Below are positions 1 through 64,000 of a stretch of DNA of 64,000 nucleotides, in pieces (position 1 is the first letter of the stretch; each line of letters opens with the position of its first letter). The notes under the pieces are model-generated. The model saw nothing but the letters and a program-made list of their open reading frames with translations, had not been told where the DNA came from and made no database searches. The stretch lies in the NCBI RefSeq assembly GCF_005222485.1, contig NZ_CP029078.1, positions 8,495,501-8,559,500 of the forward strand, written 5' to 3'. The position numbers and the translations under genes are program-made. Source of the DNA: Streptomyces griseoviridis (lineage in GTDB: Bacteria > Actinomycetota > Actinomycetes > Streptomycetales > Streptomycetaceae).

Positions 1-360
1 GCCCTGCACCGCACGCCCGACGATCATCGGCACCAGGGTGTCGCTGAGCGCGCAGATCACCGACCCCGAGATCAGCAGCACCACGCTCACCAGCAGCATC
101 CGCCGCTTGCCGAACATGTCCCCGAGCCTGCCCACCACCGGCGTGGCCACCGCGGCGGCCAGCAGCGTCGCGGTGACGGCCCAGGCGGTGTCGGAGGCCG
201 GGGCGTCCAGCAGCTTCGGCAGCTGCGGCACGATCGGGATGACCAGGGTCTGCATCAGCGAGACGACGATCCCGGCGAAGGCCAGCACCGCCACCACGGC
301 GCCCGGCCGCGGTACGGCCGGGCCGCCCGCGCCGGCGGGTCTGGGGAGAACGTCGGACAT
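1..360 (-). CDS. MFS drug-efflux transporter, N-terminal part (runs off the left edge)
   Basis: The first 120 residues of a multidrug transporter of the EmrB/QacA (14-helix, proton antiport) type are present; the gene continues beyond position 1. The start is the ATG at 358-360. A short Pro/Gly-rich cytoplasmic tail leads into helix 1 (AVVAVLAFAGIVVSLMQ). Helix 2 (TATLLAAAVATPVVG) is followed by the classical motif-A loop GRLGDMFGKRR, then a third helix. The gene is divergent from the TetR-family gene at 709, a common arrangement for pumps repressed by their neighbour. Substrate cannot be told. The family call is secure for what is visible. Confidence 0.88.
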   Translation of the reverse strand, partial: MSDVLPRPAGAGGPAVPRPGAVVAVLAFAGIVVSLMQTLVIPIVPQLPKLLDAPASDTAWAVTATLLAAAVATPVVGRLGDMFGKRRMLLVSVVLLISGSVICALSDTLVPMIVGRAVQG

Positions 361-413
361 GTGGGTGCCTCCGAGCGAGGAAGGGGAGAGAAAGCAGGAA
401 ACGCGGTCGAAAA

Positions 414-433
414 TAAGTCAATCGCTTGACTTA
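414..433. promoter_or_regulatory. Probable operator in the MFS/TetR intergenic region
   Basis: A perfect 7-bp inverted repeat (TAAGTCA, 6-nt spacer, TGACTTA) lies in the 348-bp divergent region 361-708, about 55 bp upstream of the pump start. On the minus strand it overlaps a plausible promoter for the pump (TTACAG, 17 nt, TTATTT). Its size and place fit a TetR-type operator. The rest of the region, 434-708, is GC-rich and reads as Pro/Ala codons without a convincing start. The binding protein is inferred. Confidence 0.5.
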
Positions 434-708
434 CTGTAACGGCGGCGGGGGGCGGCTTCGCACCGTGCCGGGTTCCACGGCGAGGCCTTCGCTGCCCGCC
501 CCGCCGTGGCCGCCCGCGCCGCCGTGGCTGCCCGCCCCGTCGTGGCTGCCTGCCCCGCCCCACGCCGCCCGCGCCGCCCCACCCCGCTCCCCACGTGCGG
601 TTGCGTAGGCTTTCCGTGGTGATCCCCGTCGCGTCGGCGGCGGAGTCCGCGACGATCCCAGGGACTGGTCGTCGCGGGGGCGCGGCAAGTCCCGGTGCGA
701 CGGTGAGC

Positions 709-1431
709 ATGGCGGGCAGAACGGCACGGGCGGGACAGGTCGGCACGACCAGAGAGCTGATCCTGACGACGGCCGAACGGCTGTTCGCCGAGCGTGGTGT
801 GAACGCGGTCTCCAACCGCCAGATCAGCGAGGCCGCCGGCCAGGGCAACAACACGGCCGTCGGCTACCACTTCGGCACCAAGGCCGACCTGGTCCGCGCC
901 ATCGTGCGCAGCCACTCGCAGCGCATCGAGGAGATCCGGGTCAGGCTGCTCGCCGGGATCGGCGACTCCACCGACCTGCGGGACTGGATCGACTGCCTGG
1001 TGCGGCCGATGCCCGAGCATCTCGCCGACCTGGGCGGCCCCACCTGGTACGCGCGGTTCTGCGCGCAGCTGATGACCGACCCGGCCCTGCACGACATCCT
1101 GGTGGAGGAGTCCCTCGCCTCCCCGTCGCTGCGCGCGATCATCGAGGGGCTGAACCGGTGTCTGACCGGGCTGCCGCCCGAAGTCCGGGCCGAGCGCGGT
1201 GAGATGGCCCGCCATCTCATCGTCACCATGCCCGCCGAGCGGGAGCGCGCCCTCGCCGAGGGCCGGCCCACGCCCCGCGCCGACTGGCACAGCGCCGGCA
1301 GCGGTCTCGCCGACGCGCTGATCGGCGTCTGGCTGGCCCCGATCACACCGATCACCCCAACCACACCGACCGCGCCGACCACACCAACTACACCGACCGC
1401 GCCGGACGTCCCCAGCACGCCGAGCGGCTGA
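709..1431 (+). CDS. TetR-family transcriptional regulator with a Pro-Thr tail
   Basis: A 240-residue regulator. The N-terminal TetR DNA-binding domain spans roughly residues 14-60 (TRELILTTAERLFAERG, then QISEAAG and the recognition helix ending AVGYHFGTKADL). The remainder is the variable ligand and dimer domain. I chose the ATG at 709 because the homology begins soon after it; the frame is open upstream to a poor start at 595. The last 25 or so residues are an unusual run of (I/T)TP and TAP tripeptides, probably a disordered extension grown by short-repeat expansion. It lies divergent to the MFS pump and is likely its repressor. Ligand unknown. Confidence 0.85.
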   Translation: MAGRTARAGQVGTTRELILTTAERLFAERGVNAVSNRQISEAAGQGNNTAVGYHFGTKADLVRAIVRSHSQRIEEIRVRLLAGIGDSTDLRDWIDCLVRPMPEHLADLGGPTWYARFCAQLMTDPALHDILVEESLASPSLRAIIEGLNRCLTGLPPEVRAERGEMARHLIVTMPAERERALAEGRPTPRADWHSAGSGLADALIGVWLAPITPITPTTPTAPTTPTTPTAPDVPSTPSG

Positions 1432-1473
1432 TCGGCTGACCGAGACGGACGCCCCGACCCGCGGGCGTCGCGC

Positions 1474-1518
1474 CCGCCGTACCCGCCGTACCCGCCGTAC
1501 CCGTCGCGCCCGCCGTAC
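1474..1518. repeat. Five tandem 9-bp units (CCGCCGTAC)
   Basis: Five units with an exact 9-bp period start at 1474, 1483, 1492, 1501 and 1510. Four are identical CCGCCGTAC and the fourth is degenerate (CCGTCGCGC). The array lies in the non-coding stretch 1432-1811 between the TetR and response-regulator genes. A simple-sequence repeat like this may vary in copy number between strains. Confidence 0.8.
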
Positions 1519-1627
1519 CCGGCAGGCTCGCCGCGTCCGCCTAGGGTGGCCGCTCCGGGGCGCGCTGCCTCCGTGCGGTACCGCCGCATCGCGCTCGACG
1601 CCCTTCCCTCACTCTGGGATGTTCACT

Positions 1628-1703
1628 CAGGATCCGCTCCGGCGATCAGGAAACCGCTCCCGCACCGAGGAAACCGGTCGGGCACCCAGGCAGCCGTTCG
1701 GGT
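1628..1703. repeat. Four degenerate direct repeats upstream of the response regulator
   Basis: Four units of about 19-21 bp begin CAGGATCCG, CAGGAAACCG, AGGAAACCG and CAGGCAGCCG, each followed by a C/G-rich half containing CTCCGGC, CTCCCGC, GTCGGGC or TTCGGGT. They end just before the palindromes at 1704-1748. Regularly spaced direct repeats upstream of an OmpR-family gene are often binding sites for an OmpR-family regulator, so autoregulation is possible; that is inference. Confidence 0.45.
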
Positions 1704-1748
1704 TGCTTGCTTCAGGCAAGCATAGATAGATTACTTGAGTCAAGCAAT
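1704..1748. promoter_or_regulatory. Two adjacent palindromes (probable operators) before the response regulator
   Basis: The first is TGCTTGC, 5 nt, GCAAGCA at 1704-1722. The second is the near-perfect 19-bp palindrome ATTACTTGAGTCAAGCAAT at 1730-1748. The second site matches the sequence at 5823-5842 upstream of the marR gene at 17 of 20 positions, so one regulator may act at both places. It is A+T-rich against a very GC-rich background, as promoters and operators usually are here. Confidence 0.55.
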
Positions 1749-1811
1749 GGATGCGATGCGATGCGACGCGATCGATTCGCTCCGCTCGCGTGGAACGGAA
1801 GGGTGCGCCCC

Positions 1812-2564
1812 ATGGAACCCTCGTCCTCGACCGGTCCCGCCGGTGGGTCCGTCGCCGAGCGGCCGACGCTCGCGCGCGGAGCCGGCCAGCAGGTCCTGAT
1901 CGTTGCGGGAGAGCCGGAACTCGCCGAACTGCTCTCCACCACCCTGGAGTTGGCCGGATACCGGATCAGCCTGGCCGGCACCGGCGTCGAGGCGCTGGCC
2001 CGCGCCGCCGCGCACCGCTTCGACCTCGTCGTCATGGACTCCGCGCTGCCCGACATGGAGGGGCTCGGCCGCGGCCGCCCGCCGGCCGGCCTGCACCGGC
2101 CGCCGACCCTGCTGCTCGCCGACTGCGACTCCCTGGAGCGGCTCCAGCCCGTCCTCGGCCCCGGGCGACGGGACTATGTGACGAAGCCGTTCCGGGTCGC
2201 CGAGGTGCTCGCCCGGATGCAGGGGCTGCTGCGCGCCGCCCACCAGGGCCCGCGCGGCGACGGCTCGCCCGCCTACGGCGATCTGGCCCTGGACGACTCC
2301 CGCTGCCAGGCGCGGCGCGGCGACCGCGTCCTCGACCTCACCCCCGCCGAGTACCGGTTACTGCGCTATCTGCTGGTCAACGCGCACCGGGTGCTCTCCA
2401 AGGAGCAGATCGGCCGGTACGTCTGGGGCGACTTCCGCGGCGACAACGCGATCGAACAGCTCCTCTCCCGGCTGCGCCGCAAGGTGGACCGCGTCGAGCC
2501 CGCCCTGATCCACACCCGCCGCGGGTTCGGCTACTGGCTGGGAGAGGTCGGCCGGGAGGGGTGA
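1812..2564 (+). CDS. Atypical OmpR/PhoB-family response regulator (degenerate receiver, TTA codon)
   Basis: A 250-residue protein with a receiver domain (about 27-140) and a winged-helix OmpR DNA-binding domain (about 153-245, LTPAEYRLLRYLLVN, then RRKVDR and the wing HTRRGFGYW). Asp76 aligns with the phosphorylated aspartate and Lys125 with the conserved lysine. The acidic pair that binds magnesium, normally DD, reads Ala32-Gly33 (LIVAGEPE), so ordinary phosphorylation is doubtful. I chose the ATG at 1812 for its GGAAGGG site 8 nt upstream; longer starts fall inside the operators. Leu183 is encoded by TTA, suggesting dependence on the bldA tRNA of Streptomyces. No kinase gene is adjacent. 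Confidence 0.85.
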   Translation: MEPSSSTGPAGGSVAERPTLARGAGQQVLIVAGEPELAELLSTTLELAGYRISLAGTGVEALARAAAHRFDLVVMDSALPDMEGLGRGRPPAGLHRPPTLLLADCDSLERLQPVLGPGRRDYVTKPFRVAEVLARMQGLLRAAHQGPRGDGSPAYGDLALDDSRCQARRGDRVLDLTPAEYRLLRYLLVNAHRVLSKEQIGRYVWGDFRGDNAIEQLLSRLRRKVDRVEPALIHTRRGFGYWLGEVGREG

Positions 2565-2760
2565 CCCACGCATGTGTAAACGGTCGGTGAGCGAGGGGGA
2601 GTGGCCCGGTCGCCTGGAGGGCGGCGGTGCGGCGAGCACGGGGAGCTCGGGGGCCGCCTCGGTGAGGTCGACGTCGACATGGCCGATTCTCGCGGGTGTT
2701 GGCCTGTCGCGCGCCCGGCGGCGGAGGATCGGCGGACCCTCAACTCCCGTTGTGATCCAG

Positions 2761-2803
2761 GTCACGTCAGCTGACTGTCAGGGAACTGACCGGAACGCGT
2801 CAG
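2761..2803. promoter_or_regulatory. Cluster of GTCAG/CTGAC half-sites upstream of the P450 operon
   Basis: Within 43 bp there are repeated GTCAG or CTGAC pentamers, including the 10-bp palindrome GTCAGCTGAC at 2766-2775, then TGTCAG, ACTGAC and CGTCAG. The cluster sits about 60-100 bp before the P450 start in the 297-bp gap 2565-2861, which otherwise shows no gene. It is a candidate operator for the P450-ferredoxin-reductase operon. Confidence 0.4.
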
Positions 2804-2861
2804 CCCCCTCTGTTCGCATGTGCTCATCGATGCCTCGCCCCCACCGCGACCGAGGAGAATC

Positions 2862-4076
2862 ATGGCCGACACCCGCACCGGCAGCGCGCCGGTCCCGCAC
2901 TTCCCGATGGCCCGCGCCGCGGGCTGTCCGTTCGACCCGCCACCGCGGCTCACGGCCCAGCAGGACGAGGGCCGCTTCGTCCGGGTCGAGCTGTGGGACG
3001 GCAGCAGGCCCTGGCTGATCACCCGGTACGCCGACCAGCGTGCCCTGCTGCTCGACCCCCGGGTCAGCGCCGACATCGGCACCCCCGGCTACCCGCTCCA
3101 GGCACCGGTCAGCGGCAGGAGCAACATCAGCTTCATCCTCATGGACGACCCGGAGCACGCCCAGCTGCGCCGCATGGTCACGGCGCCGTTCGCGGTCAAA
3201 CGGGTCGAGGAGCTGCGGCCCGTCGTGCAGGGGATCGTGGACGACCTGATCGACGACATGCTGGCCCGCTCGGGCCCCGTCGACCTGGTCGAGGCGTTCG
3301 CGCTGCCGATGCCCTCCCTGGTCATCTGCCGGCTGCTCGGCGTGCCCTACGCCGACCACGACTTCTTCCAGGAGAACAGCAAGGTCCTCATCAAGCGGGA
3401 CGCGCCCGTCGAGGACCGGACGGCCGCCCACGGCAGGCTGCTCGCCTACCTCGACGACCTGGTGGCCGAGAAGACCGAGAAGCCGGGGGACGACCTGCTC
3501 TCCGGTCTGGTCGGGCGGATCGGTGCGGGCGAACTGACCCGCGGGGACGCCGCCGAGATGGGCGTCCTGCTGCTCCTCGCGGGCCATGAGACCACCGCCA
3601 ACATGATCGCCCTCGGCACCCTCGCGCTCCTCGAACACCCCGACCAGCTGGCCCGGTTGAGGGAGACGGACGACCCCGGACTGATCGCCTCCGCCGTGGA
3701 GGAACTGCTGCGCTACCTCAGCATCGTGCACGGCGGCCGGCGCCGGGCGGCGCTGGAGGACATCGAGATCGACGGCCATCTGATCAGGGCGGGCGAGGGC
3801 GTGATCATGCCCAACGACATCGCCAACCGCGACCCCGAGGCGTTCCCCGACCCCGACCGCCTCGACGTCACCCGCGACGCCCGCCGCCACGTCGCCTTCG
3901 GGTTCGGCGTGCACCAGTGCCTGGGCCAGCCGCTGGCCCGGATGGAGCTCCAGGTCGTCTACGGCACCCTCTACCGCCGCATCCCCACGCTGCGCCTGGC
4001 GGCGAACGCCCTGGAGCTTCCGTTCAAGCACGACGGCTCGGTCTACGGTGTCTACGAACTGCCCGTCACCTGGTGA
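2862..4076 (+). CDS. Cytochrome P450, CYP105-like
   Basis: A 404-residue soluble bacterial P450 monooxygenase. All hallmarks are present: the I-helix oxygen-activation motif AGHETT (240-245), the K-helix ExxR (Glu281-Leu-Leu-Arg284) and the haem loop FGFGVHQCLGQPLAR with ligand Cys353. The sequence style and the ferredoxin next door resemble the Streptomyces CYP105 group, whose members oxidise xenobiotics and natural products; that subfamily call is from memory of the family. The ATG at 2862 follows GAGGAG. Ferredoxin and reductase genes follow directly, so the electron-transfer chain is encoded in one operon. Substrate unknown. Confidence 0.93.
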   Translation: MADTRTGSAPVPHFPMARAAGCPFDPPPRLTAQQDEGRFVRVELWDGSRPWLITRYADQRALLLDPRVSADIGTPGYPLQAPVSGRSNISFILMDDPEHAQLRRMVTAPFAVKRVEELRPVVQGIVDDLIDDMLARSGPVDLVEAFALPMPSLVICRLLGVPYADHDFFQENSKVLIKRDAPVEDRTAAHGRLLAYLDDLVAEKTEKPGDDLLSGLVGRIGAGELTRGDAAEMGVLLLLAGHETTANMIALGTLALLEHPDQLARLRETDDPGLIASAVEELLRYLSIVHGGRRRAALEDIEIDGHLIRAGEGVIMPNDIANRDPEAFPDPDRLDVTRDARRHVAFGFGVHQCLGQPLARMELQVVYGTLYRRIPTLRLAANALELPFKHDGSVYGVYELPVTW

Positions 4077-4149
4077 ACCCGGCTCCCACGGACCGCTGTA
4101 CCCCCACGAACCGTACGACCCCCCACGGAAGTTGAGCGAGGAACCCGAG

Positions 4150-4347
4150 ATGCGTGTAGAACTCGACGAACCGAAATGTGTCGCCTCCGGGCAGTGCGTG
4201 ATGGTCGCCCCCGAGGTGTTCGACCAGCGGGACGAGGACGGCATCGCCTTCGTCCTGGACGAGCGGCCCCCGGCGGAGTCGGCCGACGGCGTGCACGAGG
4301 CCGTGGCGATCTGCCCCGCCGCCGCGATCCGCGTGGTGGAGCAGTGA
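4150..4347 (+). CDS. 3Fe-4S ferredoxin, electron donor to the P450
   Basis: A 65-residue ferredoxin. Cysteines 10, 16 and 55 (KCVASGQC and ICPAA) are the three ligands expected for a [3Fe-4S] cluster; the position that would hold a fourth ligand for a 4Fe-4S cluster is not cysteine. Small ferredoxins of this kind pass electrons to Streptomyces P450s. The start ATG has a GAGGAA site 6 nt upstream, and the stop overlaps the reductase start (GTGA). Its place between P450 and reductase genes fixes its partners. Confidence 0.93.
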   Translation: MRVELDEPKCVASGQCVMVAPEVFDQRDEDGIAFVLDERPPAESADGVHEAVAICPAAAIRVVEQ

Positions 4348-5528
4348 GGCGGGTCGTCGTCGTCGGCGCCTCGGCCGCCGGCCTCGCCGCCGCCGAGACG
4401 CTGCGCCGCGGAGGCTTCGACGGCACCCTCACCCTCGTCGGCGACGAACCGCGGGCCCCCTACGACCGCCCGCCGCTGTCCAAGCAACTCCTCGCGGCGG
4501 AATGGGAGTCGGACCGGCTGACCCTGCGCGACCCCGCCGACCTGGCCGCCCTCGGCCTCGAACAGCGGCTCGGGGTCGCCGCCACCGGACTCCGACTGGC
4601 CGACAAGGTCGTCGAGTTGGCCGACGGCGCCGAACTCCCCTACGACGGGCTGATCGTGGCGACCGGCGTGCGGGCCCGCAGGCTGCCGGGCGAGGGCGCG
4701 CACGTGCTGCGGACCCTCGACGACGCGCTGGCGCTGCGGGAGCGGCTGGTGCCCGGGGTGCGGCTGGTGATCGTCGGCGCCGGGTTCCTCGGCGCCGAGG
4801 CCGCCGCCGTCGCCTGGCGGCTCGGCGCCCGGGTCACGCTGCTCGAACCGGCGCCCGTCCCGCTGGCGCACGCCGTCGGCACCGAGGTCGGCGCCGTCCT
4901 CACCCGGGCCCATCTGGACCGGGGCGTCGACCTGCGGTGCGGTGTCTCCGTCACCGAGGTGACCGAGGACGGCGTACGGCTGGCCGACGGCGAGGTGATC
5001 GACGCCGACGAGGTGCTGGTCGCCGTCGGCTCGGTCCCCAACACCGAGTGGCTCGAAGGCAGCGGCCTGACCCTCGGCGACGGCGTGGTCTGCGACGAGT
5101 ACTGCGGGGCCGCCGAGGACGTCTACGCGGCCGGTGACGTGGCGCGCTGGTACAACCCGCTGTTCCGCACCTCGATGCGGATCGAGCACCGCACCAACGC
5201 GGCCGAACAGGGCATGGCCGCCGCCCGCAACCTGCTCGACCCGCAGGCCCGCAAGCCGTTCGCGCCGGTGCCGTACTTCTGGTCCGACCAGTACGACATG
5301 AAGGTGCAGGCGTACGGCTACCTGCGCGGCCACGACGAGGTCGCCGTCGTGGAGGGCGACCTGTCCGAACGCCGGTTCGTGGCCGCGTACCGCACCGGCG
5401 ACCGGATGACCGGCGCGCTCGCGGTCGGCATGCCGCCCAAGGCGATCAGGACCTGGCGCCAGGCCATCGCGACGGGCACGTCCTGGACCGAGGCGCTCGG
5501 CACCGAGCCCGCGCCGACCGGGAGCTGA
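4344..5528 (+). CDS. FAD-dependent NAD(P)H:ferredoxin reductase
   Basis: A 394-residue pyridine-nucleotide oxidoreductase that completes the P450 electron chain. The N-terminal FAD motif (VVVVGASAAGLAAAETLRR), the central NAD(P) motif (VIVGAGFLGAEAAA) and the second FAD motif with an aspartate (VYAAGDVARW) appear in the usual order for the putidaredoxin-reductase family. The GTG at 4344 overlaps the ferredoxin stop, implying translational coupling. Having P450, ferredoxin and reductase together is less common in Streptomyces, where the reductase is often encoded elsewhere. Confidence 0.92.
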   Translation: MRRVVVVGASAAGLAAAETLRRGGFDGTLTLVGDEPRAPYDRPPLSKQLLAAEWESDRLTLRDPADLAALGLEQRLGVAATGLRLADKVVELADGAELPYDGLIVATGVRARRLPGEGAHVLRTLDDALALRERLVPGVRLVIVGAGFLGAEAAAVAWRLGARVTLLEPAPVPLAHAVGTEVGAVLTRAHLDRGVDLRCGVSVTEVTEDGVRLADGEVIDADEVLVAVGSVPNTEWLEGSGLTLGDGVVCDEYCGAAEDVYAAGDVARWYNPLFRTSMRIEHRTNAAEQGMAAARNLLDPQARKPFAPVPYFWSDQYDMKVQAYGYLRGHDEVAVVEGDLSERRFVAAYRTGDRMTGALAVGMPPKAIRTWRQAIATGTSWTEALGTEPAPTGS

Positions 5529-5604
5529 CCGGCGCCCGCGGGAGGGCGACGGCGGCGCTGGGCCGGCGCGGAACCGCGCGCCGGCCCACCGCCACCGTGG
5601 TCGC

Positions 5605-5800
5605 GACCCCGTCCGCGCCCGGAGCGGCCCGTCCCCCCGCGGACCGGCAAGCGTTCCGTCCGCGCCCGGAGCGGGGAGCGGACCGTCCGCCCGGAGCGGG
5701 GGCGGACCGTCCGCGCGGACCGGGGAGCGAGCCGTCCGCGCGCGGAGCGGAAGGCGGCGGTCCGCCGTGCCCGGACCGAGGAGCGTTCCGTCCGCGGTAC
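5605..5800. repeat. Degenerate tandem repeat of about 25 bp in the 333-bp gap before marR
   Basis: The core CCGTCCGC recurs at 5609, 5656, 5683, 5707, 5732 and 5788, with degenerate copies near 5629 and 5759, so the period is about 24-28 bp. Between cores are CGGAGCGGGGAGCGGA-like blocks. No reading frame here has a convincing start or protein character. The repeat ends about 20 bp before the operator-like sequence at 5823. Confidence 0.65.
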
Positions 5801-5822
5801 CCGGGCGGAACGGGCGCCGCAT

Positions 5823-5842
5823 ATTACTTGAGTTACGCAACG
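5823..5842. promoter_or_regulatory. Probable MarR operator and promoter
   Basis: ATTACTTGAGT followed by TACGCAACG forms an imperfect palindrome about 20-40 bp upstream of the marR start. It matches the site at 1730-1749 at 17 of 20 positions. It lies in an A+T-rich island (5820-5856) that must hold the promoter. Autoregulation by the MarR protein is the simplest reading. Confidence 0.5.
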
Positions 5843-5861
5843 ATATGGTAAAGTGGAACCC

Positions 5862-6419
5862 ATGGCCCCACCACCGCTCCCCGAACTCCCCGCCGAGCCG
5901 TCCGCCGAGGTCGGCGAGATCGAGCGCGCGCTCTCCCGCGTCACCTACCTCAGCACCCGCGCCCGCCAGCACGAACGGCTCATGACGCTGGCCGGCGTGC
6001 CCCTCGACCGCGCCGCCGTCGCCCTGCTGCGCCAGGTCGCCGACTCCGAACCGCTGCGCCCCGGCGAGCTGGCCAACCGGCTCGGCGTGGAGGCGTCCCA
6101 CGTCACCCGCACCGTCCAGCAGCTCCAGAAGTCCGGGTACGTCACCCGCGTCCCCGACCCCGACGACCGCCGCGCCCAGCGCATCCAGCTCACCGACACC
6201 GGACGCGAGGCCATCGCGCGGGTCCGTGACGCGGGCGCCCGCGGCATGCAGGTCGCCCTGGCCGACTGGGAGCCCGAGGAACTGCGCCGGCTCGCCACCC
6301 TCTTCCACCGCATGGTCGACGACTTCCTCGCCCACTCCGTCGACGACGAACCGGACGAGCCGCCCGCCCCCGCGGGCACCGCCGGGACTCCCGCCCGCAA
6401 CGCCTCTACCCTCGGGTAA
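5862..6419 (+). CDS. MarR-family transcriptional regulator
   Basis: A 185-residue regulator with the MarR winged helix: the helix-turn-helix LRPGELANRLGVEASHVTRTVQQLQKSG lies around residues 60-90 and is followed by the wing DPDDRRAQRIQLT. MarR proteins bind small phenolic or oxidant signals and release DNA. The ATG at 5862 and a GTG at 5853 are both possible; neither has a strong ribosome binding site, and the transcript may be nearly leaderless. The DoxX-like and peroxiredoxin genes follow 31 bp downstream, suggesting a redox or quinone-stress operon. The C-terminus is a short Pro/Ala tail. Confidence 0.85.
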   Translation: MAPPPLPELPAEPSAEVGEIERALSRVTYLSTRARQHERLMTLAGVPLDRAAVALLRQVADSEPLRPGELANRLGVEASHVTRTVQQLQKSGYVTRVPDPDDRRAQRIQLTDTGREAIARVRDAGARGMQVALADWEPEELRRLATLFHRMVDDFLAHSVDDEPDEPPAPAGTAGTPARNASTLG

Positions 6420-6450
6420 CATCGCGCGGCAGGACGTCGGAGGAGGAACT

Positions 6451-6831
6451 GTGGCACGGTCCGAACGCTCGCCCCTGCTGCTCGCCGGCCTGCTGGCCGC
6501 CGCGGGCGTCGCCCACTTCACTCGGCCCGGCACGTTCGACGAGATCGTCCCCGCGTCGCTGCCCGGCCGGGCCAGGACCTGGACGTACGCCAGCGGAGCC
6601 GTCGAACTCGCGCTCGCCGCGGGCGTCGCCCTGCCCCGCACCCGCAGGACGGCGGCGCTCGCCACGGCCGCCTTCTTCGTCGGGGTGTTCCCCGCCAACG
6701 TCAAGATGGCGGTGGACTGGCGCGACCGGCCGGCCCCGCAGAGAACCGCGGCGATCGGACGGCTGCCGCTGCAGCTCCCGCTCGTCCTGTGGGCGCGCAA
6801 CGTCGCCCGGAACGGAGAACGACAGCCATGA
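6451..6831 (+). CDS. DoxX-like membrane protein
   Basis: A 126-residue protein with four hydrophobic segments (LLLAGLLAAAGVAHF, YASGAVELALAAGVAL, ALATAAFFVGVFPANV and LQLPLVLWA), matching the DoxX/DoxD-like family size and pattern (AGVAHFTRP and FPANVKMAVDW are typical). These integral membrane proteins are often found with redox enzymes; their exact function is poorly known. A GTG start follows a very strong GGAGGAGGA site. The stop overlaps the next ATG (ATGA), so it is co-translated with the peroxiredoxin. Confidence 0.8.
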   Translation: MARSERSPLLLAGLLAAAGVAHFTRPGTFDEIVPASLPGRARTWTYASGAVELALAAGVALPRTRRTAALATAAFFVGVFPANVKMAVDWRDRPAPQRTAAIGRLPLQLPLVLWARNVARNGERQP

Positions 6832-7295
6832 CAGGACGCGTCGACGTCGGCGACATCATCGAGGACTTCACACTGCCGGACGAGACCGGCACCCCGCGCA
6901 GCCTGACCGAACTCCTCACCGAGGGCCCGGTCGTGCTGTTCTTCTACCCCGCCGCCCTCACCTCCGGCTGCACCGCGGAGGCCTGCCACTTCCGCGACCT
7001 GGCGGCCGAGTTCGCCGCCGTCGGCGCCCGCCCGGTGGGCATCAGCGGCGACACCGTCGACAAGCAGCAGGAGTTCGCCGGTACCCACACGCTCGGCATG
7101 CCGCTGCTCTCCGACCCCGACGGCACGGTCCGCGAGCGGTTCGGCGTCAAGCGCGGGTTCTCCCTGGCGCCCACCAAACGGGTCACCTTCGTCATCGGCA
7201 CCGACCGCACCGTCCTGGAGGTCGTCCGCAGCGAACTGCGCATGAACTCCCACGCGGACCGGGCTCTCGCCGCGCTGCGCGCGCACGCCGGATGA
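6828..7295 (+). CDS. bcp: Thiol peroxidase of the BCP/PrxQ type
   Basis: A 155-residue peroxiredoxin that reduces hydrogen peroxide and organic peroxides with thiols. Cys48 in TSGCTAEACHFRD is the peroxidatic cysteine, and Cys53, five residues on, is the likely resolving cysteine of the atypical two-Cys PrxQ type. The thioredoxin-fold motif LFFYPAALTSGC and the later GISGD and LLSDPDG segments are typical. It is coupled to the DoxX-like gene and lies third after marR. An oxidative-stress role for the whole operon is inferred. Confidence 0.9.
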   Translation: MTGRVDVGDIIEDFTLPDETGTPRSLTELLTEGPVVLFFYPAALTSGCTAEACHFRDLAAEFAAVGARPVGISGDTVDKQQEFAGTHTLGMPLLSDPDGTVRERFGVKRGFSLAPTKRVTFVIGTDRTVLEVVRSELRMNSHADRALAALRAHAG

Positions 7296-7303
7296 CGCGC
7301 GCC

Positions 7304-7334
7304 GGGACGGAGGGCCCCGGCGGCCCTCCGTCTC
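7304..7334 (+). terminator. Hairpin terminator after the peroxiredoxin gene
   Basis: An 11-bp perfect stem (GACGGAGGGCC / GGCCCTCCGTC), extendable by two pairs including a G-U wobble, closes a 5-nt loop 10 bp after the stop. It is followed by GGTTGT. It separates the marR operon from the signalling gene at 7361. Confidence 0.75.
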
Positions 7335-7360
7335 GGTTGTAGCGGTGCCCGCCGGCAACC

Positions 7361-9712
7361 ATGCTGAAGGGCATGGAGCACGCGTCCGCCGCCGCGGCGA
7401 TCGTCGACACCCAGGGCACCGTCACCGGGTGGAGCGAGGGTGCCCGGCAGCTGACCGGACGCCTCGCCGCCGAGGCCGTCGGCCGCCCGGCCCTCGACCT
7501 GCTCGCCGTACCCCCGCCGCCGGACGCCCTGGCCACGCTGGCCGGCACTGTCGTGCTGCGCCACCGCGACGGCTCCCCGGTGGCGATCCCCGTGCGGGCC
7601 TGCCCCCTCCTCGACGCCGACGGCGGCCTCACCGGCTACGCGGTCACCGCCGACACCACCGCGGGACCCGAACCGACCGTCGCGGGACGGGCCTTCCAGC
7701 AGTCCTCCATGTCGTTCTCCGTCTTCGACACCCACCAGCGCTACCTCCGCCTCAACACCGTCGCCTGCCAGGTGATGGGCGTGCCCGAGGAGGCCCTGCT
7801 GGGGCGGCACTTCGCCGAGACCGTCGAGGAGGCCGCACCCAGCCAGGGCTTCCTCGACCATCTGCGGCAGGTCACCGAGACCGGTCTGCCGGTGCGCTAC
7901 GAGAGCTTCGCCGACGAACCCTCGGGCAACCGCGAACACGCCTGGAACATCGAGATGTGGCCGGTGCGCGACACCGCGGGCGAGCTGACCGGCGTCGCGC
8001 TCGCCGCCTTCGACTCCAGCGAGCAGTACCGGGCCAGGGAACGCCTCGCCGTCCTCAACGAGGCGGCCACCTCCATCGGCACCACCCTCGACGTCGTGCG
8101 CACCGCCGAGGAGTTCATCGACTTGCTGGTGCCCCGGTTCGCCGACTTCGCCAGCGTCGACCTCTTCGAATGGGTCCTCGGCGCCGAGGAACCCCCCGAC
8201 GCCGCGCCCCACGAGATCACCCTGCGCCGGGTCGCCCACGGCTCCGCCACCGACGGCATCCCGGAGGCGGCCGTGCCGCTCGGCGCGACCGACGTCCACC
8301 CGGCGTACTCCCCGCCCGCCCAGGCGCTGCGGCAGGGCCGGGCGGTGGTCAGCCAGGCCGGCGACCCCGACTTCGCGCGCTGGGTCGAGGAACGCAACGC
8401 GCGCGGCCCCGAGGGCAGTGGCCACCGCGCCGGCGTCCACTCGGTCATCGCCGTGCCGCTGCGGGCGCGCGGCACCACCCTGGGCGTCGCCGTCGGCGTA
8501 CGGATCGCCCAGCGGGACGACTACGCGGGCGACGACGCCGTCCTCGCCGAGGAGGTCGCCAGCCGGGCCGCCGTCTGCATCGACAACGCCCGCCGCTTCG
8601 CCCGCGAACGCTCCACCGCGCTGGCGATCCAGCACAGCCTGCTGCCCACGGGCCTCACCGGGCAGTCCGCCGTCGACGTCGCCCACCGCTATCTGCCGTC
8701 GGGCTCGCTCGCCGGGATCGGCGGCGACTGGTTCGACGTGATCCCGCTCTCCGGCAGCCGGGTCGCCCTGGTCGTCGGCGACGTCGTCGGCCACGGCATC
8801 ACCTCATCGGCCACCATGGGCCGGCTCTGCACGGCCGTGCGCACCCTGGCCGACGTGGACCTGCCCCCGGACGAACTCCTCACCCACCTGGACGACCTGG
8901 TCGCCCACCTCGCCTCGGGCGAGAGCGCCGAGGACGTCGCCGAACTCGGCGCCACCTGCCTCTACGCCGTCTACGACCCGGTCTCCCGCCGCCTCACCCT
9001 CGCCTCGGCCGGCCACCCCGCGCCCGTCGTCGTCCGCCCCGACGGCACCGTGCAGATCGTGCCCGTCACGGCGGGGCCGCCGCTCGGCGTCGGCGGACTG
9101 CCCTTCGAGGCGGTCGAGTTGGAGCTGCCCGAGGGCTCCGTCGTCGCCCTCTACACGGACGGTCTGATCGAGGGCCGGGACCGCGACGTCGACGACACCA
9201 CCGGCGCCCTGTGCCGCGCCCTCGCCACCCCCGCCGACAGCCTCGAGGACCTCTGCGACACCGTCCTCAAGGCCGTCCTGCCAGAGGAACCGGGCGACGA
9301 CGTGGCCCTGTTGGCGGCCCGCACCCGGGCGCTCGGCGCCGACCGGATCGCCACCTGGGACATCGCGCCCGACCCCGCCCAGGTGGCCACGGTCCGGCAG
9401 TCCGTCGGCGAGCAACTCACCCGCTGGGGACTGGAGGAGACCGCCTTCGTCACCGAACTCGTCGTCAGCGAACTGGTCACCAACGCGATCCGCTACGGGG
9501 CCCCGCCCGTCCAGCTGCGGCTGATCCGCGACCGCACCCTCATCTGCGAGGTCTCCGACGGCAGTTCGACCTCCCCGCACCTGCGCCGCGCCCACGCCTT
9601 CGACGAGGGCGGCCGCGGACTGCTCCTGGTGGCCCAGCTCACCCAGCGCTGGGGCAGCAGGCAGACCGGCAGCGGCAAGACCATCTGGTGCGAGCAGCCG
9701 CTGCCCGACTGA
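7361..9712 (+). CDS. PAS-PAS-GAF-PP2C phosphatase (RsbU type) with C-terminal anti-sigma-like ATPase
   Basis: A 783-residue cytoplasmic stress-signalling protein. Two PAS sensor domains (about 5-105 and 110-220) are followed by a GAF domain (about 230-420). The SpoIIE/RsbU PP2C phosphatase (about 430-650) has AIQHSLLPTGL, the metal-site motif GGDWFDVIPL with VGDVVGHG, LYTDGLIEGRD and GDDVALLAART. A GHKL ATPase of the RsbW type (about 665-783) shows ELVVSELVTNAIRYG and GRGLLLVAQL. Such fusions are abundant in Streptomyces and switch sigma-factor partners by phosphorylating or dephosphorylating anti-anti-sigma proteins. No partner gene is adjacent. The ATG at 7361 lacks a clear ribosome binding site; ATG 7373 is an alternative. 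Confidence 0.9.
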   Translation: MLKGMEHASAAAAIVDTQGTVTGWSEGARQLTGRLAAEAVGRPALDLLAVPPPPDALATLAGTVVLRHRDGSPVAIPVRACPLLDADGGLTGYAVTADTTAGPEPTVAGRAFQQSSMSFSVFDTHQRYLRLNTVACQVMGVPEEALLGRHFAETVEEAAPSQGFLDHLRQVTETGLPVRYESFADEPSGNREHAWNIEMWPVRDTAGELTGVALAAFDSSEQYRARERLAVLNEAATSIGTTLDVVRTAEEFIDLLVPRFADFASVDLFEWVLGAEEPPDAAPHEITLRRVAHGSATDGIPEAAVPLGATDVHPAYSPPAQALRQGRAVVSQAGDPDFARWVEERNARGPEGSGHRAGVHSVIAVPLRARGTTLGVAVGVRIAQRDDYAGDDAVLAEEVASRAAVCIDNARRFARERSTALAIQHSLLPTGLTGQSAVDVAHRYLPSGSLAGIGGDWFDVIPLSGSRVALVVGDVVGHGITSSATMGRLCTAVRTLADVDLPPDELLTHLDDLVAHLASGESAEDVAELGATCLYAVYDPVSRRLTLASAGHPAPVVVRPDGTVQIVPVTAGPPLGVGGLPFEAVELELPEGSVVALYTDGLIEGRDRDVDDTTGALCRALATPADSLEDLCDTVLKAVLPEEPGDDVALLAARTRALGADRIATWDIAPDPAQVATVRQSVGEQLTRWGLEETAFVTELVVSELVTNAIRYGAPPVQLRLIRDRTLICEVSDGSSTSPHLRRAHAFDEGGRGLLLVAQLTQRWGSRQTGSGKTIWCEQPLPD

Positions 9713-9730
9713 CCCTCGTCCAGGGCCCGT

Positions 9731-10561
9731 TCAGAACTCCTCGTGCGTCGCCGGGTCGCCGCCCAGCCGGCGCCGCGGCCGGTCGGCCACGGCCCGCAGC
9801 TGGGCCGGGGTCAGGTCGAAGCCGAACAGATCGAGATTGGCGCGCAGCCGCGCCGGGTCCGACGACTTCGGGATCGGCACCGCGCCCAGCTCCACGTGCC
9901 AGCGCAGCAGCACCTGAGCGGGCGTCACCCCGATCTCCTCGGCGACCGCGACGACCGCCGGATCGGTCAGCAGGCCCGAGCCCCGGCCCAGCGGGCTCCA
10001 ACTCTCGGTCACGACGCCCTTCGTGGAGTGGAAGGACCGCAACTCCTCCTGCGGCAGCATCGGATGCAGCTCGATCTGGTTCACCGCGGGCAGCACACCC
10101 GTCTCCTTCTCCAGCCGCTCCAGGTGCTCCACGGTGAAGTTGGAGACGCCGATCGACCGCACCAGACCGTCGTCCCGCAGCCGGATCATGGCCCGCCACG
10201 CGTCCACGTACCGGTCGACGCGGGGGAGCGGCCAGTGGATCAGGTAGAGGTCCACGTAGTCCAGGCCGAGCCGCCGTCGCGACGCCTCGAAGGAGGCGAG
10301 GGCCTCCTCGTAGCCGTGGTCGCGGCCGGGCAGCTTGGTGGTCACCACCAGCTCCTCGCGGGCCAGCCCGGAGCGCTCGATGCCGCGTCCGACGCCGGAC
10401 TCGTTGCGGTAGTTGGCGGCCGTGTCGACGAGTCGGTAGCCCGCGTCCAGGGCGTCCGCCACGGCGCGTTCCGCCTCGGCGTCGTCCATCGGCCAGGTGC
10501 CGAGGCCGACCGAGGGGATCGTGGTGCCGTCGTTGAGCTGGTGCGCAGGGATGTTGATCAC
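9731..10561 (-). CDS. Aldo/keto reductase (2,5-diketo-gluconate reductase-like)
   Basis: A 276-residue NADPH-dependent carbonyl reductase. The catalytic tetrad is visible: Asp46 and Tyr51 (VDTAANYRNE), Lys76 (TTKLPG) and His109 (LIHWPLP). The GTG at 10561 follows GAGGGAAAGG; longer frames upstream lack homology. It is convergent with the phosphatase gene and divergent from the TauD-type gene at 10666. Its substrate is not indicated by context. Confidence 0.9.
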   Translation of the reverse strand: MINIPAHQLNDGTTIPSVGLGTWPMDDAEAERAVADALDAGYRLVDTAANYRNESGVGRGIERSGLAREELVVTTKLPGRDHGYEEALASFEASRRRLGLDYVDLYLIHWPLPRVDRYVDAWRAMIRLRDDGLVRSIGVSNFTVEHLERLEKETGVLPAVNQIELHPMLPQEELRSFHSTKGVVTESWSPLGRGSGLLTDPAVVAVAEEIGVTPAQVLLRWHVELGAVPIPKSSDPARLRANLDLFGFDLTPAQLRAVADRPRRRLGGDPATHEEF

Positions 10562-10665
10562 GCTGGGGCCTTTCCCTCGACTCTGCACCGACGATGCTGA
10601 CACGATCGCGGAGGATCCGGGAAGCCTGACACCCAGGTGACCGAAGGACGACCGACGGAGCGGGT

Positions 10666-11631
10666 ATGACGACGGAGCGGGACGCGGCGGCCGGCGCGAC
10701 GGGGATCGAGGTGCGGCCGGTCGCCGGACACATCGGGGCCGAGATCACCGGCGTCGACCTGGCCGGGGATCTCGACGCCCCGGTGGTCGAGGAGATCAGG
10801 GCGGCGCTGCGGCGCTGGAAGGTGCTCTTCTTCCGCGGCCAGCGCCTCGACCACGCCGGACATGTCGCCTTCGCCCGCCGGTTCGGCGAGCCGGTGGTGC
10901 TCGGCCGCCGCGGCGGCGCCTCACCGGCCGGCTTCCCCGAGGTGGAGACCACCGCCGACCGCCTGGAGCTGGGCGGCCGGTTCGGCATGGAGCACGACGA
11001 GTGGCTGGCCCGCCGCCGGCACACCCTGCTGCGCGGCTGGCACTGCGACCACGGCGCCCGCGTCGACCCGCCCGCGGCGACGATCCTGCGCGCCGAGACC
11101 GTACCCCCCTACGGCGGCGACACGACCTGGTCCAACCTGGCCGCCGCCTACGCCGGACTCTCCGCACCGGTACGGGAGTTCGTCGACGGACTGCGGGCCG
11201 AGCACCGGCTCGGCGTGGGGTACCAGCCGAGGCCGGGCGACGACGCCTATCTGCGCCATCTCCTCGACCACCAGGTGGCCTCCGTGCACCCGTTGGTGCG
11301 GGTGCACCCCGAGACCGGCGAGCGGATCCTCTCCGTGAACGGCTACTACCTGGAGCACATCCGGGACGTCTCACGCCCGGAGAGCGCCGCCCTCCTCGAC
11401 CTGCTCCTGGAGCAGGCGACCCGCCCCGAGTACACGGTGCGCTTCCGCTGGGAGCCGGGCAGCGTCGCGTTCTGGGACAACCGGGCCACCATCCACCTCG
11501 CCCCCTCCGACAACGCCCACCTCGGCTTCCCCCGCACCATGCACCGGGTGATGCTCACCGGCGAGATCCCGGTCGGCGTCGACGGCAGGCCGTCCGAGCC
11601 GGTCACCGGCACCGCGCCGGGCCGCTGGTGA
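10666..11631 (+). CDS. TauD/TfdA-family Fe(II)/2-oxoglutarate dioxygenase
   Basis: A 321-residue protein with the iron-binding facial triad His126-x-Asp128 (GWHCDHG) and His277 (NRATIHLAP), and a downstream arginine (Arg290 or Arg294, FPRTMHRVM) for 2-oxoglutarate. The N-terminal FFRGQR and GGDTTWSN segments are characteristic of the TauD group, which hydroxylates taurine, alkylsulfates, aryloxyacetates and natural-product intermediates. No sulfonate transporter is nearby, so taurine use is not supported. It is convergent with the flavoenzyme gene only 4 bp away. Confidence 0.88.
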   Translation: MTTERDAAAGATGIEVRPVAGHIGAEITGVDLAGDLDAPVVEEIRAALRRWKVLFFRGQRLDHAGHVAFARRFGEPVVLGRRGGASPAGFPEVETTADRLELGGRFGMEHDEWLARRRHTLLRGWHCDHGARVDPPAATILRAETVPPYGGDTTWSNLAAAYAGLSAPVREFVDGLRAEHRLGVGYQPRPGDDAYLRHLLDHQVASVHPLVRVHPETGERILSVNGYYLEHIRDVSRPESAALLDLLLEQATRPEYTVRFRWEPGSVAFWDNRATIHLAPSDNAHLGFPRTMHRVMLTGEIPVGVDGRPSEPVTGTAPGRW

Positions 11632-11635
11632 CGCC

Positions 11636-12667
11636 TCAGCCCGCCGGGCTCCAGCCGAGCGCGGGTCCGAGCCGTCCGGCGATGTCGGTGAGGATCTGCA
11701 CGTAGTCCTCGTGGCCGAAGGTGAACGGCAGCGCGAACGCCACCTCGTCCACCTCGCGGAACCCGGCGTGCGCGCGCAGCCGTTCGGCGATCTCCTCCGA
11801 GGTGCCCACCAGGTCCGGCGCGAACAGCAGCCGGGCCGGGCCCTGCGGGGTGGCGGTGCGCGGCAGCCGCTCGGCCGCGTACGCCTCGTACCGCGCGCGC
11901 TGCTCGGGCGTGGCGGAGTCGGTCGGGATGACGACCAGGCCCTGGGAGACCCGGGCGGCGTCGCCGTCGGGGTGCCGCTCGCGGAAGGCGCGGATCTGGG
12001 ACGCCTGGATCGCGGCGAAGTCGTGCCCGCCCTCCTCCTCGCCCGCCGCCTTGACGACGCTGCTGGTCAGGAAGTTCATGCCGTGCTCGCCCGCCCAGCG
12101 GGCCGAACCGAGGCTGGCGCCGCCGTACCACAGGCGCCGGCCGAGACCGGGGGAGTGCGGCTGGACCCGGTGGGAGAACACCTCGAAGCCCTCGGTGCCG
12201 TCGAAGTCGCTGGCGCGCCCGCCCCGCACCAGGTCGAGCAGCCGCCGCACCCGCTCGTAGCTGAAGTCCTCGACGTCGGCGGTGTCCGGGTAGAGGGCCT
12301 CCTTGACGCGGTCGTAGTGCATCGGCGGGCCGACCGAGACGCCCGGGTTGATCCGCCCGCCGGACAGCACGTCGACCGTCGCCAGGTCCTCGGCGAGGCG
12401 CAGCGGGTTCTCCCAGCCGAGCGGGATGACGGCGGTGCCCAGCTCGATGCGGCGGGTGCGCTGCGAGGCCGCCGCCATCACGGCGACCGGCGAGGAGATG
12501 CCGTACTGGAGGTGGCGGTGGCGCAGCCAGGCGCTGTCGAAGCCGAGCCGCTCGCCCAGCTCGATGATCTCCAGAGTGGATTCGTGGCCCCGGCCGGGAT
12601 CGTGCTCGTCGAACAGCCCGATGGTCAGGAATCCCAGCTTGCGCAGCGGTCGTGAGGTGAGCGGCAC
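11636..12667 (-). CDS. Luciferase-like (LLM class) flavin-dependent oxidoreductase
   Basis: A 343-residue monooxygenase of the bacterial luciferase fold. It starts KLGFLTIGLFDEHDPG, then shows ELGERLGFDSAWLRHRH, the family block IELGTAVIPLGWENPLRLAEDLATVDVLSGGRI and VGTSEEIAERLR near the end. These enzymes use reduced FMN or F420 and oxygen. The GTG at 12667 follows GGAG at suitable spacing. It is probably transcribed alone or after the phosphoesterase gene 71 bp upstream. Substrate unknown. Confidence 0.88.
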   Translation of the reverse strand: MPLTSRPLRKLGFLTIGLFDEHDPGRGHESTLEIIELGERLGFDSAWLRHRHLQYGISSPVAVMAAASQRTRRIELGTAVIPLGWENPLRLAEDLATVDVLSGGRINPGVSVGPPMHYDRVKEALYPDTADVEDFSYERVRRLLDLVRGGRASDFDGTEGFEVFSHRVQPHSPGLGRRLWYGGASLGSARWAGEHGMNFLTSSVVKAAGEEEGGHDFAAIQASQIRAFRERHPDGDAARVSQGLVVIPTDSATPEQRARYEAYAAERLPRTATPQGPARLLFAPDLVGTSEEIAERLRAHAGFREVDEVAFALPFTFGHEDYVQILTDIAGRLGPALGWSPAG

Positions 12668-12738
12668 GGCGTCTCCATCGTCCACGGCCCCGCGGGGCCG
12701 TACACCAGTTCCCTCTCGATTGTCGCAGGTGGTGCCGG

Positions 12739-14250
12739 TCAGGGGGCGGGCGGCAGCGGAATGATGATCTCGTCCTCGACCGGCGGGCGCACCTCCTGGG
12801 CCCGGTTGCCGGTGGCCGCGTGGCAGCGCAGCGTGACCGCCTCCGGGGTGACGTCCAGGCGCAGGAAGGACTTGAAGAACGGCGGACGGTAGGTCACCGA
12901 GCCGGGCGAGAACAGCTGCGTGTAGATCTTGCGCACCGGGAGCCGGAAGCGGGCGGCGCGGTCCCGGCGTCCGCCGGCCCCCAGCAGGCTCGCCACCAGC
13001 CGCATCCGGCGCGTCACCCGTACCGGGCCGCCCGGGGCGCGGGTGGGCGTGATGCCGAGGCGTTCGGCGACGACGGCGGTGGCCTCGGCCTCGGTGAGCG
13101 CGAAGAAGCGGGGCATCCGCAGCCGGTGGCCGTAGAGCCGGGCGTAGAAGGCGAGGGAGTCGCCGCGCAGCGGGTAGCAGCGGAACTCCCGCTCGGTGAC
13201 CGCCGCGACGTCCACGTGCGGGATGGTGTGGGTGGCGTGCATGAACGCGCCGCCGCCTCCGGAGACCACGTACTGGACGGTGCGTCCGTCCATGTCGACC
13301 GGGTAGCGCTGGTAGTTGTGGATGTCGCCGCCGATGGCCGCGACGTAGTGGTGGTCGGCGTCGCGGACGATGTCGTCGACGGTGCCGCCGCCGTCGATCG
13401 GGCACGGGTGGTGCTCGCCGTCGACGTACAGCGGTGAGCCGGTGATCAGGATCTTCGGGCGGGGTCCCTTGGACACCTCGCGCAGCCAGGCGCCCTGTTC
13501 GGCGTCGAGGGTGCCGAGGAGTCCGGTGTCGATGCCGACGAGGCGGACGGGGCCTGCGTCGATGGCCCAGTAGGGGCCGGGCTGGACGGTGCGCTGCGCG
13601 TCGTCGGAGCGCAACTTCCGTGCCGCGTCGAGGCGTTGGCCGTCGTCCTGGCGGGGCCTGTGCCACAGCAGGGAGCGCAGCCAGGCGCGGGTCGGCGGGC
13701 GCGGGGCGGGTTCGGGGCCGAGCGGTGGGGCGTCGTCGCAGAAGACGCGCATGAAGGCGCCGAGGTCCTCGTACCAGTCGTGGTTGCCGGGTATCGCGTA
13801 CAGCGGCGCCGGGTAGTCCTGGTAGGGCCGGAAGAATTTGGTGTCGTAGTCGTCCGCGCTGCCGACCGGGTAGATGACGTCGCTGGCGATGACGGCGAAC
13901 TCGGTGCCCCGGGAGACGTCGAGGAAGCCGGGCACCACCGCGTACTGGGAGTCGCCGCCCTCGCCGGTGTCGCCGATGACCATGAACGAGAAGCGGTCGG
14001 GGACCTCGTGTCTGATCACCTTGTCCGCGGGCGCCCCCGCGGCCTCCCGCTGCGCCACCCAGCGGGCCCTGGTGCGGCCGGTGGGGTCGCCGAACAGGGA
14101 GGCGAGGACGCCGTTGCGGGCGGCCCACAGGGTGCGGGGGGCGAACCAGGAGATCTTCTCGACCCGGGGAGGCAACAGCCGCTGGTAGTCGCCCGGTTCG
14201 GCGGTGCCCCAGCCGGCGCCCTCGGCGGTATCGCGTGAGGAGTCAGACAC
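12739..14250 (-). CDS. Calcineurin-like metallophosphoesterase
   Basis: A 503-residue protein with the binuclear metal motifs GDTGEGGDS (about residue 92), SDVIYP, PGNHDWYE and GGDIHNYQRYPVD, in the order of the calcineurin phosphoesterase fold. It has no signal peptide or membrane segment, so it is probably cytoplasmic. The C-terminal 200 residues are an extension not recognised in detail. The start is a GTG at 14250. The 272-bp divergent region to the protease gene carries the direct repeat ACGGTCAACTC at 14266 and 14367. Substrate unknown. Confidence 0.82.
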   Translation of the reverse strand: MSDSSRDTAEGAGWGTAEPGDYQRLLPPRVEKISWFAPRTLWAARNGVLASLFGDPTGRTRARWVAQREAAGAPADKVIRHEVPDRFSFMVIGDTGEGGDSQYAVVPGFLDVSRGTEFAVIASDVIYPVGSADDYDTKFFRPYQDYPAPLYAIPGNHDWYEDLGAFMRVFCDDAPPLGPEPAPRPPTRAWLRSLLWHRPRQDDGQRLDAARKLRSDDAQRTVQPGPYWAIDAGPVRLVGIDTGLLGTLDAEQGAWLREVSKGPRPKILITGSPLYVDGEHHPCPIDGGGTVDDIVRDADHHYVAAIGGDIHNYQRYPVDMDGRTVQYVVSGGGGAFMHATHTIPHVDVAAVTEREFRCYPLRGDSLAFYARLYGHRLRMPRFFALTEAEATAVVAERLGITPTRAPGGPVRVTRRMRLVASLLGAGGRRDRAARFRLPVRKIYTQLFSPGSVTYRPPFFKSFLRLDVTPEAVTLRCHAATGNRAQEVRPPVEDEIIIPLPPAP

Positions 14251-14522
14251 CGGTTCACCGTAACAACGGTCAACTCCCCTGCGGACAGCGGGGATCGGTG
14301 GTGACCGGGGGTGGGCGGCGGGTACAGAGGGATAACCCTCGATTCCCCGAACCGCAGTGACATGCCACGGTCAACTCTGTCATTCTCCCAACCACCGCCC
14401 CACCCCCCACGCTCACGGCACAGTTCCACGGCCCCCGCACAGCTCGGCTCGTCCCGGTCAGTACACCCGGCTGCCCGGTCTGTCACCGGCCGCCCCACGC
14501 GGTCGTCGCAGGAGGAGAACGA

Positions 14523-16919
14523 GTGAGACGCAACCCCCGCAAGCGGACCGCGGCCGGAGCCCTGCTCTCCGCCGCGGCCCTCCTCGCCGTAGGCGTCCAG
14601 GCGGCCCCGGCCCAGGCCGCGCCCGCCGCCCCCCACCCCAGCCCGCTGCGCACCGGGGGCCTGGAGGCGAAGCTCACCCCGGCGCAGCGCGCCACGCTGC
14701 TCAGCGGCGCGACGGACGGCACGGCCGCGACGGCCCGCGCCATCGGCCTCGGCAGCCAGGAGAAGCTGGTCGTCAAGGACGTCGTCAAGGACAACGACGG
14801 TACCCTGCACACCCGTTACGAGCGGACCTACGCCGGGCTGCCCGTCCTCGGCGGCGACCTCATCGTGCACACCCCGCCCGCCGCCGAGGCGACCGGCACG
14901 GTCGGCGCCACCTTCAACGGCAGGCGGACCGTCAAGGTCGCGTCCACCACGGCGACCTACACCAAGGCGTCCGCGGAGACCAAGGCGCTCAAGGCCGCCG
15001 CCTCGCTCGACGCCGACCGGGCCACCGCCGACAGCGCCCGCAAGGTCGTCTGGGCCGGCAGCGGCACCCCGAAGCTCGCCTGGGAGACCGTGGTCGGCGG
15101 CTTCCAGGACGACGGCACCCCCAGTCAGCTGCACGTCGTCACGGACGCCACCAGCGGCGCGGAGCTGTACCGCTACCAGGCCGTCAAGTCGGGCACGGGC
15201 AACACCCAGTACAGCGGGACGGTCACCCTCAACACCACGCTCTCGGGCTCGACCTACCAGCTGTACGACACCACGCGCGGCGGCCACAAGACGTACAGCC
15301 TCAACAACGGCACCTCGGGCACCGGCACCCTGATGACGGACGCCGACGACGTCTGGGGCACCGGAGCGGGCTCCAACACCCAGACCGCGGGCGCGGACGC
15401 GGCCTACGGCGCCCAGACGACCTGGGACTTCTACAAGAACACCTTCGGGCGCAACGGCATCAAGAACAACGGTGTCGCCGCCTACTCCCGGGTCCATTAC
15501 AGCAGCAGCTACGTCAACGCCTTCTGGGACGACTCCTGCTTCTGCATGACCTACGGCGACGGCTCGGGCGGCACCCACGCGCTGACCTCGCTCGACGTGG
15601 CAGGCCACGAGATGAGCCACGGCGTCACCTCCAACACCGCCGGGCTCAACTACACAGGTGAGTCGGGCGGGTTGAACGAGGCGACCTCCGACATCTTCGG
15701 CACCGGCGTCGAGTTCTACGCCAACAACTCCTCCGACGTCGGCGACTACCTCATCGGCGAGAAGATCAACATCAACGGCGACGGCACGCCGCTGCGTTAC
15801 ATGGACAAGCCGAGCAAGGACGGCGCCTCGGCGGACAGTTGGTACTCGGGCGTCGGCAACCTCGACGTGCACTACTCATCGGGCCCGGCCAACCACATGT
15901 TCTATCTGCTCTCCGAGGGCAGCGGCACCAAGACCATCAACGGCGTCACCTACACCAGCAGCACCTCCGACGGTGTCGCGGTCGCCGGGATCGGCCGGGA
16001 CGCGGCCCTGCAGATCTGGTACAAGGCGCTGACGTCGTACATGACGTCCAGCACCACCTACGCCGGGGCCCGCACCGCCGCCCTGAACGCCGCCGCCGCG
16101 CTGTACGGCACCGGCTCCACGCAGTACGCGGGGGTCGGCAACGCGTTCGCCGGCATCAACGTCGGCAGCCACATCACCGTGCCGACCACCGGCGTCACGG
16201 TCACCAACCCGGGCAGCCAGTCCTCCACCGTCGGCACCGCGGTGAGCCTCCAGATCACGGCGAGCAGCAGCAACAGCGGTTCCCTGACCTACGCGGCGAG
16301 CGGCCTGCCGACCGGTCTGTCGATCAGCTCCGCCACCGGCGCGATCTCCGGCACCCCGACCACCGCGGGCACCTACAGCAGCACCGTCACGGTGACCGAC
16401 AGCACCGGCGCCACCGGCACCGCGTCCTTCACCTGGACGGTCTCGTCGAGCGGCGGCGGAGGCACCTGCACCTCGACGCAGCTCCTCGGCAACCAGGGCT
16501 TCGAGTCGGGCAACACCACCTGGACCGCCTCCAGCGGGGTCGTCACCAACTCCACCGGGCAGAGCGCGCACGGCGGTTCGTACTACGCCTGGCTCGACGG
16601 GTACGGCTCGACGCACACCGACACGCTCTCCCAGTCGGTGACCGTCCCGAGCGGCTGCAAGGCCACCTTCACCTTCTACCTGCACATCGACACCTCGGAG
16701 ACCACCACGAGCACCGCGTACGACAAGCTGACGGTCACCGCCGGTTCGACCACCCTGGCGACGTACTCGAACCTCAACGCCGCCTCCGGGTACACCCAGA
16801 AGTCCTTCGACCTGTCGTCCTTCGCGGGCTCGACCGTCGCCCTCAAGTTCTCGGGCGTCGAGGACTCCTCCCTCCAGACCAGCTTCGTCGTGGACGACAC
16901 CGCCGTGACGACCAGCTGA
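14523..16919 (+). CDS. Secreted M4-family neutral metalloprotease with Ig-like and C-terminal accessory domains
   Basis: A 798-residue thermolysin-type zinc protease. A signal peptide (about 1-34, ending AAPAQA) is followed by a propeptide of about 170 residues that keeps it inactive until secretion. The catalytic domain has HEMSH (362-366) and the third zinc ligand Glu386 in GLNEATSD. A putative Ig domain of the He_PIG type (about 557-645, GTAVSLQITASSS to GTPTTAGTY) and a C-terminal beta-sandwich with two cysteines (about 648-798, NQGFESGN to FVVDDT) probably bind surfaces or substrate. A GTG follows the perfect AGGAGGAG site. It is an exported nutrient-scavenging or developmental protease. 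Confidence 0.92.
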   Translation: MRRNPRKRTAAGALLSAAALLAVGVQAAPAQAAPAAPHPSPLRTGGLEAKLTPAQRATLLSGATDGTAATARAIGLGSQEKLVVKDVVKDNDGTLHTRYERTYAGLPVLGGDLIVHTPPAAEATGTVGATFNGRRTVKVASTTATYTKASAETKALKAAASLDADRATADSARKVVWAGSGTPKLAWETVVGGFQDDGTPSQLHVVTDATSGAELYRYQAVKSGTGNTQYSGTVTLNTTLSGSTYQLYDTTRGGHKTYSLNNGTSGTGTLMTDADDVWGTGAGSNTQTAGADAAYGAQTTWDFYKNTFGRNGIKNNGVAAYSRVHYSSSYVNAFWDDSCFCMTYGDGSGGTHALTSLDVAGHEMSHGVTSNTAGLNYTGESGGLNEATSDIFGTGVEFYANNSSDVGDYLIGEKININGDGTPLRYMDKPSKDGASADSWYSGVGNLDVHYSSGPANHMFYLLSEGSGTKTINGVTYTSSTSDGVAVAGIGRDAALQIWYKALTSYMTSSTTYAGARTAALNAAAALYGTGSTQYAGVGNAFAGINVGSHITVPTTGVTVTNPGSQSSTVGTAVSLQITASSSNSGSLTYAASGLPTGLSISSATGAISGTPTTAGTYSSTVTVTDSTGATGTASFTWTVSSSGGGGTCTSTQLLGNQGFESGNTTWTASSGVVTNSTGQSAHGGSYYAWLDGYGSTHTDTLSQSVTVPSGCKATFTFYLHIDTSETTTSTAYDKLTVTAGSTTLATYSNLNAASGYTQKSFDLSSFAGSTVALKFSGVEDSSLQTSFVVDDTAVTTS

Positions 16920-16935
16920 CCCACCGCATGACGAA

Positions 16936-16968
16936 GGGCCGCACCCCGTGTCGGACGGGGTGCGGCCC
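16936..16968. terminator. Bidirectional terminator between the protease and glucanase genes
   Basis: A perfect 14-bp stem (16936-16949 with 16955-16968) and 5-nt loop lie 16 bp after the protease stop and 19 bp before the end of the convergent glucanase gene. It can serve both strands. Confidence 0.85.
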
Positions 16969-16987
16969 TGCCGCCGTGCCGGGCCCG

Positions 16988-18187
16988 TCAGTTGAACGGG
17001 TCGAGGGTGAGCGTCGCGGACTGCGGGTTGCCGTCGTTCACCAGCGACTCGTGGTTGCCGACGTCGTCGAAGGCGAAGGCGTACGCCTTGCCGTCCGCCA
17101 TCCGGGCGTGGATGGCGCGGGCGTACTGGTTGGTCACGCCGTCCTGGTAGAAACCGGTCGCCGAGGAGTCCGGCTGGCTCGCGTTGGTGAGCAGCGTGGT
17201 GCGGTTGTACCCGGCGCACAGGGTCCGTGAGATCGGGCCGCGCACCTGGTCGTTGGGGGCGTCGAGCAGCTTGTGGCAGCCGAAGACGCTGTCCGCGTCG
17301 GGCTTCTGGAAACTGGTGACGACCGCGCCCGAACTGTTGGTGAAGTTCATGGTGTTGCCCGACACCTTGCCGAAGTACTTGGTGTTGGGCTGGTCGCCGA
17401 AGGGCGTGACGGTCAGCGTCGACGACGCGTACTTCTGCCAGACCCGGTTGATGTAGTCGTCCATCACGGAGGCGGGCAGCGCGCCCGACTCCAGGCCGTG
17501 GCCCGGCGCCAGCGCCCGCAGCACCGTGCCGTCGGACCGCGTCTGCACCAGTTGCGCCCAGCCGCCCGAGCGGCCGCGCAGGTCGCTCAGCACCCCGTTG
17601 TAGCCGCCCGACTTGAGGTGGCCGGTGGTGACCGTGGAGCCGTCGGCCCGCTGCACGCCGACCGCGTAGGGCGCCGAGAACATGTCGACCTGCGTGCTGT
17701 TGAGCCAGATGCCGGCGTCGTTGAGCGTGTACTCGGACCAGTTGAAGAGGATGTCGTGGTTGGGGTCGGTCGGGTTCTGCACGGCGGGCTGGACCAGTCC
17801 GCCGGTCGTCAGCTTGAACACCAGCTTCTGGCCGTAGGAGAAGTAGACCCGGCCGGAGAACTTCGGGAGCCTGACGGTCTTGGACTGGCCGCTCGCCGGA
17901 CCGGCGATGGACGCGTCCGGCGCGGGGGTCGGCGGGTTGCCGCCGGCCGGCCAGGCGTGGAAGGTGCCGTTCGCGTCCGCCCAGCCCTGCTGCCCGGTGG
18001 AGAGCTGGGTGCCGATGATGTAGACGTAGACCGCGTCGCCGCGACCGGAGTTGTTGACGAGCTTGAGCGGAATGGTCGCGGGCACCGCGGCGTCCGCGGA
18101 CGACGGTGCCTGCACCGAGAGAACCGCGGTGAGCAGCGCCGCCGCCGCGGCCGGTGCCAGCAGACGGCGCGTGAGCTTTCGTCGCAC
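16988..18187 (-). CDS. Secreted GH64-family beta-1,3-glucanase
   Basis: A 399-residue protein of the laminaripentaose-producing beta-1,3-glucanase family (glycoside hydrolase 64, thaumatin-like fold). A signal peptide covers about residues 1-33 (twin-Arg-rich start, hydrophobic AAAAALLTAVLSV, cleavage near SADA-AVP). Family blocks seen are PLKLVNNSG, VYVYIIGTQ, VYFSYGQKL, DILFNWSEYTLND, VDMFSAPYAVG and FGCHKLLDAPND. It hydrolyses fungal cell-wall or callose glucan outside the cell. The GTG at 18187 follows GGAGGTGGAG. The palindrome at 18245-18258 lies just upstream and suggests sugar-responsive repression. Confidence 0.88.
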   Translation of the reverse strand: MRRKLTRRLLAPAAAAALLTAVLSVQAPSSADAAVPATIPLKLVNNSGRGDAVYVYIIGTQLSTGQQGWADANGTFHAWPAGGNPPTPAPDASIAGPASGQSKTVRLPKFSGRVYFSYGQKLVFKLTTGGLVQPAVQNPTDPNHDILFNWSEYTLNDAGIWLNSTQVDMFSAPYAVGVQRADGSTVTTGHLKSGGYNGVLSDLRGRSGGWAQLVQTRSDGTVLRALAPGHGLESGALPASVMDDYINRVWQKYASSTLTVTPFGDQPNTKYFGKVSGNTMNFTNSSGAVVTSFQKPDADSVFGCHKLLDAPNDQVRGPISRTLCAGYNRTTLLTNASQPDSSATGFYQDGVTNQYARAIHARMADGKAYAFAFDDVGNHESLVNDGNPQSATLTLDPFN

Positions 18188-18244
18188 GCTCCACCTCCGT
18201 GTGTGTGGGGGGATCACCCGAGGGGATTGGTCCGTACCTCGCTC

Positions 18245-18258
18245 TGAGAGCGCTCTCA
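18245..18258. promoter_or_regulatory. CebR-like LacI-family operator upstream of the glucanase
   Basis: The perfect 14-bp palindrome TGAGAGCGCTCTCA lies 58-71 bp upstream of the glucanase start. It differs by one symmetrical base pair from the known Streptomyces CebR box TGGGAGCGCTCCCA, which represses cello-oligosaccharide genes. The central AGCGCT is typical of LacI-family sites. A beta-glucan-oligomer-sensing LacI regulator encoded elsewhere is inferred. Confidence 0.7.
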
Positions 18259-18315
18259 AAGTCGCACCGGAGTTGCGTGCATGTCAATAAGCGGAACGTG
18301 CGCGCACCGGAGGAA

Positions 18316-18339
18316 GCCCACGGGAGATCACCCGTGGGC
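18316..18339 (-). terminator. Terminator after the dienelactone-hydrolase gene
   Basis: A perfect 9-bp stem (GCCCACGGG / CCCGTGGGC) with a 6-nt loop lies 16 bp beyond the stop of the minus-strand gene at 18355. Confidence 0.65.
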
Positions 18340-18354
18340 GCCCTCGGCGGAAGA

Positions 18355-19110
18355 TCAGAAGGTGCGGGCCAGCAGGTCCAGCAGCGCGGCCCAGTGCCGC
18401 TCCGTGGCCTTCTCGTCGTAGGCGTCCGTGTCCGCCTGGGTGTAGCCGTGGTGGGCTCCCGGATACACCTCGCACCGGTGCCGCACACCGGCCGCGGTGA
18501 GCGTCTCCTCCAGCAGCCGCTGCTGCTCGGGCGGCATCGAGGAGTCCTCGTCGGCGTGGCCGAAGTACAGCTCGGCCGTGATGTTCCCGGCCACCAGATG
18601 CGGGCTGTCCGGCTGGTCCGTCGCCAGCCTGCCGCCGTGGAAACCGGCGGCGGCCGCGACCCGGGCCGGGTAGGTGCCCGCGGTCAGCAGCGCCAGCCTG
18701 GCCCCCATGCAGTAACCGGTCAGCGCGACCGGACCGTCCGCCACCAGCGGCGACTCGGCCAGCCACTGGAGGTAGGAGCCCGCGTCCCGCACGGACATCT
18801 CGGCGGTCAGCGCCCCCATCACCGGGCCGATCTGCCCGAAGATCTCCGGCCGGGCCGACAGATCGATGAACTCCGGCAGATCGAACAGCGGGGTGCGCCC
18901 GCTGCGGTAGAAGACGTTCGGCACCAGGACCGTGTACCCGGCCGCGGCGAGCCGGTCGGCCATCGACCTCAGCTGCGGGCGCAGACCGAAGGCGTCCTGG
19001 TAGAGCAGCACACCGGGGTGCGGGAGCCCGTCGTCGGGATGCGCCAGATACGCGTCGGCGACGCCGTCCTCGGTCGTGATGTCAACGGCGGTTCCCTGTA
19101 CGGAGGTCAT
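18355..19110 (-). CDS. Dienelactone hydrolase-family protein
   Basis: A 251-residue alpha/beta hydrolase. The nucleophile elbow is GYCMG with Cys134, as in dienelactone hydrolases rather than the usual serine. Asp187 (GHADED) and His220/221 (PGAHHGY) complete the triad. The VLLYQDAFGLRP start is typical of the family, which opens enol-lactones in aromatic degradation and related esters. No other aromatic-pathway gene is adjacent, so its true substrate is uncertain. ATG start at 19110. Confidence 0.87.
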   Translation of the reverse strand: MTSVQGTAVDITTEDGVADAYLAHPDDGLPHPGVLLYQDAFGLRPQLRSMADRLAAAGYTVLVPNVFYRSGRTPLFDLPEFIDLSARPEIFGQIGPVMGALTAEMSVRDAGSYLQWLAESPLVADGPVALTGYCMGARLALLTAGTYPARVAAAAGFHGGRLATDQPDSPHLVAGNITAELYFGHADEDSSMPPEQQRLLEETLTAAGVRHRCEVYPGAHHGYTQADTDAYDEKATERHWAALLDLLARTF

Positions 19111-19237
19111 GGCGAAAGGTGCCTCTCAGCGCGGTCGGCGGCGAGCGGGTCGCCGGCCCGTGGGGGGTCGGGCCGCGCACATCGTTGCACGGACCACCCA
19201 CCGGGCCGGGACCACCCCCGCCGCCACCCGGCGAGCC

Positions 19238-19858
19238 TCACTCGAACCGCGTCGGGTCCCCCGCGCCGACCCGCACGATCTCCGCCTCGCCGCTGGAGAA
19301 GTCGATGACCGTGGTCGGCTCCGTGCCGCACTCCCCGCTGTCGACGACCGCGTCGAGGACATGGTCGAGCCGGTCCTTGATCTCCCAGCCCTGGGTCAGC
19401 GGCTCCTCCTCGTCGGGCAGCAGCAGCGTGCTGGACAGCAGCGGCTCACCCAGCTCCGTCAGGAGCGCCTGGGTGACGACATGGTCCGGGATGCGCACCC
19501 CCACCGTCTTCTTCTTCGGGTGCTGGAGCATCCGCGGCACCTCACGGGTCGCCGGCAGGATGAACGTGTAGCTGCCCGGCGTGGACGCCTTGATCGCCCG
19601 GAACACGTCGTTGTCGATCCGCACGAACTGGCCCAGCTGGGCGAAGTCCTGGCACACCAGCGTGAAGTGGTGCCGGTCGTCGAGCCGCCGGATCGCGCGG
19701 ATCCGGTCGATGCCGTCCCGGCTGCCGAGACGGCAGCCCAGCGCGTAGCAGGAGTCCGTCGGGTACGCGACGAGCGCGTCCGCGCGGATGAGGTCCGCGA
19801 CCTGGTTGATGGTGCGCGCCTGGGGGTTGTCCGGGTGCACGTCGAAGTACTTGGCCAT
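19238..19858 (-). CDS. YciO/YrdC/Sua5-family threonylcarbamoyl-AMP synthase-like protein
   Basis: A 206-residue protein close to Escherichia coli YciO in length and start (MAKYFDVHPDNPQARTINQ). It has the nucleotide-binding pocket blocks VAYPTDSCYALGC, HHFTLVCQDF, YTFILPATREVPR and VGVRIPDH. YrdC-domain proteins make the threonylcarbamoyl-AMP used for the t6A tRNA modification; YciO paralogues are much less active, so the cellular role is not certain. It is transcribed toward the hydrolase gene, 127 bp away. Confidence 0.85.
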   Translation of the reverse strand: MAKYFDVHPDNPQARTINQVADLIRADALVAYPTDSCYALGCRLGSRDGIDRIRAIRRLDDRHHFTLVCQDFAQLGQFVRIDNDVFRAIKASTPGSYTFILPATREVPRMLQHPKKKTVGVRIPDHVVTQALLTELGEPLLSSTLLLPDEEEPLTQGWEIKDRLDHVLDAVVDSGECGTEPTTVIDFSSGEAEIVRVGAGDPTRFE

Positions 19859-19999
19859 CCACCGAGCCTATTGCGTCGGCCGGACACCGCCACGCGGGAG
19901 ACTCCCCGCCCCCCGGCGCCCCGGTCACGGCGCGGGCCCGGTGGGGTAACGTCCCCGAGCGCACGCCGCGCCCGATCCGACCCACGGGAGGAAGCCGAC

Positions 20000-21520
20000 A
20001 TGGCCGGCCGACAGGACGGGGGCCGGCGGGCGCCGGGCCCTGAAGCCGACCCCTGGGCCAGGGAACTCCTCGACCAGCTGCGGCCCGGCGGCCGGGACCC
20101 GCGCAAGGTCGTCGCCTGGCTGGCCGACGCGGTCACCGGCACGGCCGGCCTGCTGGACGGCTCAGGCGCGCTCCTCGCCGGCTCACCCGCCCCCGTGGAC
20201 CGCGCCCTCCTCGCCGACCTCGCCTCCGGCCGGATCGCGTCCGCCTCCTGCCAGGAGGCCGGCCGCCACCAGCGTCTGGTCCGCGTCGCCCACCCCGACC
20301 ACCCCGCCGTCGCCGTCCTCGCCGTCGACCGCGCCGACCCCTTCGACCGGCGCGGCGCCGACATCGTCAGCCGCACCGCGCAGGTCCTCGAACTGCTGCT
20401 CGCCGCACGGGGGACCGCCACCGCCGGACGGCGGCTGCGCCGCGCCACCGCCGACCTGCGGCTCGCCATCCTGCAACTGCTGATGGTCGAGGACACCGTC
20501 TCCGCCCGCCGGGTCGCCGCCGGATTCTGGCCAGGACTCCTCGACACCGACACCGCGCGCGTCTACGTCCTGGAGGCGTACGCGCGGGAACGCGACCGGA
20601 TCGCCGAGGAGTGCCTCGACGCCACCCGCGAACGCGCCCTCGTCGTGCGCTGCCCGGCCGTCGACCGGCACGTCATCGTCCTCACCCCGCACGACACCGC
20701 GGCCGACCAACTGCGCTCCGTGGCCGGACGACGGCCGGGCACCTTCCTCGGCGGCAGCACCCCGCAGCGCCTCGCCCGCACCGCCACCGCCTACGGCCAG
20801 GCCGTCAGCGCCCTCGCCGTCGCCCGGTTCAGCCCCGACCACCAAGCCGTCTACGCCGAACGCACCCACCCCGAACGCCTCATGGACCCGGCCGCCCTGC
20901 ACCACTGGGCCACCCGCCTGCTGCGCCCCCTCGACCGCCTCGCCCACCACACCCGCGCCGAACTCCTCGCCACCACCCGGCTCGGCCTGGAGTTCACCGC
21001 CGTCAGCGCCGCCAAGATCATGGGCGTCAGCCGCAACACCGTGCGCGCCCGCATGGAACGCCTGGAGACGCTCCTCGACGCGGACCTCTCCGACCTCACC
21101 GTCCGCGCCGTCGTCCACCTGGCCCTCAACGCGGAGGCCGGCGGGGACGACCGGGACCGGGCCGACGAGAGGCCCGACGTCGCCGGTCTCGCCGACCTGC
21201 TCGGCGGCGGCGCCCTGCGGGGCTGGGCGAGCGGACTGCTCGGCAGGCTCGACCCGGACGCCCGCGACCTGCGGCGCACCCTGCGCGCCTGGATCGCGGA
21301 GGGCGGCAACGCCGAACGGGCCGCGCAGCGCCTCGGGTTCCACCCGCAGACCGTCCGTGAGCACGTCCGGGCCGCCGAACCCGTCCTGGAACGCCAGCTC
21401 CTGGCCGGCGGCAGCGACCTGTACGAGGCCGTCCTCGCCCATCTCGCCCTCGGCACCCTCGACGCGCCCGCGCTGCCCAGGACAGACCCGGGCCCACCGG
21501 ACGCACCTGTGCACGGGTGA
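20000..21520 (+). CDS. PucR/CdaR-type regulator with two C-terminal HTH segments
   Basis: A 506-residue regulator. The N-terminal half holds a GAF-like sensor (LLDGSGALLAGSPAPVD to LAVDRADPFDRRGAD). The second half carries two helix-turn-helix segments of the PucR C-terminal type: AAKIMGVSRNTVRARMERLETLL near residues 335-355 and AAQRLGFHPQTVREHVRAAEPVL near 440-462. Two copies are typical of Streptomyces PucR-like proteins that regulate secondary metabolism or nitrogen use. The ATG at 20000 follows GGGAGGAAG. Targets are not evident; conservon 1 lies convergent downstream. Confidence 0.83.
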   Translation: MAGRQDGGRRAPGPEADPWARELLDQLRPGGRDPRKVVAWLADAVTGTAGLLDGSGALLAGSPAPVDRALLADLASGRIASASCQEAGRHQRLVRVAHPDHPAVAVLAVDRADPFDRRGADIVSRTAQVLELLLAARGTATAGRRLRRATADLRLAILQLLMVEDTVSARRVAAGFWPGLLDTDTARVYVLEAYARERDRIAEECLDATRERALVVRCPAVDRHVIVLTPHDTAADQLRSVAGRRPGTFLGGSTPQRLARTATAYGQAVSALAVARFSPDHQAVYAERTHPERLMDPAALHHWATRLLRPLDRLAHHTRAELLATTRLGLEFTAVSAAKIMGVSRNTVRARMERLETLLDADLSDLTVRAVVHLALNAEAGGDDRDRADERPDVAGLADLLGGGALRGWASGLLGRLDPDARDLRRTLRAWIAEGGNAERAAQRLGFHPQTVREHVRAAEPVLERQLLAGGSDLYEAVLAHLALGTLDAPALPRTDPGPPDAPVHG

Positions 21521-21632
21521 GCCCTCCAGGCCCTCCGGCGGGCACCGGTGCGCTACCCGCGCCGCGGCCCTGGACGTAAGTTCGACGAACGCGGGGGAAC
21601 GACCGGAACGGGGGGCCGGTCGACCCCCGCGC

Positions 21633-22865
21633 TCAGCCCTCGAGCAGCACCGGTATCTCCTGCCAGCCGTACGCGATGAACGACGGCGTCTGCCGCAGCT
21701 CCCCGGCGCCGACCGCCAGCCGCATCCCCGGGAAGCGCTCGAACAGCGCGGGCAGCGCCGTCAGCGCCTCCAGCCGGGCGAGCGGGGCACCCACGCACCG
21801 GTGCACCCCGATCCCGAACGACAGATGGTCGTCCGCACCGCGCGCCGCGTCGAAGACGCCCGCGCCCTGCCCGTAGCGCGCCGGGTCGAGCCCCGCCGCC
21901 GCGTACGTGGTGATGATGGCGTCGCCCGCCGGGACCGTCACCCCCGCGACCTCGATGTCCCGCACCGCGAACCGCAGCGGCAGCGCCGCGATCGACGGAT
22001 GCACCCGCAGCGTCTCCTCCACCACGGCGTCCCAACCGGTCCTCCCCGCCCGGACGGCGGCCGACTGGTCCGGGTCGCGCAGCAGCGCCGCGACCGCGTT
22101 GCCGATCAGGTTCACGGTCGTCTCGAACCCGGCGCCGATCACCAGCAGCAGCGTGTACAGGAGTTCGTCGTCGCTGAGCCGGTCGCCGTCCTCGTCCCGC
22201 ACCCGGATCAGCTCGGTCGTCAGATCGTCCCCGGGGTGCGCGACCCGGTACGCGATCAGCGCGGGCAGCACCGTGGCGATCTGCCGCTGCACGGACGCCC
22301 CGTGCTCGGGACTGGGATCGGAGGTGTCCATGATGTCCGCGATCAGCCGCCCGGTGTCCGCCGCCAACGCGTCCGGCACACCGAACAGTTCGCAGATGAT
22401 CCGCATCGGCAGCGGGTGCGCGAACCCCGCCCTGACGTCCACCACCGCGCCGTCCGCGCCGGCCGCCGCGAGACCGTCGAGCAGCTCCGCGGTGATCGCC
22501 TCCACCCGGGCCCGCATCGCCTCGGTGCGCCGGAGCGTGAAACTCGGCGCCACCAGCTTGCGCAGCCTGGCGTGGTCGGGCCCGTACGTGGAGAGCATGT
22601 TGACGACCCCGACCCAGCCGAGGATCCAGGCCCACGAGGGATGGTCGCCGACCTCGGGCCACAGCCGCCAGTGCAGCCGCGGGTCCCTGCTGACCCGCGG
22701 GTCCAGGAGCAGCTCCTTGAGCGTGTCGTACCCGGTCGGCGCCCACGCCGGTATGCCGCCGGGCAGCTCCACCGGGACGATCGGCCCCAGGGCGCGCAGC
22801 CGGGCGCACTCGGCGGCGATGTCGGCGCCGAACGGGTCGAGGGCGATGCGGTCGGTGACGGTCAC
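21633..22865 (-). CDS. Cytochrome P450 of conservon 1 (normal motifs, CYP154-like position)
   Basis: A 410-residue P450 with complete motifs: AGFETT in the I-helix (245-250), ExxR as Glu284-Thr-Leu-Arg287, and the haem loop SFGIGVHRCVGAPLAR with Cys357. Its GTG start overlaps the stop of the preceding P450 (GTGA), so it is the last gene of the cvnA-B-C-D-P450-P450 operon. In Streptomyces conservons, a normal P450 (often CYP154) commonly pairs with a CYP157-type enzyme, as here. No ferredoxin gene is in this operon. Substrate unknown; subfamily is inferred from context. Confidence 0.92.
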   Translation of the reverse strand: MTVTDRIALDPFGADIAAECARLRALGPIVPVELPGGIPAWAPTGYDTLKELLLDPRVSRDPRLHWRLWPEVGDHPSWAWILGWVGVVNMLSTYGPDHARLRKLVAPSFTLRRTEAMRARVEAITAELLDGLAAAGADGAVVDVRAGFAHPLPMRIICELFGVPDALAADTGRLIADIMDTSDPSPEHGASVQRQIATVLPALIAYRVAHPGDDLTTELIRVRDEDGDRLSDDELLYTLLLVIGAGFETTVNLIGNAVAALLRDPDQSAAVRAGRTGWDAVVEETLRVHPSIAALPLRFAVRDIEVAGVTVPAGDAIITTYAAAGLDPARYGQGAGVFDAARGADDHLSFGIGVHRCVGAPLARLEALTALPALFERFPGMRLAVGAGELRQTPSFIAYGWQEIPVLLEG

Positions 22866-24100
22866 GACGGGTCTCCGGGCTGGTCGGGGGAGCGGGGGGT
22901 GAACCGGACGGGCAGGGCGGTGAGCGACCGGTGGAAGGGGCCCGGCCGCCAGCCCAGGCGCTCACGGGGCAGGACGGGGTCGAGATCGGGCAGCCACTGG
23001 GTGAGCCGCTCGATCGCCTCCGTCGCGATGAGCAGCGTGTGCTGCCGCACCGGGCACGCGTGCGGGCCCGCCGACCAGGACAGATGCGAGGCGTCCTTGG
23101 GATGCCTGCCGGAGGTGACCTCGCGTTCGGCGAAGTGCGCCATCGCCCCGTAGGAGACCACCACCGGGACCGCCGCCCTGATCCACGCCCCGTGGAACGT
23201 CACCGGGCGGCGCGCGTAGTGGATGCCGTAGTTGGCGAGCGGCGTCTCGTGGTGCAGCACCTCGACGACGGCGTCCATCACCGGGCGGGCGCCCGAGGTG
23301 AGCGTCGAGTAGTACAGCGCGTTGCCGAGGATCCTGGACAGCGCGTTCGACACCAGGTTCGCGGTCGGCTCGTGCCCCGCGCCGAGCGTGAGGAACACCT
23401 GCCAGGTGACCTCCTCCGGGGTCAGCGCGGCCGGATGGTCGAGCAGCCAGCTCGGCAGGTCGTCGCCGCGCGACTGCGACTTGGCCGCGATCAGCTCCAG
23501 CACATATCCGCCGAACTCCGCCTCGCCCGCGGCGGCCTGGGCACCGCCCTCCATCATTTTGCCGAGCGCCGCGTCGAGCCGGCCGCTGTGGCTGTCCGGC
23601 AGCCCGAAGAGGCTGTTGAAGACCAGGGCCATCAGCGGCCTGGCGAAGTCGGCCACCAGATCGGCCTCGCCGCGCGGCCCGAACCGGCCCACCAGGACCC
23701 GCACCGCCCGGTGCACCCTGGCCCGCAGGTCGTGCGGCTCGATCCGGGCGAAGGTGTCGATCAGGGAGTTGCGGTAGCGGAGGTGGTCGACCCCGTCCGA
23801 GAACAGCGAGTTGGGCCGCCAGCGCATCATCCCGAGCACCGGCGAGTCGTCGGGGACCGTCGACTCCCAGGGCCGCGGATCGTGCGAGAACGCCTCGTCG
23901 TCGCCGAGCAGATCGAGGGCGGCCCGCCGGTCCGTGACCACATAGGCGGGCACACCGGGCGCCAACTCCGCCCACCCGACCGGGCCTTGCGAGCGCAGCG
24001 CGGTGTAGTAGCGGGACGGGTCGCGGGCGAAGCCGTCCTCCCACAGCCGTACGGGCACCGAACGGGAGAAGTCCTGCCGGGCGGCGGGATAGGTGGTCAC
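22862..24100 (-). CDS. Non-canonical conservon P450, CYP157-like, lacking the ExxR arginine
   Basis: A 412-residue P450-fold protein. The I-helix reads AGHEPT (241-246), and the haem ligand Cys349 is in LSWSAGPHACPVRQ, where a proline replaces the usual glycine after the cysteine. The K-helix reads Glu280-Val-Leu-His283, so histidine replaces the arginine of ExxR. Loss of that arginine is known for the CYP157 family found in Streptomyces conservons. GTGA overlaps join it to the GTPase gene upstream and the second P450 downstream. It may be a structural or signalling partner rather than an ordinary oxygenase; that is inference. Confidence 0.9.
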   Translation of the reverse strand: MTTYPAARQDFSRSVPVRLWEDGFARDPSRYYTALRSQGPVGWAELAPGVPAYVVTDRRAALDLLGDDEAFSHDPRPWESTVPDDSPVLGMMRWRPNSLFSDGVDHLRYRNSLIDTFARIEPHDLRARVHRAVRVLVGRFGPRGEADLVADFARPLMALVFNSLFGLPDSHSGRLDAALGKMMEGGAQAAAGEAEFGGYVLELIAAKSQSRGDDLPSWLLDHPAALTPEEVTWQVFLTLGAGHEPTANLVSNALSRILGNALYYSTLTSGARPVMDAVVEVLHHETPLANYGIHYARRPVTFHGAWIRAAVPVVVSYGAMAHFAEREVTSGRHPKDASHLSWSAGPHACPVRQHTLLIATEAIERLTQWLPDLDPVLPRERLGWRPGPFHRSLTALPVRFTPRSPDQPGDPS

Positions 24101-24702
24101 CTGGGCTCCGAGGGGTGGCGGTCGACGAGGCGCTGCACCAGGGCGAGCAGCGCGTCGAGCGAGGATCCGGCGTCACGCGCGTCACAGGTGACCATCGGCG
24201 TCGCCGGTTCCAGGTCGAGGGCGGCGCGCAGCTGTTCGGGGGTGTGGTGGCGGGGCGCGTCCGGGAAGGCGTTGAAGGCGACCGCGTACGGCAGACCCGT
24301 CTCCTCCACCAGCCCGAGCACGTCGAAGGAGGCGTCGATCCTGCGGCTGTCCACCAGGACGAGCGCCCCCAGCGCCCCGTACGCGATGTCGTCCCACAAC
24401 TGCCGGAACCGCTGCTGCCCGGGGGTGCCGAACAGGTACAGCACGACGCCGTCCGGCAGGCTGATCCGGCCGAAGTCGACGGCGACGGTCGTGGTGGTCT
24501 TCTCCCGCACCCCGTCCAGGTCGTCGATGCCCGCCGACGCCTCGGTGAGCCGCTCCTCGGTGTGCAGCGGCCTGATCTCCGACACCGAGTCGATCAGGGT
24601 CGTCTTGCCCACCCCGAACGGGCCCGCGACCAGGATCTTCACCAGGTCGGCCGCGGTGTCGGGGAGGTGGATGCCGCTAGTGCTTGAGGGAGCGGAGGCC
24701 AT
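24097..24702 (-). CDS. cvnD: Conservon GTPase, CvnD family
   Basis: A 201-residue small GTP-binding protein of the conservon type. It has the P-loop GPFGVGKTT (27-35), the family block KTTTTVAVDFGRI as switch region, and LFGTPGQQRF where the G3 motif lies. CvnD acts with the roadblock protein CvnB and kinase-like CvnA at the membrane in a switch that affects development and secondary metabolism in S. coelicolor (cvn9 is the best-studied case). It overlaps cvnC by 26 bp and the P450 gene by 4 bp. Confidence 0.93.
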   Translation of the reverse strand: MASAPSSTSGIHLPDTAADLVKILVAGPFGVGKTTLIDSVSEIRPLHTEERLTEASAGIDDLDGVREKTTTTVAVDFGRISLPDGVVLYLFGTPGQQRFRQLWDDIAYGALGALVLVDSRRIDASFDVLGLVEETGLPYAVAFNAFPDAPRHHTPEQLRAALDLEPATPMVTCDARDAGSSLDALLALVQRLVDRHPSEPR

Positions 24703-25039
24703 CGGCGACTCTCTTCAGCAGGTCGGGGTCGAACCGTTCGGCGGGCGGCACCGGAGGGCGGGCCAGCAGCAGTTCGCGGTCGAGGAGCGCGGCGGCGAGC
24801 ACCTGGAGCGCCGACACCGGCAGCCGCAGCAGCGCCGCCGCCTCCACCACCGTCAGCGATCCGCCGTCCAGGACGTCCAGGAGGGCGAGTTGGGCCGCGG
24901 GCAGACCGGCCCCCGACGGTGGTGCGCCGACGGCGGTGAGGACCGACAGGCGGTCGAGGCGGGCCCGGCCGGAACCGGCCAGACCGCCGGTCGACAGATA
25001 CGCGGGGACCAGGGGACGGCCGCCACGGCGGCCGGTCAT
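24677..25039 (-). CDS. cvnC: Conservon DUF742 protein, CvnC family
   Basis: A 120-residue DUF742 protein. It begins RRGGRPLVPAYLSTGG, then shows LPAAQLALLDVLDGGSLTVVEAAALLRLPVSALQVLAAALLDRELLLARPP, a winged-helix-like segment, and ends in LLKRVADGLRSLKH. The ATG overlaps the cvnB stop (ATGA). Its biochemical role is not established; it always sits between cvnB and cvnD. Confidence 0.92.
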   Translation of the reverse strand: MTGRRGGRPLVPAYLSTGGLAGSGRARLDRLSVLTAVGAPPSGAGLPAAQLALLDVLDGGSLTVVEAAALLRLPVSALQVLAAALLDRELLLARPPVPPAERFDPDLLKRVADGLRSLKH

Positions 25040-25458
25040 GCCGACGCGCCGCCGTCGCCGCCCCGGGGCGCCGCGCTCATCGCCTTCTCGCCCAGCCGCG
25101 CCACCTGGGAGTGCACCCGGTGCGCCAGCAGATCGAGCCGGACCTCGTTCGAGCCGTAGGCCGCCACACAGGTGCCGTGGTCGGTCGGCACGATCAGCAC
25201 ATAGCCGTGGTCCGACTCGATCACCACCTGACGGACCTCGGCGTCGTCGCGGTCGGCGAACGCCGCCGCCGCGGTGCGGGCCGCGCCCTGCACGGTGCTG
25301 GTGATCGCGGCGACCCGTTCCGCGGTCGGCCGCGACAGCGCGTCCGTGTACCCGGTGACGAGGCCGTCCCTGGTCAGCAGGGCGGCGGCCACCACGTGCG
25401 GTACCTGGAGTATCGGATCGAGCACCCATGCCGTGTCGCCCGTCTGGCGGCTGGTCAT
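25036..25458 (-). CDS. cvnB: Conservon roadblock/LC7 protein, CvnB family
   Basis: A 140-residue roadblock/LC7-domain protein. Members typically act as GTPase regulators, here for CvnD. The core fold is seen as VVAAALLTRDGLVTGYTDAL, then AERVAAITSTVQGAARTAA and HGYVLIVPTDHGTCVAAYG. ATGA overlaps link it to cvnA upstream and cvnC downstream. Confidence 0.9.
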   Translation of the reverse strand: MTSRQTGDTAWVLDPILQVPHVVAAALLTRDGLVTGYTDALSRPTAERVAAITSTVQGAARTAAAAFADRDDAEVRQVVIESDHGYVLIVPTDHGTCVAAYGSNEVRLDLLAHRVHSQVARLGEKAMSAAPRGGDGGASA

Positions 25459-27134
25459 CGAGCCGCTCCCCCCTCGAAGTCGCTCTGGTCATCGTTCGGT
25501 TCGGTGGATTCCTGGCGGGCCGCCGCGGTGCCGGACTGCAACGCGCCGAGCGCGAGAGCGGCGTCCTCGGGCCGCCGCACGGCCCGCTTCGCGACCGACG
25601 GAGCCTCGCCGGCCGCGCCGCGTGCGCGGCGCCGCCGCTGCGGCAACGCCTCGTTCTCCAGCGGGCGTTGCCGCTCCACCGGGTCGGCGGCGGGACGGGC
25701 GTCGGAGGTGTCGGACTCCGCGCCGTAGCCGTGCGCGGCGGCGAACGGGTCCTGGGCGCCGGGGAAGGACTCCGGTGGCGTGGCGAACGGCCCGTGCGCC
25801 GTGGGGGAGGAGTCCTGTGCCGCGGGGAAGGGGTCCTGGGCGGCGGCGAACGGCTGCCGGGGCGCGGCGAATCCGTTCGGCTCGGCGGAGGGCGTCTCCC
25901 GTTCGGCGCGGGGGATGTCCGGCGTCGCGGAGGACGCCCCGTGCCGGGTGCGCGGCTCGTCCCGCCCGGCGTGGAACGGCTCGCGGCCCGCGGAGGGTCC
26001 GTCGGGGCCCGCGTCGTGCGGCGGCTCTCGCCGGGCGGCGGTCGGCGGCCGTCCCGCGGCGCCCCGGGTCGAGCGCGCGGCGCCGGCCGCGGGCGGGTGC
26101 TCCACCGGGTCGATCGCGCTGAGCAGATGGCTGTCGATGCGCAGCACCGCCCGCACGCCACCGTAGGGCGACGGCGAGGAGACGTCGACGCCGAGGTCGA
26201 ACTGCCGGGTCAGCTGCCCGATCGCGGCGAGCCCCATCCGCGGCGGATCGCCCAGCTCGGTCAGCAGGATCGGCTCCGAGCCCGCCACCAGCCGCTGCGC
26301 GCGGGCCCGTTCGTCGCGGGTCATGCCGAGACCCGCGTCGTCGACGGTCACGCACACCCCGTGGTGCACCTGCTCCAGGTCGACCACCACATCGGTGTCG
26401 GGCGCCGAGTGCCGCAGCGCGTTGTCCAGCAGCTCGGCGACGATGATGGCGACCGGCTCGACGGCGTGCGACACCAGGCCGGTGCCGGGCTCCAGATGGT
26501 TGTTCACCCGCACCCGGTGGTACCCGGCGAGCCGGGCCTGCCCGCCGGTCACCGCGTCCACCAGATGCGACTCCTCACGGGCCAGGCCCACCCAGGCCCC
26601 GCACACCACGGCCGCGACCTGCGCGCGCCGCAGCGACTGCTCGTTCTCGTGGTCGAGCCGGAACAGGATCTGCGCCAACTCGGGATCGTCGTAGTCCTGT
26701 TGGAGTCCGCGCAGGGCGTCCTGGAGGCGGTAGAGGGCGGCCTGGATCTCCCGGGTGGCGCCGCGCATCCCGGCCTGGGCCGCCGCGTCGATCCGGGTGC
26801 GCTGCGCGGCCAGCTCGGTGCGCAGCTCCTGGAGCACGTGCTCCAGCGCGACACCGAGCGGGGAGGTGCCGATGAGCGGCTGGGTGGGTCCGGGCACCAC
26901 GACGTGAGGATGCGTCAACTGCCGTGCGGCGGCGGGCACCCGCTCGGTGGCGAGGTGCTCGACCTCGGCGGTGAATCCCTCGATGGCGCCTTCGAGCCTG
27001 CCGCGCAGGGCGGCCGTCTCGGCGCGCTGCCGGGCGAGCTGGCGTCTGGACCGCACCAGGCCGCCGCCCAGGACGAGCGCCGACAGCGTTCCCACGGCGA
27101 GACCGCCGGCGGCCAGCTCCGGTAGTTCGATCAT
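25455..27134 (-). CDS. cvnA: Conservon sensor-kinase-like protein, CvnA family
   Basis: A 559-residue membrane protein that leads the conservon. One N-terminal transmembrane segment (about 8-28) is followed by a coiled-coil-like Arg/Ala-rich linker, a dimerisation segment containing LFRLDHENEQSLRRAQ, and a GHKL ATPase domain with N-box AELLDNALRHS and VDDAGLGM. The C-terminal 180 residues are a disordered Pro/Ala/Glu tail with repeated DPFAAAQ-like elements. I chose the ATG at 27134, preceded by TTGGAA, over a GTG at 27173 with no ribosome binding site. It probably senses an unknown signal and talks to the CvnB-CvnD switch. Confidence 0.9.
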   Translation of the reverse strand: MIELPELAAGGLAVGTLSALVLGGGLVRSRRQLARQRAETAALRGRLEGAIEGFTAEVEHLATERVPAAARQLTHPHVVVPGPTQPLIGTSPLGVALEHVLQELRTELAAQRTRIDAAAQAGMRGATREIQAALYRLQDALRGLQQDYDDPELAQILFRLDHENEQSLRRAQVAAVVCGAWVGLAREESHLVDAVTGGQARLAGYHRVRVNNHLEPGTGLVSHAVEPVAIIVAELLDNALRHSAPDTDVVVDLEQVHHGVCVTVDDAGLGMTRDERARAQRLVAGSEPILLTELGDPPRMGLAAIGQLTRQFDLGVDVSSPSPYGGVRAVLRIDSHLLSAIDPVEHPPAAGAARSTRGAAGRPPTAARREPPHDAGPDGPSAGREPFHAGRDEPRTRHGASSATPDIPRAERETPSAEPNGFAAPRQPFAAAQDPFPAAQDSSPTAHGPFATPPESFPGAQDPFAAAHGYGAESDTSDARPAADPVERQRPLENEALPQRRRRARGAAGEAPSVAKRAVRRPEDAALALGALQSGTAAARQESTEPNDDQSDFEGGAAR

Positions 27135-27323
27135 CGAATCGGTTCCAAGCGGGTCGCGGGCGAAAGGAGGCACGGCGCAGACACCGGCCGGGAGTCGCTC
27201 CGCGTCCCCCGGGCGCCGCTCGCAGCACAGTACACACCGTCATCGTTCGATTTCGCACGGTCGGGAAAGACCGGTTCGGAAATCTGACCGAGGACCGTTC
27301 GGTTCTTCCTCAACTGTCGGAAA

Positions 27324-27368
27324 TGCCGTACGGGCAGGGCGAGTTGGGATCGCCCTGCCCGTACGGCA
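27324..27368 (-). terminator. Long hairpin downstream of the alcohol-dehydrogenase operon
   Basis: A perfect 19-bp stem (27324-27342 with 27350-27368) and 7-nt loop lie 39 bp beyond the stop of the minus-strand dehydrogenase gene and about 190 bp before cvnA. It isolates conservon 1 from read-through. Confidence 0.85.
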
Positions 27369-27406
27369 GATCTGTGGAAGAGAAGCGGGGGCCGCCCGGG
27401 GACGGC

Positions 27407-28447
27407 TCAGCCGTTCGGGAGGATGACCGCCCTGCCGTTGATCTTCCCGTCGTGCAGCCGCTCGTAGGCGAGCGGAGCGTCGTCGAGCGAGTAGGTCTCG
27501 GTGTGCACGGAGACGGCACCGGAGCGGGCCAGTGCCAGCACCTCGTCCAGCTCGCCGCGGCTGCCCCAGTACGGGGCCGACACCGACACCTCGAAGGCCA
27601 GGTGACCGAAGCCGACCGGCAGGGTGCCGCCGCCGATGCCGACGATCGTGACATCGCCCTCGACGGCCGCCATCGCGCCCGCCGAGGCGACGGTGGGCGC
27701 GGCCCCGACGAAGTCGAAGACGGCCTCGGCGCCCACGCCGCCGGTCAGTTCGCGCACCGCGGCGGACGCCCGCGCGTCGGACAGCACCACCTCGTGCGCG
27801 CCGACCTTCTTCGCGAGCTCCAGCTTCTCCGCGCTCACGTCGAGGGCGACCACCCGGGCGGGCGAGAGGGCGCGCAGCAGCTGGATCGCGACGTGCCCGA
27901 GGCCGCCGGTGCCGATGACGACCGCCGTCGAGCCGGGCACCAGCTTGGGCAGCGACCGCTTGATCGCGTGGTACGGGGTGAGCCCGGCGTCGGTCAGCGG
28001 CACCGCGGCGACCGGGTCGAGGCCGCCCAGCGGAACCAGGTGCCTGGCGTCGTCGACGAGCAGGTACTCGGCCATCGAGCCCGGCGCGCCGAGCCCCGGC
28101 GGGTTGATGCCCAACTCACCCGCGCGCAGGCAGTAGTTCTCCTTGCCCTGCGCGCACTTGGCGCAACTGCCGCAGCCCCAGGGCCCGTAGACGGCGACCG
28201 CGTCGCCCTCGCGCACCCCGGTGACACCGGCGCCGAGCGCGGCGACCGTGCCGACCCCCTCGTGGCCGAGGGTCAGCGGCAGCGGGTAGGGGAAGCCCTC
28301 GGCGGGCCAGCTCATCACGGCGATGTCGGAGTGGCAGACACCGGCGGCGGTGACCTTCAACAGGACCTGTCCCGGCCCGGGTTCGGGGTCGGGGACGGTC
28401 ACCACCTCGGGTGCCGCTCCGATCTCGCGGTACTGCAGTGCCTTCAT
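27407..28447 (-). CDS. Zinc-dependent alcohol dehydrogenase (NAD(P)-dependent)
   Basis: A 346-residue medium-chain dehydrogenase. Catalytic zinc ligands include Cys38 (GVCHSD) and His62 with Glu63 (GHEGVG). The structural zinc is held by Cys92, 95, 98 and 106 (GCGSCAKCAQGKENYC). The Rossmann motif is VVIGTGGLGHVAIQLL. It interconverts alcohols and aldehydes or ketones. It is last in the operon tetR - SDR - ADH, 23 bp after the SDR gene, and may act in series with that SDR. Confidence 0.93.
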   Translation of the reverse strand: MKALQYREIGAAPEVVTVPDPEPGPGQVLLKVTAAGVCHSDIAVMSWPAEGFPYPLPLTLGHEGVGTVAALGAGVTGVREGDAVAVYGPWGCGSCAKCAQGKENYCLRAGELGINPPGLGAPGSMAEYLLVDDARHLVPLGGLDPVAAVPLTDAGLTPYHAIKRSLPKLVPGSTAVVIGTGGLGHVAIQLLRALSPARVVALDVSAEKLELAKKVGAHEVVLSDARASAAVRELTGGVGAEAVFDFVGAAPTVASAGAMAAVEGDVTIVGIGGGTLPVGFGHLAFEVSVSAPYWGSRGELDEVLALARSGAVSVHTETYSLDDAPLAYERLHDGKINGRAVILPNG

Positions 28448-28470
28448 GGCGGGACTCCTCTCCCTGCGGC

Positions 28471-29253
28471 TCAGACGGCGGTGTAGGCGCCGTCGACGAG
28501 GTGGTAGCTGCCCGCCACGAACGAGGCGCGGTCCGACAGCAGGAAGGCGATCAGCTCGGCGACCTCCTCGGGGGTGCCGAGCCGGCCGGCCGGGTGCAGG
28601 CCCACCAGACCGTCGTAGGCGGCCTGGTCCATCGTGCGCAGCAGGGGCGTCTCGATGAAGCCGGGGCCGACGGCGTTGATCCGGATGCCCTCGGCGGCGT
28701 ACTCGGCGGCGGCGGACTTGGTCAGGCCGACCACGCCGTGCTTGGCGGCCACGTAGGCGGGGGAGCCCGCGAAGGCGACCGTGCCGAGGATGGAGGCCAC
28801 GTTGACGATGGCGCCGCCCTTGCCCGACGCCTGGATCGCCGGGATCTCGTGGCGCAGGGAGTAGAAGACGCCGTCGAGGTTGGTGCGCACGACCCGGTCG
28901 TAGGCGTCGATGTCGTACGCGCCGGTGGGCGCGCTGGGGCCGCCGATGCCCGCGTTGTTGACGGCCAGGTCGAGACCGCCGAAGGTGTCGACGGCGAAGG
29001 CGACGGCGGCGGCCACGGACGCCGGAACGGTCACGTCCAGCTCGACGGCGGCGGCCTTGATGCCCTCGGCCCTGAGGCCGGCGGCGGCCTGCTCGGCGCC
29101 CTCGGCGTTGTGGTCCGCGATGACGACGGCGGCCCCGCCCGCGCCGAGGCGGCGGGCGGTGGCGAGCCCGATGCCGGAGGCGGAGCCGGTGACCAGCGCG
29201 GTCCTGCCGGCGAACTCGGTGGCGTAGTCGGGGGTGTGCGGGGTGGTGCTCAT
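28471..29253 (-). CDS. Short-chain dehydrogenase/reductase
   Basis: A 260-residue classical SDR with the cofactor motif TGSASGIG (22-29), NNAG (99-102), and the catalytic triad Ser154, Tyr167 and Lys171 (NVASILG to SPAYVAAKHG). The C-terminus FVAGSYHLVDGAYTAV is typical. The ATG at 29253 has a GAAGG site; the frame is open a little further upstream. It lies 7 bp after the tetR stop and is co-transcribed with tetR and the alcohol dehydrogenase gene. Substrate unknown. Confidence 0.92.
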   Translation of the reverse strand: MSTTPHTPDYATEFAGRTALVTGSASGIGLATARRLGAGGAAVVIADHNAEGAEQAAAGLRAEGIKAAAVELDVTVPASVAAAVAFAVDTFGGLDLAVNNAGIGGPSAPTGAYDIDAYDRVVRTNLDGVFYSLRHEIPAIQASGKGGAIVNVASILGTVAFAGSPAYVAAKHGVVGLTKSAAAEYAAEGIRINAVGPGFIETPLLRTMDQAAYDGLVGLHPAGRLGTPEEVAELIAFLLSDRASFVAGSYHLVDGAYTAV

Positions 29254-29260
29254 GGTGCCT

Positions 29261-29929
29261 TCACTCTTCGGTAGTGCCATCGGTGACCGCGGCCGCGGCC
29301 TCCGAGATCAGGGCGTCGTAGGCCCGCTCCACCAGGGCGGCGAGGTCTGCGGCTCCCGAGTCGTGGTCCGATCCGGCGCGCGCCCAGGCGCGCAGCGCGG
29401 CGGTGAGGACGCCGGCGGCGGCGTCGACCACGACGGCCGGGCGCAGGTCCCGGACGTCGTCGGTGCCGAGCCGGTCGGCGATGATGCGGATCGACTCCTC
29501 CTGGGCGTCGACCCGGATGCGTTCGTACGCGGCGAACAGCGCGGGCTCGCCGTCCACCACCGCCAGCAGCCTGCGCATCCTGGGCCTGACGTGCCAGGCC
29601 GGGTTCTCCCGGTCGGCCAGCCAGCCGCGCACGGCCCGCCGGTAGGCGAGGAGCGGGGGTTCGGCGGCGGGCCGCGCGCGCAGCAGGGCGTTGATGCGGT
29701 CGCCGTCGCCGCGGACGAAGTCGAGGGCCGCGTCCTCCTTGCCGGTGAAGTACCGGCTGAAGGTGCGGCGGGTGACGTCGGCGTGCTCCGCGATCGCCTC
29801 GACGGTGGTGGCGGCCAGGCCGCGGTCGAGGATCAGGCCGACGGCGGCGGCGGCCATCGCGTCGCGCGTCTGCCGCGCCTTGCGGGCCCGCCGGTCCTCC
29901 GTCGTGCTGTTCGGCTCCGTTGCCTTCAT
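29261..29929 (-). CDS. TetR-family regulator of the SDR/ADH operon
   Basis: A 222-residue regulator with the TetR DNA-binding domain around residues 20-65 (AMAAAAVGLILDRGLAATTVEAIAEHADVTRRTFSRYFTGKEDA). It is the first gene of an operon with the SDR and ADH genes, so it probably represses its own operon. Five GGGACA/TGTCCC half-sites lie 20-70 bp upstream of its start (29949-29999), a strong candidate for its operator. I chose the ATG at 29929; the longer frame upstream would read through that operator. Confidence 0.88.
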   Translation of the reverse strand: MKATEPNSTTEDRRARKARQTRDAMAAAAVGLILDRGLAATTVEAIAEHADVTRRTFSRYFTGKEDAALDFVRGDGDRINALLRARPAAEPPLLAYRRAVRGWLADRENPAWHVRPRMRRLLAVVDGEPALFAAYERIRVDAQEESIRIIADRLGTDDVRDLRPAVVVDAAAGVLTAALRAWARAGSDHDSGAADLAALVERAYDALISEAAAAVTDGTTEE

Positions 29930-29948
29930 GCCCCTGAGCGTACTCCTC

Positions 29949-29999
29949 GATGTCCCCTCGGGACATCTTGCCCGATGGGACATCTGTCCCACCGGGACA
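29949..29999. promoter_or_regulatory. Multi-site operator: five GGGACA/TGTCCC half-sites
   Basis: TGTCCC occurs at 29951 and 29985, and GGGACA at 29961 (within GGGACATC 29960-29967), 29977 and 29994. They form two palindromes: GATGTCCC-ctc-GGGACATC (29949-29967) and GGGACA-tc-TGTCCC (29977-29990), plus a lone half-site. They sit in the promoter region between tetR and the divergent aminotransferase gene, so both directions could be controlled. Confidence 0.65.
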
Positions 30000-30111
30000 A
30001 CACGCATGATCCGTGTGTCCTGACAACGGAATCCTTCGTCGAGCCTTGAGGTCATCGCGGTATCCGTCGTAGCCTCCTGCTGTTCGAACGGCCCCAGACG
30101 CAGAGGTGACC

Positions 30112-31461
30112 ATGGACCGCGCCCGCCTTCAGGATCTACTCGACCGCGAAACCGCGGAGGCCGCACGTCGGGGACCCCGCTCCCGCGGCGCCTACGGACG
30201 GGCCGAGCACCTCTTCGGCCGGGTGCCGATGACCTGGATGAACAAGACCGCAGGCCCCTTCCCGCGCTACCTGGCGACGGCCCGCGGCGCCCGGGTCACC
30301 GACATCGACGGGCAGGAGTACATCGACTTCTGCCTCGGCGACACCGGCGCGATGGCGGGACACTCGCCCGCGCCGGTGGCCGAGGCCGTCCAGCGCCGCT
30401 TCACCGACCTCGGCGGCGCCACCGCGATGCTCCCCACCGAGGACGCGGAATGGGTCGGCGCCGAGCTGACCCGCCGCTTCGGACTCGCCCGCTGGAGCTT
30501 CTCGCTGACCGCCACCGACGCCAACCGCTGGGCCATCAGGCTCGCCCGCGCCGTCACCGGCCGCCCCAAGATCCTGGTCAACAGCTACAGCTACCACGGC
30601 AGCGTCGACGAGTCCCTCATCGTCGTCGGCGAGGACGGCGCGGGAGCGCCCCGCCCCGGCAACGTCGGCGCCCCCTGCGACGTCACCCTCACCAGCCGGG
30701 TCGCCGAGTTCAACGACCTGGCGCAGCTGGAGCGGGCCCTCGCCCACGGCGACGTCGCCGCCGTCCTGATGGAACCCGCGCTCACCAACATCGGCATCGT
30801 GCTGCCCGAGCCCGGCTATCTGGCCGGCGTGCGCGAACTGACGCGCGCCCACGGCACGTTGCTCATCAACGACGAGACCCACACCTTCTCTGCGGGACCC
30901 GGCGGCTGCACCGCGGCCTGGGGCCTGGAACCCGATCTGCTCACCATCGGCAAGGCCATCGGCGGCGGCGTCCCGGCCGGCGCCTACGGGCTCAGCGCCG
31001 ACCTCGCCGACCGGCTGCTGGGCCGCGCCGACCTCGACCTGGTCGACATGGGAGGCGTCGGCGGCACCCTGGCGGGCAACGCGCTCTCGGTCGCCGCCAC
31101 CCGCGCCACCCTCGAACACGTCCTGACCGACGCGGCGTTCGCCCGGATGACGGCCCTCTCCGAGCGGTTCGCGGCCGGCGTCCGCGCGGGCATCGAGGCG
31201 CACGCCCTGCCCTGGTCGGTCAGCCTGCTCGGGGCCCGCAGCGAGTACCGCTTCGCCGACCCGGCGCCCCGCACCGGCACCGCGTCGGCGGCGGCCGCCG
31301 ACCCCGCCCTCGAGGACTACCTGCACCTCTACCTGGCCAACCGGGGCATCCTCCTCACCCCGTTCCACAACATGGCCCTGATGTGCCCGGACACCACCGC
31401 GCGCGACGTCGACACGCACACCGAGGTGTTCGCCGCGGCCCTGACCGAACTCACCGCCTGA
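30112..31461 (+). CDS. Class III (PLP-dependent) aminotransferase
   Basis: A 449-residue omega-aminotransferase family protein, similar in layout to glutamate-1-semialdehyde aminomutases (MNKTAGPFPRYLATARGARVTDIDGQEYIDFCLGDTGAMAGHS). The PLP-binding aspartate is in LLINDETHTFSAG and the Schiff-base lysine is Lys281 in IGKAIGGGVPAG. It transfers an amino group between an unknown amine and a keto acid. The Lrp-type gene 50 bp downstream is likely a functional partner. An ATG with GAGG upstream was chosen over the GTG at 30106. Confidence 0.88.
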   Translation: MDRARLQDLLDRETAEAARRGPRSRGAYGRAEHLFGRVPMTWMNKTAGPFPRYLATARGARVTDIDGQEYIDFCLGDTGAMAGHSPAPVAEAVQRRFTDLGGATAMLPTEDAEWVGAELTRRFGLARWSFSLTATDANRWAIRLARAVTGRPKILVNSYSYHGSVDESLIVVGEDGAGAPRPGNVGAPCDVTLTSRVAEFNDLAQLERALAHGDVAAVLMEPALTNIGIVLPEPGYLAGVRELTRAHGTLLINDETHTFSAGPGGCTAAWGLEPDLLTIGKAIGGGVPAGAYGLSADLADRLLGRADLDLVDMGGVGGTLAGNALSVAATRATLEHVLTDAAFARMTALSERFAAGVRAGIEAHALPWSVSLLGARSEYRFADPAPRTGTASAAAADPALEDYLHLYLANRGILLTPFHNMALMCPDTTARDVDTHTEVFAAALTELTA

Positions 31462-31511
31462 GCAGCGCCGATAGGCTCACCGCAGCCGAACCGAGAGGGA
31501 GGAAGCCGACC

Positions 31512-31952
31512 GTGGACGAGATCGACCGGGCCATCCTGCGCGAGCTGCAGAGCGACGGCCGCATCGCCTACGCCGACCTCGGACCCAGGGTCGGCCTGTC
31601 CGCGTCCGCCGCCCGGCAGCGGCTGCAACGCCTGCTGGACTCCAAGGCCGTCCAGGTCGTCGGCGTCACCGACCCGATGGCCATGGGCGGCCAGGCCATG
31701 GCCCTGCTCGGCATCACCGTCGACGGCGACCCGCGCGCCGTCGCCGACGAACTTGCCGCCCGCGCCGAGGTCGTCTACGCGGTCCTCACCTCGGGCGGCT
31801 TCGACCTGTTCGCCGAGGTCGTCACACCGGGCCCGCGCGAACTGCTCGACTTCGTCAACGACGTCGTCCGCCCGGTCGAGGGCGTCAGCGGCGTCCAGTC
31901 GTTCCCGTACTTCGGCATCCACACCCACCGGTTCCTGTGGGACGTCGGCTGA
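31512..31952 (+). CDS. Lrp/AsnC-family regulator
   Basis: A 146-residue feast/famine regulator. The HTH (DEIDRAILRELQSDGRIAYADLGPRVGLSASAARQRLQRLLDSKAVQ) occupies residues 2-50, followed by the RAM ligand-binding domain (AMALLGITVDG to DLFAEVVTPGPRELLDFV). The GTG start is preceded by GGGAGGAAG. It follows the aminotransferase gene, and Lrp proteins often control adjacent amino-acid genes, so it may sense the substrate of that enzyme. Confidence 0.9.
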   Translation: MDEIDRAILRELQSDGRIAYADLGPRVGLSASAARQRLQRLLDSKAVQVVGVTDPMAMGGQAMALLGITVDGDPRAVADELAARAEVVYAVLTSGGFDLFAEVVTPGPRELLDFVNDVVRPVEGVSGVQSFPYFGIHTHRFLWDVG

Positions 31953-32250
31953 GCGAAGCGCACGGGGCGAACCCGGTCCGATGCCGATATGGGTGACGCA
32001 ACGGATGGTGACCGGTACACCCGATCGACGAGGGTGGGAGAAGGCTGAGGCTGCCTGCCGATGAGGGCGCCGCGGTGCGGTCGTCGACGACCGGCCGACG
32101 GTGATTTCGGAGATCCGGCAGCCCGCCGCGCGACCGGCGCTGACCATGCGTCCGGCCACGAGTACGACGACTCCCAGGGAAGGGGACTCCTCATCCACCC
32201 CCGTCAGTTGAAGCCATCCAGCCCCCGCGACCGCGCGAAGGCGGTGACCC
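31953..32250. other. 298-bp gap with no recognised gene
   Basis: No frame in this stretch has a convincing start, ribosome binding site and protein character. Related actinobacterial antiporters often have a TrkA-C-type regulatory subunit encoded just upstream; I could not read such a protein here on the plus strand. Promoter elements for the antiporter gene presumably lie here but are not clear. Confidence 0.5.
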
Positions 32251-33501
32251 GTGGGACACGCTGACACCCTCCTCGCCATGGGCGGCGCCTTCCTGGCCGC
32301 CGCGCTCCTCGCGCGTCTGGGCGGCAGGATCGGACTTCCGACGATTCCGCTGTTCATGCTCGCCGGGATCCTGCTGGGCCCGCACACCCCGGGCCTGGTC
32401 CTGGTCGAGGACGCGCACGACTTCGAGATGCTCTCCGCGCTCGGCCTGGTGCTGCTCCTGTTCTACCTGGGCCTCGAGTTCCACCTCGACGACCTCAAGA
32501 GCGGAGGACGGCGGCTGCTGGCCGCCGGGGGCGTCTATCTGCTCCTGAACGTGGGCGCCGGCCTCGGATTCGGCTTCGCCCTCGGCTGGGGCACCCGGGA
32601 GGCGCTGGTCCTCGCCGGTGTCCTCGGCATCTCCTCGTCGGCGATCGTCACCAAGATCCTCATCGATCTGGGCCGCCTCGGCCGCCCCGAGACCCGGCTG
32701 ATCCTCGGCGTCATCGTCGTCGAGGACATCTTCCTCGCCCTCTACCTCGCCGCGCTCCAGCCGGTCATCAGCGGCGCCGAGGGCGTCACCGAGACGGTCC
32801 TGCAGAGCGCGAAGGCGTTCGGCTTCCTGCTGGTGCTCGCCGCCGCCGCCCGCTACGGCACCCGCCTGGTCGGCCGGCTGATCGCCACCCGCGACAACGA
32901 ACTCCTCGTGATCAGCTTCCTCGGCGCCGCCGTGCTGGTCGCCGGGGTCTCCGAGGTGCTCGGGGTCGCCGACGCCATCGGCGCGTTCATGGTCGGCCTG
33001 ATCCTCGCCGGGACGCCGTCGGCGCCCCGCATACGCGAACTGGTCCACCCGCTGCGGGACGCCTTCGCCGCCATCTTCTTCTTCGCCTTCGGACTGGCCA
33101 TCGACCCGGGCGACTTCGCGTCCGTGGCCGTCCCGGTCGCCGCGGCGGCCGGCCTGACCCTGGTGATGAACATCCTCGCCGGACTGCTCGTCGCCCGCCT
33201 CTACCGCTACGGCCCCGACATCGCCGCCGAGATCGCCACCACCCTCGTCGCGCGCGGCGAGTTCGCGCTGATCCTGGCCGCCATGGCGGCGAGCGCCGGA
33301 CTCGATCCCAGGCTCGCCCCGTTCATCGCCGGCTACGTGCTCGTCCTCGCGGTCCTCGGACCCATCCTCGCGGGCCGCGCCGATCTCTTCGCCCGGCTGC
33401 TCAAGACCGTCCTGCGCACCCCGGCCGCGCCCGCCGCCACCGGCGGCCCGCGGCCCGACACCGTCCCCGAACCCGCCCTCGCGGGCGAGTCGGAACGCTG
33501 A
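32251..33501 (+). CDS. CPA2-family monovalent cation:proton antiporter
   Basis: A 416-residue integral membrane protein with about 12 hydrophobic segments and family blocks IGLPTIPLFMLAGILLGPHTPGL, LGLVLLLFYLGLEFHLDDL, GISSSAIVTKIL, the VVEDIFLALYLAAL helix with its acidic pair, and LVARGEFALILA. It exchanges potassium or sodium for protons (KefB/KhtU type). The tail after the last helix is short and has no RCK domain. The GTG at 32251 is taken as start without a strong ribosome binding site. Confidence 0.9.
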   Translation: MGHADTLLAMGGAFLAAALLARLGGRIGLPTIPLFMLAGILLGPHTPGLVLVEDAHDFEMLSALGLVLLLFYLGLEFHLDDLKSGGRRLLAAGGVYLLLNVGAGLGFGFALGWGTREALVLAGVLGISSSAIVTKILIDLGRLGRPETRLILGVIVVEDIFLALYLAALQPVISGAEGVTETVLQSAKAFGFLLVLAAAARYGTRLVGRLIATRDNELLVISFLGAAVLVAGVSEVLGVADAIGAFMVGLILAGTPSAPRIRELVHPLRDAFAAIFFFAFGLAIDPGDFASVAVPVAAAAGLTLVMNILAGLLVARLYRYGPDIAAEIATTLVARGEFALILAAMAASAGLDPRLAPFIAGYVLVLAVLGPILAGRADLFARLLKTVLRTPAAPAATGGPRPDTVPEPALAGESER

Positions 33502-33519
33502 CGCACCGTCAACTCATAT

Positions 33520-33547
33520 CGCCCCGGGCCGGATTCGGCCCGGGGCG
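33520..33547. terminator. Bidirectional terminator between the antiporter and response-regulator genes
   Basis: A perfect 12-bp GC stem (33520-33531 with 33536-33547) closes a GATT loop midway between two convergent stops. Confidence 0.85.
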
Positions 33548-33555
33548 AGGCGCGT

Positions 33556-34215
33556 TCAGGGCTCGATCAGCCCCACCCGCACCGCGTACCGGGTGAGTTC
33601 CAGACGGTCCTTCAACCCCAGCTTCTGCAGCAGGTTGGCGCGGTGCCGCTCCACCGTGCGGTGGCTGATGACGAGCAACTCGGCGATCTGAACCGACGAA
33701 TGGCCCTCCGCGACCAGCTTGAGGATCTCCTCCTCCCGGTCGGTGATGGTCCGGGCGGCGAGCGAGTCCCCGCCCCTGACCCGGCTCAGATAGTCCCGGA
33801 TCAGCGCGTCCACCGCCCCCGGGTACAGGAACGGCTCACCGCGCAGGGTGGCCCGGCAGGCCGCGATCAGATCACGGTCCGCGACCGACTTCAGCACGTA
33901 CCCGGCCGCGCCCGCCGCCAGCGCCTGGAAGAAGAACTGGTCGTTGTCGTACATCGTCAGCATCAGGATCGGCAGGTCAGGGCGGGTGCGGGACAGCTCG
34001 CGCGCGGCCTGGAGCCCGGTCAGCCGCGGCATCGCGATGTCGAGGATCGCCAGATCGGGCCGGTGCGCGTGCGCCTGGGCGACGGCATCGGCGCCGTCGT
34101 CGGCCTCGGCGACCACGGTCAGGTCGGGCTCGGTGTCGAGGATCAGCCGGACACCCCGTCTGACCAGGGCGTGGTCATCGGCGAGCAGGATGCGGGCGGG
34201 GGCCGGTTCGTGCAT
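33556..34215 (-). CDS. NarL/LuxR-family response regulator
   Basis: A 219-residue two-component regulator. The receiver has Asp13-Asp14 (LLADDHALVRRG), phosphoacceptor Asp59 (AILDIAMP) and Lys109 (YVLKSV). The LuxR-type DNA-binding domain (about 150-212) reads REEEILKLVAEGHSSVQIAELLVISHRTVERHRANLLQKLGL. I chose the ATG at 34215 with GGAGCC upstream over the GTG at 34221. It overlaps the end of the kinase gene by about 40 bp, so the pair is co-translated. Target genes unknown. Confidence 0.92.
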   Translation of the reverse strand: MHEPAPARILLADDHALVRRGVRLILDTEPDLTVVAEADDGADAVAQAHAHRPDLAILDIAMPRLTGLQAARELSRTRPDLPILMLTMYDNDQFFFQALAAGAAGYVLKSVADRDLIAACRATLRGEPFLYPGAVDALIRDYLSRVRGGDSLAARTITDREEEILKLVAEGHSSVQIAELLVISHRTVERHRANLLQKLGLKDRLELTRYAVRVGLIEP

Positions 34216-35170
34216 GGTCACGGCTCCGGTCGGGGGTCGGTACGGGAACGGTCAGACGTACTTCGGTGCCGCCGCGCGGTCCTGGACCAAGCACCAGGTC
34301 GGCGCCGACGAACAGGGCCCGCTCGCGCATCCCGCGCAGACCGGCGCCCTCGACGGCGTCGCCCAGCCCGACGCCGTCGTCGCACAGCCGCAGCCGCACG
34401 CCCTCCGGCGAGCGGGCGAGGGTCAGTTCGGCCTCCCGCGCGCGGGCGTGCCGTGCCGTGTTGGTGAGCCCCTCCTGCGCGACCCGGTACAGGACCAGCT
34501 CCGACTCCTGGTCGAGCGGCGGGAGTCCGCCCTCCAGGTGGAGCCTGACCGTGCAGGCGGAGCTGCTGAAGTCGGCGGCCAGCTCCTTGAGGGCGCTCGT
34601 CAGGCCGAGTTCCTCCAGGACACCAGGGCGCAGCCTGCGGGCGATGCGCCGGATCTCGTCGAGCCCGGAACGGGTGGTCTCCTGCACCTGCCGCAACTGC
34701 GCGCCCAGTTCGGGCGGCGCCTGGTCGGCGGTCCGCTTCAGCTCCAGCAGCACGGCGGTGAGGGTCTGGCCCACCTCGTCGTGCAACTCCTGCGCGATGC
34801 GCTGGCGTTCGGCCTCCTGCGCGGAGAGCGCGCGGGCACTGCTGGTGGCCCGCTCGTCCTCCAGCCGGTCGAGCATGGTGTGGTAGGCCGCGATCAGCTC
34901 CGCGACCTCGCCGTGCCCGGCCACCGCGGGCCGCCGGCCAGGACGCAGCAGGTCGATGGTGTTCATCGCCCGGGACAGCCGTTGCAGCGGCGCCAGGCCC
35001 ACCCGCACCAGCAGCGCGTTCGCCACCAGCATCGCCGCGAGCCCGACGCTGAGGACCGCGGCCTCCGTGAGCAGCACCGGCGTCGAGACGGTGACCGGTC
35101 CGAGGAGCAGACCGGTGGCCACGATCAGGACGACGGCGTTCAGCAGGAAGATCCGCCAGAACAGGGGCAC
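34175..35170 (-). CDS. Sensor histidine kinase (HisKA_3/NarX type)
   Basis: A 331-residue membrane kinase. Two transmembrane helices (about 5-23 and 32-56) with only a very short external loop are followed by a HAMP linker (LAPLQRLSRAMNTIDLL), the dimerisation domain with phosphorylated His130 (RIAQELHDEVGQTLTAVLLELKR), and the GHKL ATPase (VAQEGLTNTARHARA, DDGVGLG, GLRGMRERA). It phosphorylates the overlapping response regulator. The tiny extracytoplasmic loop suggests sensing within the membrane. A GTG at 35170 follows GGAGCG. Confidence 0.9.
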   Translation of the reverse strand: MPLFWRIFLLNAVVLIVATGLLLGPVTVSTPVLLTEAAVLSVGLAAMLVANALLVRVGLAPLQRLSRAMNTIDLLRPGRRPAVAGHGEVAELIAAYHTMLDRLEDERATSSARALSAQEAERQRIAQELHDEVGQTLTAVLLELKRTADQAPPELGAQLRQVQETTRSGLDEIRRIARRLRPGVLEELGLTSALKELAADFSSSACTVRLHLEGGLPPLDQESELVLYRVAQEGLTNTARHARAREAELTLARSPEGVRLRLCDDGVGLGDAVEGAGLRGMRERALFVGADLVLGPGPRGGTEVRLTVPVPTPDRSRDHARTGPRPHPARR

Positions 35171-35391
35171 CGCGCTCCGCCTTCCGGGTTCGATTCACGG
35201 CATCCGCGGCGTGACGGGATGCCGACCTTGCCCCCAGCGTGCGGGCCGGGCACGATGGCGGCCATCCGTGACGTCCCTCATCTTCGAGGATGGGGGTCGA
35301 CCACCCCGGCTGTTGAGCGGTGGACCCGATGGTCGCGGGGTGCCGAGGCGGGAGAGACTCCGAGCACCGCCCGCCCTGGAGAGGAGCAGCC

Positions 35392-35661
35392 GTGCCCCGC
35401 TACGACGCAGGAAGCCTGGCCGATCTCGAAGCCCGACTGGAACGCGACGATCCACGCTTCGCCCGCTCCCTCGCCACCGGACGCCCCATCCGGCCGCGCG
35501 AGTACCGGCGGGCGGGCACCTGGGCCGCGCTCGCCGTCAGCACCGTCGTCCTGCTGGTCGGGGTCGTGGTCGCGCACGGCCTGCTCATCGCGGCCGGCCT
35601 GGTCTTCATGGGGGTCGCCGCCCAGCTCCTCGACCCGACCCGTTCGAGGACCGGCCGCTGA
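35392..35661 (+). CDS. DUF3040 small membrane protein
   Basis: An 89-residue protein with an N-terminal acidic/basic segment (LADLEARLERDDPRFARSLATG, the DUF3040 signature), then two hydrophobic segments (WAALAVSTVVLLVGVVVAHG and LLIAAGLVFMGVAAQLL). The family is common in actinobacteria and its function is unknown. The GTG has a GAGAGGAG site. Short basic C-terminus. Confidence 0.85.
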   Translation: MPRYDAGSLADLEARLERDDPRFARSLATGRPIRPREYRRAGTWAALAVSTVVLLVGVVVAHGLLIAAGLVFMGVAAQLLDPTRSRTGR

Positions 35662-35781
35662 GGGACCAGTACGCGGCTGCCGGCCGTCTTGACCCGTCCC
35701 GTAGGCTGGTCGCCCCGCTCGACCGTTTCTTCAGAGCGCTGTCACGGGGATCGGTGGCCAGGACAAGGAGGACCGGCCGGC

Positions 35782-36225
35782 ATGATCGAGCGAATGACGT
35801 TGCGCGTGGCGGCCAGACCGGTGCCGCAGCCGGTCGCCGCGCCCCTGGTGTGGTTCGGGGCGTTCGGCGGTGCCGCGCTCCTGGTGGCCCTCCTCAACTC
35901 CACCGCGGGGCCCGGCCGTCCGCTGCTCGTCCTGGTGGCGCTGTCGGTGTTCGCGATCGTGCTCGGGCTCTGCGCGAGCTTCGCCGCGGCGCCGGGCACC
36001 GCCGTCCTGTGCTGGCTGTTCCTGAACGGCTTCGGGATACCGCCCGCGGGCACCCTCACCTGGGTCGCCCAGCGCGACGCCCGCTGGATAGCGTGCCTGC
36101 TCGGCGCGACCCTCGTCGGCACCCTGGTGGCCCGCGTGGTCAACGCCCGCGCCGCCTACCGCCACCTCACCCCGGCGGTCTTCACCGAGCCGCCGGAGAC
36201 GGAGTCACCGCCTCCGGCGCGTTAG
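35782..36225 (+). CDS. Small membrane protein of unknown function
   Basis: A 147-residue protein with about four transmembrane segments (APLVWFGAFGGAALLVALL, PLLVLVALSVFAIVLGLCASF, TAVLCWLFLNGFGI and WIACLLGATLVGTLVARVV) and a short Pro/Glu C-terminal tail. The helices resemble the DUF4118 membrane part of KdpD-like sensors in spacing, but no kinase domain follows. AAGGAGG precedes the ATG at 10 nt. I do not recognise the family with confidence. Confidence 0.7.
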   Translation: MIERMTLRVAARPVPQPVAAPLVWFGAFGGAALLVALLNSTAGPGRPLLVLVALSVFAIVLGLCASFAAAPGTAVLCWLFLNGFGIPPAGTLTWVAQRDARWIACLLGATLVGTLVARVVNARAAYRHLTPAVFTEPPETESPPPAR

Positions 36226-36235
36226 CGTCGACGCG

Positions 36236-37672
36236 TCAGCAGGCCAGGGTTCCCCTGCGCAGCGCGTGCGAGCCGGTGTTGCCGTCGTCGGACCAGTAGA
36301 CCGGCTTGACGCCGCCGGCGCACTCACCCGCACCGGCCACCGCGAACCCCTCGTTGTTGAGATCGGGCATGCCACCGGGACGGTTGTACACGGCCGCGGT
36401 GGCGAAGGCGCCGTCCTGGCCGACCCGCATCGTGCGGTGCTGCCCGCCGCAGGTGTCGTCGCACACCACCCACAATCGCGCCGCCTGCGGCTCCCACTGG
36501 AGCTCCATCACGCCGGCCATGCCGCTGCCGAAGGACGCGACGCGGGTGAACGCGCCGGAATCGGCGAGGACATAGCCGTGGATCAGGCCGGTGCCCTCGA
36601 CGCCGACGAAGAACACCCCGCCGGAGTGCGCCGGATAGCGGCCCGGGTCGTACGCGGCGCCCGTCGAGGCGTCCTTGAACCCGGCGCCGGTCAGGGTGGC
36701 GTCCGGTACCCAGGTGACGGCTTCGAGACCGAGGTTGGAGCCCACCGACGGCAGGTCGGGGGTGAGGTTCCACTCCTTGGCCGCGGTCAGCGTGGAGCCG
36801 GTGCCGCCGACGTCGTAGCGGAGCACGGAGAGCCTGCTGGTGCCGGACGCGTCGGCGTTCCGCTCGCTCGACACGAAGACCCCGGCCGAGGAGCCGGCGC
36901 CGGTGACGGTCACGCCCTCGCTGTCGGGGGCGCCCGACCCGCTCGGGAAGCGCAGCTTGCGGCCCGTGCCCCAGCCGCCCGCGCTGTCCGGCTTCCAGCC
37001 GCCCCCGCCGTCGGAGACCAGCCGCCACAGCGTGCCGTTGTTCTGCGCGGCCCACATCACGGCGCCCTCCTGGTAGAGGCCGCTGAGGTCCGAGCCGAAG
37101 ACCCCGGAGGCGTCCGCGGTCGTCACCGCACTCCCGCCGGGCCAGGCCGCGGGGGTGCTTCCGCCGCCCGTGCCGCAGGAGTTGGCGGCGCCGAGGGTGA
37201 GCGCGGGGGCCTGGGTGAAGGCGCCGGTGCCGTCGGGGCAGCGGGACCACGACGGGTCGGAGTGCTTGTCCCAGCCGAAGCTGTCGACCAGCGTGCTGCC
37301 GTCGGCGAGGTACAGGCGTGCCTGGTCGGAGGAGCCGAGCCCGAACGCGGCGCGCACGTCGAAGGCGACGAACCCGCCGGCCGCGAGCGTCGTCCCGGCC
37401 GCGATCCGGTACTGGTTGCTCTTGTTGTCGTCCTTGAGGATCCAGCCGGAGAGATCGACGCTCGCCGCGCCCTTGTTGTACAGCTCTATCGAGTCGTCGA
37501 CGTCTCCCGTCGTCACCACCTCGTTGATCCGGATGTCGTCGGCCGCGGCGGCTCGGGCGGGCGTGGGAGCCACCGCGGTCGCGCCGAGGGCCAGCGCCGT
37601 CGCGGCGACGGTGAGGAGGCTGAGCCGCAGACGCGGGGCGCCGGGCCGGCGGGGAGCGCGTGATCGGGTCAC
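36236..37672 (-). CDS. Secreted lamin-tail-domain protein
   Basis: A 478-residue exported protein. A signal peptide (about 1-43, ending ARAAAA) is followed by a lamin-tail domain (about 46-135: IRINEVVTTGDVDDSIELYNKGAASVDLSGW, VAFDVRAAFGLG). The rest (about 175-478) is propeller-like, with repeated aromatic blades such as GSDLSGLYQEGAVMWAAQNNGTLWRL, EGVTVTG, LEAVTWVPD and MPDLNNEGFAVAG, resembling the esterase-like phytase or SdiA-regulated group. The two C-terminal cysteines probably pair. It is convergent with the membrane protein 10 bp away. Function unknown; extracellular binding or hydrolysis is possible. Confidence 0.78.
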   Translation of the reverse strand: MTRSRAPRRPGAPRLRLSLLTVAATALALGATAVAPTPARAAAADDIRINEVVTTGDVDDSIELYNKGAASVDLSGWILKDDNKSNQYRIAAGTTLAAGGFVAFDVRAAFGLGSSDQARLYLADGSTLVDSFGWDKHSDPSWSRCPDGTGAFTQAPALTLGAANSCGTGGGSTPAAWPGGSAVTTADASGVFGSDLSGLYQEGAVMWAAQNNGTLWRLVSDGGGGWKPDSAGGWGTGRKLRFPSGSGAPDSEGVTVTGAGSSAGVFVSSERNADASGTSRLSVLRYDVGGTGSTLTAAKEWNLTPDLPSVGSNLGLEAVTWVPDATLTGAGFKDASTGAAYDPGRYPAHSGGVFFVGVEGTGLIHGYVLADSGAFTRVASFGSGMAGVMELQWEPQAARLWVVCDDTCGGQHRTMRVGQDGAFATAAVYNRPGGMPDLNNEGFAVAGAGECAGGVKPVYWSDDGNTGSHALRRGTLAC

Positions 37673-37803
37673 GGATTCCGTCCAGGGGTAGTTCTGACAG
37701 GCCGCCAGGACCCTCCCTGCCCAGGCCGAACGGCCGTACTCCCCAAAATGAGTTCGGGATGAACGGCACGAGAAGCGGCCGGGCGCCGGGGAGCCGCCCC
37801 GGT

Positions 37804-38379
37804 CTACCCGGCGGGCGGGTCGGGCGTCTCCTCCAGGGCCGCGAGACGGGCCGTGACGTCGTCGGTGAACCGGCCGAGCAGCCGGCCGAGGTCGGCGCGG
37901 TCCCGCTCCGACCAGTGGCCGATGGCGTCCGTGAACCAGCCGATCAGGGCGCTCGCGTATCGGTTCACGGCCGCGGCGCCCTCGGCGGTGGGCTCGATCA
38001 GGCTGGCCCGCCGGTCGTGCGGATCGGCCACCCGGCGCACCAGGCCGCGCCGCTCGAGGGCCTGCACCTGACGGGTGACGTGCGGGCCGACGACCTGCAT
38101 CCGGTCGGCGATCTCTCCGACCCGCAGCGCCCGGTCGGCCGTGTGCAGCGTCATGAGCACGCCCGTCGCGGGCCGGTCGAGGGCGAGCCCGGCGGCCTCG
38201 GCCGCGCGCTCCGGGAGCCGCCCCCGGGTGACGGCGTTGCTCAGCTGCGCCAGCCGGGGGAGGACGGCGAGGGCGGTGGAGTCGGACGGGTCGGATGCGG
38301 ATGCGGCCGGGTCGGCAGGGGCCGGCGCGGCGGGGTCGGGCGTGGCGGGGTCGGGCGCGGCCGGGGACGTAGGACTCAT
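37804..38379 (-). CDS. MarR-family regulator divergent from a flavin monooxygenase
   Basis: A 191-residue regulator. After a Pro/Ala/Asp-rich N-terminal extension of about 30 residues comes the MarR winged helix (LRVGEIADRMQVVGPHVTRQVQALERRGLVRRVADPHDRRASLIEPT, about 85-130). The perfect palindrome at 38395-38411, 15 bp upstream of its start, is its probable operator. The monooxygenase gene diverges at 38515, and control of that enzyme by a phenolic or antibiotic ligand is the natural inference. Confidence 0.88.
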   Translation of the reverse strand: MSPTSPAAPDPATPDPAAPAPADPAASASDPSDSTALAVLPRLAQLSNAVTRGRLPERAAEAAGLALDRPATGVLMTLHTADRALRVGEIADRMQVVGPHVTRQVQALERRGLVRRVADPHDRRASLIEPTAEGAAAVNRYASALIGWFTDAIGHWSERDRADLGRLLGRFTDDVTARLAALEETPDPPAG

Positions 38380-38394
38380 CGCGTCTCCACTTGC

Positions 38395-38411
38395 ATACCT
38401 AAGTTAGGTAT
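38395..38411. promoter_or_regulatory. MarR operator between marR and the monooxygenase gene
   Basis: ATACCTAA-G-TTAGGTAT is a perfect 17-bp palindrome with one central base. A related half-site (CTAAGGTACGCAT) occurs at 38473-38485, near the monooxygenase start, so the protein may bind both ends of the divergent promoter region. Confidence 0.75.
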
Positions 38412-38514
38412 CTATATTGTCGAGGGTGTCATCGCGCCACCGGGCAGTGGCGCTTTCGGTCGAATTGCTTGACTAAGGTACGCATCTTTGGTGCGGACCG
38501 CCGGAAGGACCTCC

Positions 38515-39720
38515 ATGAACCACTCCGCACACCGCACCGTCCTCATCTCGGGCGCGAGCATCGCGGGACCCGCCCTCGCCTACTGGCTCGACCGCTACGG
38601 CTTCGAGGTCACCGTCGTCGAGAAGGCGTCCGCCGTCAGGGGCGGCGGGTACGCCGTCGACATCCGGGGCACGGCCCGCGAAGCCGTCCGCCTGATGGGA
38701 CTGCTCCCGCCCCTGCGCGCGGCGCACGTCGACACCGAGCGGCTCACCTTCGTGGACGCCGGCGGCGAGGTCATCGGCGTGGTCCGCCCCGAGGACATCA
38801 CCGGCGGCGAGGAGGGCCAGGACCTGGAGGTGCGGCGCGGCGACCTCGCCGACGCCCTCTACGGCGCCGTCCGCGACCGCGTCGAGTTCCTCTTCGACGA
38901 CTCCATCGCCACCCTGCGCGACACGGGCGACCGCGTCGACGTCACCTTCGAGGGCGGCGCCCGCCGCTCCTTCGACCTGGTCATCGGCGCCGACGGACTG
39001 CACTCGCACACCCGCGGCCTGGTCCTCGGCCCCGAGGACCCCTTCCACCGCTACCTCGGGTACACCTTCGCCGGCTTCACCCTCCCCAACGACCTCGGCC
39101 TCGCCCACGAAGGCGTCGCCTGGAACACCCCGGGCCGGGCCGCCATCCTCTACGCCCACGAGCCCGCCGAGCGGATGCACGGATTCCTCACCTTCGCCCG
39201 CGAGACCCCGCCCCTCGACGCCTTCCGCGACCCCGACGCGCAGCGCGACCTGGTCGCGGCCACCTTCCCCGAGCGCACCTGGCTGATCCCGCGCATGGTG
39301 GACGCCCTGCGCGCCGCCGACGACCTCTTCTTCGACGTCGTCAGCCAGATACACCTGCCCACCTGGTCGCACGGCCGGGTCGCGCTGGCGGGCGACGCCG
39401 CGCACGCCACCTCGTTCCTGTCGGGACAGGGTTCCAGCGTCTCCCTCGTCGGCGCCTACGTACTGGCGGGCGAACTGGCCACGCACGCCGGCCACACCGA
39501 GGCGTTCGCCGCCTACGAGCGGATCATGCGGCCCTTCGCCGAGCGCAACCAGGCCCTCGCGGGACCCGGCGGCACCTTCGTCACCCCGCGCACCCAGGAG
39601 ATGCTCGACGCCCGCAACCGGGCGCTGCGCGAGGGGGTGCGCGGCGACGGACTGCCGGGCGACGAGCAGCACGCCGCCCACCGGGCCCTGCGGCTGCCCG
39701 ACTACCGGCACGCCGAGTGA
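38515..39720 (+). CDS. FAD-dependent monooxygenase (PHBH fold)
   Basis: A 401-residue class A flavoprotein monooxygenase. The FAD motif VLISGASIAGPALAYWLDRYG lies at the start, the DG motif LVIGADGLHSHTR in the middle, and the second FAD motif VALAGDAAHATSFLSGQGSS near residue 295. Enzymes of this kind hydroxylate aromatics and polyketides and include tetracycline- and rifampicin-inactivating enzymes. The ATG at 38515 has GGAAGGAC 6-7 nt upstream. Divergence from marR suggests substrate-induced expression. Confidence 0.9.
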   Translation: MNHSAHRTVLISGASIAGPALAYWLDRYGFEVTVVEKASAVRGGGYAVDIRGTAREAVRLMGLLPPLRAAHVDTERLTFVDAGGEVIGVVRPEDITGGEEGQDLEVRRGDLADALYGAVRDRVEFLFDDSIATLRDTGDRVDVTFEGGARRSFDLVIGADGLHSHTRGLVLGPEDPFHRYLGYTFAGFTLPNDLGLAHEGVAWNTPGRAAILYAHEPAERMHGFLTFARETPPLDAFRDPDAQRDLVAATFPERTWLIPRMVDALRAADDLFFDVVSQIHLPTWSHGRVALAGDAAHATSFLSGQGSSVSLVGAYVLAGELATHAGHTEAFAAYERIMRPFAERNQALAGPGGTFVTPRTQEMLDARNRALREGVRGDGLPGDEQHAAHRALRLPDYRHAE

Positions 39721-39735
39721 GCCCCGGCCGCCCGG

Positions 39736-40734
39736 TCAGCGGTGCTTGACGCCCGACTGCGCCAGGGCGGCGAGCTTCGGCCCGGAGACCGGCGCGTCGC
39801 CGAGCGCCTCGTCGACGGCGGCCAGCACGTCGTCCGTCAGCTCGACCCCGGAGGCGGCCGCGTTGGCGTGCACCTGCTCAGGGCGGGAGGCGCCGGTGAT
39901 CGCGGACGCCACCTCACCCCGGCGCAGCACCCAGGCCAGCGCCAGGGTGGCCATGCTCAGCCCGGCCCCCTCGGCGATCGGCACCAGCCGCTGGACCGCC
40001 TCCAGAGCGGCGTCGTAGTAGACGATCTCGCGGGCGACGCCCATCGACTCGCTGGCGAACCTGCTGCCCTCGGGGACCGGCTCGCCCGGCCGGTACTTGC
40101 CGGTCAGCACGCCCTGCGCCAGCGGCGACCAGACGACCTGCGAGATGCCGTTGTCCGCGCAGAGGCCGAAGACCTCCGCCTCGGGCGCCTGCCACAGCAT
40201 GGAGTACTGCGGCTGCGAGGAGACGAACAGCTCGGGCCCGGCGAAGTCGATCGCCGCCCTGATCTGCTCGGGCGTCCACTCGCTGAAGCCCAGATAACGC
40301 GCCTTGCCCTGCTCCACGACCTTCTGCAACGCCTCGACGGTGTCCTCGATCGGCACCTCGGGATCGAACCGGTGCGCCTGGTAGAGGTCGACATGGTCGG
40401 TCCGCAGGCGGGTCAGGGACGCGTCGATCTGCCGGGCGATCTGCGCGGGTGCCAGACCCCGGTCGGCGGGATCGTCGGACATCTGGCCCCAGACCTTGGT
40501 GGCCAGCACGTAGGAGTCGCGCGGGTGGGCGGAGAGGATCTCGCCCCAGGCGGACTCGGCGGCGCCCCGGCCGTAGACGTTGGCGGTGTCGAAGAAGGTG
40601 ATCCCGGCGTCGAAGGCGGCCTCCGTGCACGCGCGGGTGCGGTCGGCCTCGATGCCGCCCGAGTAGGTCAGCCACGATCCGAGCGAGATCTCCGAGACCT
40701 CCAGGTCCGAGCTGCCGAGCTTGCGGTACCGCAT
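39736..40734 (-). CDS. Aldo/keto reductase (Kv-beta/YghZ-like)
   Basis: A 332-residue reductase starting MRYRKLGSSDLEVSEISLGSW. The catalytic tetrad is Asp49 and Tyr54 (FFDTANVYGRG), Lys80 (ATKVWG) and His121 (YQAHRFD). The length and VVWSPLAQGVLTGKYRPGEP block fit the subgroup related to potassium-channel beta subunits. The ATG follows AGGAG at 6 nt. It diverges from the MFS gene at 41073. Confidence 0.92.
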   Translation of the reverse strand: MRYRKLGSSDLEVSEISLGSWLTYSGGIEADRTRACTEAAFDAGITFFDTANVYGRGAAESAWGEILSAHPRDSYVLATKVWGQMSDDPADRGLAPAQIARQIDASLTRLRTDHVDLYQAHRFDPEVPIEDTVEALQKVVEQGKARYLGFSEWTPEQIRAAIDFAGPELFVSSQPQYSMLWQAPEAEVFGLCADNGISQVVWSPLAQGVLTGKYRPGEPVPEGSRFASESMGVAREIVYYDAALEAVQRLVPIAEGAGLSMATLALAWVLRRGEVASAITGASRPEQVHANAAASGVELTDDVLAAVDEALGDAPVSGPKLAALAQSGVKHR

Positions 40735-40941
40735 GGATGCTCCTGTCGTCGGGGGACACCTGGGCTGTCTGGTCCCTCGGGAATTCTCGCCGTCGGCGGC
40801 GCGGTCTGCCAGAGATCGGCGGGCCGGGCGGGCGCGGTGCGGGCGGTCCGGCCTGATCCCGGCGGCCGCGACGGCGGCCCTGGCGCGGGCGGCTCGCCAC
40901 TCGGCCGCCGCCGCACCGGGGACTGTCGAAAATCCTGTGAT

Positions 40942-40967
40942 CATCGGGTCCCGATGTCGGATATCCG
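40942..40967. promoter_or_regulatory. Two adjacent perfect palindromes in the AKR/MFS divergent promoter region
   Basis: CATCGGG-T-CCCGATG (40942-40956) is followed one base later by CGGATATCCG (40958-40967). Both are perfect and lie in the 338-bp region 40735-41072, which otherwise holds no gene. The position, about 105-130 bp before the MFS start, fits an operator. Which protein binds is unknown. Confidence 0.55.
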
Positions 40968-41072
40968 CGCTCCGGCGCCGGTGGCTGGATCTGAGCGGGT
41001 GCGCGACGGAAGGTGTGGGGCGTCGGCGGGCCCCGAGGCCCGCCGACATCCATGTCGCAAGGGAGAGTTTCC

Positions 41073-42677
41073 GTGAATGCCACGACCACGCCGGACACGC
41101 CACAGGAACGGCGGGCCGCCACCCTCGTCATGGCGTGTGTCGGCGTCTTCGTCGCCTACCTGCCGGTGACCACCGTCTCGGTGAGCCTGCCGGCCATCCA
41201 GCGCGCCCTGAACGCGTCGACCTCCCAACTGTCCTGGGTCTCCGACGCGTTCGTCCTGCCCATGGCCGCCCTCATCCTCACCGCGGGCGTCTTCGGCGAG
41301 GCGCACGGCCGCAAGAAGGTCTACCAGGCGGGCCTCGCCCTCAGCGGCCTCGGCGCCCTGGTCGCGCTCTGCGCGCCCACCGTCCAGGTGCTCTGGATCG
41401 GGCAGGCCCTGGCGGGCCTCGGCTCGGCCGCGCTGCTGCCCACCACCCTCGCCCTGATCAGCCACGCCGTGCCCGACCCCCGCGAGCGCGGCAAGTTCAT
41501 CGGCCTCTGGGCCACCGCGCTCAGCGCGGCCCTGGCGCTCGGCCCCGTCCTCGCCGGCCTGGTCCTCGAACACGCCGCCTGGCGCTGGATCTACCTGTAC
41601 GTGGTGCCCGCGTCCCTGCTCGCGATGGCGTTCGCCGCGAAGCTCCTGACCGACTCGCGGGCCCCCGGCGCCCGGCGCCTCGACTGGCCGGGCCAGATCA
41701 CCGCCGCGCTGACGATCACCGCACTCGTCTACGGCATCATCGAGGGCGGCGCCGGGTCCTTCACCGACGCCAAGGTCCTGGTGGCGCTCTGCGTCGCCGC
41801 GGTCAGCGCCGTCGGATTCGTCCTGGCGGAGCTGCGCTCCACCGACCCGATGCTGGACCTGACGCTGTTCCGCAGCCCGGCCTTCACCGCGACCACCCTG
41901 ATCGCCATGATCAGCTTCCTGGGTCTGATCGGCTTCTTCTTCACGCTCAGCCTCTACTTCGGACTCGTCCAGCGGCTCTCCACCCTGGACGCGGCCTGGC
42001 GGCTGCTGATCGTGACGGCGGTGCCGCTGCTGCTCGGCGCCCCCGTCGGCCGGCTCGTCCACCGGGTCTCGCCGCGCCTGCTCATCCCGGGCGGCCTGCT
42101 CGTCACCACCGCGGCCCTGCTCACCCTCACCGGCATCGACGCCGACACCTCGTTCGCGTCGCTGTCCTGGCGGCTCGCGCTGCTCGGCCTCGGCATGGCC
42201 TTCGTCATCACCCCCATGACCGCCACCGCCGTCAGCGCGGTGCCCTTCCGGCAGGCGGGCATGGCCGCCGCGGGCAACAACGCCTTCCGGCAGGTCGGCG
42301 GAGCGCTCGGACCCGCGGTGCTCGGCGCGCTGCTCTCCACCGAGGCGGTCGGCGCCCTGCCGGGCCACCTCACCGACGCGGGCCTCGGCGCCCAGGCGGT
42401 CGGCCAGGTCACCGCGGTCGCGGAGAGCGGCGGGATCGGCGCGGTGGGCGCGGTGGACCTCGGCGCGGACACCCCTCGGATGCTGGCCGCCCTCTCCGAG
42501 TCCTTCCTCGACGGCCTCCAGCTCTGCCTGCTGGTCGCCGCCGCCCTCACCCTGCTCGCCGCGGTGGTCGGCGCGGCCCTGCTGCGCGGCCCGAGCGCCC
42601 CGCCCCGCACCACGGCGGGCGGCCCTGGGCAGGCCCGCCCGAGCGAGGCCGAGGCGACCGCGCCCGCGCGGGTCTGA
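41073..42677 (+). CDS. MFS transporter, 14-helix drug-efflux type
   Basis: A 534-residue exporter of the DHA2 (EmrB/QacA) family. It has about 14 hydrophobic helices, motif A in the 2-3 loop (GVFGEAHGRKKVYQAG), motif C-like sequence ALGPVLAGLVLEHAAWRWIYL, and a long external loop before the last helix. It probably exports a toxic small molecule with proton exchange. The GTG at 41073 has AGGGAG upstream; an ATG at 41052 is an alternative. A strong terminator follows directly. Confidence 0.92.
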   Translation: MNATTTPDTPQERRAATLVMACVGVFVAYLPVTTVSVSLPAIQRALNASTSQLSWVSDAFVLPMAALILTAGVFGEAHGRKKVYQAGLALSGLGALVALCAPTVQVLWIGQALAGLGSAALLPTTLALISHAVPDPRERGKFIGLWATALSAALALGPVLAGLVLEHAAWRWIYLYVVPASLLAMAFAAKLLTDSRAPGARRLDWPGQITAALTITALVYGIIEGGAGSFTDAKVLVALCVAAVSAVGFVLAELRSTDPMLDLTLFRSPAFTATTLIAMISFLGLIGFFFTLSLYFGLVQRLSTLDAAWRLLIVTAVPLLLGAPVGRLVHRVSPRLLIPGGLLVTTAALLTLTGIDADTSFASLSWRLALLGLGMAFVITPMTATAVSAVPFRQAGMAAAGNNAFRQVGGALGPAVLGALLSTEAVGALPGHLTDAGLGAQAVGQVTAVAESGGIGAVGAVDLGADTPRMLAALSESFLDGLQLCLLVAAALTLLAAVVGAALLRGPSAPPRTTAGGPGQARPSEAEATAPARV

Positions 42678-42689
42678 CCCGCGGCCGGA

Positions 42690-42735
42690 TCGCGGGTGTG
42701 CCACGGTGGGAGTCCCCGCCGTGGCACACCCGCGA
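42690..42735 (+). terminator. Strong hairpin terminator after the MFS gene
   Basis: A perfect 17-bp stem (42690-42706 with 42719-42735) and 12-nt loop start 13 bp after the stop codon. It separates the transporter gene from the Lrp-type gene at 42776. Confidence 0.85.
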
Positions 42736-42775
42736 CGGCGCGACCCCCACTCCGCCGAACGGAGCGGCCCCCGGC

Positions 42776-43756
42776 ATGACGGCACCACCCCCGCCCCTTG
42801 ACACCCTGGACCTGGCGCTGATCCAGGCGCTCCAGTTCGACGGCCGCGCCCCCTTCAGCCGGATCGGCGCGGTCCTCGGCGTCTCCGACCAGACGGTCGC
42901 CCGGCGCTACCGGCGGCTGCGCTCCACCGCGGGGCTGCGGGTCGTCGGCGCGATCGACGAGAGCAGGCTCGGGCTCACCACCTGGATCCTGCGCCTCGGC
43001 TGCACCCCCGACGCGGCCGAGCAGCTCGCCGCCGCACTGGCCAGGCGCCCCGACACCGCCTACATCGACCTCGTCGCGGGCGGCACCGAGGTCATGTGCG
43101 CGATGCGCCCGCGCAGCCGACGCGACCGCGACGAACTCCTCCTCGGCAAGCTCAGGCGGACGCCCCGCGTCGTCTCCGTCGCCGCCCACTGCCTGCTGCA
43201 CCTCTTCTACGGCGGCGCGCTCGCCAGGCTCGACAAGATCCACGCCCTGACGGCGGAGCAGCAGGCGGCGCTGCGCCCGGCACCGGTCGAGGCCGGCTCA
43301 CGGCCCGTCACCCTCGACCCGGACGACGAGGCGCTCATGGCACTGCTGCGCCGCGACGGACGGACCCCGCTCGGTGAACTCCGGCTCGCCACCGGGCAGT
43401 CGGAGTCCGCGGTCAGGCGCCGCCTGGAGCGGCTGCGCTCCTCGGGCGTCCTCTACTTCGAGGCGCAGCACGATCACGCCTCCCTCGGCCAGGGCATCGG
43501 CGCCATGCTCTGGCTGACCGTCGCGCCGTCCGCGCTCGCCGACGTCGGTGAGGCGCTCGCCTCCCACTGGGAGGTGCGGTTCGCCGCCGCCACCACGGGC
43601 CCGGCCAACCTCGTCGCCTCCGTCGGATGCGCCGACACCGGCGCGTTCTACCGGTACCTGAGCCAAACGGTCGGCGCGCTGCCCGGGGTCAGGACCGTCG
43701 AGACGGCCCTGACCCTGCGGACGGTCAAGCAGCTCACGTACGAACCGGCGCGCTGA
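42776..43756 (+). CDS. Double-length Lrp/AsnC regulator with two HTH domains
   Basis: A 326-residue protein with two Lrp units in tandem. The first HTH (LDTLDLALIQALQFDGRAPFSRIGAVLGVSDQTVARRYRRLRS) is near residues 7-52, and a second (LDPDDEALMALLRRDGRTPLGELRLATGQSESAVRRRLERLRSSG) near 180-225. Each is followed by a RAM-like segment. Such two-headed Lrp proteins are typical of actinobacteria and probably work as a built-in dimer. It lies after the MFS gene but behind a terminator, so it is likely expressed separately. Confidence 0.88.
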   Translation: MTAPPPPLDTLDLALIQALQFDGRAPFSRIGAVLGVSDQTVARRYRRLRSTAGLRVVGAIDESRLGLTTWILRLGCTPDAAEQLAAALARRPDTAYIDLVAGGTEVMCAMRPRSRRDRDELLLGKLRRTPRVVSVAAHCLLHLFYGGALARLDKIHALTAEQQAALRPAPVEAGSRPVTLDPDDEALMALLRRDGRTPLGELRLATGQSESAVRRRLERLRSSGVLYFEAQHDHASLGQGIGAMLWLTVAPSALADVGEALASHWEVRFAAATTGPANLVASVGCADTGAFYRYLSQTVGALPGVRTVETALTLRTVKQLTYEPAR

Positions 43757-43764
43757 CCGGCCCG

Positions 43765-43800
43765 CAGCGGGCCCGGGTTCAGCAGCGGGCCCCGGTTCAG
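43765..43800. repeat. Tandem 18-bp duplication at the Lrp/roadblock junction
   Basis: CAGCGGGCCCGGGTTCAG (43765-43782) is followed directly by CAGCGGGCCCCGGTTCAG (43783-43800), one base different. The second copy contains the stop codon of the roadblock gene (minus strand), so the repeat is a recent tandem duplication between convergent genes. Confidence 0.8.
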
Positions 43801-44171
43801 GAGGCGACGTCCTTGTCCAGGTGACGGCGCAGCTCCGTCACCGTCGCCGGGATCTCACGGCGGAACGCGGCCTGGTCGAGCCCGTCGTCCGCGACGACGG
43901 CCAGCAGCGCGCGGTTGCCGACGGCCGTCACGATCACGTGCCCGGTGCTGCACTGCGCGCTGATCTCGCGGAGCGTGCCGGTGGACCCCTGGTCGGCGAG
44001 CCGGTTGCCGAGCGAGAGGGTGGCGGCGGCCACGGCCGCCATGGACTCCGCGTGCGTCTTGCTGACGTCACTGGTGACGACCAGGCCGTCCGAGGTGGCC
44101 AGGACGCTTTCGTTGACACCCATCACCTTGTCCCGCAGAGAGACGAGGAGGTCGTTCACAGGGTCGCTCAT
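43797..44171 (-). CDS. Roadblock/LC7-domain protein, not in a conservon
   Basis: A 124-residue roadblock/LC7 protein (DPVNDLLVSLRDKVMGVNESVLATSDGLVVTSDV, then AESMAAVAAATLSLGNRLAD and HVIVTAVGNRALLAVVAD). It resembles CvnB, but no cvnA, C or D gene is adjacent. It belongs to a small island with the DUF4388-like gene and two more roadblock-like genes. The ATG at 44171 has AGAGGACG upstream. Likely a regulatory partner of a small GTPase encoded elsewhere. Confidence 0.85.
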   Translation of the reverse strand: MSDPVNDLLVSLRDKVMGVNESVLATSDGLVVTSDVSKTHAESMAAVAAATLSLGNRLADQGSTGTLREISAQCSTGHVIVTAVGNRALLAVVADDGLDQAAFRREIPATVTELRRHLDKDVAS

Positions 44172-44330
44172 GGCGTCCTCTTTCATGTCGAGCGCGTGCG
44201 TGAGGGAGTGGGACGGGGTGCGGTCGCGGCATCCCGGGACGCGGCACCGCCGCGCGGGTGTGACCTGGCTAATCGGCGTGCCGGCATCCGTGCGCCACGA
44301 CATCGTGATGAGGGCGGCGCGCTGGACATG

Positions 44331-45182
44331 TCAGGGTGCCCCGGTCGCGGGAGGGGCCGGCGCCGGCGTCGGGGCGTTGCGGCCGGGGAGTCTGCGGGGC
44401 AGTGGCACCGCGGCGGGCGGCGCGGGCACCGGGGCCGACGGCGTACGGGTCGCCGTGCTCGGCCGCTGGGGTGTGAGGGGCGCCGTCGGCTGCACCAGCC
44501 CGAGCGCGAGCAGCCTGCGCAGGTCGAGCATGACGGCGAAGAGACCGCGCCCGAGGGCGAAGGCGATGTCCCTCGGGGTCCTGCGGCCGTCCGTGTTGGC
44601 CAGCACGTCCTGGTGCCGGGCGGGCAACGCGCCGACGGCTCCCGGCAGTTGGGCGGGGGCCGCCAACTGCATGCGGGTGCGGGCGAATTCGGCGACCGAG
44701 CCGGGCCCGCCCGCCAGCAGTCCGGTGCGCCGGGAGATCTCCGTGACGAGCCGCTCGGGGGTGATGCCCGCGTTGCGGTACAGCACCGGGACGGGCTCGG
44801 TGACCTCCCAGCCCTCGGGACGGCTGAGGGAGAGCGCGAACGCGGCATCGAACAGCGCGCTCAGGCTGATGATCTCCAACTCGCCCGCGCCGACCAGCTC
44901 CTGGGCGACCAGTTCCTCGGCGAGACGGCCGTGGGTGGTGTCCGCGGCGCAGACCGCCGACCAGGCTTCCTCGGTGATCCGCCCCGACCTCAGCAGCAGG
45001 CTCTCGACGTTCGGGGCGGCGGGTGTCTCCATCGCCACCACGAGGCCGTCGCGGAGGTGGAGGGTGCCGCCGGGGGAGCCGGTCAGCCGGACGGTGCGGG
45101 ACTGCTTGCGGGACCGCAGATCCGCGAGCAGCGCGGGGATGTTGCGGGAGCCGGCGGCCGGCTCGGTGGTGTCGTCGATCAT
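44331..45182 (-). CDS. DUF4388-like signalling protein
   Basis: A 283-residue protein. The N-terminal part (IPALLADLRSRKQSRTVRLTGSPGGTLHLRDGLVVAMETPAAPNVESLLLRSGRITEEAW) has the DUF4388 pattern found in proteins linked to bacterial small-GTPase polarity systems. The middle is helical (ALGRGLFAVMLDLRRLLALGLV) and the C-terminus is a Pro-rich tail. Its ATG overlaps the stop of the roadblock-like gene upstream (ATGA), so the two are co-translated. Function unknown. Confidence 0.75.
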   Translation of the reverse strand: MIDDTTEPAAGSRNIPALLADLRSRKQSRTVRLTGSPGGTLHLRDGLVVAMETPAAPNVESLLLRSGRITEEAWSAVCAADTTHGRLAEELVAQELVGAGELEIISLSALFDAAFALSLSRPEGWEVTEPVPVLYRNAGITPERLVTEISRRTGLLAGGPGSVAEFARTRMQLAAPAQLPGAVGALPARHQDVLANTDGRRTPRDIAFALGRGLFAVMLDLRRLLALGLVQPTAPLTPQRPSTATRTPSAPVPAPPAAVPLPRRLPGRNAPTPAPAPPATGAP

Positions 45183-45532
45183 CGCAGCAGGTCGTCCGCG
45201 TGCTGTGCCAGGTCGCGCAGCGCCCAGGTGATGTTGGTCCGGTCCCGGTCGACGGTCGCGCACAGCAGCAGCGGGTCACCGGTCCGCTCCACCTGGAGCG
45301 TCACCAGGTGCCGGGTGGCGGTCGTCACGATCACGCTCTCCAAGTCGCCCTCGGCGCCGGCCTGATGGAGCCGGGTGCGGGCGATGTCGGCTATGTCACA
45401 GGCGTCCTGGCTGCCGCTGACGTCGCCGAGTTCTCCGTAGGAGAGGCCGGTCACCGCGTCCAGGAGCGCGGCTCCGCCGATGCCCTGTGTTTTCAGGGTG
45501 TCCCCGAGTGCGACATCGAGCGATGACAACAC
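45179..45532 (-). CDS. Roadblock-like protein, paralogue of the divergent gene at 45692
   Basis: About 117 residues with the roadblock/LC7-like fold (SSLDVALGDTLKTQGIGGAALLDAVTGLSYGEL, ESVIVTTATRHLVTLQVERTGDPLLLCATVDRDRTNITWALRDL). It aligns in length and pattern with the protein encoded at 45692. The start is uncertain: GTG 45532 or TTG 45529 follow AAGGGGGAA, while a GTG at 45559 would add a tail with no counterpart in the paralogue. It is coupled to the DUF4388-like gene. The A+T-rich region 45560-45691 must hold divergent promoters. Confidence 0.8.
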   Translation of the reverse strand: MLSSLDVALGDTLKTQGIGGAALLDAVTGLSYGELGDVSGSQDACDIADIARTRLHQAGAEGDLESVIVTTATRHLVTLQVERTGDPLLLCATVDRDRTNITWALRDLAQHADDLLR

Positions 45533-45691
45533 TTCCCCCTTAGGTCGCTCCGTCTGCACAGTACTTTATTTGCCAACTATTGCAACACTGGCCAAAGATG
45601 GCATTGTCTGAACGCGCGCGGTACATAAAGAGACCGTTCTTGCGCCACGACTGCTCGTCTTGAGGGTCGTCAAGGAATCGAGGGCACCACC

Positions 45692-46057
45692 GTGAACATT
45701 GAGACCACGCTCAAGGAAGCCATGGCCATCGAAGGGGCCGTCGGCGTGGCCCTGGTCGACTACGAGAGCGGCATGTCACTGGGCACGCTCGGCGGCGGCC
45801 CGCACCTCGACCTGGAGGTCGCGGCGGCCGGCAACACCGAGGTCCTGCGCGCCAAGCAGCGCACCCTGAAGTCCATCGAGATGGACGACCAGATCGAGGA
45901 CATCCTCATCACCCTCGGCCAGCAGTACCACCTGATCCGGCCACTGGTGAGCACGCGGGGCTCCCTCTTCCTCTACCTGGCGCTCGACCGCTCCCGCAGC
46001 AACCTCGCCCTCGCCCGCCACAGCCTCAAGCGCCTCGAAGCCGGCCTGGAGGTCTGA
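45692..46057 (+). CDS. Roadblock-like protein
   Basis: A 121-residue protein (IETTLKEAMAIEGAVGVALVDYESGMSLGTLGG, EDILITLGQQYHLIRPLVSTRGSLFLYLALDRSRSNLALARHSLKRLE). The same pattern is seen in the divergent paralogue at 45179-45532. A GTG start is used. The shared architecture suggests the two proteins form a heterodimer or act on the same GTPase; that is inference. Confidence 0.82.
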   Translation: MNIETTLKEAMAIEGAVGVALVDYESGMSLGTLGGGPHLDLEVAAAGNTEVLRAKQRTLKSIEMDDQIEDILITLGQQYHLIRPLVSTRGSLFLYLALDRSRSNLALARHSLKRLEAGLEV

Positions 46058-46206
46058 CCGCGAGCCCCCGGAGCGCGGCGCCACCGACCTCCCGGCCGGT
46101 CCGCGCCGACCGGTCCTGAATTCGCCGCACGGCCCTGGCCCGGGTGCTCCGCCCGCCGGTATACAAAGCCAGTCGAACCGGCAGCCGCGCACCCGGGAGG
46201 TCCTCC

Positions 46207-47130
46207 ATGAACCGAGCCCCGCACCCGACCCCGTCGGCGCCAGGCCCGCGCCGCGCCAGAACCGCCGCCGCGGCGGCCGCGGGCTGCGCCCTCGTCATGG
46301 GGCTCGCCGCCCCGGCCGCGGCGCACGGCCACGGCGCCACCCACCACGACCGCACCACCCGGTACGTGGCCCTCGGCGACTCCTACACCTCAGGACCGTT
46401 GATACCGCGCCAGGTCGACGCCGCCTGCGCCCGCTCCGACCGCAACTACCCCTCACTGGTGACGGCGGCCGGCCGCGCGGCCACGCTCGACGACGTCAGC
46501 TGCTCCGGCGCCACCACCGCCGAGATGTGGAAGGCCCAGGGCACCAACGGGCCCCAACTGGACGCCCTGAACCGGGACACCGACCTCGTCACCCTCCAGA
46601 TCGGCGGCAACGACATCGGGTTCGGGTCCATCATCGGGACCTGCGCCCGGCTCGGCGCCACGGACCTGGCGGGCGACCCCTGCCGGCGGTACTACACCTC
46701 CGGTGGCGTCGACCGGCTGGCGCTGACCGTCCTGCGGACGGCGCCGAGGATCGCCCGGGTGCTGAAGGACGTCCGCGCGCGGGCACCGCACGCCCGGGTC
46801 CTGGTCGTCGGCTACCCCGACCTGCTGCCCGACGACGGCAGCGGTTGCCATCCGACGGTGCCGTTCGCCGCCAAGGACTTCCCGTACCTGCGGGACACCG
46901 AGAAGCGGCTCAACCTGATGCTGCGGCTGGTGGCCGCGCTGCACCACGCCGACTACGTCGACACCTACGGCCCGACGGTCGGCCGCGACATGTGCAAGGC
47001 GCCCGCCGACCGCTGGATCGAGCCCCTCCAGCCCACCTCACCGGCCGCGCCCGCCCACCCCAACGCCCTGGGCGAGCAGGCCATGGCGCGCGCGGTGCTC
47101 GCCCGGCTCGACCGGGGACACCGGCGCTGA
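46207..47130 (+). CDS. Secreted SGNH/GDSL-family lipase or esterase
   Basis: A 307-residue exported hydrolase. A signal peptide (about 1-40: Arg-rich start, AAAAAAGCALVMGLAAPAAA) precedes block I GDSYTSG with nucleophile Ser59, block III GGNDIGFGS and block V HPNALGEQA with His284. Six cysteines in the mature protein fit the disulfide-rich Streptomyces SGNH lipases. It cleaves esters outside the cell. GGGAGG lies 6 nt before the ATG. It is upstream of the RiPP precursor gene on the same strand but 191 bp away, and need not belong to it. Confidence 0.9.
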   Translation: MNRAPHPTPSAPGPRRARTAAAAAAGCALVMGLAAPAAAHGHGATHHDRTTRYVALGDSYTSGPLIPRQVDAACARSDRNYPSLVTAAGRAATLDDVSCSGATTAEMWKAQGTNGPQLDALNRDTDLVTLQIGGNDIGFGSIIGTCARLGATDLAGDPCRRYYTSGGVDRLALTVLRTAPRIARVLKDVRARAPHARVLVVGYPDLLPDDGSGCHPTVPFAAKDFPYLRDTEKRLNLMLRLVAALHHADYVDTYGPTVGRDMCKAPADRWIEPLQPTSPAAPAHPNALGEQAMARAVLARLDRGHRR

Positions 47131-47168
47131 CCCGCGCTCACGCTCGATCGGCGGACATGCCTGAGCGG

Positions 47169-47203
47169 ACGTCAATTCTATGTACTTGAAGAGGATTTGA
47201 CGT
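47169..47203. promoter_or_regulatory. Inverted repeat and A+T-rich promoter region of the RiPP precursor gene
   Basis: ACGTCAA (47169-47175) and TTGACGT (47197-47203) form a 7-bp inverted repeat about 120-155 bp before the precursor start. The stretch 47171-47216 is A+T-rich, and TTGAAG at 47186 with TGATTA 18 nt later is a possible promoter. The rest of 47131-47321 carries no gene. Confidence 0.45.
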
Positions 47204-47321
47204 TCGCGATGATTAACCGCCGTTGCCAAGAGGAAGGTTCACGGGGCCACCGGCGTGTGATCGTCCCGGGCCCGCCCGGAAAGACCGCACGTCACGCCCG
47301 TTCCGAACAGGAGGTGCAGTG

Positions 47322-47402
47322 ATGAAGCTTCTCTTCGCCATGCGCAACAAGGTCGCCGCCCGCAAGAGCCTGAAGGCGAGCGCCTGGTACATCTGGTACT
47401 GA
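47322..47402 (+). CDS. Tryptorubin-type (atropopeptide) RiPP precursor peptide
   Basis: A 26-residue gene missed by ordinary length cut-offs. The last six residues are AWYIWY, which from memory is the core hexapeptide of tryptorubin A. The 20-residue leader (MKLLFAMRNKVAARKSLKAS) is basic and can form an amphipathic helix. AGGAGGTG (47309-47316), a near-perfect Shine-Dalgarno, lies 5 nt before the ATG, implying high translation. A cytochrome P450 gene follows at 47554 after a hairpin, the minimal two-gene layout of atropopeptide clusters. The peptide is made on the ribosome, cross-linked by the P450 at its Trp and Tyr side chains, and freed of leader by a protease not encoded nearby. The literature calls the gene trpA, unrelated to tryptophan synthase. 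Confidence 0.95.
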   Translation: MKLLFAMRNKVAARKSLKASAWYIWY

Positions 47403-47455
47403 CCTGCACCAGCCACCGATCCCGCTCCGGCCGCTGCCGGGCGGGTCGTCGGCAC

Positions 47456-47489
47456 CGTCGTCCCGTGCGGCCACCCGCACGGGACGACG
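47456..47489 (+). terminator. Hairpin (attenuator or partial terminator) between RiPP precursor and P450 genes
   Basis: A perfect 15-bp stem (47456-47470 with 47475-47489) and CCAC loop lie 54 bp after the precursor stop and 65 bp before the P450 start. No run of T follows. In RiPP operons such hairpins let most transcripts end after the precursor gene, giving substrate in excess of the modifying enzyme. A weaker hairpin (GTCCCGCG / CGCGGGGAC) follows at about 47492-47513. Confidence 0.75.
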
Positions 47490-47553
47490 CTGTCCCGCGC
47501 GCACCGCGGGGACGCCCGGCACCGGCGACCCCACCCACCGCTCCGGAGGGCCG

Positions 47554-48612
47554 ATGTCCCCGCTGTCCCCGTCGTCCGCCGCCTCGGCCCACCGCACCAC
47601 CGTGTTCGCACCGCGGCTCGCCGCCCTGCTCCGCGACCACCTCGGCGAGGACGTGTTCCGGCTCGAACCCGACACCGTGGGCGTCGCCGGCCCCGAGGTC
47701 GCCGACCGGATCCTCGCGGCCCGCCGGGCCACCGAGACCGAGCGGCCCACCTTCAAGCCCCTGCAAGGACGCTCCATCTCCCGTACCGAGGCGTCCGCCG
47801 TCACCCGCACCATCGGCACCGACGTCCGGGACGCGCTGGCCGGCCCGCTGCCCGAGAACGTCGACCTCTCCGGAGCCTGGCCGCTGACCGGACACCTCTT
47901 CCTGCGGGACCTGATCCTCGGCCGGGACCCCGCGCGGCTGCGGATGCTGATGAGCAGGACCCTCGAACTGACCCCCAAACTCACCTGGTCGGTGATCGCC
48001 GTCGGCGCGGCCCTGCCCGGCTGGCCCCGGCCGGGGGACCACCTCACCAGCCTCGGCGACCGGGCCGCCCGCGCGGTCGGCTACCAGGACCGCCGCTACG
48101 CGATGGGCGTCTACCGCAGGGCCGCGGCCCCGGTCTGCTTCACCGTCTCCACGCTGGTCTCCAACGCCCTCTGGCTCGGCGCACCCTTCGCCGACGACAT
48201 GCCGAACCGGCACATCATCCACGAGTCCCTGCGCCTGCTGCCGCCCTCCTGGAACATCCTGCGCAACGCGTCACCTGAGTACGGCGCCATCGACGACCGG
48301 ATCGGCGAGGGCGACGACGTCCTGGTGCTGCCGCTGCTCTCGCACCGCGACCCGGCGCTGTGGGAGGACCCCGACAGCTTCCGGCCCGAGCGGTGGGAGC
48401 ACCTCGACCCCGACCGCACCCCCGGCTACCTGCCCTTCGGCCACTCCTCGGAACGCTGCTGGGGACGGCACATGGTGATGCCGCTCGCCGAACTCCTGCT
48501 GGACCTCGTCCGCGAGGCGGGCCTTGCGGTGGACCGGGACCAGAGCGTCGGGAAGGTGCCGCTCCTCGGGCTGCTCGGCGTGGAGGAAGTCCGCCTGCGC
48601 AAGGGAAATTGA
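47554..48612 (+). CDS. Atropopeptide-cross-linking cytochrome P450 (tryptorubin type)
   Basis: A compact 352-residue P450, about 50 residues shorter than usual, mostly by loss at the N-terminus. ExxR is Glu224-Ser-Leu-Arg227, followed by the FRPERW motif (276-281) and haem ligand Cys302 in FGHSSERCWGR. The I-helix segment (about 188-207, AAAPVCFTVSTLVSNAL) lacks the usual acid-threonine pair of AGxET, which may favour phenol or indole coupling over oxygen insertion. In tryptorubin biosynthesis one P450 forms all the carbon-carbon and carbon-nitrogen cross-links of the core peptide. GGAGGG lies 3 nt before the ATG. No ferredoxin gene is adjacent, so electrons must come from elsewhere. The literature calls such genes trpB. 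Confidence 0.92.
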   Translation: MSPLSPSSAASAHRTTVFAPRLAALLRDHLGEDVFRLEPDTVGVAGPEVADRILAARRATETERPTFKPLQGRSISRTEASAVTRTIGTDVRDALAGPLPENVDLSGAWPLTGHLFLRDLILGRDPARLRMLMSRTLELTPKLTWSVIAVGAALPGWPRPGDHLTSLGDRAARAVGYQDRRYAMGVYRRAAAPVCFTVSTLVSNALWLGAPFADDMPNRHIIHESLRLLPPSWNILRNASPEYGAIDDRIGEGDDVLVLPLLSHRDPALWEDPDSFRPERWEHLDPDRTPGYLPFGHSSERCWGRHMVMPLAELLLDLVREAGLAVDRDQSVGKVPLLGLLGVEEVRLRKGN

Positions 48613-48624
48613 CGGCCTGTCAGC

Positions 48625-49563
48625 TCACTGGGGCGGTGGCGTTCCCTGGTCCGTCGGCCGGGCGCGCATCCACTCCCGGGTCCCGAACGACGCGCACGCC
48701 CGTGACGCCACCCGCGCCGACCGGCGCAGCGCCGCCGCGAACCCCGCCGTCGTCAACCCGCCCTGGAGCGCCAGGTGATGGGCGAGGGCTCCGTGCAGCA
48801 CGTCCCCCGCGCCCAGAGTGTCCACGACCCGCACCGGGGGCACCTCCACCGCGCCGTCACCGTCGGGGCCCGCCCACAGCAGGGGCCGGCCGCCCCGGCT
48901 GACCGCCGCGAAGCCCACCCCGCGCTCCCGCAGGAACCGCAGGGTGTCGGCCGGGGTGCGGGTGCCGGGCGGCCGGAAGTCGGCCGAGCAGACCGCGACA
49001 TCGACGAACGGCAGCAGCTCCTCACTGCCGTCCTTCCAACTGCCCCCGTCCAGCAGGGTCGTTCGGCCCGCGGCCCGGCCCGCGCGGGCGGCGGCGACGG
49101 CCAGCTCCCGGTGGTGGCCGTCGAGTTCGACGAGGTCGCAGGCCGCCACCGACCGGTCGAGGTCCGCGGGCGGTGCGAGCCGGTGGGCGCCCGCGTTGGT
49201 GGAGGCGACGGCTCTCTCTCCGGTGGCCTGTGTCACCAGGATCGACGACACGGCGGGCGGGCCGGCCGCGTCGGGGGCGAGGTCGGTGACGGTCACGCCG
49301 AGCCGGGTCAGGTCCGCGGCGGCAGCGACACCCAGCGGATGCGCGCCGATCGCGGTCAGCAAGGTCGCCGCGCCGCCGAGATGCGCGAAGACCGCGGCAG
49401 CGCCCGCGGCCGGACCGCCCGCGGCGACGGTCTGGTCGAGCGCCGTCAGCTTCTCGTCGGAGCCCGGCACCCGCTCCACCAGATGGACCACGTCAAGGGT
49501 GCACAGCCCGACGAACAGACCGCGCGGGCGCCGGGTCCTTTCGGTCACCACGTCACCGACCAC
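48625..49563 (-). CDS. PfkB-family carbohydrate kinase
   Basis: A 312-residue sugar or nucleoside kinase of the ribokinase family. The N-terminal GLFVGLCTLDVVHLVERVPGSDEKLTALDQTVAAGGPAAGAAAVFAHLGG and the ATP-binding/catalytic motif DTLGAGDVLHGALA (about 252-265, catalytic Asp in GAGD) define it. The substrate cannot be told from sequence. Start candidates are GTG at 49563, 49551 and 49548; GGGAAGG lies just before the first. It is convergent with the RiPP P450 gene with an 11-bp gap and is probably not part of that cluster. Confidence 0.85.
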   Translation of the reverse strand: MVGDVVTERTRRPRGLFVGLCTLDVVHLVERVPGSDEKLTALDQTVAAGGPAAGAAAVFAHLGGAATLLTAIGAHPLGVAAAADLTRLGVTVTDLAPDAAGPPAVSSILVTQATGERAVASTNAGAHRLAPPADLDRSVAACDLVELDGHHRELAVAAARAGRAAGRTTLLDGGSWKDGSEELLPFVDVAVCSADFRPPGTRTPADTLRFLRERGVGFAAVSRGGRPLLWAGPDGDGAVEVPPVRVVDTLGAGDVLHGALAHHLALQGGLTTAGFAAALRRSARVASRACASFGTREWMRARPTDQGTPPPQ

Positions 49564-49629
49564 CTTCCCGAGCCTCGGGGCGTCGTCGGAAGTACACCAG
49601 AAGAAGCCGCCCGCCGCCCGGGAGCGGGC

Positions 49630-50007
49630 TCAGCCCGACCGGTCGTCGTAGCTCTTCCTGCTCGTCTCGATCTCCCCGATGTGCTCGGTGGCCCAGTCGG
49701 CGAGCGCGAGCGCGGGCGGGATCAGGCTCCTGCCGTTCGCGGTCAGCTCGTACTCGACCCGGGGCGGCACCTGCGCGTACACGGTCCGTGAGACCAGGCC
49801 GTCGCGCTCCAGATGGCGGAGGTTCAGCGTCAGCATCCGCTGCGAGATCCCCGGGATCATCCGCTGCAGGTCGGTGAAGCGCAGCCGACCCTCGTCGAGG
49901 GTGGCCACGATCAGCAGCGTCCACTTGTCGCCGATCCGGTCCATCACGGACCGGAGCGTGCGCCCGCCGTCGCCCCGGATCGCGCAGGTGTGGCGGTACT
50001 TCGGCAT
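49630..50007 (-). CDS. HxlR-family regulator
   Basis: A 125-residue winged-helix regulator (IGDKWTLLIVATLDEGRLRFTDLQRMIPGISQRMLTLNLRHLERDGLVSRTVYAQVPPRVEYELTANGRSL), diagnostic for HxlR/DUF24. It carries an N-terminal Cys in YRHTCAIRG, as in redox- or quinone-sensing members. The ATG at 50007 has AGGGGGAC at 5 nt. It diverges from the DoxX-like gene at 50114 and probably controls it. Confidence 0.9.
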   Translation of the reverse strand: MPKYRHTCAIRGDGGRTLRSVMDRIGDKWTLLIVATLDEGRLRFTDLQRMIPGISQRMLTLNLRHLERDGLVSRTVYAQVPPRVEYELTANGRSLIPPALALADWATEHIGEIETSRKSYDDRSG

Positions 50008-50027
50008 GGCGTCCCCCTGTTCGTCAC

Positions 50028-50041
50028 GCACACGCGTGTGC
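50028..50041. promoter_or_regulatory. Palindrome upstream of hxlR
   Basis: GCACACGCGTGTGC is a perfect 14-bp palindrome 21-34 bp upstream of the hxlR start and within the divergent promoter region to the DoxX-like gene. It is a candidate autoregulatory operator. Confidence 0.5.
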
Positions 50042-50113
50042 CTTTTGTGAGCCTCTCGCCCGTCACTCATCATGAGGCAACTCACATCGGGTAACCGTCG
50101 ACTTGGGGTCACT

Positions 50114-50479
50114 GTGCACATCGCCTACTGGATCGTCGCCGCGCTGCTCGCGGTCTTCTACGTCTACGGGGGAGGGAAGAAGCTCCTCCAGAGCCAGGAG
50201 GAGCTGCGGCCCATGATGGGCTGGGTCGACCAGGTGCCCATGCCCGCCGTCCGGGCCATCGGAGCGCTCGAGGTGCTCGGCGCCGCCGGGCTCGTACTGC
50301 CTCCGCTCACGGGCATCGCCGTCGGCTGCGCGGTGGCCGCCGCCGTCGGCCTGGCGCTGATCCAGGTCGGGGGCATCGTCGTGCACGTCTCGCGCGGCGA
50401 GAGCAAGGTCATAGCCCTGAACATCGCCCTGCTGGTGGCCGCGGGCGCCGCAGCCTGGCTGGCGACCGACTGGCTCTGA
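50114..50479 (+). CDS. DoxX-family membrane protein
   Basis: A 121-residue protein with four hydrophobic segments (AYWIVAALLAVFYVYGGGKKLL, IGALEVLGAAGLVLPPL, AVGCAVAAAVGLALIQVGGIVVH-like and ALNIALLVAAGAAAWLA) and the DoxX/DUF4267-like signature GGKKLLQSQEELRPMMGWVDQVP. Divergence from hxlR is a frequent arrangement for DoxX genes involved in electrophile or redox stress. The GTG at 50114 is chosen; an in-frame ATG at 50072 would add 14 residues. Confidence 0.85.
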   Translation: MHIAYWIVAALLAVFYVYGGGKKLLQSQEELRPMMGWVDQVPMPAVRAIGALEVLGAAGLVLPPLTGIAVGCAVAAAVGLALIQVGGIVVHVSRGESKVIALNIALLVAAGAAAWLATDWL

Positions 50480-50692
50480 CCGTCCGGCCCAGCGACCGCC
50501 GGCGCGCGGATCGAGGCCCCGGCGCTGGGCACGGTGTCCCTCCCGGGCTGTCCGGCCGAACTCCCGTCCCTGGTAAGGGAGATCGGCGACGGCGGTCTCG
50601 TCGTCGCCGTGCGCGAGGCGCCGCTCGCCGACGCGGAGAGCGCCTGGACGGCCCCCGAGGAGCCCGGAGTCCGCACCGTCCTCGTCCCGTGA
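50480..50692 (+). pseudogene. Remnant C-terminus of an NAD(P)-dependent oxidoreductase
   Basis: Directly after the DoxX stop the same frame stays open for about 70 codons, reading ARIEAPALGTVSLPGCP, then EIGDGGLVVAVREAPLADAESAWTAPEEPGVRTVLVP and a stop at 50690-50692. The pattern 'PLADAESAW...PGVRTVLV' is the usual C-terminal end of zinc-type quinone or alcohol oxidoreductases. No start or Rossmann part is present, so it is read as a decayed tail. Confidence is moderate because the fragment is short. Confidence 0.5.
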
Positions 50693-51063
50693 CCCCCTCC
50701 AGCCCCTCCCGCACCACGCGGACTTGGCCGAAAATAGACGCCCAGGGGCCGGACCTGACGGGATCGGACCCCGGTTCGGCACCGGCCGACCCCGCAGGGT
50801 GCTGGTGACTTGGCACCAGATGTCCGAGGAACCCGACCAGCCTCAACTACCACACCTGTTCGCCACGATGGCCGTTTCTCGACGAAGTGAACTCTTGTGA
50901 GCGCTGGGGCCCTTGTTGGGGTACTCAAGGTCGACACCATGACTAGCATGAGCGGCGTGCTTGATCCGGAACAGTCACGGCCCTGGCGGGCCGTTCTCCG
51001 GATCGTCGGCGACCTCACAGCCGCCCACCCCACTCCTGCTCACACGGACCGAGGGACCGCGGA
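50693..51063. other. 371-bp gap with no gene; promoter region of conservon 2
   Basis: I see no supported gene here. The stretch 50840-50960 is richer in A+T (for example CTCAACTACCACACCTG and ACCATGACTAGCATGAGCG) and probably contains the conservon 2 promoter. Short frames here lack ribosome binding sites and recognisable sequence. Confidence 0.5.
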
Positions 51064-52848
51064 ATGCCAGTGCCTGCTCGCCCCCGCCAGCGCCGATCCG
51101 CGAAAGGGGCGCGTTCCTCGCCCGTGCTGTCCCCCGTCTTCACGGCTCTCCTCCTCGTGACGGCCGCCGCCGGCGCCGCCACCACCGTCGTCGCACCCGA
51201 CAACGCCCGGACCTGGGTGCTCGGCACCGCCGTCGCCGCCTGGTGCTGCGTCGCCGTCGCCGTGGCCGTCGCCTCCAGCCAGCTCCGCAGGGCCCGCCGT
51301 GACGCGGCGGCCCGCGGCGGCGAACTGGAGATGACCAAGAACAACTGGATGCAGCAGAGCGCCGAGGCGTCCCAGCTGGTCAGCGTCACCCTGCCGGAGA
51401 TCGCCAAGCGCGTGAAGAACGGCGCGAGCGCCGCCGAGGCACTGCCCGGCGTCCCCGCCCCCTCCGACCCGCACCAGCGACAGATGCTGCACCTCTTCGC
51501 CGCCGAACTCGCGGAATCGGTTCGGCGCCGTGACGACGCGCAGGCCGAACTGCGCGCCCTCCGCGGCGAACTGGCCCGCGGCACCGAGGAGATGGAGCGC
51601 CTCACCAAGGAGATCCTGCCCAGCGCCGTGGCCATGCTGCGCGAAGGCAGCTCGGCCAACACCGTGCTCGCCAGGTTCGACTGGCCGCAGAGCACCCTGC
51701 TGCGCGACTCCTCGGAGACGTTCGTCCGCGAACTCGCCTACAGCGAACGCCGGTCCGCCGCCGCCCAGGCCGCCTCGGCGAAGGCGCTCAGCCGGGTCCA
51801 GGCCAAGACCGTCAGCATGCTCGCCGACCTGCGCGACATGCAGGACCGGCACGGCGGCGAGGTCTTCGGCGACCTGCTCCGCCTCGACCACAGCACCTCC
51901 CAGCTCGGCCTGATGACCGACCGCCTCGCCCTGCTCATGGGCGGCCGCTCCAGCAGGGTCTGGAACAAGCCGATCGTCGTGGAGAGCATCCTGCGCGGCG
52001 CCGTCGGCCGGATCGCGGCCTACCGCCGGGTGCGGCTGCACTCGTCGAGCAAGGCGGCCATCGCCGGCTTCGCGGCCGAGGGCGTCATGCACCTCCTCGC
52101 CGAACTCATGGACAACGCCGCCAACTTCTCGCCGCCCATCGACGAGGTGCACGTCTACGTCGAGGAACGCAGCGCCGGCCTCGTCGTCACCATCGAGGAC
52201 AGCGGCCTGAAGATGGCCGCGGCCGCCATGCGACGGGCCGAGGAGTCCGTCTCGGGACAGGTCGTCGACCTCGCCTCCCTCCAGGGCACCCGGCTCGGCC
52301 TCGGCGTCGTCGGACGGCTCGCCGTCAAGTACGGCATCAGCGTCAACTACCGGCCCTCCTCACGCGGCGGCACCGGCGTCGTCGTCCTCCTCCCGCCCCA
52401 GCTGGTCGCCCAGCAGCGGGACGCGGTCACCCACCACGAGCAGCGCCCCCGGCACGCCGCGCCGTCGGCGCCCGCCGCCCCGGCCGCTCCCGCCCCCCGC
52501 GCCGTCGAGGACTCACTGCCGATGCGCCACCAGCAGGACGCCCTGCCCGAGGAACCCGCCCGCCGCGCCGACATCCCGCGCACCCGCGGCGCCGAGGCCA
52601 CCCCCGGCGGACTGCCCGTGCGCGCCCCCGGACGCACCATGGCCGAAGCGGACCGCGACCGCCAGCGGTCCGCCCCCGAGCCGCCCGCCACCGCGCACGG
52701 CGAACCCGGCCCGGCCCGGGACGCGGGCACCCGCTTCGGTGCCTTCCACCGAGGCCGCCAGCAGGGCGCCGGCGGCACCGCACGCCCCGGCGGCGACGAC
52801 ACCGCGCTCCCCGGCGACGACGGGCACGAGGCCGTGGCCGACGACTAG
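51064..52848 (+). CDS. cvnA: Conservon 2 sensor-kinase-like protein, CvnA family
   Basis: A 594-residue membrane protein. Two transmembrane helices near the N-terminus (about 21-44 and 51-70) with a tiny external loop are followed by a long helical linker, a dimerisation segment with LLRLDHSTSQLGLMTDRLALLMG (about 275-300), and a GHKL ATPase (AELMDNAANFSPP, IEDSGLKMA, GLGVVGRLAVKYG). In the G1 box a lysine stands where glycine is usual (DSGLKM), so kinase activity is uncertain. The last 140 residues are a disordered Pro/Ala/Arg/Glu tail. It leads a conservon with cvnB, C, D and a P450. Confidence 0.9.
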   Translation: MPVPARPRQRRSAKGARSSPVLSPVFTALLLVTAAAGAATTVVAPDNARTWVLGTAVAAWCCVAVAVAVASSQLRRARRDAAARGGELEMTKNNWMQQSAEASQLVSVTLPEIAKRVKNGASAAEALPGVPAPSDPHQRQMLHLFAAELAESVRRRDDAQAELRALRGELARGTEEMERLTKEILPSAVAMLREGSSANTVLARFDWPQSTLLRDSSETFVRELAYSERRSAAAQAASAKALSRVQAKTVSMLADLRDMQDRHGGEVFGDLLRLDHSTSQLGLMTDRLALLMGGRSSRVWNKPIVVESILRGAVGRIAAYRRVRLHSSSKAAIAGFAAEGVMHLLAELMDNAANFSPPIDEVHVYVEERSAGLVVTIEDSGLKMAAAAMRRAEESVSGQVVDLASLQGTRLGLGVVGRLAVKYGISVNYRPSSRGGTGVVVLLPPQLVAQQRDAVTHHEQRPRHAAPSAPAAPAAPAPRAVEDSLPMRHQQDALPEEPARRADIPRTRGAEATPGGLPVRAPGRTMAEADRDRQRSAPEPPATAHGEPGPARDAGTRFGAFHRGRQQGAGGTARPGGDDTALPGDDGHEAVADD

Positions 52849-52935
52849 CTTGCCGGGCCCCGCGCACCGCCCCGGGCCCCGCACCCACCATTCCCGCAGA
52901 TCGCCGTACTTCGCTTGATTGGAGGAACGGGCCGG

Positions 52936-53391
52936 GTGACCCTCGACCGGTCAGCGCCCGCCCCACCCACCATGGAGACCACTGACAACAGCCTCACCTG
53001 GCTCCTCAAGAACCTCTTGGAGCGCACGCCTGGCACCCGCCATGCGGTCGTTCTGTCGCGGGACGGCCTCAAACTGTGCTGGACGGAGCACCTGACGCTC
53101 GATCAGGCCGACCAGCTCGCGGCCATCTGCTCCGGCATCCAGGCCCTCGCCCAGGGCGCCTCCGTGGAGTTCGGCGACGGCTCGGGCGGCGTCCGGCACT
53201 CCATGACGGAGTTCCACGGCGGCCTGCTGTTCATCGTGGAGGCCGGTGAGGGCGCGCACCTCGCGGTCGTCGCCCAGGAGAGCGCCGACCCGGGCGTCGT
53301 CGGCCACCAGATGACCGAGCTGGTCGAACAGATCGGCGACCATCTCCGTGCCGAACCGCGCACGCCGGCCGTCCGGGGTGCCGCCAGGTGA
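52936..53391 (+). CDS. cvnB: Conservon 2 roadblock/LC7 protein, CvnB family
   Basis: A 151-residue roadblock/LC7 protein (SLTWLLKNLLERTPGTRHAVVLSRDGLKLCWTEHLTLDQADQLAAICSGIQALAQGASVEFGDG, GGLLFIVEAGEGAHLAVVAQESADPGVVGHQMTELVEQIGDHL), the standard CvnB form. I chose the GTG at 52936 with GGAGGA upstream; an ATG at 52972 is closer to the conserved start and is also possible. Its stop overlaps the cvnC start. Confidence 0.92.
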   Translation: MTLDRSAPAPPTMETTDNSLTWLLKNLLERTPGTRHAVVLSRDGLKLCWTEHLTLDQADQLAAICSGIQALAQGASVEFGDGSGGVRHSMTEFHGGLLFIVEAGEGAHLAVVAQESADPGVVGHQMTELVEQIGDHLRAEPRTPAVRGAAR

Positions 53392-53744
53392 CCAACAAAC
53401 CCGTGGACGTCGGTGACCCGGACCGCCTGTACACGGTCACGGGCGGACGCAGCGAGGCCGACGACACGTTCGACCTGGTGACCCTCATCGTCAGCGAGTG
53501 CGAGCCGACGGCCGGGATGCAGTCCGAGCACGTGCGGATCCTCGAACTGTGCCGTCACCCGACGGCACTCGTCGAGGTGTCCGCCGAGCTGAAGATGCCG
53601 ATCACCGTCGTCCGCATCCTCCTCGGCGACCTCCACGACATGGGCCGGATCAGCGCCCGCCACCCCCGTGCGGCCGCGTCCCTCGCGTCCCTCCCCGAAA
53701 CCGCCCTGCTCCAGGAGGTGCTCCATGGGCTCCGCAACCTCTGA
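53388..53744 (+). CDS. cvnC: Conservon 2 DUF742 protein, CvnC family
   Basis: A 118-residue DUF742 protein (DRLYTVTGGRSEADDTFDLVTLIVSECEPTAGMQSEHVRILELCRHPTALVEVSAELKMPITVVRILLGDLHDMGRISARHP, ending LLQEVLHGLRNL). It starts with GTG in a GTGA overlap with cvnB and overlaps cvnD by 20 bp. Function not established. Confidence 0.93.
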   Translation: MTNKPVDVGDPDRLYTVTGGRSEADDTFDLVTLIVSECEPTAGMQSEHVRILELCRHPTALVEVSAELKMPITVVRILLGDLHDMGRISARHPRAAASLASLPETALLQEVLHGLRNL

Positions 53745-54342
53745 GCTGCCCTCCCAGCGCACGCCGCTGGCCGACGACGCCGAGACCGGACTGAAGATCG
53801 TCGTCGTGGGCGGGTTCGGCGTCGGCAAGACCACCCTGGTCCGCTCGGTGAGCGAGATCAGACCGCTCAACACCGAAGAGGTGATGACCCAGGCGGGCCA
53901 GGGCGTCGACGAGACGGTCGGCGTGGAGCGCAAGACCACCACGACCGTCGCCTTCGACTTCGGCCGCATCAGCCTCAACCAGCGCATGGTGCTCTACCTG
54001 TTCGGCGCCCCCGGCCAGGAGCGCTTCTGGTTCCTCTGGGACCGCCTCTTCTCCGGCACGCTCGGCGCCGTCGTCCTCGTCGACACCCGGCGCATGCAGG
54101 ACTCCTGGTACGCGATAGACCGGCTCGAACACCACAAGACCCCGTTCGTGGTGGCCGTCAACCGCTTCGACGAGGACGAGAGCCGGTTCTCGCTCCAGGA
54201 GATCCGCCAGGCCCTCGCCCTGGGCGACCACGTGCCGATGGTCGACTGCGACGCACGCGTACGGGCCTCGGGCAAAGAGGTCCTCATCACTCTGGTGGAC
54301 CACCTCTACGCAATGGCACTGTCCCAGGAGACGACACCGTGA
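53725..54342 (+). CDS. cvnD: Conservon 2 GTPase, CvnD family
   Basis: A 205-residue GTP-binding protein with the P-loop GGFGVGKTT (29-37), the family segment KTTTTVAFDFGRISLNQRMVLYLFGAPGQERF and the specificity loop VAVNRFD, close to the NKxD box but with Arg-Phe in place of Lys-x. It is more similar in motif pattern to the conservon 1 GTPase than to other GTPases. AGGAGG lies 6 nt before its ATG. Its stop overlaps the P450 start. Confidence 0.93.
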   Translation: MGSATSELPSQRTPLADDAETGLKIVVVGGFGVGKTTLVRSVSEIRPLNTEEVMTQAGQGVDETVGVERKTTTTVAFDFGRISLNQRMVLYLFGAPGQERFWFLWDRLFSGTLGAVVLVDTRRMQDSWYAIDRLEHHKTPFVVAVNRFDEDESRFSLQEIRQALALGDHVPMVDCDARVRASGKEVLITLVDHLYAMALSQETTP

Positions 54343-55604
54343 GCGACACACCCGGCTCCCCGACCGCGACCACGCCGCCACCCGGCTGCCCGGCCCACGC
54401 CGACGCCGTGCACATGGGCGGCCTGGAGTACCAGCAGACGCCGTCGCAGATGTACCGCACCATGCGCCGCGAGCACGGCGCGGTCGCCCCGGTGCTGCTC
54501 GACGGCGGGGTACCGGCCTGGCTGGTCCTCGGATACCCCGAGGTGTCCTACGTGACCAGCCACGACGAGCTGTTCGCGCGGGACTCCCGGCGCTGGAACC
54601 AGTGGCCGAACATCCCGCCGGACTGGCCGCTGATGCCGTACGTCGGCTACCAGCCGTCCGTGCTGTTCGCCGAGCGCGAGGAGCACCAGCGGCGGGCCGG
54701 TGTCATCACCCAGGCCCTCGAGGGCGTCGACCAGTTCGAGCTGGCCCGCGAGTGCCAGCTGATCGCCGAGCGGCTGATCAGCGCGTTCTCCGGCAGCGGC
54801 CAGGCCGAGCTGATGAGCATGTACGCGCACGCCCTGCCGGCCCGCGGGGTGCTGTGGATGTGCGGCATGCCGCCCGGCACCGTCGACACCGAACAGCTCG
54901 TCGACGACCTGCGGATCTCCCTCGACGCCTCCGAGGGCGACGACCCGGTGGCCGCCTACGGCCGGGTCGGCGAGCGGATCATGCGGCTGGTGCGGGAGAA
55001 GCGGGAACGCCCGGGACCCGACGTCACCTCCCGGATGATCCAGGACCCCGCCGGGCTCACCGACGAGGAGATCGTGCAGGACCTGATCTCCGTCATCGCC
55101 GCGGCCCAGCAGCCCACCGCCAACTGGATCTGCAACACCCTGCGGCTGCTGCTCACCGACGAACGGTTCGCGGTCAACGTGTCGGGCGGCCGGGTCAGCG
55201 TCGGCGACGCGCTCAACGAGGTGCTCTGGCTCGACACCCCGACCCAGAACTTCATCGGGCGGTGGGCCGTGCGCGACATCCAGCTCGGCGGGCGCCTGAT
55301 CCGCGAGGGCGACTGCCTCGTCCTCGGCCTCGCGGCGGCCAACACCGACCCGCAGATCTGGCCCGAGTCCCATGTCGGCGCCGAGAACTCCGCGCACCTC
55401 TCCTTCAGCAACGGCGAACACCGCTGCCCCTACCCGGCACCGCTCCTCGCGGACGTCATGGCGCGCACGGCGGTGGAGACGCTCCTCGAGCACCTGCCCG
55501 ACATAGTGCTGGGTGTCAAGCCCGCCGAGCTGACCTGGCGGCCGTCCATCTGGATGCGCGGACTGACCGCGCTCCCCGTGCGGTTCACGCCCTCCGCGCG
55601 CTGA
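54339..55604 (+). CDS. Conservon 2 non-canonical P450, CYP157-like, ExxR replaced by ExxW
   Basis: A 421-residue P450-fold protein, last gene of conservon 2. The haem ligand is Cys363 in LSFSNGEHRCPYPAPLL, again with proline after the cysteine. The K-helix reads Glu294-Val-Leu-Trp297, so tryptophan replaces the ExxR arginine, as reported for CYP157-family proteins. The I-helix has AAQQPT (255-260) instead of AGxET, so both the oxygen-activation pair and the K-helix salt bridge are altered. The GTGA overlap with cvnD makes co-translation likely. Catalytic activity is doubtful; a haem-sensing or structural role is inferred. Confidence 0.9.
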   Translation: MSDTPGSPTATTPPPGCPAHADAVHMGGLEYQQTPSQMYRTMRREHGAVAPVLLDGGVPAWLVLGYPEVSYVTSHDELFARDSRRWNQWPNIPPDWPLMPYVGYQPSVLFAEREEHQRRAGVITQALEGVDQFELARECQLIAERLISAFSGSGQAELMSMYAHALPARGVLWMCGMPPGTVDTEQLVDDLRISLDASEGDDPVAAYGRVGERIMRLVREKRERPGPDVTSRMIQDPAGLTDEEIVQDLISVIAAAQQPTANWICNTLRLLLTDERFAVNVSGGRVSVGDALNEVLWLDTPTQNFIGRWAVRDIQLGGRLIREGDCLVLGLAAANTDPQIWPESHVGAENSAHLSFSNGEHRCPYPAPLLADVMARTAVETLLEHLPDIVLGVKPAELTWRPSIWMRGLTALPVRFTPSAR

Positions 55605-55613
55605 TGGCCCACC

Positions 55614-55647
55614 CCTCCGCGTACCCGGTCGGCCGGGTACGCGGAGG
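55614..55647. terminator. Bidirectional terminator between two convergent P450 genes
   Basis: A perfect 15-bp stem (55614-55628 with 55633-55647) and 4-nt loop lie 10 bp after the conservon 2 P450 stop and 41 bp from the end of the convergent P450 gene. Confidence 0.88.
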
Positions 55648-55688
55648 AGACAGATCGACGACCGGGCCGGCCGCGCCGATGGGGCGGA

Positions 55689-56915
55689 TCAGGCCGACGT
55701 CGGCGTGAAGCGCACCGGGAGCGCCTGCGGGCCGCGCGTGAACACGCCCAGCTCGACCGGGTCGAAGCCGTCCGCGAGCCGCAGATCCGGCATCGCGTCG
55801 AGCAGCTGGTTGACCCCGATCTCCACCTCCGCCTTGGCGAGCAGCGCGCCGACACAGAAGTGCCGGCCGAGCGCGAACGCCAGATGGTCGGCCGCCGCCG
55901 AGAACGCCGACGTCGTGGTCAGGTCGTCACGGAAGATGTCGAAGCTGTCCGGCTCCCGGTAACGGCTCCCGTCCCGGTTCGCCGAGCCGATCAGGCAGGT
56001 CACGGTGGCGCCCGCGGGTATGGTGCCTCCGCTGACCTCGACGTCCGTGGCCGTCTGCCGCATGATCATGTGCACCGGCGGGGTGTACCGCAGGGTCTCC
56101 GCGAACGCCGCGGGGATGAGGCTCCGGTCCGCCTGGACGGCCGCCAACTGGTCCGGGTGGAGCAGCAGGTTGGCGATGATGCTGGCGATCGCCTTGTCGG
56201 TCGTCTCACCGCCCGCGGCGAGCAGCAGGCTGCAGAACGCCTTGATGTCCTCGTCGCTCATCCGGACACCGTCGACCTCGGCGGCGCAGAGCGTGGAGAG
56301 CAGGTCGTCGCCCAGGTTGTCGCGCCGGTTCCTGATGATCGGGATCATGTACTCGGCGAACTCGATCCGGGTGCGCTCGCCCGCCGCCGTGACCTCCGCG
56401 TCCCCGGACAGGTTGCCGAGGAACGCGATGACGGCCGTGTACCAGCCGTGGAACCGGGCGTGATCGGCCTTGTCGAGTCCGAGCATGTCCGCGATCACGT
56501 TGACCGGGAATCTGGTCGCGTAGTCGCTCACGATGTCGGCCGAGCCCGACTGCCGGAAGCTGTCGATGAGTTCGCGTGAGTTGCGCTCGATGACCGGCAG
56601 GAACTTCTCCTGGAGGTCGCTGCCCCGGAAGGCGGGGGCCACGAGCGCCCGCCGCACCGCGTGCTCGCGTCCGCTCATCTGGAGGATCGTCTTGCCGTGG
56701 ACCGGCTCGATCTGCCAGTTGTAGTTGTCGGTCGTGAACTCCGACTTCTTGTCCTTGAAGACCCGCTCGACGTCCTCGTAGCGGGAGATGATCCAGCTCT
56801 GGGTGGGCTCGTGCCAGATCAGGGGTTCTTTCTCCCGCATGACCGCGTAGGCGGGGTAGGGGTTCTCGGCGAACTCCGACGAGAGGATGTCGGGCACCTG
56901 CTGTGCAGTGGACAC
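55689..56915 (-). CDS. Cytochrome P450, canonical (CYP107-like style)
   Basis: A 408-residue P450 with all motifs: AGGETT (234-239), ExxR as Glu273-Thr-Leu-Arg276, and the haem loop FALGRHFCVGALLAKAE with Cys354. The GTG at 56915 follows GAGGAG; the frame is open upstream but without homology. It is convergent with conservon 2 and separated from it by a terminator, so it is an independent unit. It is not followed by a ferredoxin gene. Substrate unknown. Confidence 0.92.
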   Translation of the reverse strand: MSTAQQVPDILSSEFAENPYPAYAVMREKEPLIWHEPTQSWIISRYEDVERVFKDKKSEFTTDNYNWQIEPVHGKTILQMSGREHAVRRALVAPAFRGSDLQEKFLPVIERNSRELIDSFRQSGSADIVSDYATRFPVNVIADMLGLDKADHARFHGWYTAVIAFLGNLSGDAEVTAAGERTRIEFAEYMIPIIRNRRDNLGDDLLSTLCAAEVDGVRMSDEDIKAFCSLLLAAGGETTDKAIASIIANLLLHPDQLAAVQADRSLIPAAFAETLRYTPPVHMIMRQTATDVEVSGGTIPAGATVTCLIGSANRDGSRYREPDSFDIFRDDLTTTSAFSAAADHLAFALGRHFCVGALLAKAEVEIGVNQLLDAMPDLRLADGFDPVELGVFTRGPQALPVRFTPTSA

Positions 56916-56998
56916 GGAACTCCTCGAGATAGACAAGTGGCCTTCGACGAGTAGGTTATTGATCTTGCGGTGGCTCAAACAGCTCAGTCCTGGCCGAA

Positions 56999-57015
56999 GT
57001 TGAGCACTTCTCAAC
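56999..57015. promoter_or_regulatory. Inverted repeat in the divergent P450/lipoprotein promoter region
   Basis: GTTGAG-cactt-CTCAAC is a 6-bp inverted repeat in the A+T-richer part of the 319-bp region 56916-57234, about 85 bp upstream of the P450 start. It may be an operator for one or both genes. Confidence 0.45.
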
Positions 57016-57051
57016 CTTGCGGTACGAGGGCCCCGTCCGTACACCCGTGGT

Positions 57052-57148
57052 GTCTGTTCTGTTGCGGAAGCTGCGGGTCTTCAACGGTTCCTGGGGAAAC
57101 CGGAATTGCGGATGTGTCGTGGGGGTTTCCCGGCAACGGCGAACAGAC
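57052..57148 (+). promoter_or_regulatory. Structured leader upstream of the sugar-binding lipoprotein
   Basis: Three nested inverted repeats can pair across about 97 nt: GTCTGTTC (57052-57059) with GAACAGAC (57141-57148), GTTGC (57061-57065) with GCAAC (57133-57137), and GGGAAACC (57094-57101) with GGTTTCCC (57124-57131). Together they make a long interrupted hairpin ending 86 nt before the gene start. It could be a leader RNA element or the relic of an inverted-repeat element; I cannot match it to a known riboswitch. Confidence 0.45.
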
Positions 57149-57234
57149 GTGCGGGCTGTGCTTTCCTGACGACGTCGGTTGTGCCGTCGCCTGGTCACCA
57201 GGCCGCACACTCCTGCCCGAAAGGCCACCCCCAC

Positions 57235-58371
57235 GTGAACTCCCGCACCACCCGTAGAACCAGCACGCCCCGTATCGCCGTCGCGCTGACCGCGTCCACG
57301 TCGGCCTTCCTGCTCACGGCCTGCGGAGCGCTCGACTCGGTCGCGGGGAGCGACACCGCGGCGACCCCGGAGAAGACGAACGACATCACCCTCGGGCTGC
57401 TGCTGCCCGACCGGGACACGGCGCGCTTCGAGAAGTTCGACCACCCGCTGATCGAGAAGCACGTCGCCTCCCTGACCGAGGGGAAGGGCAAGGTCGTCTA
57501 CGCCAACGCCGGTGCGAGCGCGGCCAAGCAGAGCGAGCAGATGGAGAAGATGATCGCCGACGAGGCGGACGTCATCCTCGTCGACGCGGTCGACGCGAAG
57601 GCGATCGCGCCGGCCGTCCGGAAGGCCAAGGACGCGGGCATCCCCGTCATCGCCTACGACCGGCTCGCCGAAGGGCCCATCTCCGGGTACGTGTCGCACG
57701 ACAACGAACTGGTCGGCGAGGTGCAGGGCCGCGCCCTCGTGGACGCCCTCGGCGCCTCCGCCGAGTCCAGCAAGGTCGTGATGCTCAACGGCTCACCCGC
57801 GGACCCCAACACCGCGCGGTTCAAGGCGGGAGCGCTCGGCGAGCTGACCCACCGGGTCGACATCGCCAAGGCGTACGACACCAAGGAGTGGCTGCCCCAG
57901 GTCGCCGAGGCCAACATGAAGAAGGCCATCGCGGCCCTCGGCGCCGACCGGATCGACGCCGTCTACGCCGCCAACGACGGCATGGCGGGCGCCGCGATCG
58001 CAGCGCTGAAGGGCGCGGGCGTCAAGAAGCTGCCGCCGGTGACCGGGCAGGACGCAGATCTGCCGGCCGTCCAGCGGATCGTGGCCGGCGAGCAGTACAT
58101 GACCGTATACAAGCCGTTCCTCCAAGAGGCGACCGACGCCGCCGAGTTGGCCGTCGCCAAGGTGCGCGGCAGCGAGCTGCGGTTCGACGCGCTCGCCCAG
58201 GACTCCGTGGACAGCCCCACCGACAAGGACATCCCGGCGAGGCTGGTGCCCGTGGTCGCGCTCACCAAGGACAACATCAAGGAGACGGTCGTCCAGGACG
58301 GTGTCTACACCGTCCGGGAGATCTGCACCGCCGCCTACGCGGACGACTGCGCGACAATCGGCTTGAATTAG
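57235..58371 (+). CDS. Sugar ABC-transporter substrate-binding lipoprotein (XylF/RbsB type)
   Basis: A 378-residue exported binding protein. The signal peptide ends with lipobox LTAC-G, so Cys30 is lipidated and anchors it to the membrane. The periplasmic-binding-protein fold (Peripla_BP_4) shows LGLLLPDRDTARFEKFDHP, DVILVDAVDAKAIAPAVRKAKDAGIPVIAYDRL, YVSHDNELVGE and DAVYAANDGMAGAAIAALK. It resembles xylose-binding XylF. No permease or ATPase gene is adjacent, so it is an orphan and may serve a remote transporter or a signalling role. A GTG start at 57235. Confidence 0.88.
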   Translation: MNSRTTRRTSTPRIAVALTASTSAFLLTACGALDSVAGSDTAATPEKTNDITLGLLLPDRDTARFEKFDHPLIEKHVASLTEGKGKVVYANAGASAAKQSEQMEKMIADEADVILVDAVDAKAIAPAVRKAKDAGIPVIAYDRLAEGPISGYVSHDNELVGEVQGRALVDALGASAESSKVVMLNGSPADPNTARFKAGALGELTHRVDIAKAYDTKEWLPQVAEANMKKAIAALGADRIDAVYAANDGMAGAAIAALKGAGVKKLPPVTGQDADLPAVQRIVAGEQYMTVYKPFLQEATDAAELAVAKVRGSELRFDALAQDSVDSPTDKDIPARLVPVVALTKDNIKETVVQDGVYTVREICTAAYADDCATIGLN

Positions 58372-58486
58372 CCGGTCCCGAGGGGTGGCGCCGGGCGGCG
58401 ACCTGTGATGGGCCCGGTCGGCGCGTCCGGAGCCGACCCGTGCCGGACCCGGTCGCCGCCTCCGCGCGGCCGCCGCCCTCCGCCGC

Positions 58487-59278
58487 TCAGGAGCGGACGC
58501 GGGCCACTCCGGCGTAGATGCCGCTGGGCTCGGGGGCCGCTCCGGTGGCCTCGGCGTCCCACTCGGTCGCCGTCACCAGACCGGGCGCGACGAGGTCGAG
58601 GCCGTCGAAGAAGCGGTTCACCTCGGGCCGGGTACGGAAACCGAGGGTGATGCCGCCGCGCGCGTACTCGGCGGTGACCTGCTCGGCGAGTTCCGGGAAC
58701 AGGTCGGACGCGGCGTGCGACATCACCAGGTAGCTGCCCGCGGGCAGGGTGGCGACCAGGTCGCGGACGATGCCGTGGGCGTCCTGCTCGTCCGGGATGA
58801 AGTGGATCAGCGCGATCAGGGACAGCGCGATCGGCCGGTCGAAGTCCAGTATGTGCCGGGCGTGTTCGACGATCCGCAGCGGCTGCCTGACGTCCGCCTC
58901 GATGTAGTCCGTGACGCCCTCGGTGCCGCTGACGAGCAGCGCCTCCGCGTGCCGCAGGACGATCGGGTCGTTGTCCGCGTACACGACCTTCGCCGTCGGC
59001 ACGATCTTCTGCACGACCTGGTGGAGGTTGGGTTCGGTGGGGATGCCGGTGCCGATGTCCAGGAACTGGTCGACGCCCCGCGCGGCGAGCCAGGCCGCGG
59101 CCCGGTGCATGAACTGGCGGTTCTGCCGCGCCGCGTCCCTCGCCTCGGGCGGCAGCTTCTCGGCGACGGCCTCGTCGATCGGGTAGTTGTCCTTGCCGCC
59201 GAGCAGCCAGTCGTAGACCCGTGCGGGGTGGGCCTTGCTGGTGTCGATCGCCGGGGGCGACTGCGGGTCCGTCGTCAT
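58487..59278 (-). CDS. SAM-dependent methyltransferase (DUF574/Methyltransf_19)
   Basis: A 263-residue protein of a family very common in Streptomyces. The start (AIDTSKAHPARVYDWLLGGKDNYPIDEAVAEKLPP) and the SAM-binding motif I FLDIGTGIPTEPNLHQV, with VVYADNDP as motif II, are diagnostic. The substrate of the family is mostly unknown. ATG start at 59278. A small hairpin at 58416-58438 lies between its end and the lipoprotein gene. Confidence 0.88.
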   Translation of the reverse strand: MTTDPQSPPAIDTSKAHPARVYDWLLGGKDNYPIDEAVAEKLPPEARDAARQNRQFMHRAAAWLAARGVDQFLDIGTGIPTEPNLHQVVQKIVPTAKVVYADNDPIVLRHAEALLVSGTEGVTDYIEADVRQPLRIVEHARHILDFDRPIALSLIALIHFIPDEQDAHGIVRDLVATLPAGSYLVMSHAASDLFPELAEQVTAEYARGGITLGFRTRPEVNRFFDGLDLVAPGLVTATEWDAEATGAAPEPSGIYAGVARVRS

Positions 59279-59400
59279 CTCATCAACTCCATCGCACCGT
59301 CGACCTCGGGGCGGGCCGGGGCGCCGGTCATCCTACGCCTGAGCTGCCACGGGAGCTTCGGCGGTGGGGAGTTGAGCGCCGCCGGGGGATGGGCCCCGAG

Positions 59401-59431
59401 CGGCCACGACCGCCGTCGGCCACGACCGCCG
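59401..59431. repeat. Tandem 15-bp repeat with 16-bp period
   Basis: CGGCCACGACCGCCG occurs at 59401-59415 and again at 59417-59431 in the 226-bp gap between the methyltransferase and tetR genes. Confidence 0.75.
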
Positions 59432-59504
59432 CCGGGCGCGGTCGGCGCGGTGCGTCGTGGCGCGCGTGCGGGGTGCGCGTGCGGGGGTGCGGCTCCGACG
59501 CCGT

Positions 59505-60095
59505 TCACCCGGTCCCGGCGGCGAGGCTGTCGGTGAACAGGCCCAGCAGGCGTCCGGCGCGTTCGCCCGAGTCGTCGGGCCCGGTGGTGCCGAGCAGGGC
59601 GCAGATCGCGACGGTCACGTCCATGGCGTCGAGGCCGTCCCGCATGCCGCGGTCCGCCACGCCGTCGGCGAGATACCCGGCGACCACCTCGGTGACCCCG
59701 TCGGCGGCGGGGGAGGCGAACGGGGTCGCGGACCGGCCGGCCGCGCGCAGGGTGTCCATCATGCCGCGGGTGGCGAGCGTGAACGCGGCGAACTCCGTGA
59801 TCCAGGCCCGGAGCGACGCGTGCGCGCTCCGGCCCCGGGTGCGTTCGCGCACCCGCGCGGTGACCTCGTCGAGCTTGCTCCGGTGGACGGCGAGCGCCAA
59901 CTCGTCCCGGGACGGGAAGTGCCGGTAGAGCGTGGCGACGCCGACCCCGGCCGAGCGGGCGACCTGGTTCATGGAGACGGTCTCGCCCGCGGCGTCGGCC
60001 CGCGCGAACGCCTCCCGGGCCGCGGCCACGATCACCTCGCGATTGCGTCTGCGGTCGGCTCGCCCGAGAACATCGCCCTCGACGATCCGGGCCAC
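59505..60095 (-). CDS. TetR-family regulator overlapping a decayed SDR gene
   Basis: About 196 residues with the TetR DNA-binding domain (NREVIVAAAREAFARADAAGETVSMNQVARSAGVGVATLYRHFPSRDELA) around residues 18-65. The GTG at 60095 is the most likely start, but it lies inside sequence that on the other strand reads as the beginning of a truncated short-chain dehydrogenase. So the deletion that removed the SDR start may also have displaced this gene's native start and promoter. A GTG at about 60047 is a shorter alternative. It probably repressed the SDR gene. Confidence 0.78.
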   Translation of the reverse strand: MARIVEGDVLGRADRRRNREVIVAAAREAFARADAAGETVSMNQVARSAGVGVATLYRHFPSRDELALAVHRSKLDEVTARVRERTRGRSAHASLRAWITEFAAFTLATRGMMDTLRAAGRSATPFASPAADGVTEVVAGYLADGVADRGMRDGLDAMDVTVAICALLGTTGPDDSGERAGRLLGLFTDSLAAGTG

Positions 60096-60815
60096 CACGT
60101 GGTGCTCGCCTGCCGGAACCCGGCACGGGGCGAGGCCGCGGCCGAGGCGCTGCGGACGGAGACGGGCAATCCGCACATCACCGCCATGGAACTCGACCTG
60201 GCCTCGCTGGACTCGGTCCGCGCGTTCTGCGACACCTTCGCGCGGGTGGGCCTGCCGCCGCTGTACGGCGTGGTCTGCAACGCCGGCGTCAGCGCGGGCG
60301 GAATGCCCGGCGGGCCGCCCTTCTTCCCCGTGAGGGTGGCCCACAGCGACGCGAGGGCGCTCGCCACCGGCCCGGGACCGGGAATGCGGGCCCACTGCAT
60401 GTCGAAACTGTGCAACCTCTACTGCGCGTACGAGATGGCCGAGCTGCTGGCCGACCGGCCCGTCACCGTCAACGCCTTCAACCCCGGCGCCATGTCCGAC
60501 ACCGGCTTCGCCGCACCCGCTGGGAACGCCCTCGTGCGCGGCGCGACGAGGGTCCTCGGCGCGGTCATGGGCAGGCTGATCGGGAAACAGGGCACCGCCA
60601 CGGCGTCCGGCGCCGCCCTCGCGAGACTCGTCACCGATCCCGCCCTGGCCACCACGACCGGCACCTACATCGACCAAGAAGCGCCGGCGTCGTCGTCACC
60701 GCTCTCCCACGACCGCGCCAACGCGCGGGAGCTCTGGCGGGCCAGCATGGCCATGACCAACCTGAGCGAGTCCGACACCGCCCTCCACCGACCGGGTGGG
60801 ACGGCTACCGACTGA
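60090..60815 (+). pseudogene. Decayed short-chain dehydrogenase (N-terminal and internal deletions)
   Basis: The frame reads GHHVVLACRNPARGEAAAEALRTETGNPHITAMELDLASLDSVRAFCDTFA and VVCNAGVSAGG, clearly the protochlorophyllide-reductase/retinol-dehydrogenase-like SDR group. The TGxxxGxG cofactor motif at the N-terminus is missing. After CNAG about 60-80 residues that normally include the catalytic serine are gone, and the YxxxK tyrosine is replaced (HCMSK). The C-terminal half (NAFNPGAMSDTGF to TTTGTYIDQEAPA) is intact. It cannot be an active SDR. Confidence 0.75.
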
Positions 60816-60900
60816 ACGGTCTTCCGCGCGACGGCCAGGAGCGCGGGGACCGGGTGACGTGGTGGCCGGGAGTTGCCGTCGTCGGAGCGGGGTCGGCGGC

Positions 60901-60939
60901 CCCGGTGGGCCCGCGGGCGACCGCCGCGGGCCCACCGGG
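60901..60939. terminator. Hairpin downstream of the Ala-rich protein gene
   Basis: A perfect 16-bp stem (60901-60916 with 60924-60939) and 7-nt loop lie about 70 bp beyond the stop of the minus-strand gene at 61010 and 85 bp after the end of the SDR remnant; it can serve both strands. Confidence 0.75.
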
Positions 60940-61009
60940 TGGGTTCTCAGCTGACGCCGGGGCCTCGCCCGCACCCCTGCCGCGCCCCGAACCGACCCGG
61001 CGTTGTCGG

Positions 61010-61420
61010 TCAGGCCACGGCGCAGGCGGTGACGGCGGCCTGGGCGGCGGTGGCGGCCGTGGTGGTGGCGGCGGCACTGGCGTCGGCGGAGGTGACCGCC
61101 GCCGCGGCGGCCGCGGTGGCGGTCGCGGCGGCTTCACCGAGGGCCGTGGCGGGCTGTCCCGCGGCGATGGCGGCGGCGACGGCCTTGGCCGCCGCGGCGG
61201 AGGTCGCGGCGTCGCTCTTGGCCACGTCGGCGGCGGCTGCCGCGTTGGCCACCGCGGTGGCGGCAGCGGTGGTGGACGCCGCGCAGGTGACCGGATCGGC
61301 GGCGGCCCGGTGCGCGGTGGAGGCGGTGCGGGCGCCGGAGTCGGCGGACGCCACGCAGGTGCCGGTGAGGACCAAGGCGCCGGTACCGAGGAGGACGACG
61401 GCGGTGCGGTGAAGCTTCAT
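61010..61420 (-). CDS. Small secreted Ala/Thr-rich protein of unknown function
   Basis: A 136-residue protein with a clear signal peptide (MKLHRTAVVLLGTGALVLTG, cleavage near ASA-DS at residue 26). The mature part is about half alanine with Thr, Ser and Val, with no Trp and no Tyr. It has two cysteines, at 46 and 133, close to each end, which may form a disulfide or be exposed thiols. The composition suggests a long helical, possibly coiled or surface-active protein. The codon pattern (GCN-rich, strong third-position GC) is that of a real gene. I do not recognise a family. Confidence 0.7.
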   Translation of the reverse strand: MKLHRTAVVLLGTGALVLTGTCVASADSGARTASTAHRAAADPVTCAASTTAAATAVANAAAAADVAKSDAATSAAAAKAVAAAIAAGQPATALGEAAATATAAAAAAVTSADASAAATTTAATAAQAAVTACAVA

Positions 61421-61830
61421 GGAGAACCCCTGTCGGGTGGGACGGCGGAGCCGGCGGACCTCGGGCGTCCATGCCCTGGGCCCGCCGCATCGCTCATGAG
61501 TGGGGAGCCGGAGGTGGCCCCACGACCACCGGAACACCGGACGCCTCCCGCGGCGCCCCGGCATCCGGCCCAACTGCCGGGCCAGGTGGCGGACGACCGC
61601 ATCCCCCGGCGTGCGCTCGAACGCCTGCTCGATGCTGCTGGGGAGCTATCGCCTCGCTCCGTCCGACCGCGCCACGCAAGGACCACCGCATCCCTCTTAC
61701 GGGTTCGACGGGCCTCGGCGGGCTCTACTCCAAGCGGTCCAGGCGATCCGCCCGAGTCCGGGGGCCGTCACCTGTGTCAGCTGTCCGCCGGCCGCAGCCG
61801 CTCCCGCCGGGACACCCGGGCGGCGTCACG
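61421..61830. other. 410-bp gap, no supported gene
   Basis: Several frames are open here by GC bias, but none has a start with ribosome binding site plus recognisable protein character. It lies between the Ala-rich protein gene and the AraC-type remnant and may be further decayed sequence. Confidence 0.45.
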
Positions 61831-62100
61831 TCACGCGGCGTGCGAACTGCGCCGGGTCGCGTGGTACCGCTTCTTGAAGGCGCGGACGAAGTGGCTGCTG
61901 TCGGTGAAGGCGGGTTCGCGGTCGTCGAAAGAGGCGAGGACCAGCCCCTTGGCCCGTGCGAGCAGCGCGTCGCGGGACGAGTGCGCCCCCGCCGGGCCGA
62001 GGTCGCCCATGGTCCGCCGCACCATGCTGGTGTGGGCCAGGAGGATCCGCGCCGCGGACGAGGCGGACCGGCCGGTCCGCGGATTCCCGGCGACCAGGTG
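61831..62100 (-). pseudogene. Remnant of an AraC-family regulator (C-terminal HTH)
   Basis: The minus-strand frame ending at 61831 reads DALLARAKGLVLASF, then EPAFTDSSHFVRAFKKRYHATRRSSHAA. The FTDSSHFVRAFKKRY block is the second helix-turn-helix of AraC-family proteins (typically GFTDSSHFSRAFRRRYG). The first HTH upstream is unrecognisable and no sensor domain or start is present. The sequence from 62101 to 62376 shows nothing further. Confidence 0.55.
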
Positions 62101-62376
62101 AACCCCACGGTCTCCACCCGTCAAGCAGAGGAGTCCCCGATGATCCCCGACGACGATCCGTCCCGCTCGCTGACCGTGGAGATGTCGTCGCGGGCAAGGA
62201 CGCGCCGCCGTCGCGGCTGCCGGGGAGCGAGTCGGCCGAACGCCGTGGCCGGGCAGCCGAGTTGGCCCCGACCTACCGACGCCGGTTCCTCCGACCCGCA
62301 GGCACCGCAACCCCGGTACCGGTCCGCCGGGGGCGAATCCCCCCTGAACGCGCACCGGTCACCGGGGACGGTCGGG

Positions 62377-63450
62377 CTAGCTGATCCGCTTGCCGACGGC
62401 CGCGTGGTCGGGGAACAGGGTGCTCCGCGAACCGTTCCACGAGATGGTGAGGGTCCACGAGGTCCCGCTGGGGCTGATCGCCGGGGTGGTGGTGGACGGC
62501 GCGAGGGCGCCCGAAGGGCGGCTGAAGTTGCCGAAGGTGATGCCGCCGTCGGAGGACTGGCTCGTCCAGACGTTGCCGTCGGTCCCGATGCAGGCGAGGA
62601 GCACGCGCTGCTGATCGGCGAAGCCCGGCTGGCCCGGTGTGGCCACGGTGGTCTGGTTGCCGAGGCGCGCCGCCGCCACCCCGCTGTCGCAGACGGCCGT
62701 CTCGCTGATCCGCCGCACGCTCGCGGGCGCACCGTCCGAGTACTCCGTCACCTCCCAGATGTGGCCGTCGGTGCCGACGTAGAAGTCGGAGATCATGGTG
62801 CGGCCGTAGCCGGTGTTGTAGACGACCAGGGAGCTGTCCCCCTCGATGTCCGCGTTGTCGCTCGAGAGCCTCGCGTACTCCGACACCCGCCACCCCGAGG
62901 AGCTCTGCGACAGGACGCCGTCGAAGGAGTACAGGCCGGTGTAGCTGACGAACCGGCCGTCGTTCGGGACGTCGATGTGCAGCACGTTCGGCGTGATCAG
63001 GACGGCCAGCGGGCTGCCGATGGCGCGGGCGCCGGAACCGATGCGGGTCCACGGGGCCCAGAAGTTGGCCGGTCCGTTGGTCGCCCTGCTGTACCAGATC
63101 TCCCCGTCGAGCCCTCTGAGCAGGGCCATCACCTGACCGGGCGGGAACTCGACGATCCGCGGCGGCGACACGGTCCTGGCGGAGTTGTCACCGCCGAGCG
63201 GATGCCAACTCCCGTTGTTGTAACGGAACCAGACGTTGTTGTCGGTGCCCCGGGCGACCTCGTAGGTCGCGCCGCCGACCGTCACGGAGTAGACGCCGGA
63301 CAGCACTCGTGCGCCGTTGCCGACGTCCGCCCACGACGTCTCGGCGGCCTGGGCGGGGGCTGAGACGCCGATCAGCAGGACGAGGCTGCTGACCAGGGCG
63401 GCCACCGCCGCGGGCCATCTGCGGATGTTCGGTCTGGTAGTGGATCTCAC
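62377..63450 (-). CDS. Secreted beta-propeller/lectin-like protein
   Basis: A 357-residue exported protein. The signal peptide (about 1-36) ends APAQA-AE. The mature chain has repeated blades with a G-x-D-[GN]-x-[VI]-W signature (GTDNNVWFR, GLDGEIWYS, GTDGHIWEV, GTDGNVWTS), spaced about 60-90 residues, as in tectonin or PLL-type sugar-binding propellers. Two cysteines, in AVCDSG and LACIGTDG, may pair. The GTG at 63450 follows AAGGGA. It may bind glycans on other cells or on substrate. The family call is from motif pattern only. Confidence 0.75.
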   Translation of the reverse strand: MRSTTRPNIRRWPAAVAALVSSLVLLIGVSAPAQAAETSWADVGNGARVLSGVYSVTVGGATYEVARGTDNNVWFRYNNGSWHPLGGDNSARTVSPPRIVEFPPGQVMALLRGLDGEIWYSRATNGPANFWAPWTRIGSGARAIGSPLAVLITPNVLHIDVPNDGRFVSYTGLYSFDGVLSQSSSGWRVSEYARLSSDNADIEGDSSLVVYNTGYGRTMISDFYVGTDGHIWEVTEYSDGAPASVRRISETAVCDSGVAAARLGNQTTVATPGQPGFADQQRVLLACIGTDGNVWTSQSSDGGITFGNFSRPSGALAPSTTTPAISPSGTSWTLTISWNGSRSTLFPDHAAVGKRIS

Positions 63451-63546
63451 CACAGTCCCTTTCTGTGCTCTCGCGAGTCGGGTACCGCCTGAGCGGTCCC
63501 CTGGGGGTTCGTTCCGCAAGGCTAGGGACGCGACGGTGACCCCAAC

Positions 63547-63573
63547 GGACCGACAGCGCACGGCTGTTGGTCC
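63547..63573. promoter_or_regulatory. Hairpin in the divergent region before the AhpD-like gene
   Basis: GGACCGACAGC pairs with GCTGTTGGTCC (11 bp with one G-U wobble) around a GCACG loop in the 310-bp gap 63451-63760. ACAGCGCACGG is repeated at 63553 and 63575. No gene lies in this gap. Confidence 0.45.
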
Positions 63574-63760
63574 CACAGCGCACGGAAGGGGAAGCGGGGC
63601 GCCGGCCGGCGCGCCACTCCGTGGGCAGCGCCGGGGCGACGGTCCGGGGAGCGGGCGTGGCATGAGACGCGCGTCACATCCGGGGCTGTCACACACGGCG
63701 GCCCTGTCCGGTCTGAGCTGGAGAACCTCATCGAACCGGCACGCCAACGGGAGAACCGAC

Positions 63761-64000
63761 ATGGACGCTCGTCTCAACCTCTTCGACAACCAGATCGCGA
63801 TGAAGGCCGGGAAGCACCTCGCGGGGGCCGACCGGGCCCTCGCGGGCGCGGCGCTGCCGGCCGCGACCCAGGAACTGGTGAAGATCCGCGCCAGCCAGAT
63901 CAACGGCTGCGGCTTCTGCACCGACATGCATGTCAAGGAGGCCCTCCACGCCGGCGAGGGCGACCAGCGGCTGCATCTCGTCGCCACCTGGCGCGAGGCC
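63761..64000 (+). CDS. Carboxymuconolactone decarboxylase/AhpD-family protein, N-terminal part
   Basis: The first 80 residues are seen (MDARLNLFDNQIAMKAGKHL, then LVKIRASQINGCGFCTDMHVKEALHAGEGDQRLHLVATWREA); the gene runs off the right edge. The CxxC-DxH motif (CGFCTDMH) is the redox-active centre of AhpD-like alkylhydroperoxidases in the carboxymuconolactone decarboxylase family. GGGAGAA lies 5 nt before the ATG. It probably reduces peroxides or relays thiol electrons. Confidence 0.9.
   Translation, partial: MDARLNLFDNQIAMKAGKHLAGADRALAGAALPAATQELVKIRASQINGCGFCTDMHVKEALHAGEGDQRLHLVATWREA

Follow-up and report, generated by a model that had tools for sequence, protein, structure and literature searches.

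Atropopeptides reportedly go back to two founding papers, Nanudorn 2022 and Reisberg 2020, the latter of which is said to present the total synthesis of tryptorubin A. The family, for which more than 650 clusters have been published, is defined by a P450 of the class, a KSLK-type motif in the leader peptide and a tryptophan at position 2 of the core (PMC11450843). In the aligned precursors, the KSLK motif occupies positions 17-20, residues 7-8 of that alignment being present in very few members (PMC11450843). The published tryptorubin P450s TryB/TrpB are WP_007820080.1 and WP_093582223.1. The sequence of tryptorubin B is given as WYIWY (PMC11450843). Moreover, LauA together with LauB1 gives tryptorubin B, and expression of the jum cluster yields amyxirubin B (PMC11450843).

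The window analysed here is a stretch of 64,000 nucleotides from Streptomyces griseoviridis (contig NZ_CP029078.1), to which all coordinates refer; the features described below are located on its plus strand. The cluster found in it is itself of an already known kind. What is new here is a perfect 15-bp hairpin in the gap between the precursor gene and the P450 gene.

A precursor gene and a P450 gene of the atropopeptide type

The precursor gene comprises 26 codons (47322-47402; ATG at 47322, the stop codon ending at 47402) and is translated into the 26 residues MKLLFAMRNKVAARKSLKASAWYIWY, i.e. the leader MKLLFAMRNKVAARKSLKAS followed by the terminal core AWYIWY, just as the first-pass annotation of this DNA had read it. 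The KSLK motif, whose role is that described in PMC11450843, is found at residues 15-18 (codons at 47364-47375) and the core at residues 21-26 (47382-47399), the boundary between leader and core being placed by analogy; W22 is hence the tryptophan at core position 2. The ribosome-binding site AGGAGGTG at 47309-47316, with a spacing of 7 nt between AGGAGG and ATG, confirms the earlier description as near-perfect and is kept in most of 21 aligned clade members. Due to an in-frame GTG at 47319, just 5' of the ATG, the precursor possibly starts one codon earlier. All 26 positions are matched by NCBIfam model NF038372 ('tryptorubin family RiPP precursor') with 57.5 bits and an E-value of 1.2e-15, the curated cut-off being 33 bits. 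The size claimed for the gene therefore stands, but the remark that such a gene would usually be left unannotated has to be softened, as the current family library of NCBI holds a model for it. A six-frame search of the window gives three occurrences of [KREP][SP]LK and a single one of W[YF]xW[YFWI]-stop. The latter lies in the precursor, which also gives the single match to NF038372 in the whole 8.96 Mb genome. Based on this single core-type pattern and single model match, the AWYIWY precursor is not a product of chance.

Further upstream, a recurrent block corresponding to 47205-47270 was seen by eye in many of the 21 aligned clade members. It contains GATTA, followed by the dyads GGGAAG-TTCC and a GTGATCTTCAC-like one, and is perhaps a promoter or operator. 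The block is weaker in the window, and none was seen in L009, L136, L137 and L122 in this alignment by eye.

The gene for the P450 (47554-48612) starts 151 nt downstream of the precursor gene on the same strand, is preceded by a GGAGG ribosome-binding site at 47545-47549 and encodes 352 residues, which score 56 bits against Pfam p450 (cut-off 22.8), in line with the small P450 expected from the first reading. A scan of sequenced genomes afforded 106 stretches with a relative of this P450; the analysis was continued with the best 80. In all 80 of these best loci a precursor lies upstream of the P450, and in 78 it is of the KSLK type and within 1.2 kb. The other two carry KNLK (L075, at about 4750-4850) and RSFK (L055, at 4787-4861); a further KNLK precursor was observed in L130. 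Both motifs are off the list of leader motifs demanded by the CoreFinder step (PMC11450843). Identical P450s also recur across collections, for example in L128 and L013 (S. hygroscopicus) and in L111 and L020 (S. seoulensis).

A P450 phylogeny had been named earlier as the check on membership in the atropopeptide clade. In a quick IQ-TREE run without bootstraps, covering 115 rows, the 109 ingroup rows lie on one side of a branch (SH-aLRT 97) that separates them from six other P450s of the same genome, and the window P450 falls into a set of 24 rows (SH-aLRT 96) together with L078, which represents the jum contig NZ_VCLA01000160.1. Since the ingroup was gathered with the window P450 itself as query, and the outgroup branches are very long, this tree cannot prove membership alone, and the precursors beside the kept relatives appear to be the stronger evidence. 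Judged from sequence, 47309-48612 thus carries every defining feature of atropopeptides that can be tested in this way, including the class P450 beside the precursor, whereas the product is a prediction. The tryptorubin-type reading of the first-pass annotation is accordingly upheld by NF038372, by KSLK and Trp2, by the precursors in all of the best 80 loci and by the P450 tree.

Regarding the extent of the cluster, six flanking proteins were compared with 109 atropopeptide loci using tblastn at E 1e-30. The GDSL hydrolase, which flanks the pair together with a PfkB kinase, was detected in two loci (40 and 42% identity), in both cases away from the pair, and the other five proteins gave no match in the 109 loci at this threshold. 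The scope of this comparison is limited: 29 of the 109 loci are represented by 3-kb stretches with little flank, some others are truncated at contig ends, and a threshold of E 1e-30 would overlook distant relatives of the shorter proteins. Given the near absence of the flanking proteins from other loci, the unit appears to consist of precursor and P450, with neighbours that do not travel with the pair. No second P450, as found in the laurentirubin-type cluster, adjoins the pair, and only one P450-like ORF was recognized by motif at 44000-52000. Two P450s at 54339 and 55692 were rejected as tailoring enzymes because they belong to or abut a gene set at 51064-57044 (histidine-kinase-like ATPase, roadblock, DUF742, GTPase and P450, with the second P450 on the opposite strand) which we take to be a conservon-like operon. 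Among the other loci, 9 of 78 stretches show a second P450-like ORF by a simple motif (L024, L027, L033, L034, L042, L046, L048, L061 and L083); these are possible clusters of the laurentirubin kind, whose products would bear additional cross-links.

Precursors of this type are common in the genus: 44 of 392 genomes, this one included, contain a match to the model at E 0.001, with scores above the cut-off in 42, while no match was obtained in 14 control genomes. Among 107 tree rows with an assigned core, AWYIWY is found in 35, AWYLWY in 24 and AWYFWY in 19. In this count, some species appear twice because they are present in two collections; the cores of L075 and L130 were assigned manually, and L055 and P0086 are not included. 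The label AWYIWY or other changes at least 15 times on the P450 tree, and the sister rows of the window (L009, L136, L137) carry AWYLWY. These repeated changes fit the published remark that the tryptorubin core possibly arose several times (PMC11450843). All in all, the cluster is an intact, ordinary atropopeptide cluster with the founding core, whose system, core and chemistry have been published.

A hairpin between precursor and P450

The hairpin in the precursor-P450 gap is located at 47451-47494, with the perfect 15-bp stem at 47456-47489. This is the position at which the balance between precursor and P450 would be set. The microcin C operon has a terminator that separates its tiny precursor gene from the first modifying gene, and as a result the precursor RNA accumulates over the RNA of the enzymes (PMC6495379). 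By analogy, such an arrangement would suit a P450 whose peptide substrate is produced in excess. In the sva system, addition of a ribosome-binding site in front of the P450 raised the yield 100-fold, which indicates that P450 output is limiting there (PMC11450843). Following the precursor stop codon, the hairpin would likely end or protect most transcripts and thereby leave the substrate in excess over the enzyme, as in microcin C; that it sets how much precursor and P450 are made is likely. Beyond this, it is proposed tentatively that precursor, RNA hairpin and P450 form a conserved three-part design, in which the hairpin serves the whole family as an RNA switch, or as a partial terminator/stabiliser, that sets substrate far above enzyme, and has persisted in Actinomycetota and Pseudomonadota despite sequence change. 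If true, the hairpin would add an unrecognised third element to a cluster that is among the smallest for natural products. A serious competing explanation, if likewise one of less than even odds, is that the gap holds an ordinary Streptomyces transcription-end hairpin without any role in the precursor:enzyme ratio, the P450 being transcribed from its own promoter.

Folding statistics bear on both explanations. The gap of 151 nt is more stably folded than shuffled versions of itself (z -4.0; none of 200 shuffles was as good). Strong local hairpins, defined as a best 44-nt local fold within the first 120 nt of a gap that no more than 5% of 60 shuffles equal, occur in 56 of 79 gaps (78 loci and the window). 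The corresponding counts are 14 of 79 for the region upstream of the precursor gene, 16 of 77 for that following the P450 gene and 3 of 79 within the P450 gene. For comparison, generic gaps of the window's genome were taken from twenty 20-kb stretches, in which a simple script had called 247 genes; these also beat their shuffles in 23 of 55 codirectional, 9 of 17 convergent and 1 of 17 divergent cases, and the first two of these rates favour an ordinary transcription-end hairpin. Against it, the atropopeptide gaps exceed the codirectional ones (Fisher p 0.001, for rows that are related and not independent). From these rates, the precursor-P450 gap looks more like a transcript end than the interior of an operon. 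Terminator-like (U-run) sites are absent from 46900-48800, and a promoter scan of the same interval found nothing. Within the 10 nt after the hairpin, a mean of 2.0 T was counted over 107 stretches (window included), 5 of which have 5 T. As the GC hairpin of the window is not followed by a T run, it is not a textbook intrinsic terminator, if it ends transcription at all, and the missing U-run counts towards the ordinary hairpin. The weakest hairpins (-11 to -17 kcal/mol) were observed in L070, L072, L126, L131 and L133, a single AWYIWY clade with short gaps that includes two duplicate pairs; this clade offers a natural contrast for studying the role of the hairpin.

Compensatory changes speak against a hairpin of the ordinary kind. 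Of the 24 rows in the tree set to which the window belongs, 17 were aligned (alignment A1); the duplicates L111 and L128 were left out, as were L014, L017, L020, L030 and L031, whose best hairpin was off the sequence pattern, so that A1 leans towards structure. Here, 95.2% of the stem is paired and both partners have changed in 6 of 16 pairs; for each of the five covariation measures, all 500 shuffles fell short of the observed value. These changes support the hairpin in the window's own clade. The stem cells of A1 further include 31 G-U and 2 A-C combinations. Because G-U pairs form only in the sense RNA, they point to RNA rather than a DNA cruciform, although the selection of stems by folding of the sense strand biases towards this outcome. 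Alignment A3, comprising 11 loci of another group, is 98.5% paired and too uniform to show covariation beyond shuffles (81 to 168 of 500 reach the observed values), which again leaves room for an ordinary hairpin; these 11 loci, among them the manually trimmed L065, remained from 21 tried, after 4 had failed the trimming pattern and 6 more had been excluded manually.

A search with the hairpin model R1 gave the hairpin site as best match in its own genome (40.7 bits on the sense strand), the next match scoring 23.8 bits; on the opposite strand, the same site is listed with 36.2 bits and E 8e-6. In 101 genomes of the genus, more than 50 bits were reached only at three atropopeptide loci, two of which (G003, G068) are identical to or are R1 model rows, while G016 had not been used in building R1. 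At E 0.001, however, some match occurs in 42 of the 101 genomes, mostly at 29-40 bits, and these weak matches look like generic GC hairpins. Among precursor-positive genomes, G010, G019 and G023 have no R1 match and G036, G048 and G081 have one elsewhere only. The idea of the hairpin as a unique genomic element was thus partly rejected, and R1 describes the hairpin of one clade, not a family-wide sequence. Rfam gave no match to the hairpin up to E 1.

In the main texts of PMC11450843 and PMC12352619, a gap hairpin is not mentioned by such words, and a literature search combining atropopeptide and hairpin terms gave no atropopeptide paper among the matches listed. For intergenic hairpins of this placement in other systems, the literature search yielded the microcin C paper. 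For these main texts, this supports 'not named so' rather than 'never described'. In practical terms, the hairpin represents a cheap and testable handle on yield. It could also back the assignment of precursors whose motif is off the strict KSLK list, such as KNLK (L075, L130) or RSFK (L055).

The P450 and the predicted product

In the P450, the ExxR motif is formed by E224 and R227 and the haem ligand is C302 in FGHSSERCWG; all three residues are invariant in 40 of 40 aligned P450 rows (window included). The AlphaFold2 model (mean pLDDT 74, pTM 0.75) places residues 177-208 in one long helix, which is taken for the I-helix. This stretch reads APVCFTVST, with A192, P193, C195, F196, T197 and S199 invariant in the 40 rows. 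Canonical P450s carry an acid residue before the I-helix threonine. Such an acid is absent here, and since APxCFTxS is common to all 40 rows, its absence is a family trait, which may have a bearing on the use of oxygen for coupling rather than hydroxylation. A fold search with the model returned P450s in the 50 matches listed, at TM values of only about 0.4-0.5, and hence names no nearest functional relative. Among solved structures, the best match to the sequence is 9ulw (E 2e-10), covering residues 210-319 only.

From published relatives, the following course can be suggested. The leader would dock on the P450 and the KSLK motif would thread the core into the haem pocket, where three bonds would be made, i.e. 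a Trp-Trp carbon-carbon, a Trp-Tyr carbon-nitrogen and a Trp-backbone carbon-nitrogen bond, at the cost of four hydrogens. The same loss of four hydrogens is published for varsorubin B1, in which these three types of bond also occur (PMC11450843). Removal of the leader by an unlinked protease would then give tryptorubin A with a predicted m/z of 897.393 (computed for AWYIWY minus 4 H), and a peptidase might further remove the alanine, affording tryptorubin B with a predicted m/z of 826.356 (WYIWY minus 4 H). No peptidase family was found among 15 neighbouring proteins searched against Pfam, 3 of which matched no family, and this agrees with the published unlinked-protease model. The hexapeptide AWYIWY is the core of tryptorubin A, which fits the WYIWY of tryptorubin B given above. 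Overall, the locus is with high confidence a two-gene atropopeptide cluster of the tryptorubin type, with a P450 predicted to cross-link AWYIWY and host peptidases that would then trim the peptide, likely to tryptorubin A and, after loss of the alanine, B.

A shared core need not mean a shared set of bonds, as several varsorubin isomers arise from one core and laurentirubin combines the sequence of tryptorubin B with a further bond made by a second P450 (PMC11450843). An unlikely alternative is therefore that this cluster, while of the same type, sets another bond pattern on AWYIWY, e.g. a single Trp-Trp link as in scabrirubin and varsorubin B2a, and yields a new isomer instead of tryptorubin A. 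Published P450s of the family form one to three bonds, a single one of them can convert one core into several isomers (PMC11450843), and the AWYLWY cores of the window's nearest tree relatives point in the same direction. Yet the jum and amyxirubin P450s gave an identical product at 59% identity (PMC11450843), and the tryptorubin B obtained with LauA and LauB1 stands beside a P450 named S. laurentii (P0086; known by name, it may not be LauB1) that is 76% identical to the window's. That the cluster is degenerate or silent, with both genes there but unexpressed or non-functional, is very improbable, for the missing I-helix acid that might suggest it is the family trait noted above, the P450 is open over 352 codons with its residues invariant in 40 rows (itself included), its GC content by codon position (74/52/94%) is like that of used Streptomyces genes, and the ribosome-binding sites of both genes are intact. 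With tryptorubin A and B as likely products, one more genome is predicted to make the rigid peptide tryptorubin A, and a biosynthetic gene of 26 codons can be spotted from raw sequence.

Comparison with known systems

Biarylitides share with this locus the cross-linking of aromatic side chains by a P450 and the minimal cluster size, but are made from a five-residue precursor encoded by an 18-bp gene (PMC13417212), unlike the 26-residue precursor with leader described here. The microcin C operon of E. coli resembles the locus in the hairpin between a tiny precursor gene and the first modifying gene (mccA-mccB; PMC6495379); peptide and enzymes are unrelated, and the hairpin is a shown terminator there, its function being inferred here. 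Closer in kind is the lau cluster of Streptomyces laurentii (laurentirubin B), with the tryptorubin B formed by LauA/LauB1 (PMC11450843) and the P450 likeness of P0086; it differs by a second P450 adding an ether bond, none of which adjoins the present pair. The jum cluster of Streptomyces jumonjinensis (L078) agrees in architecture, in a P450 of 76% identity from the same supported tree set and in the type of gap hairpin (alignment A1), its core being AWYIWW instead of AWYIWY. Finally, the founding tryptorubin A cluster (try/trp) has the same order of precursor and P450, the KSLK leader and the same core AWYIWY.
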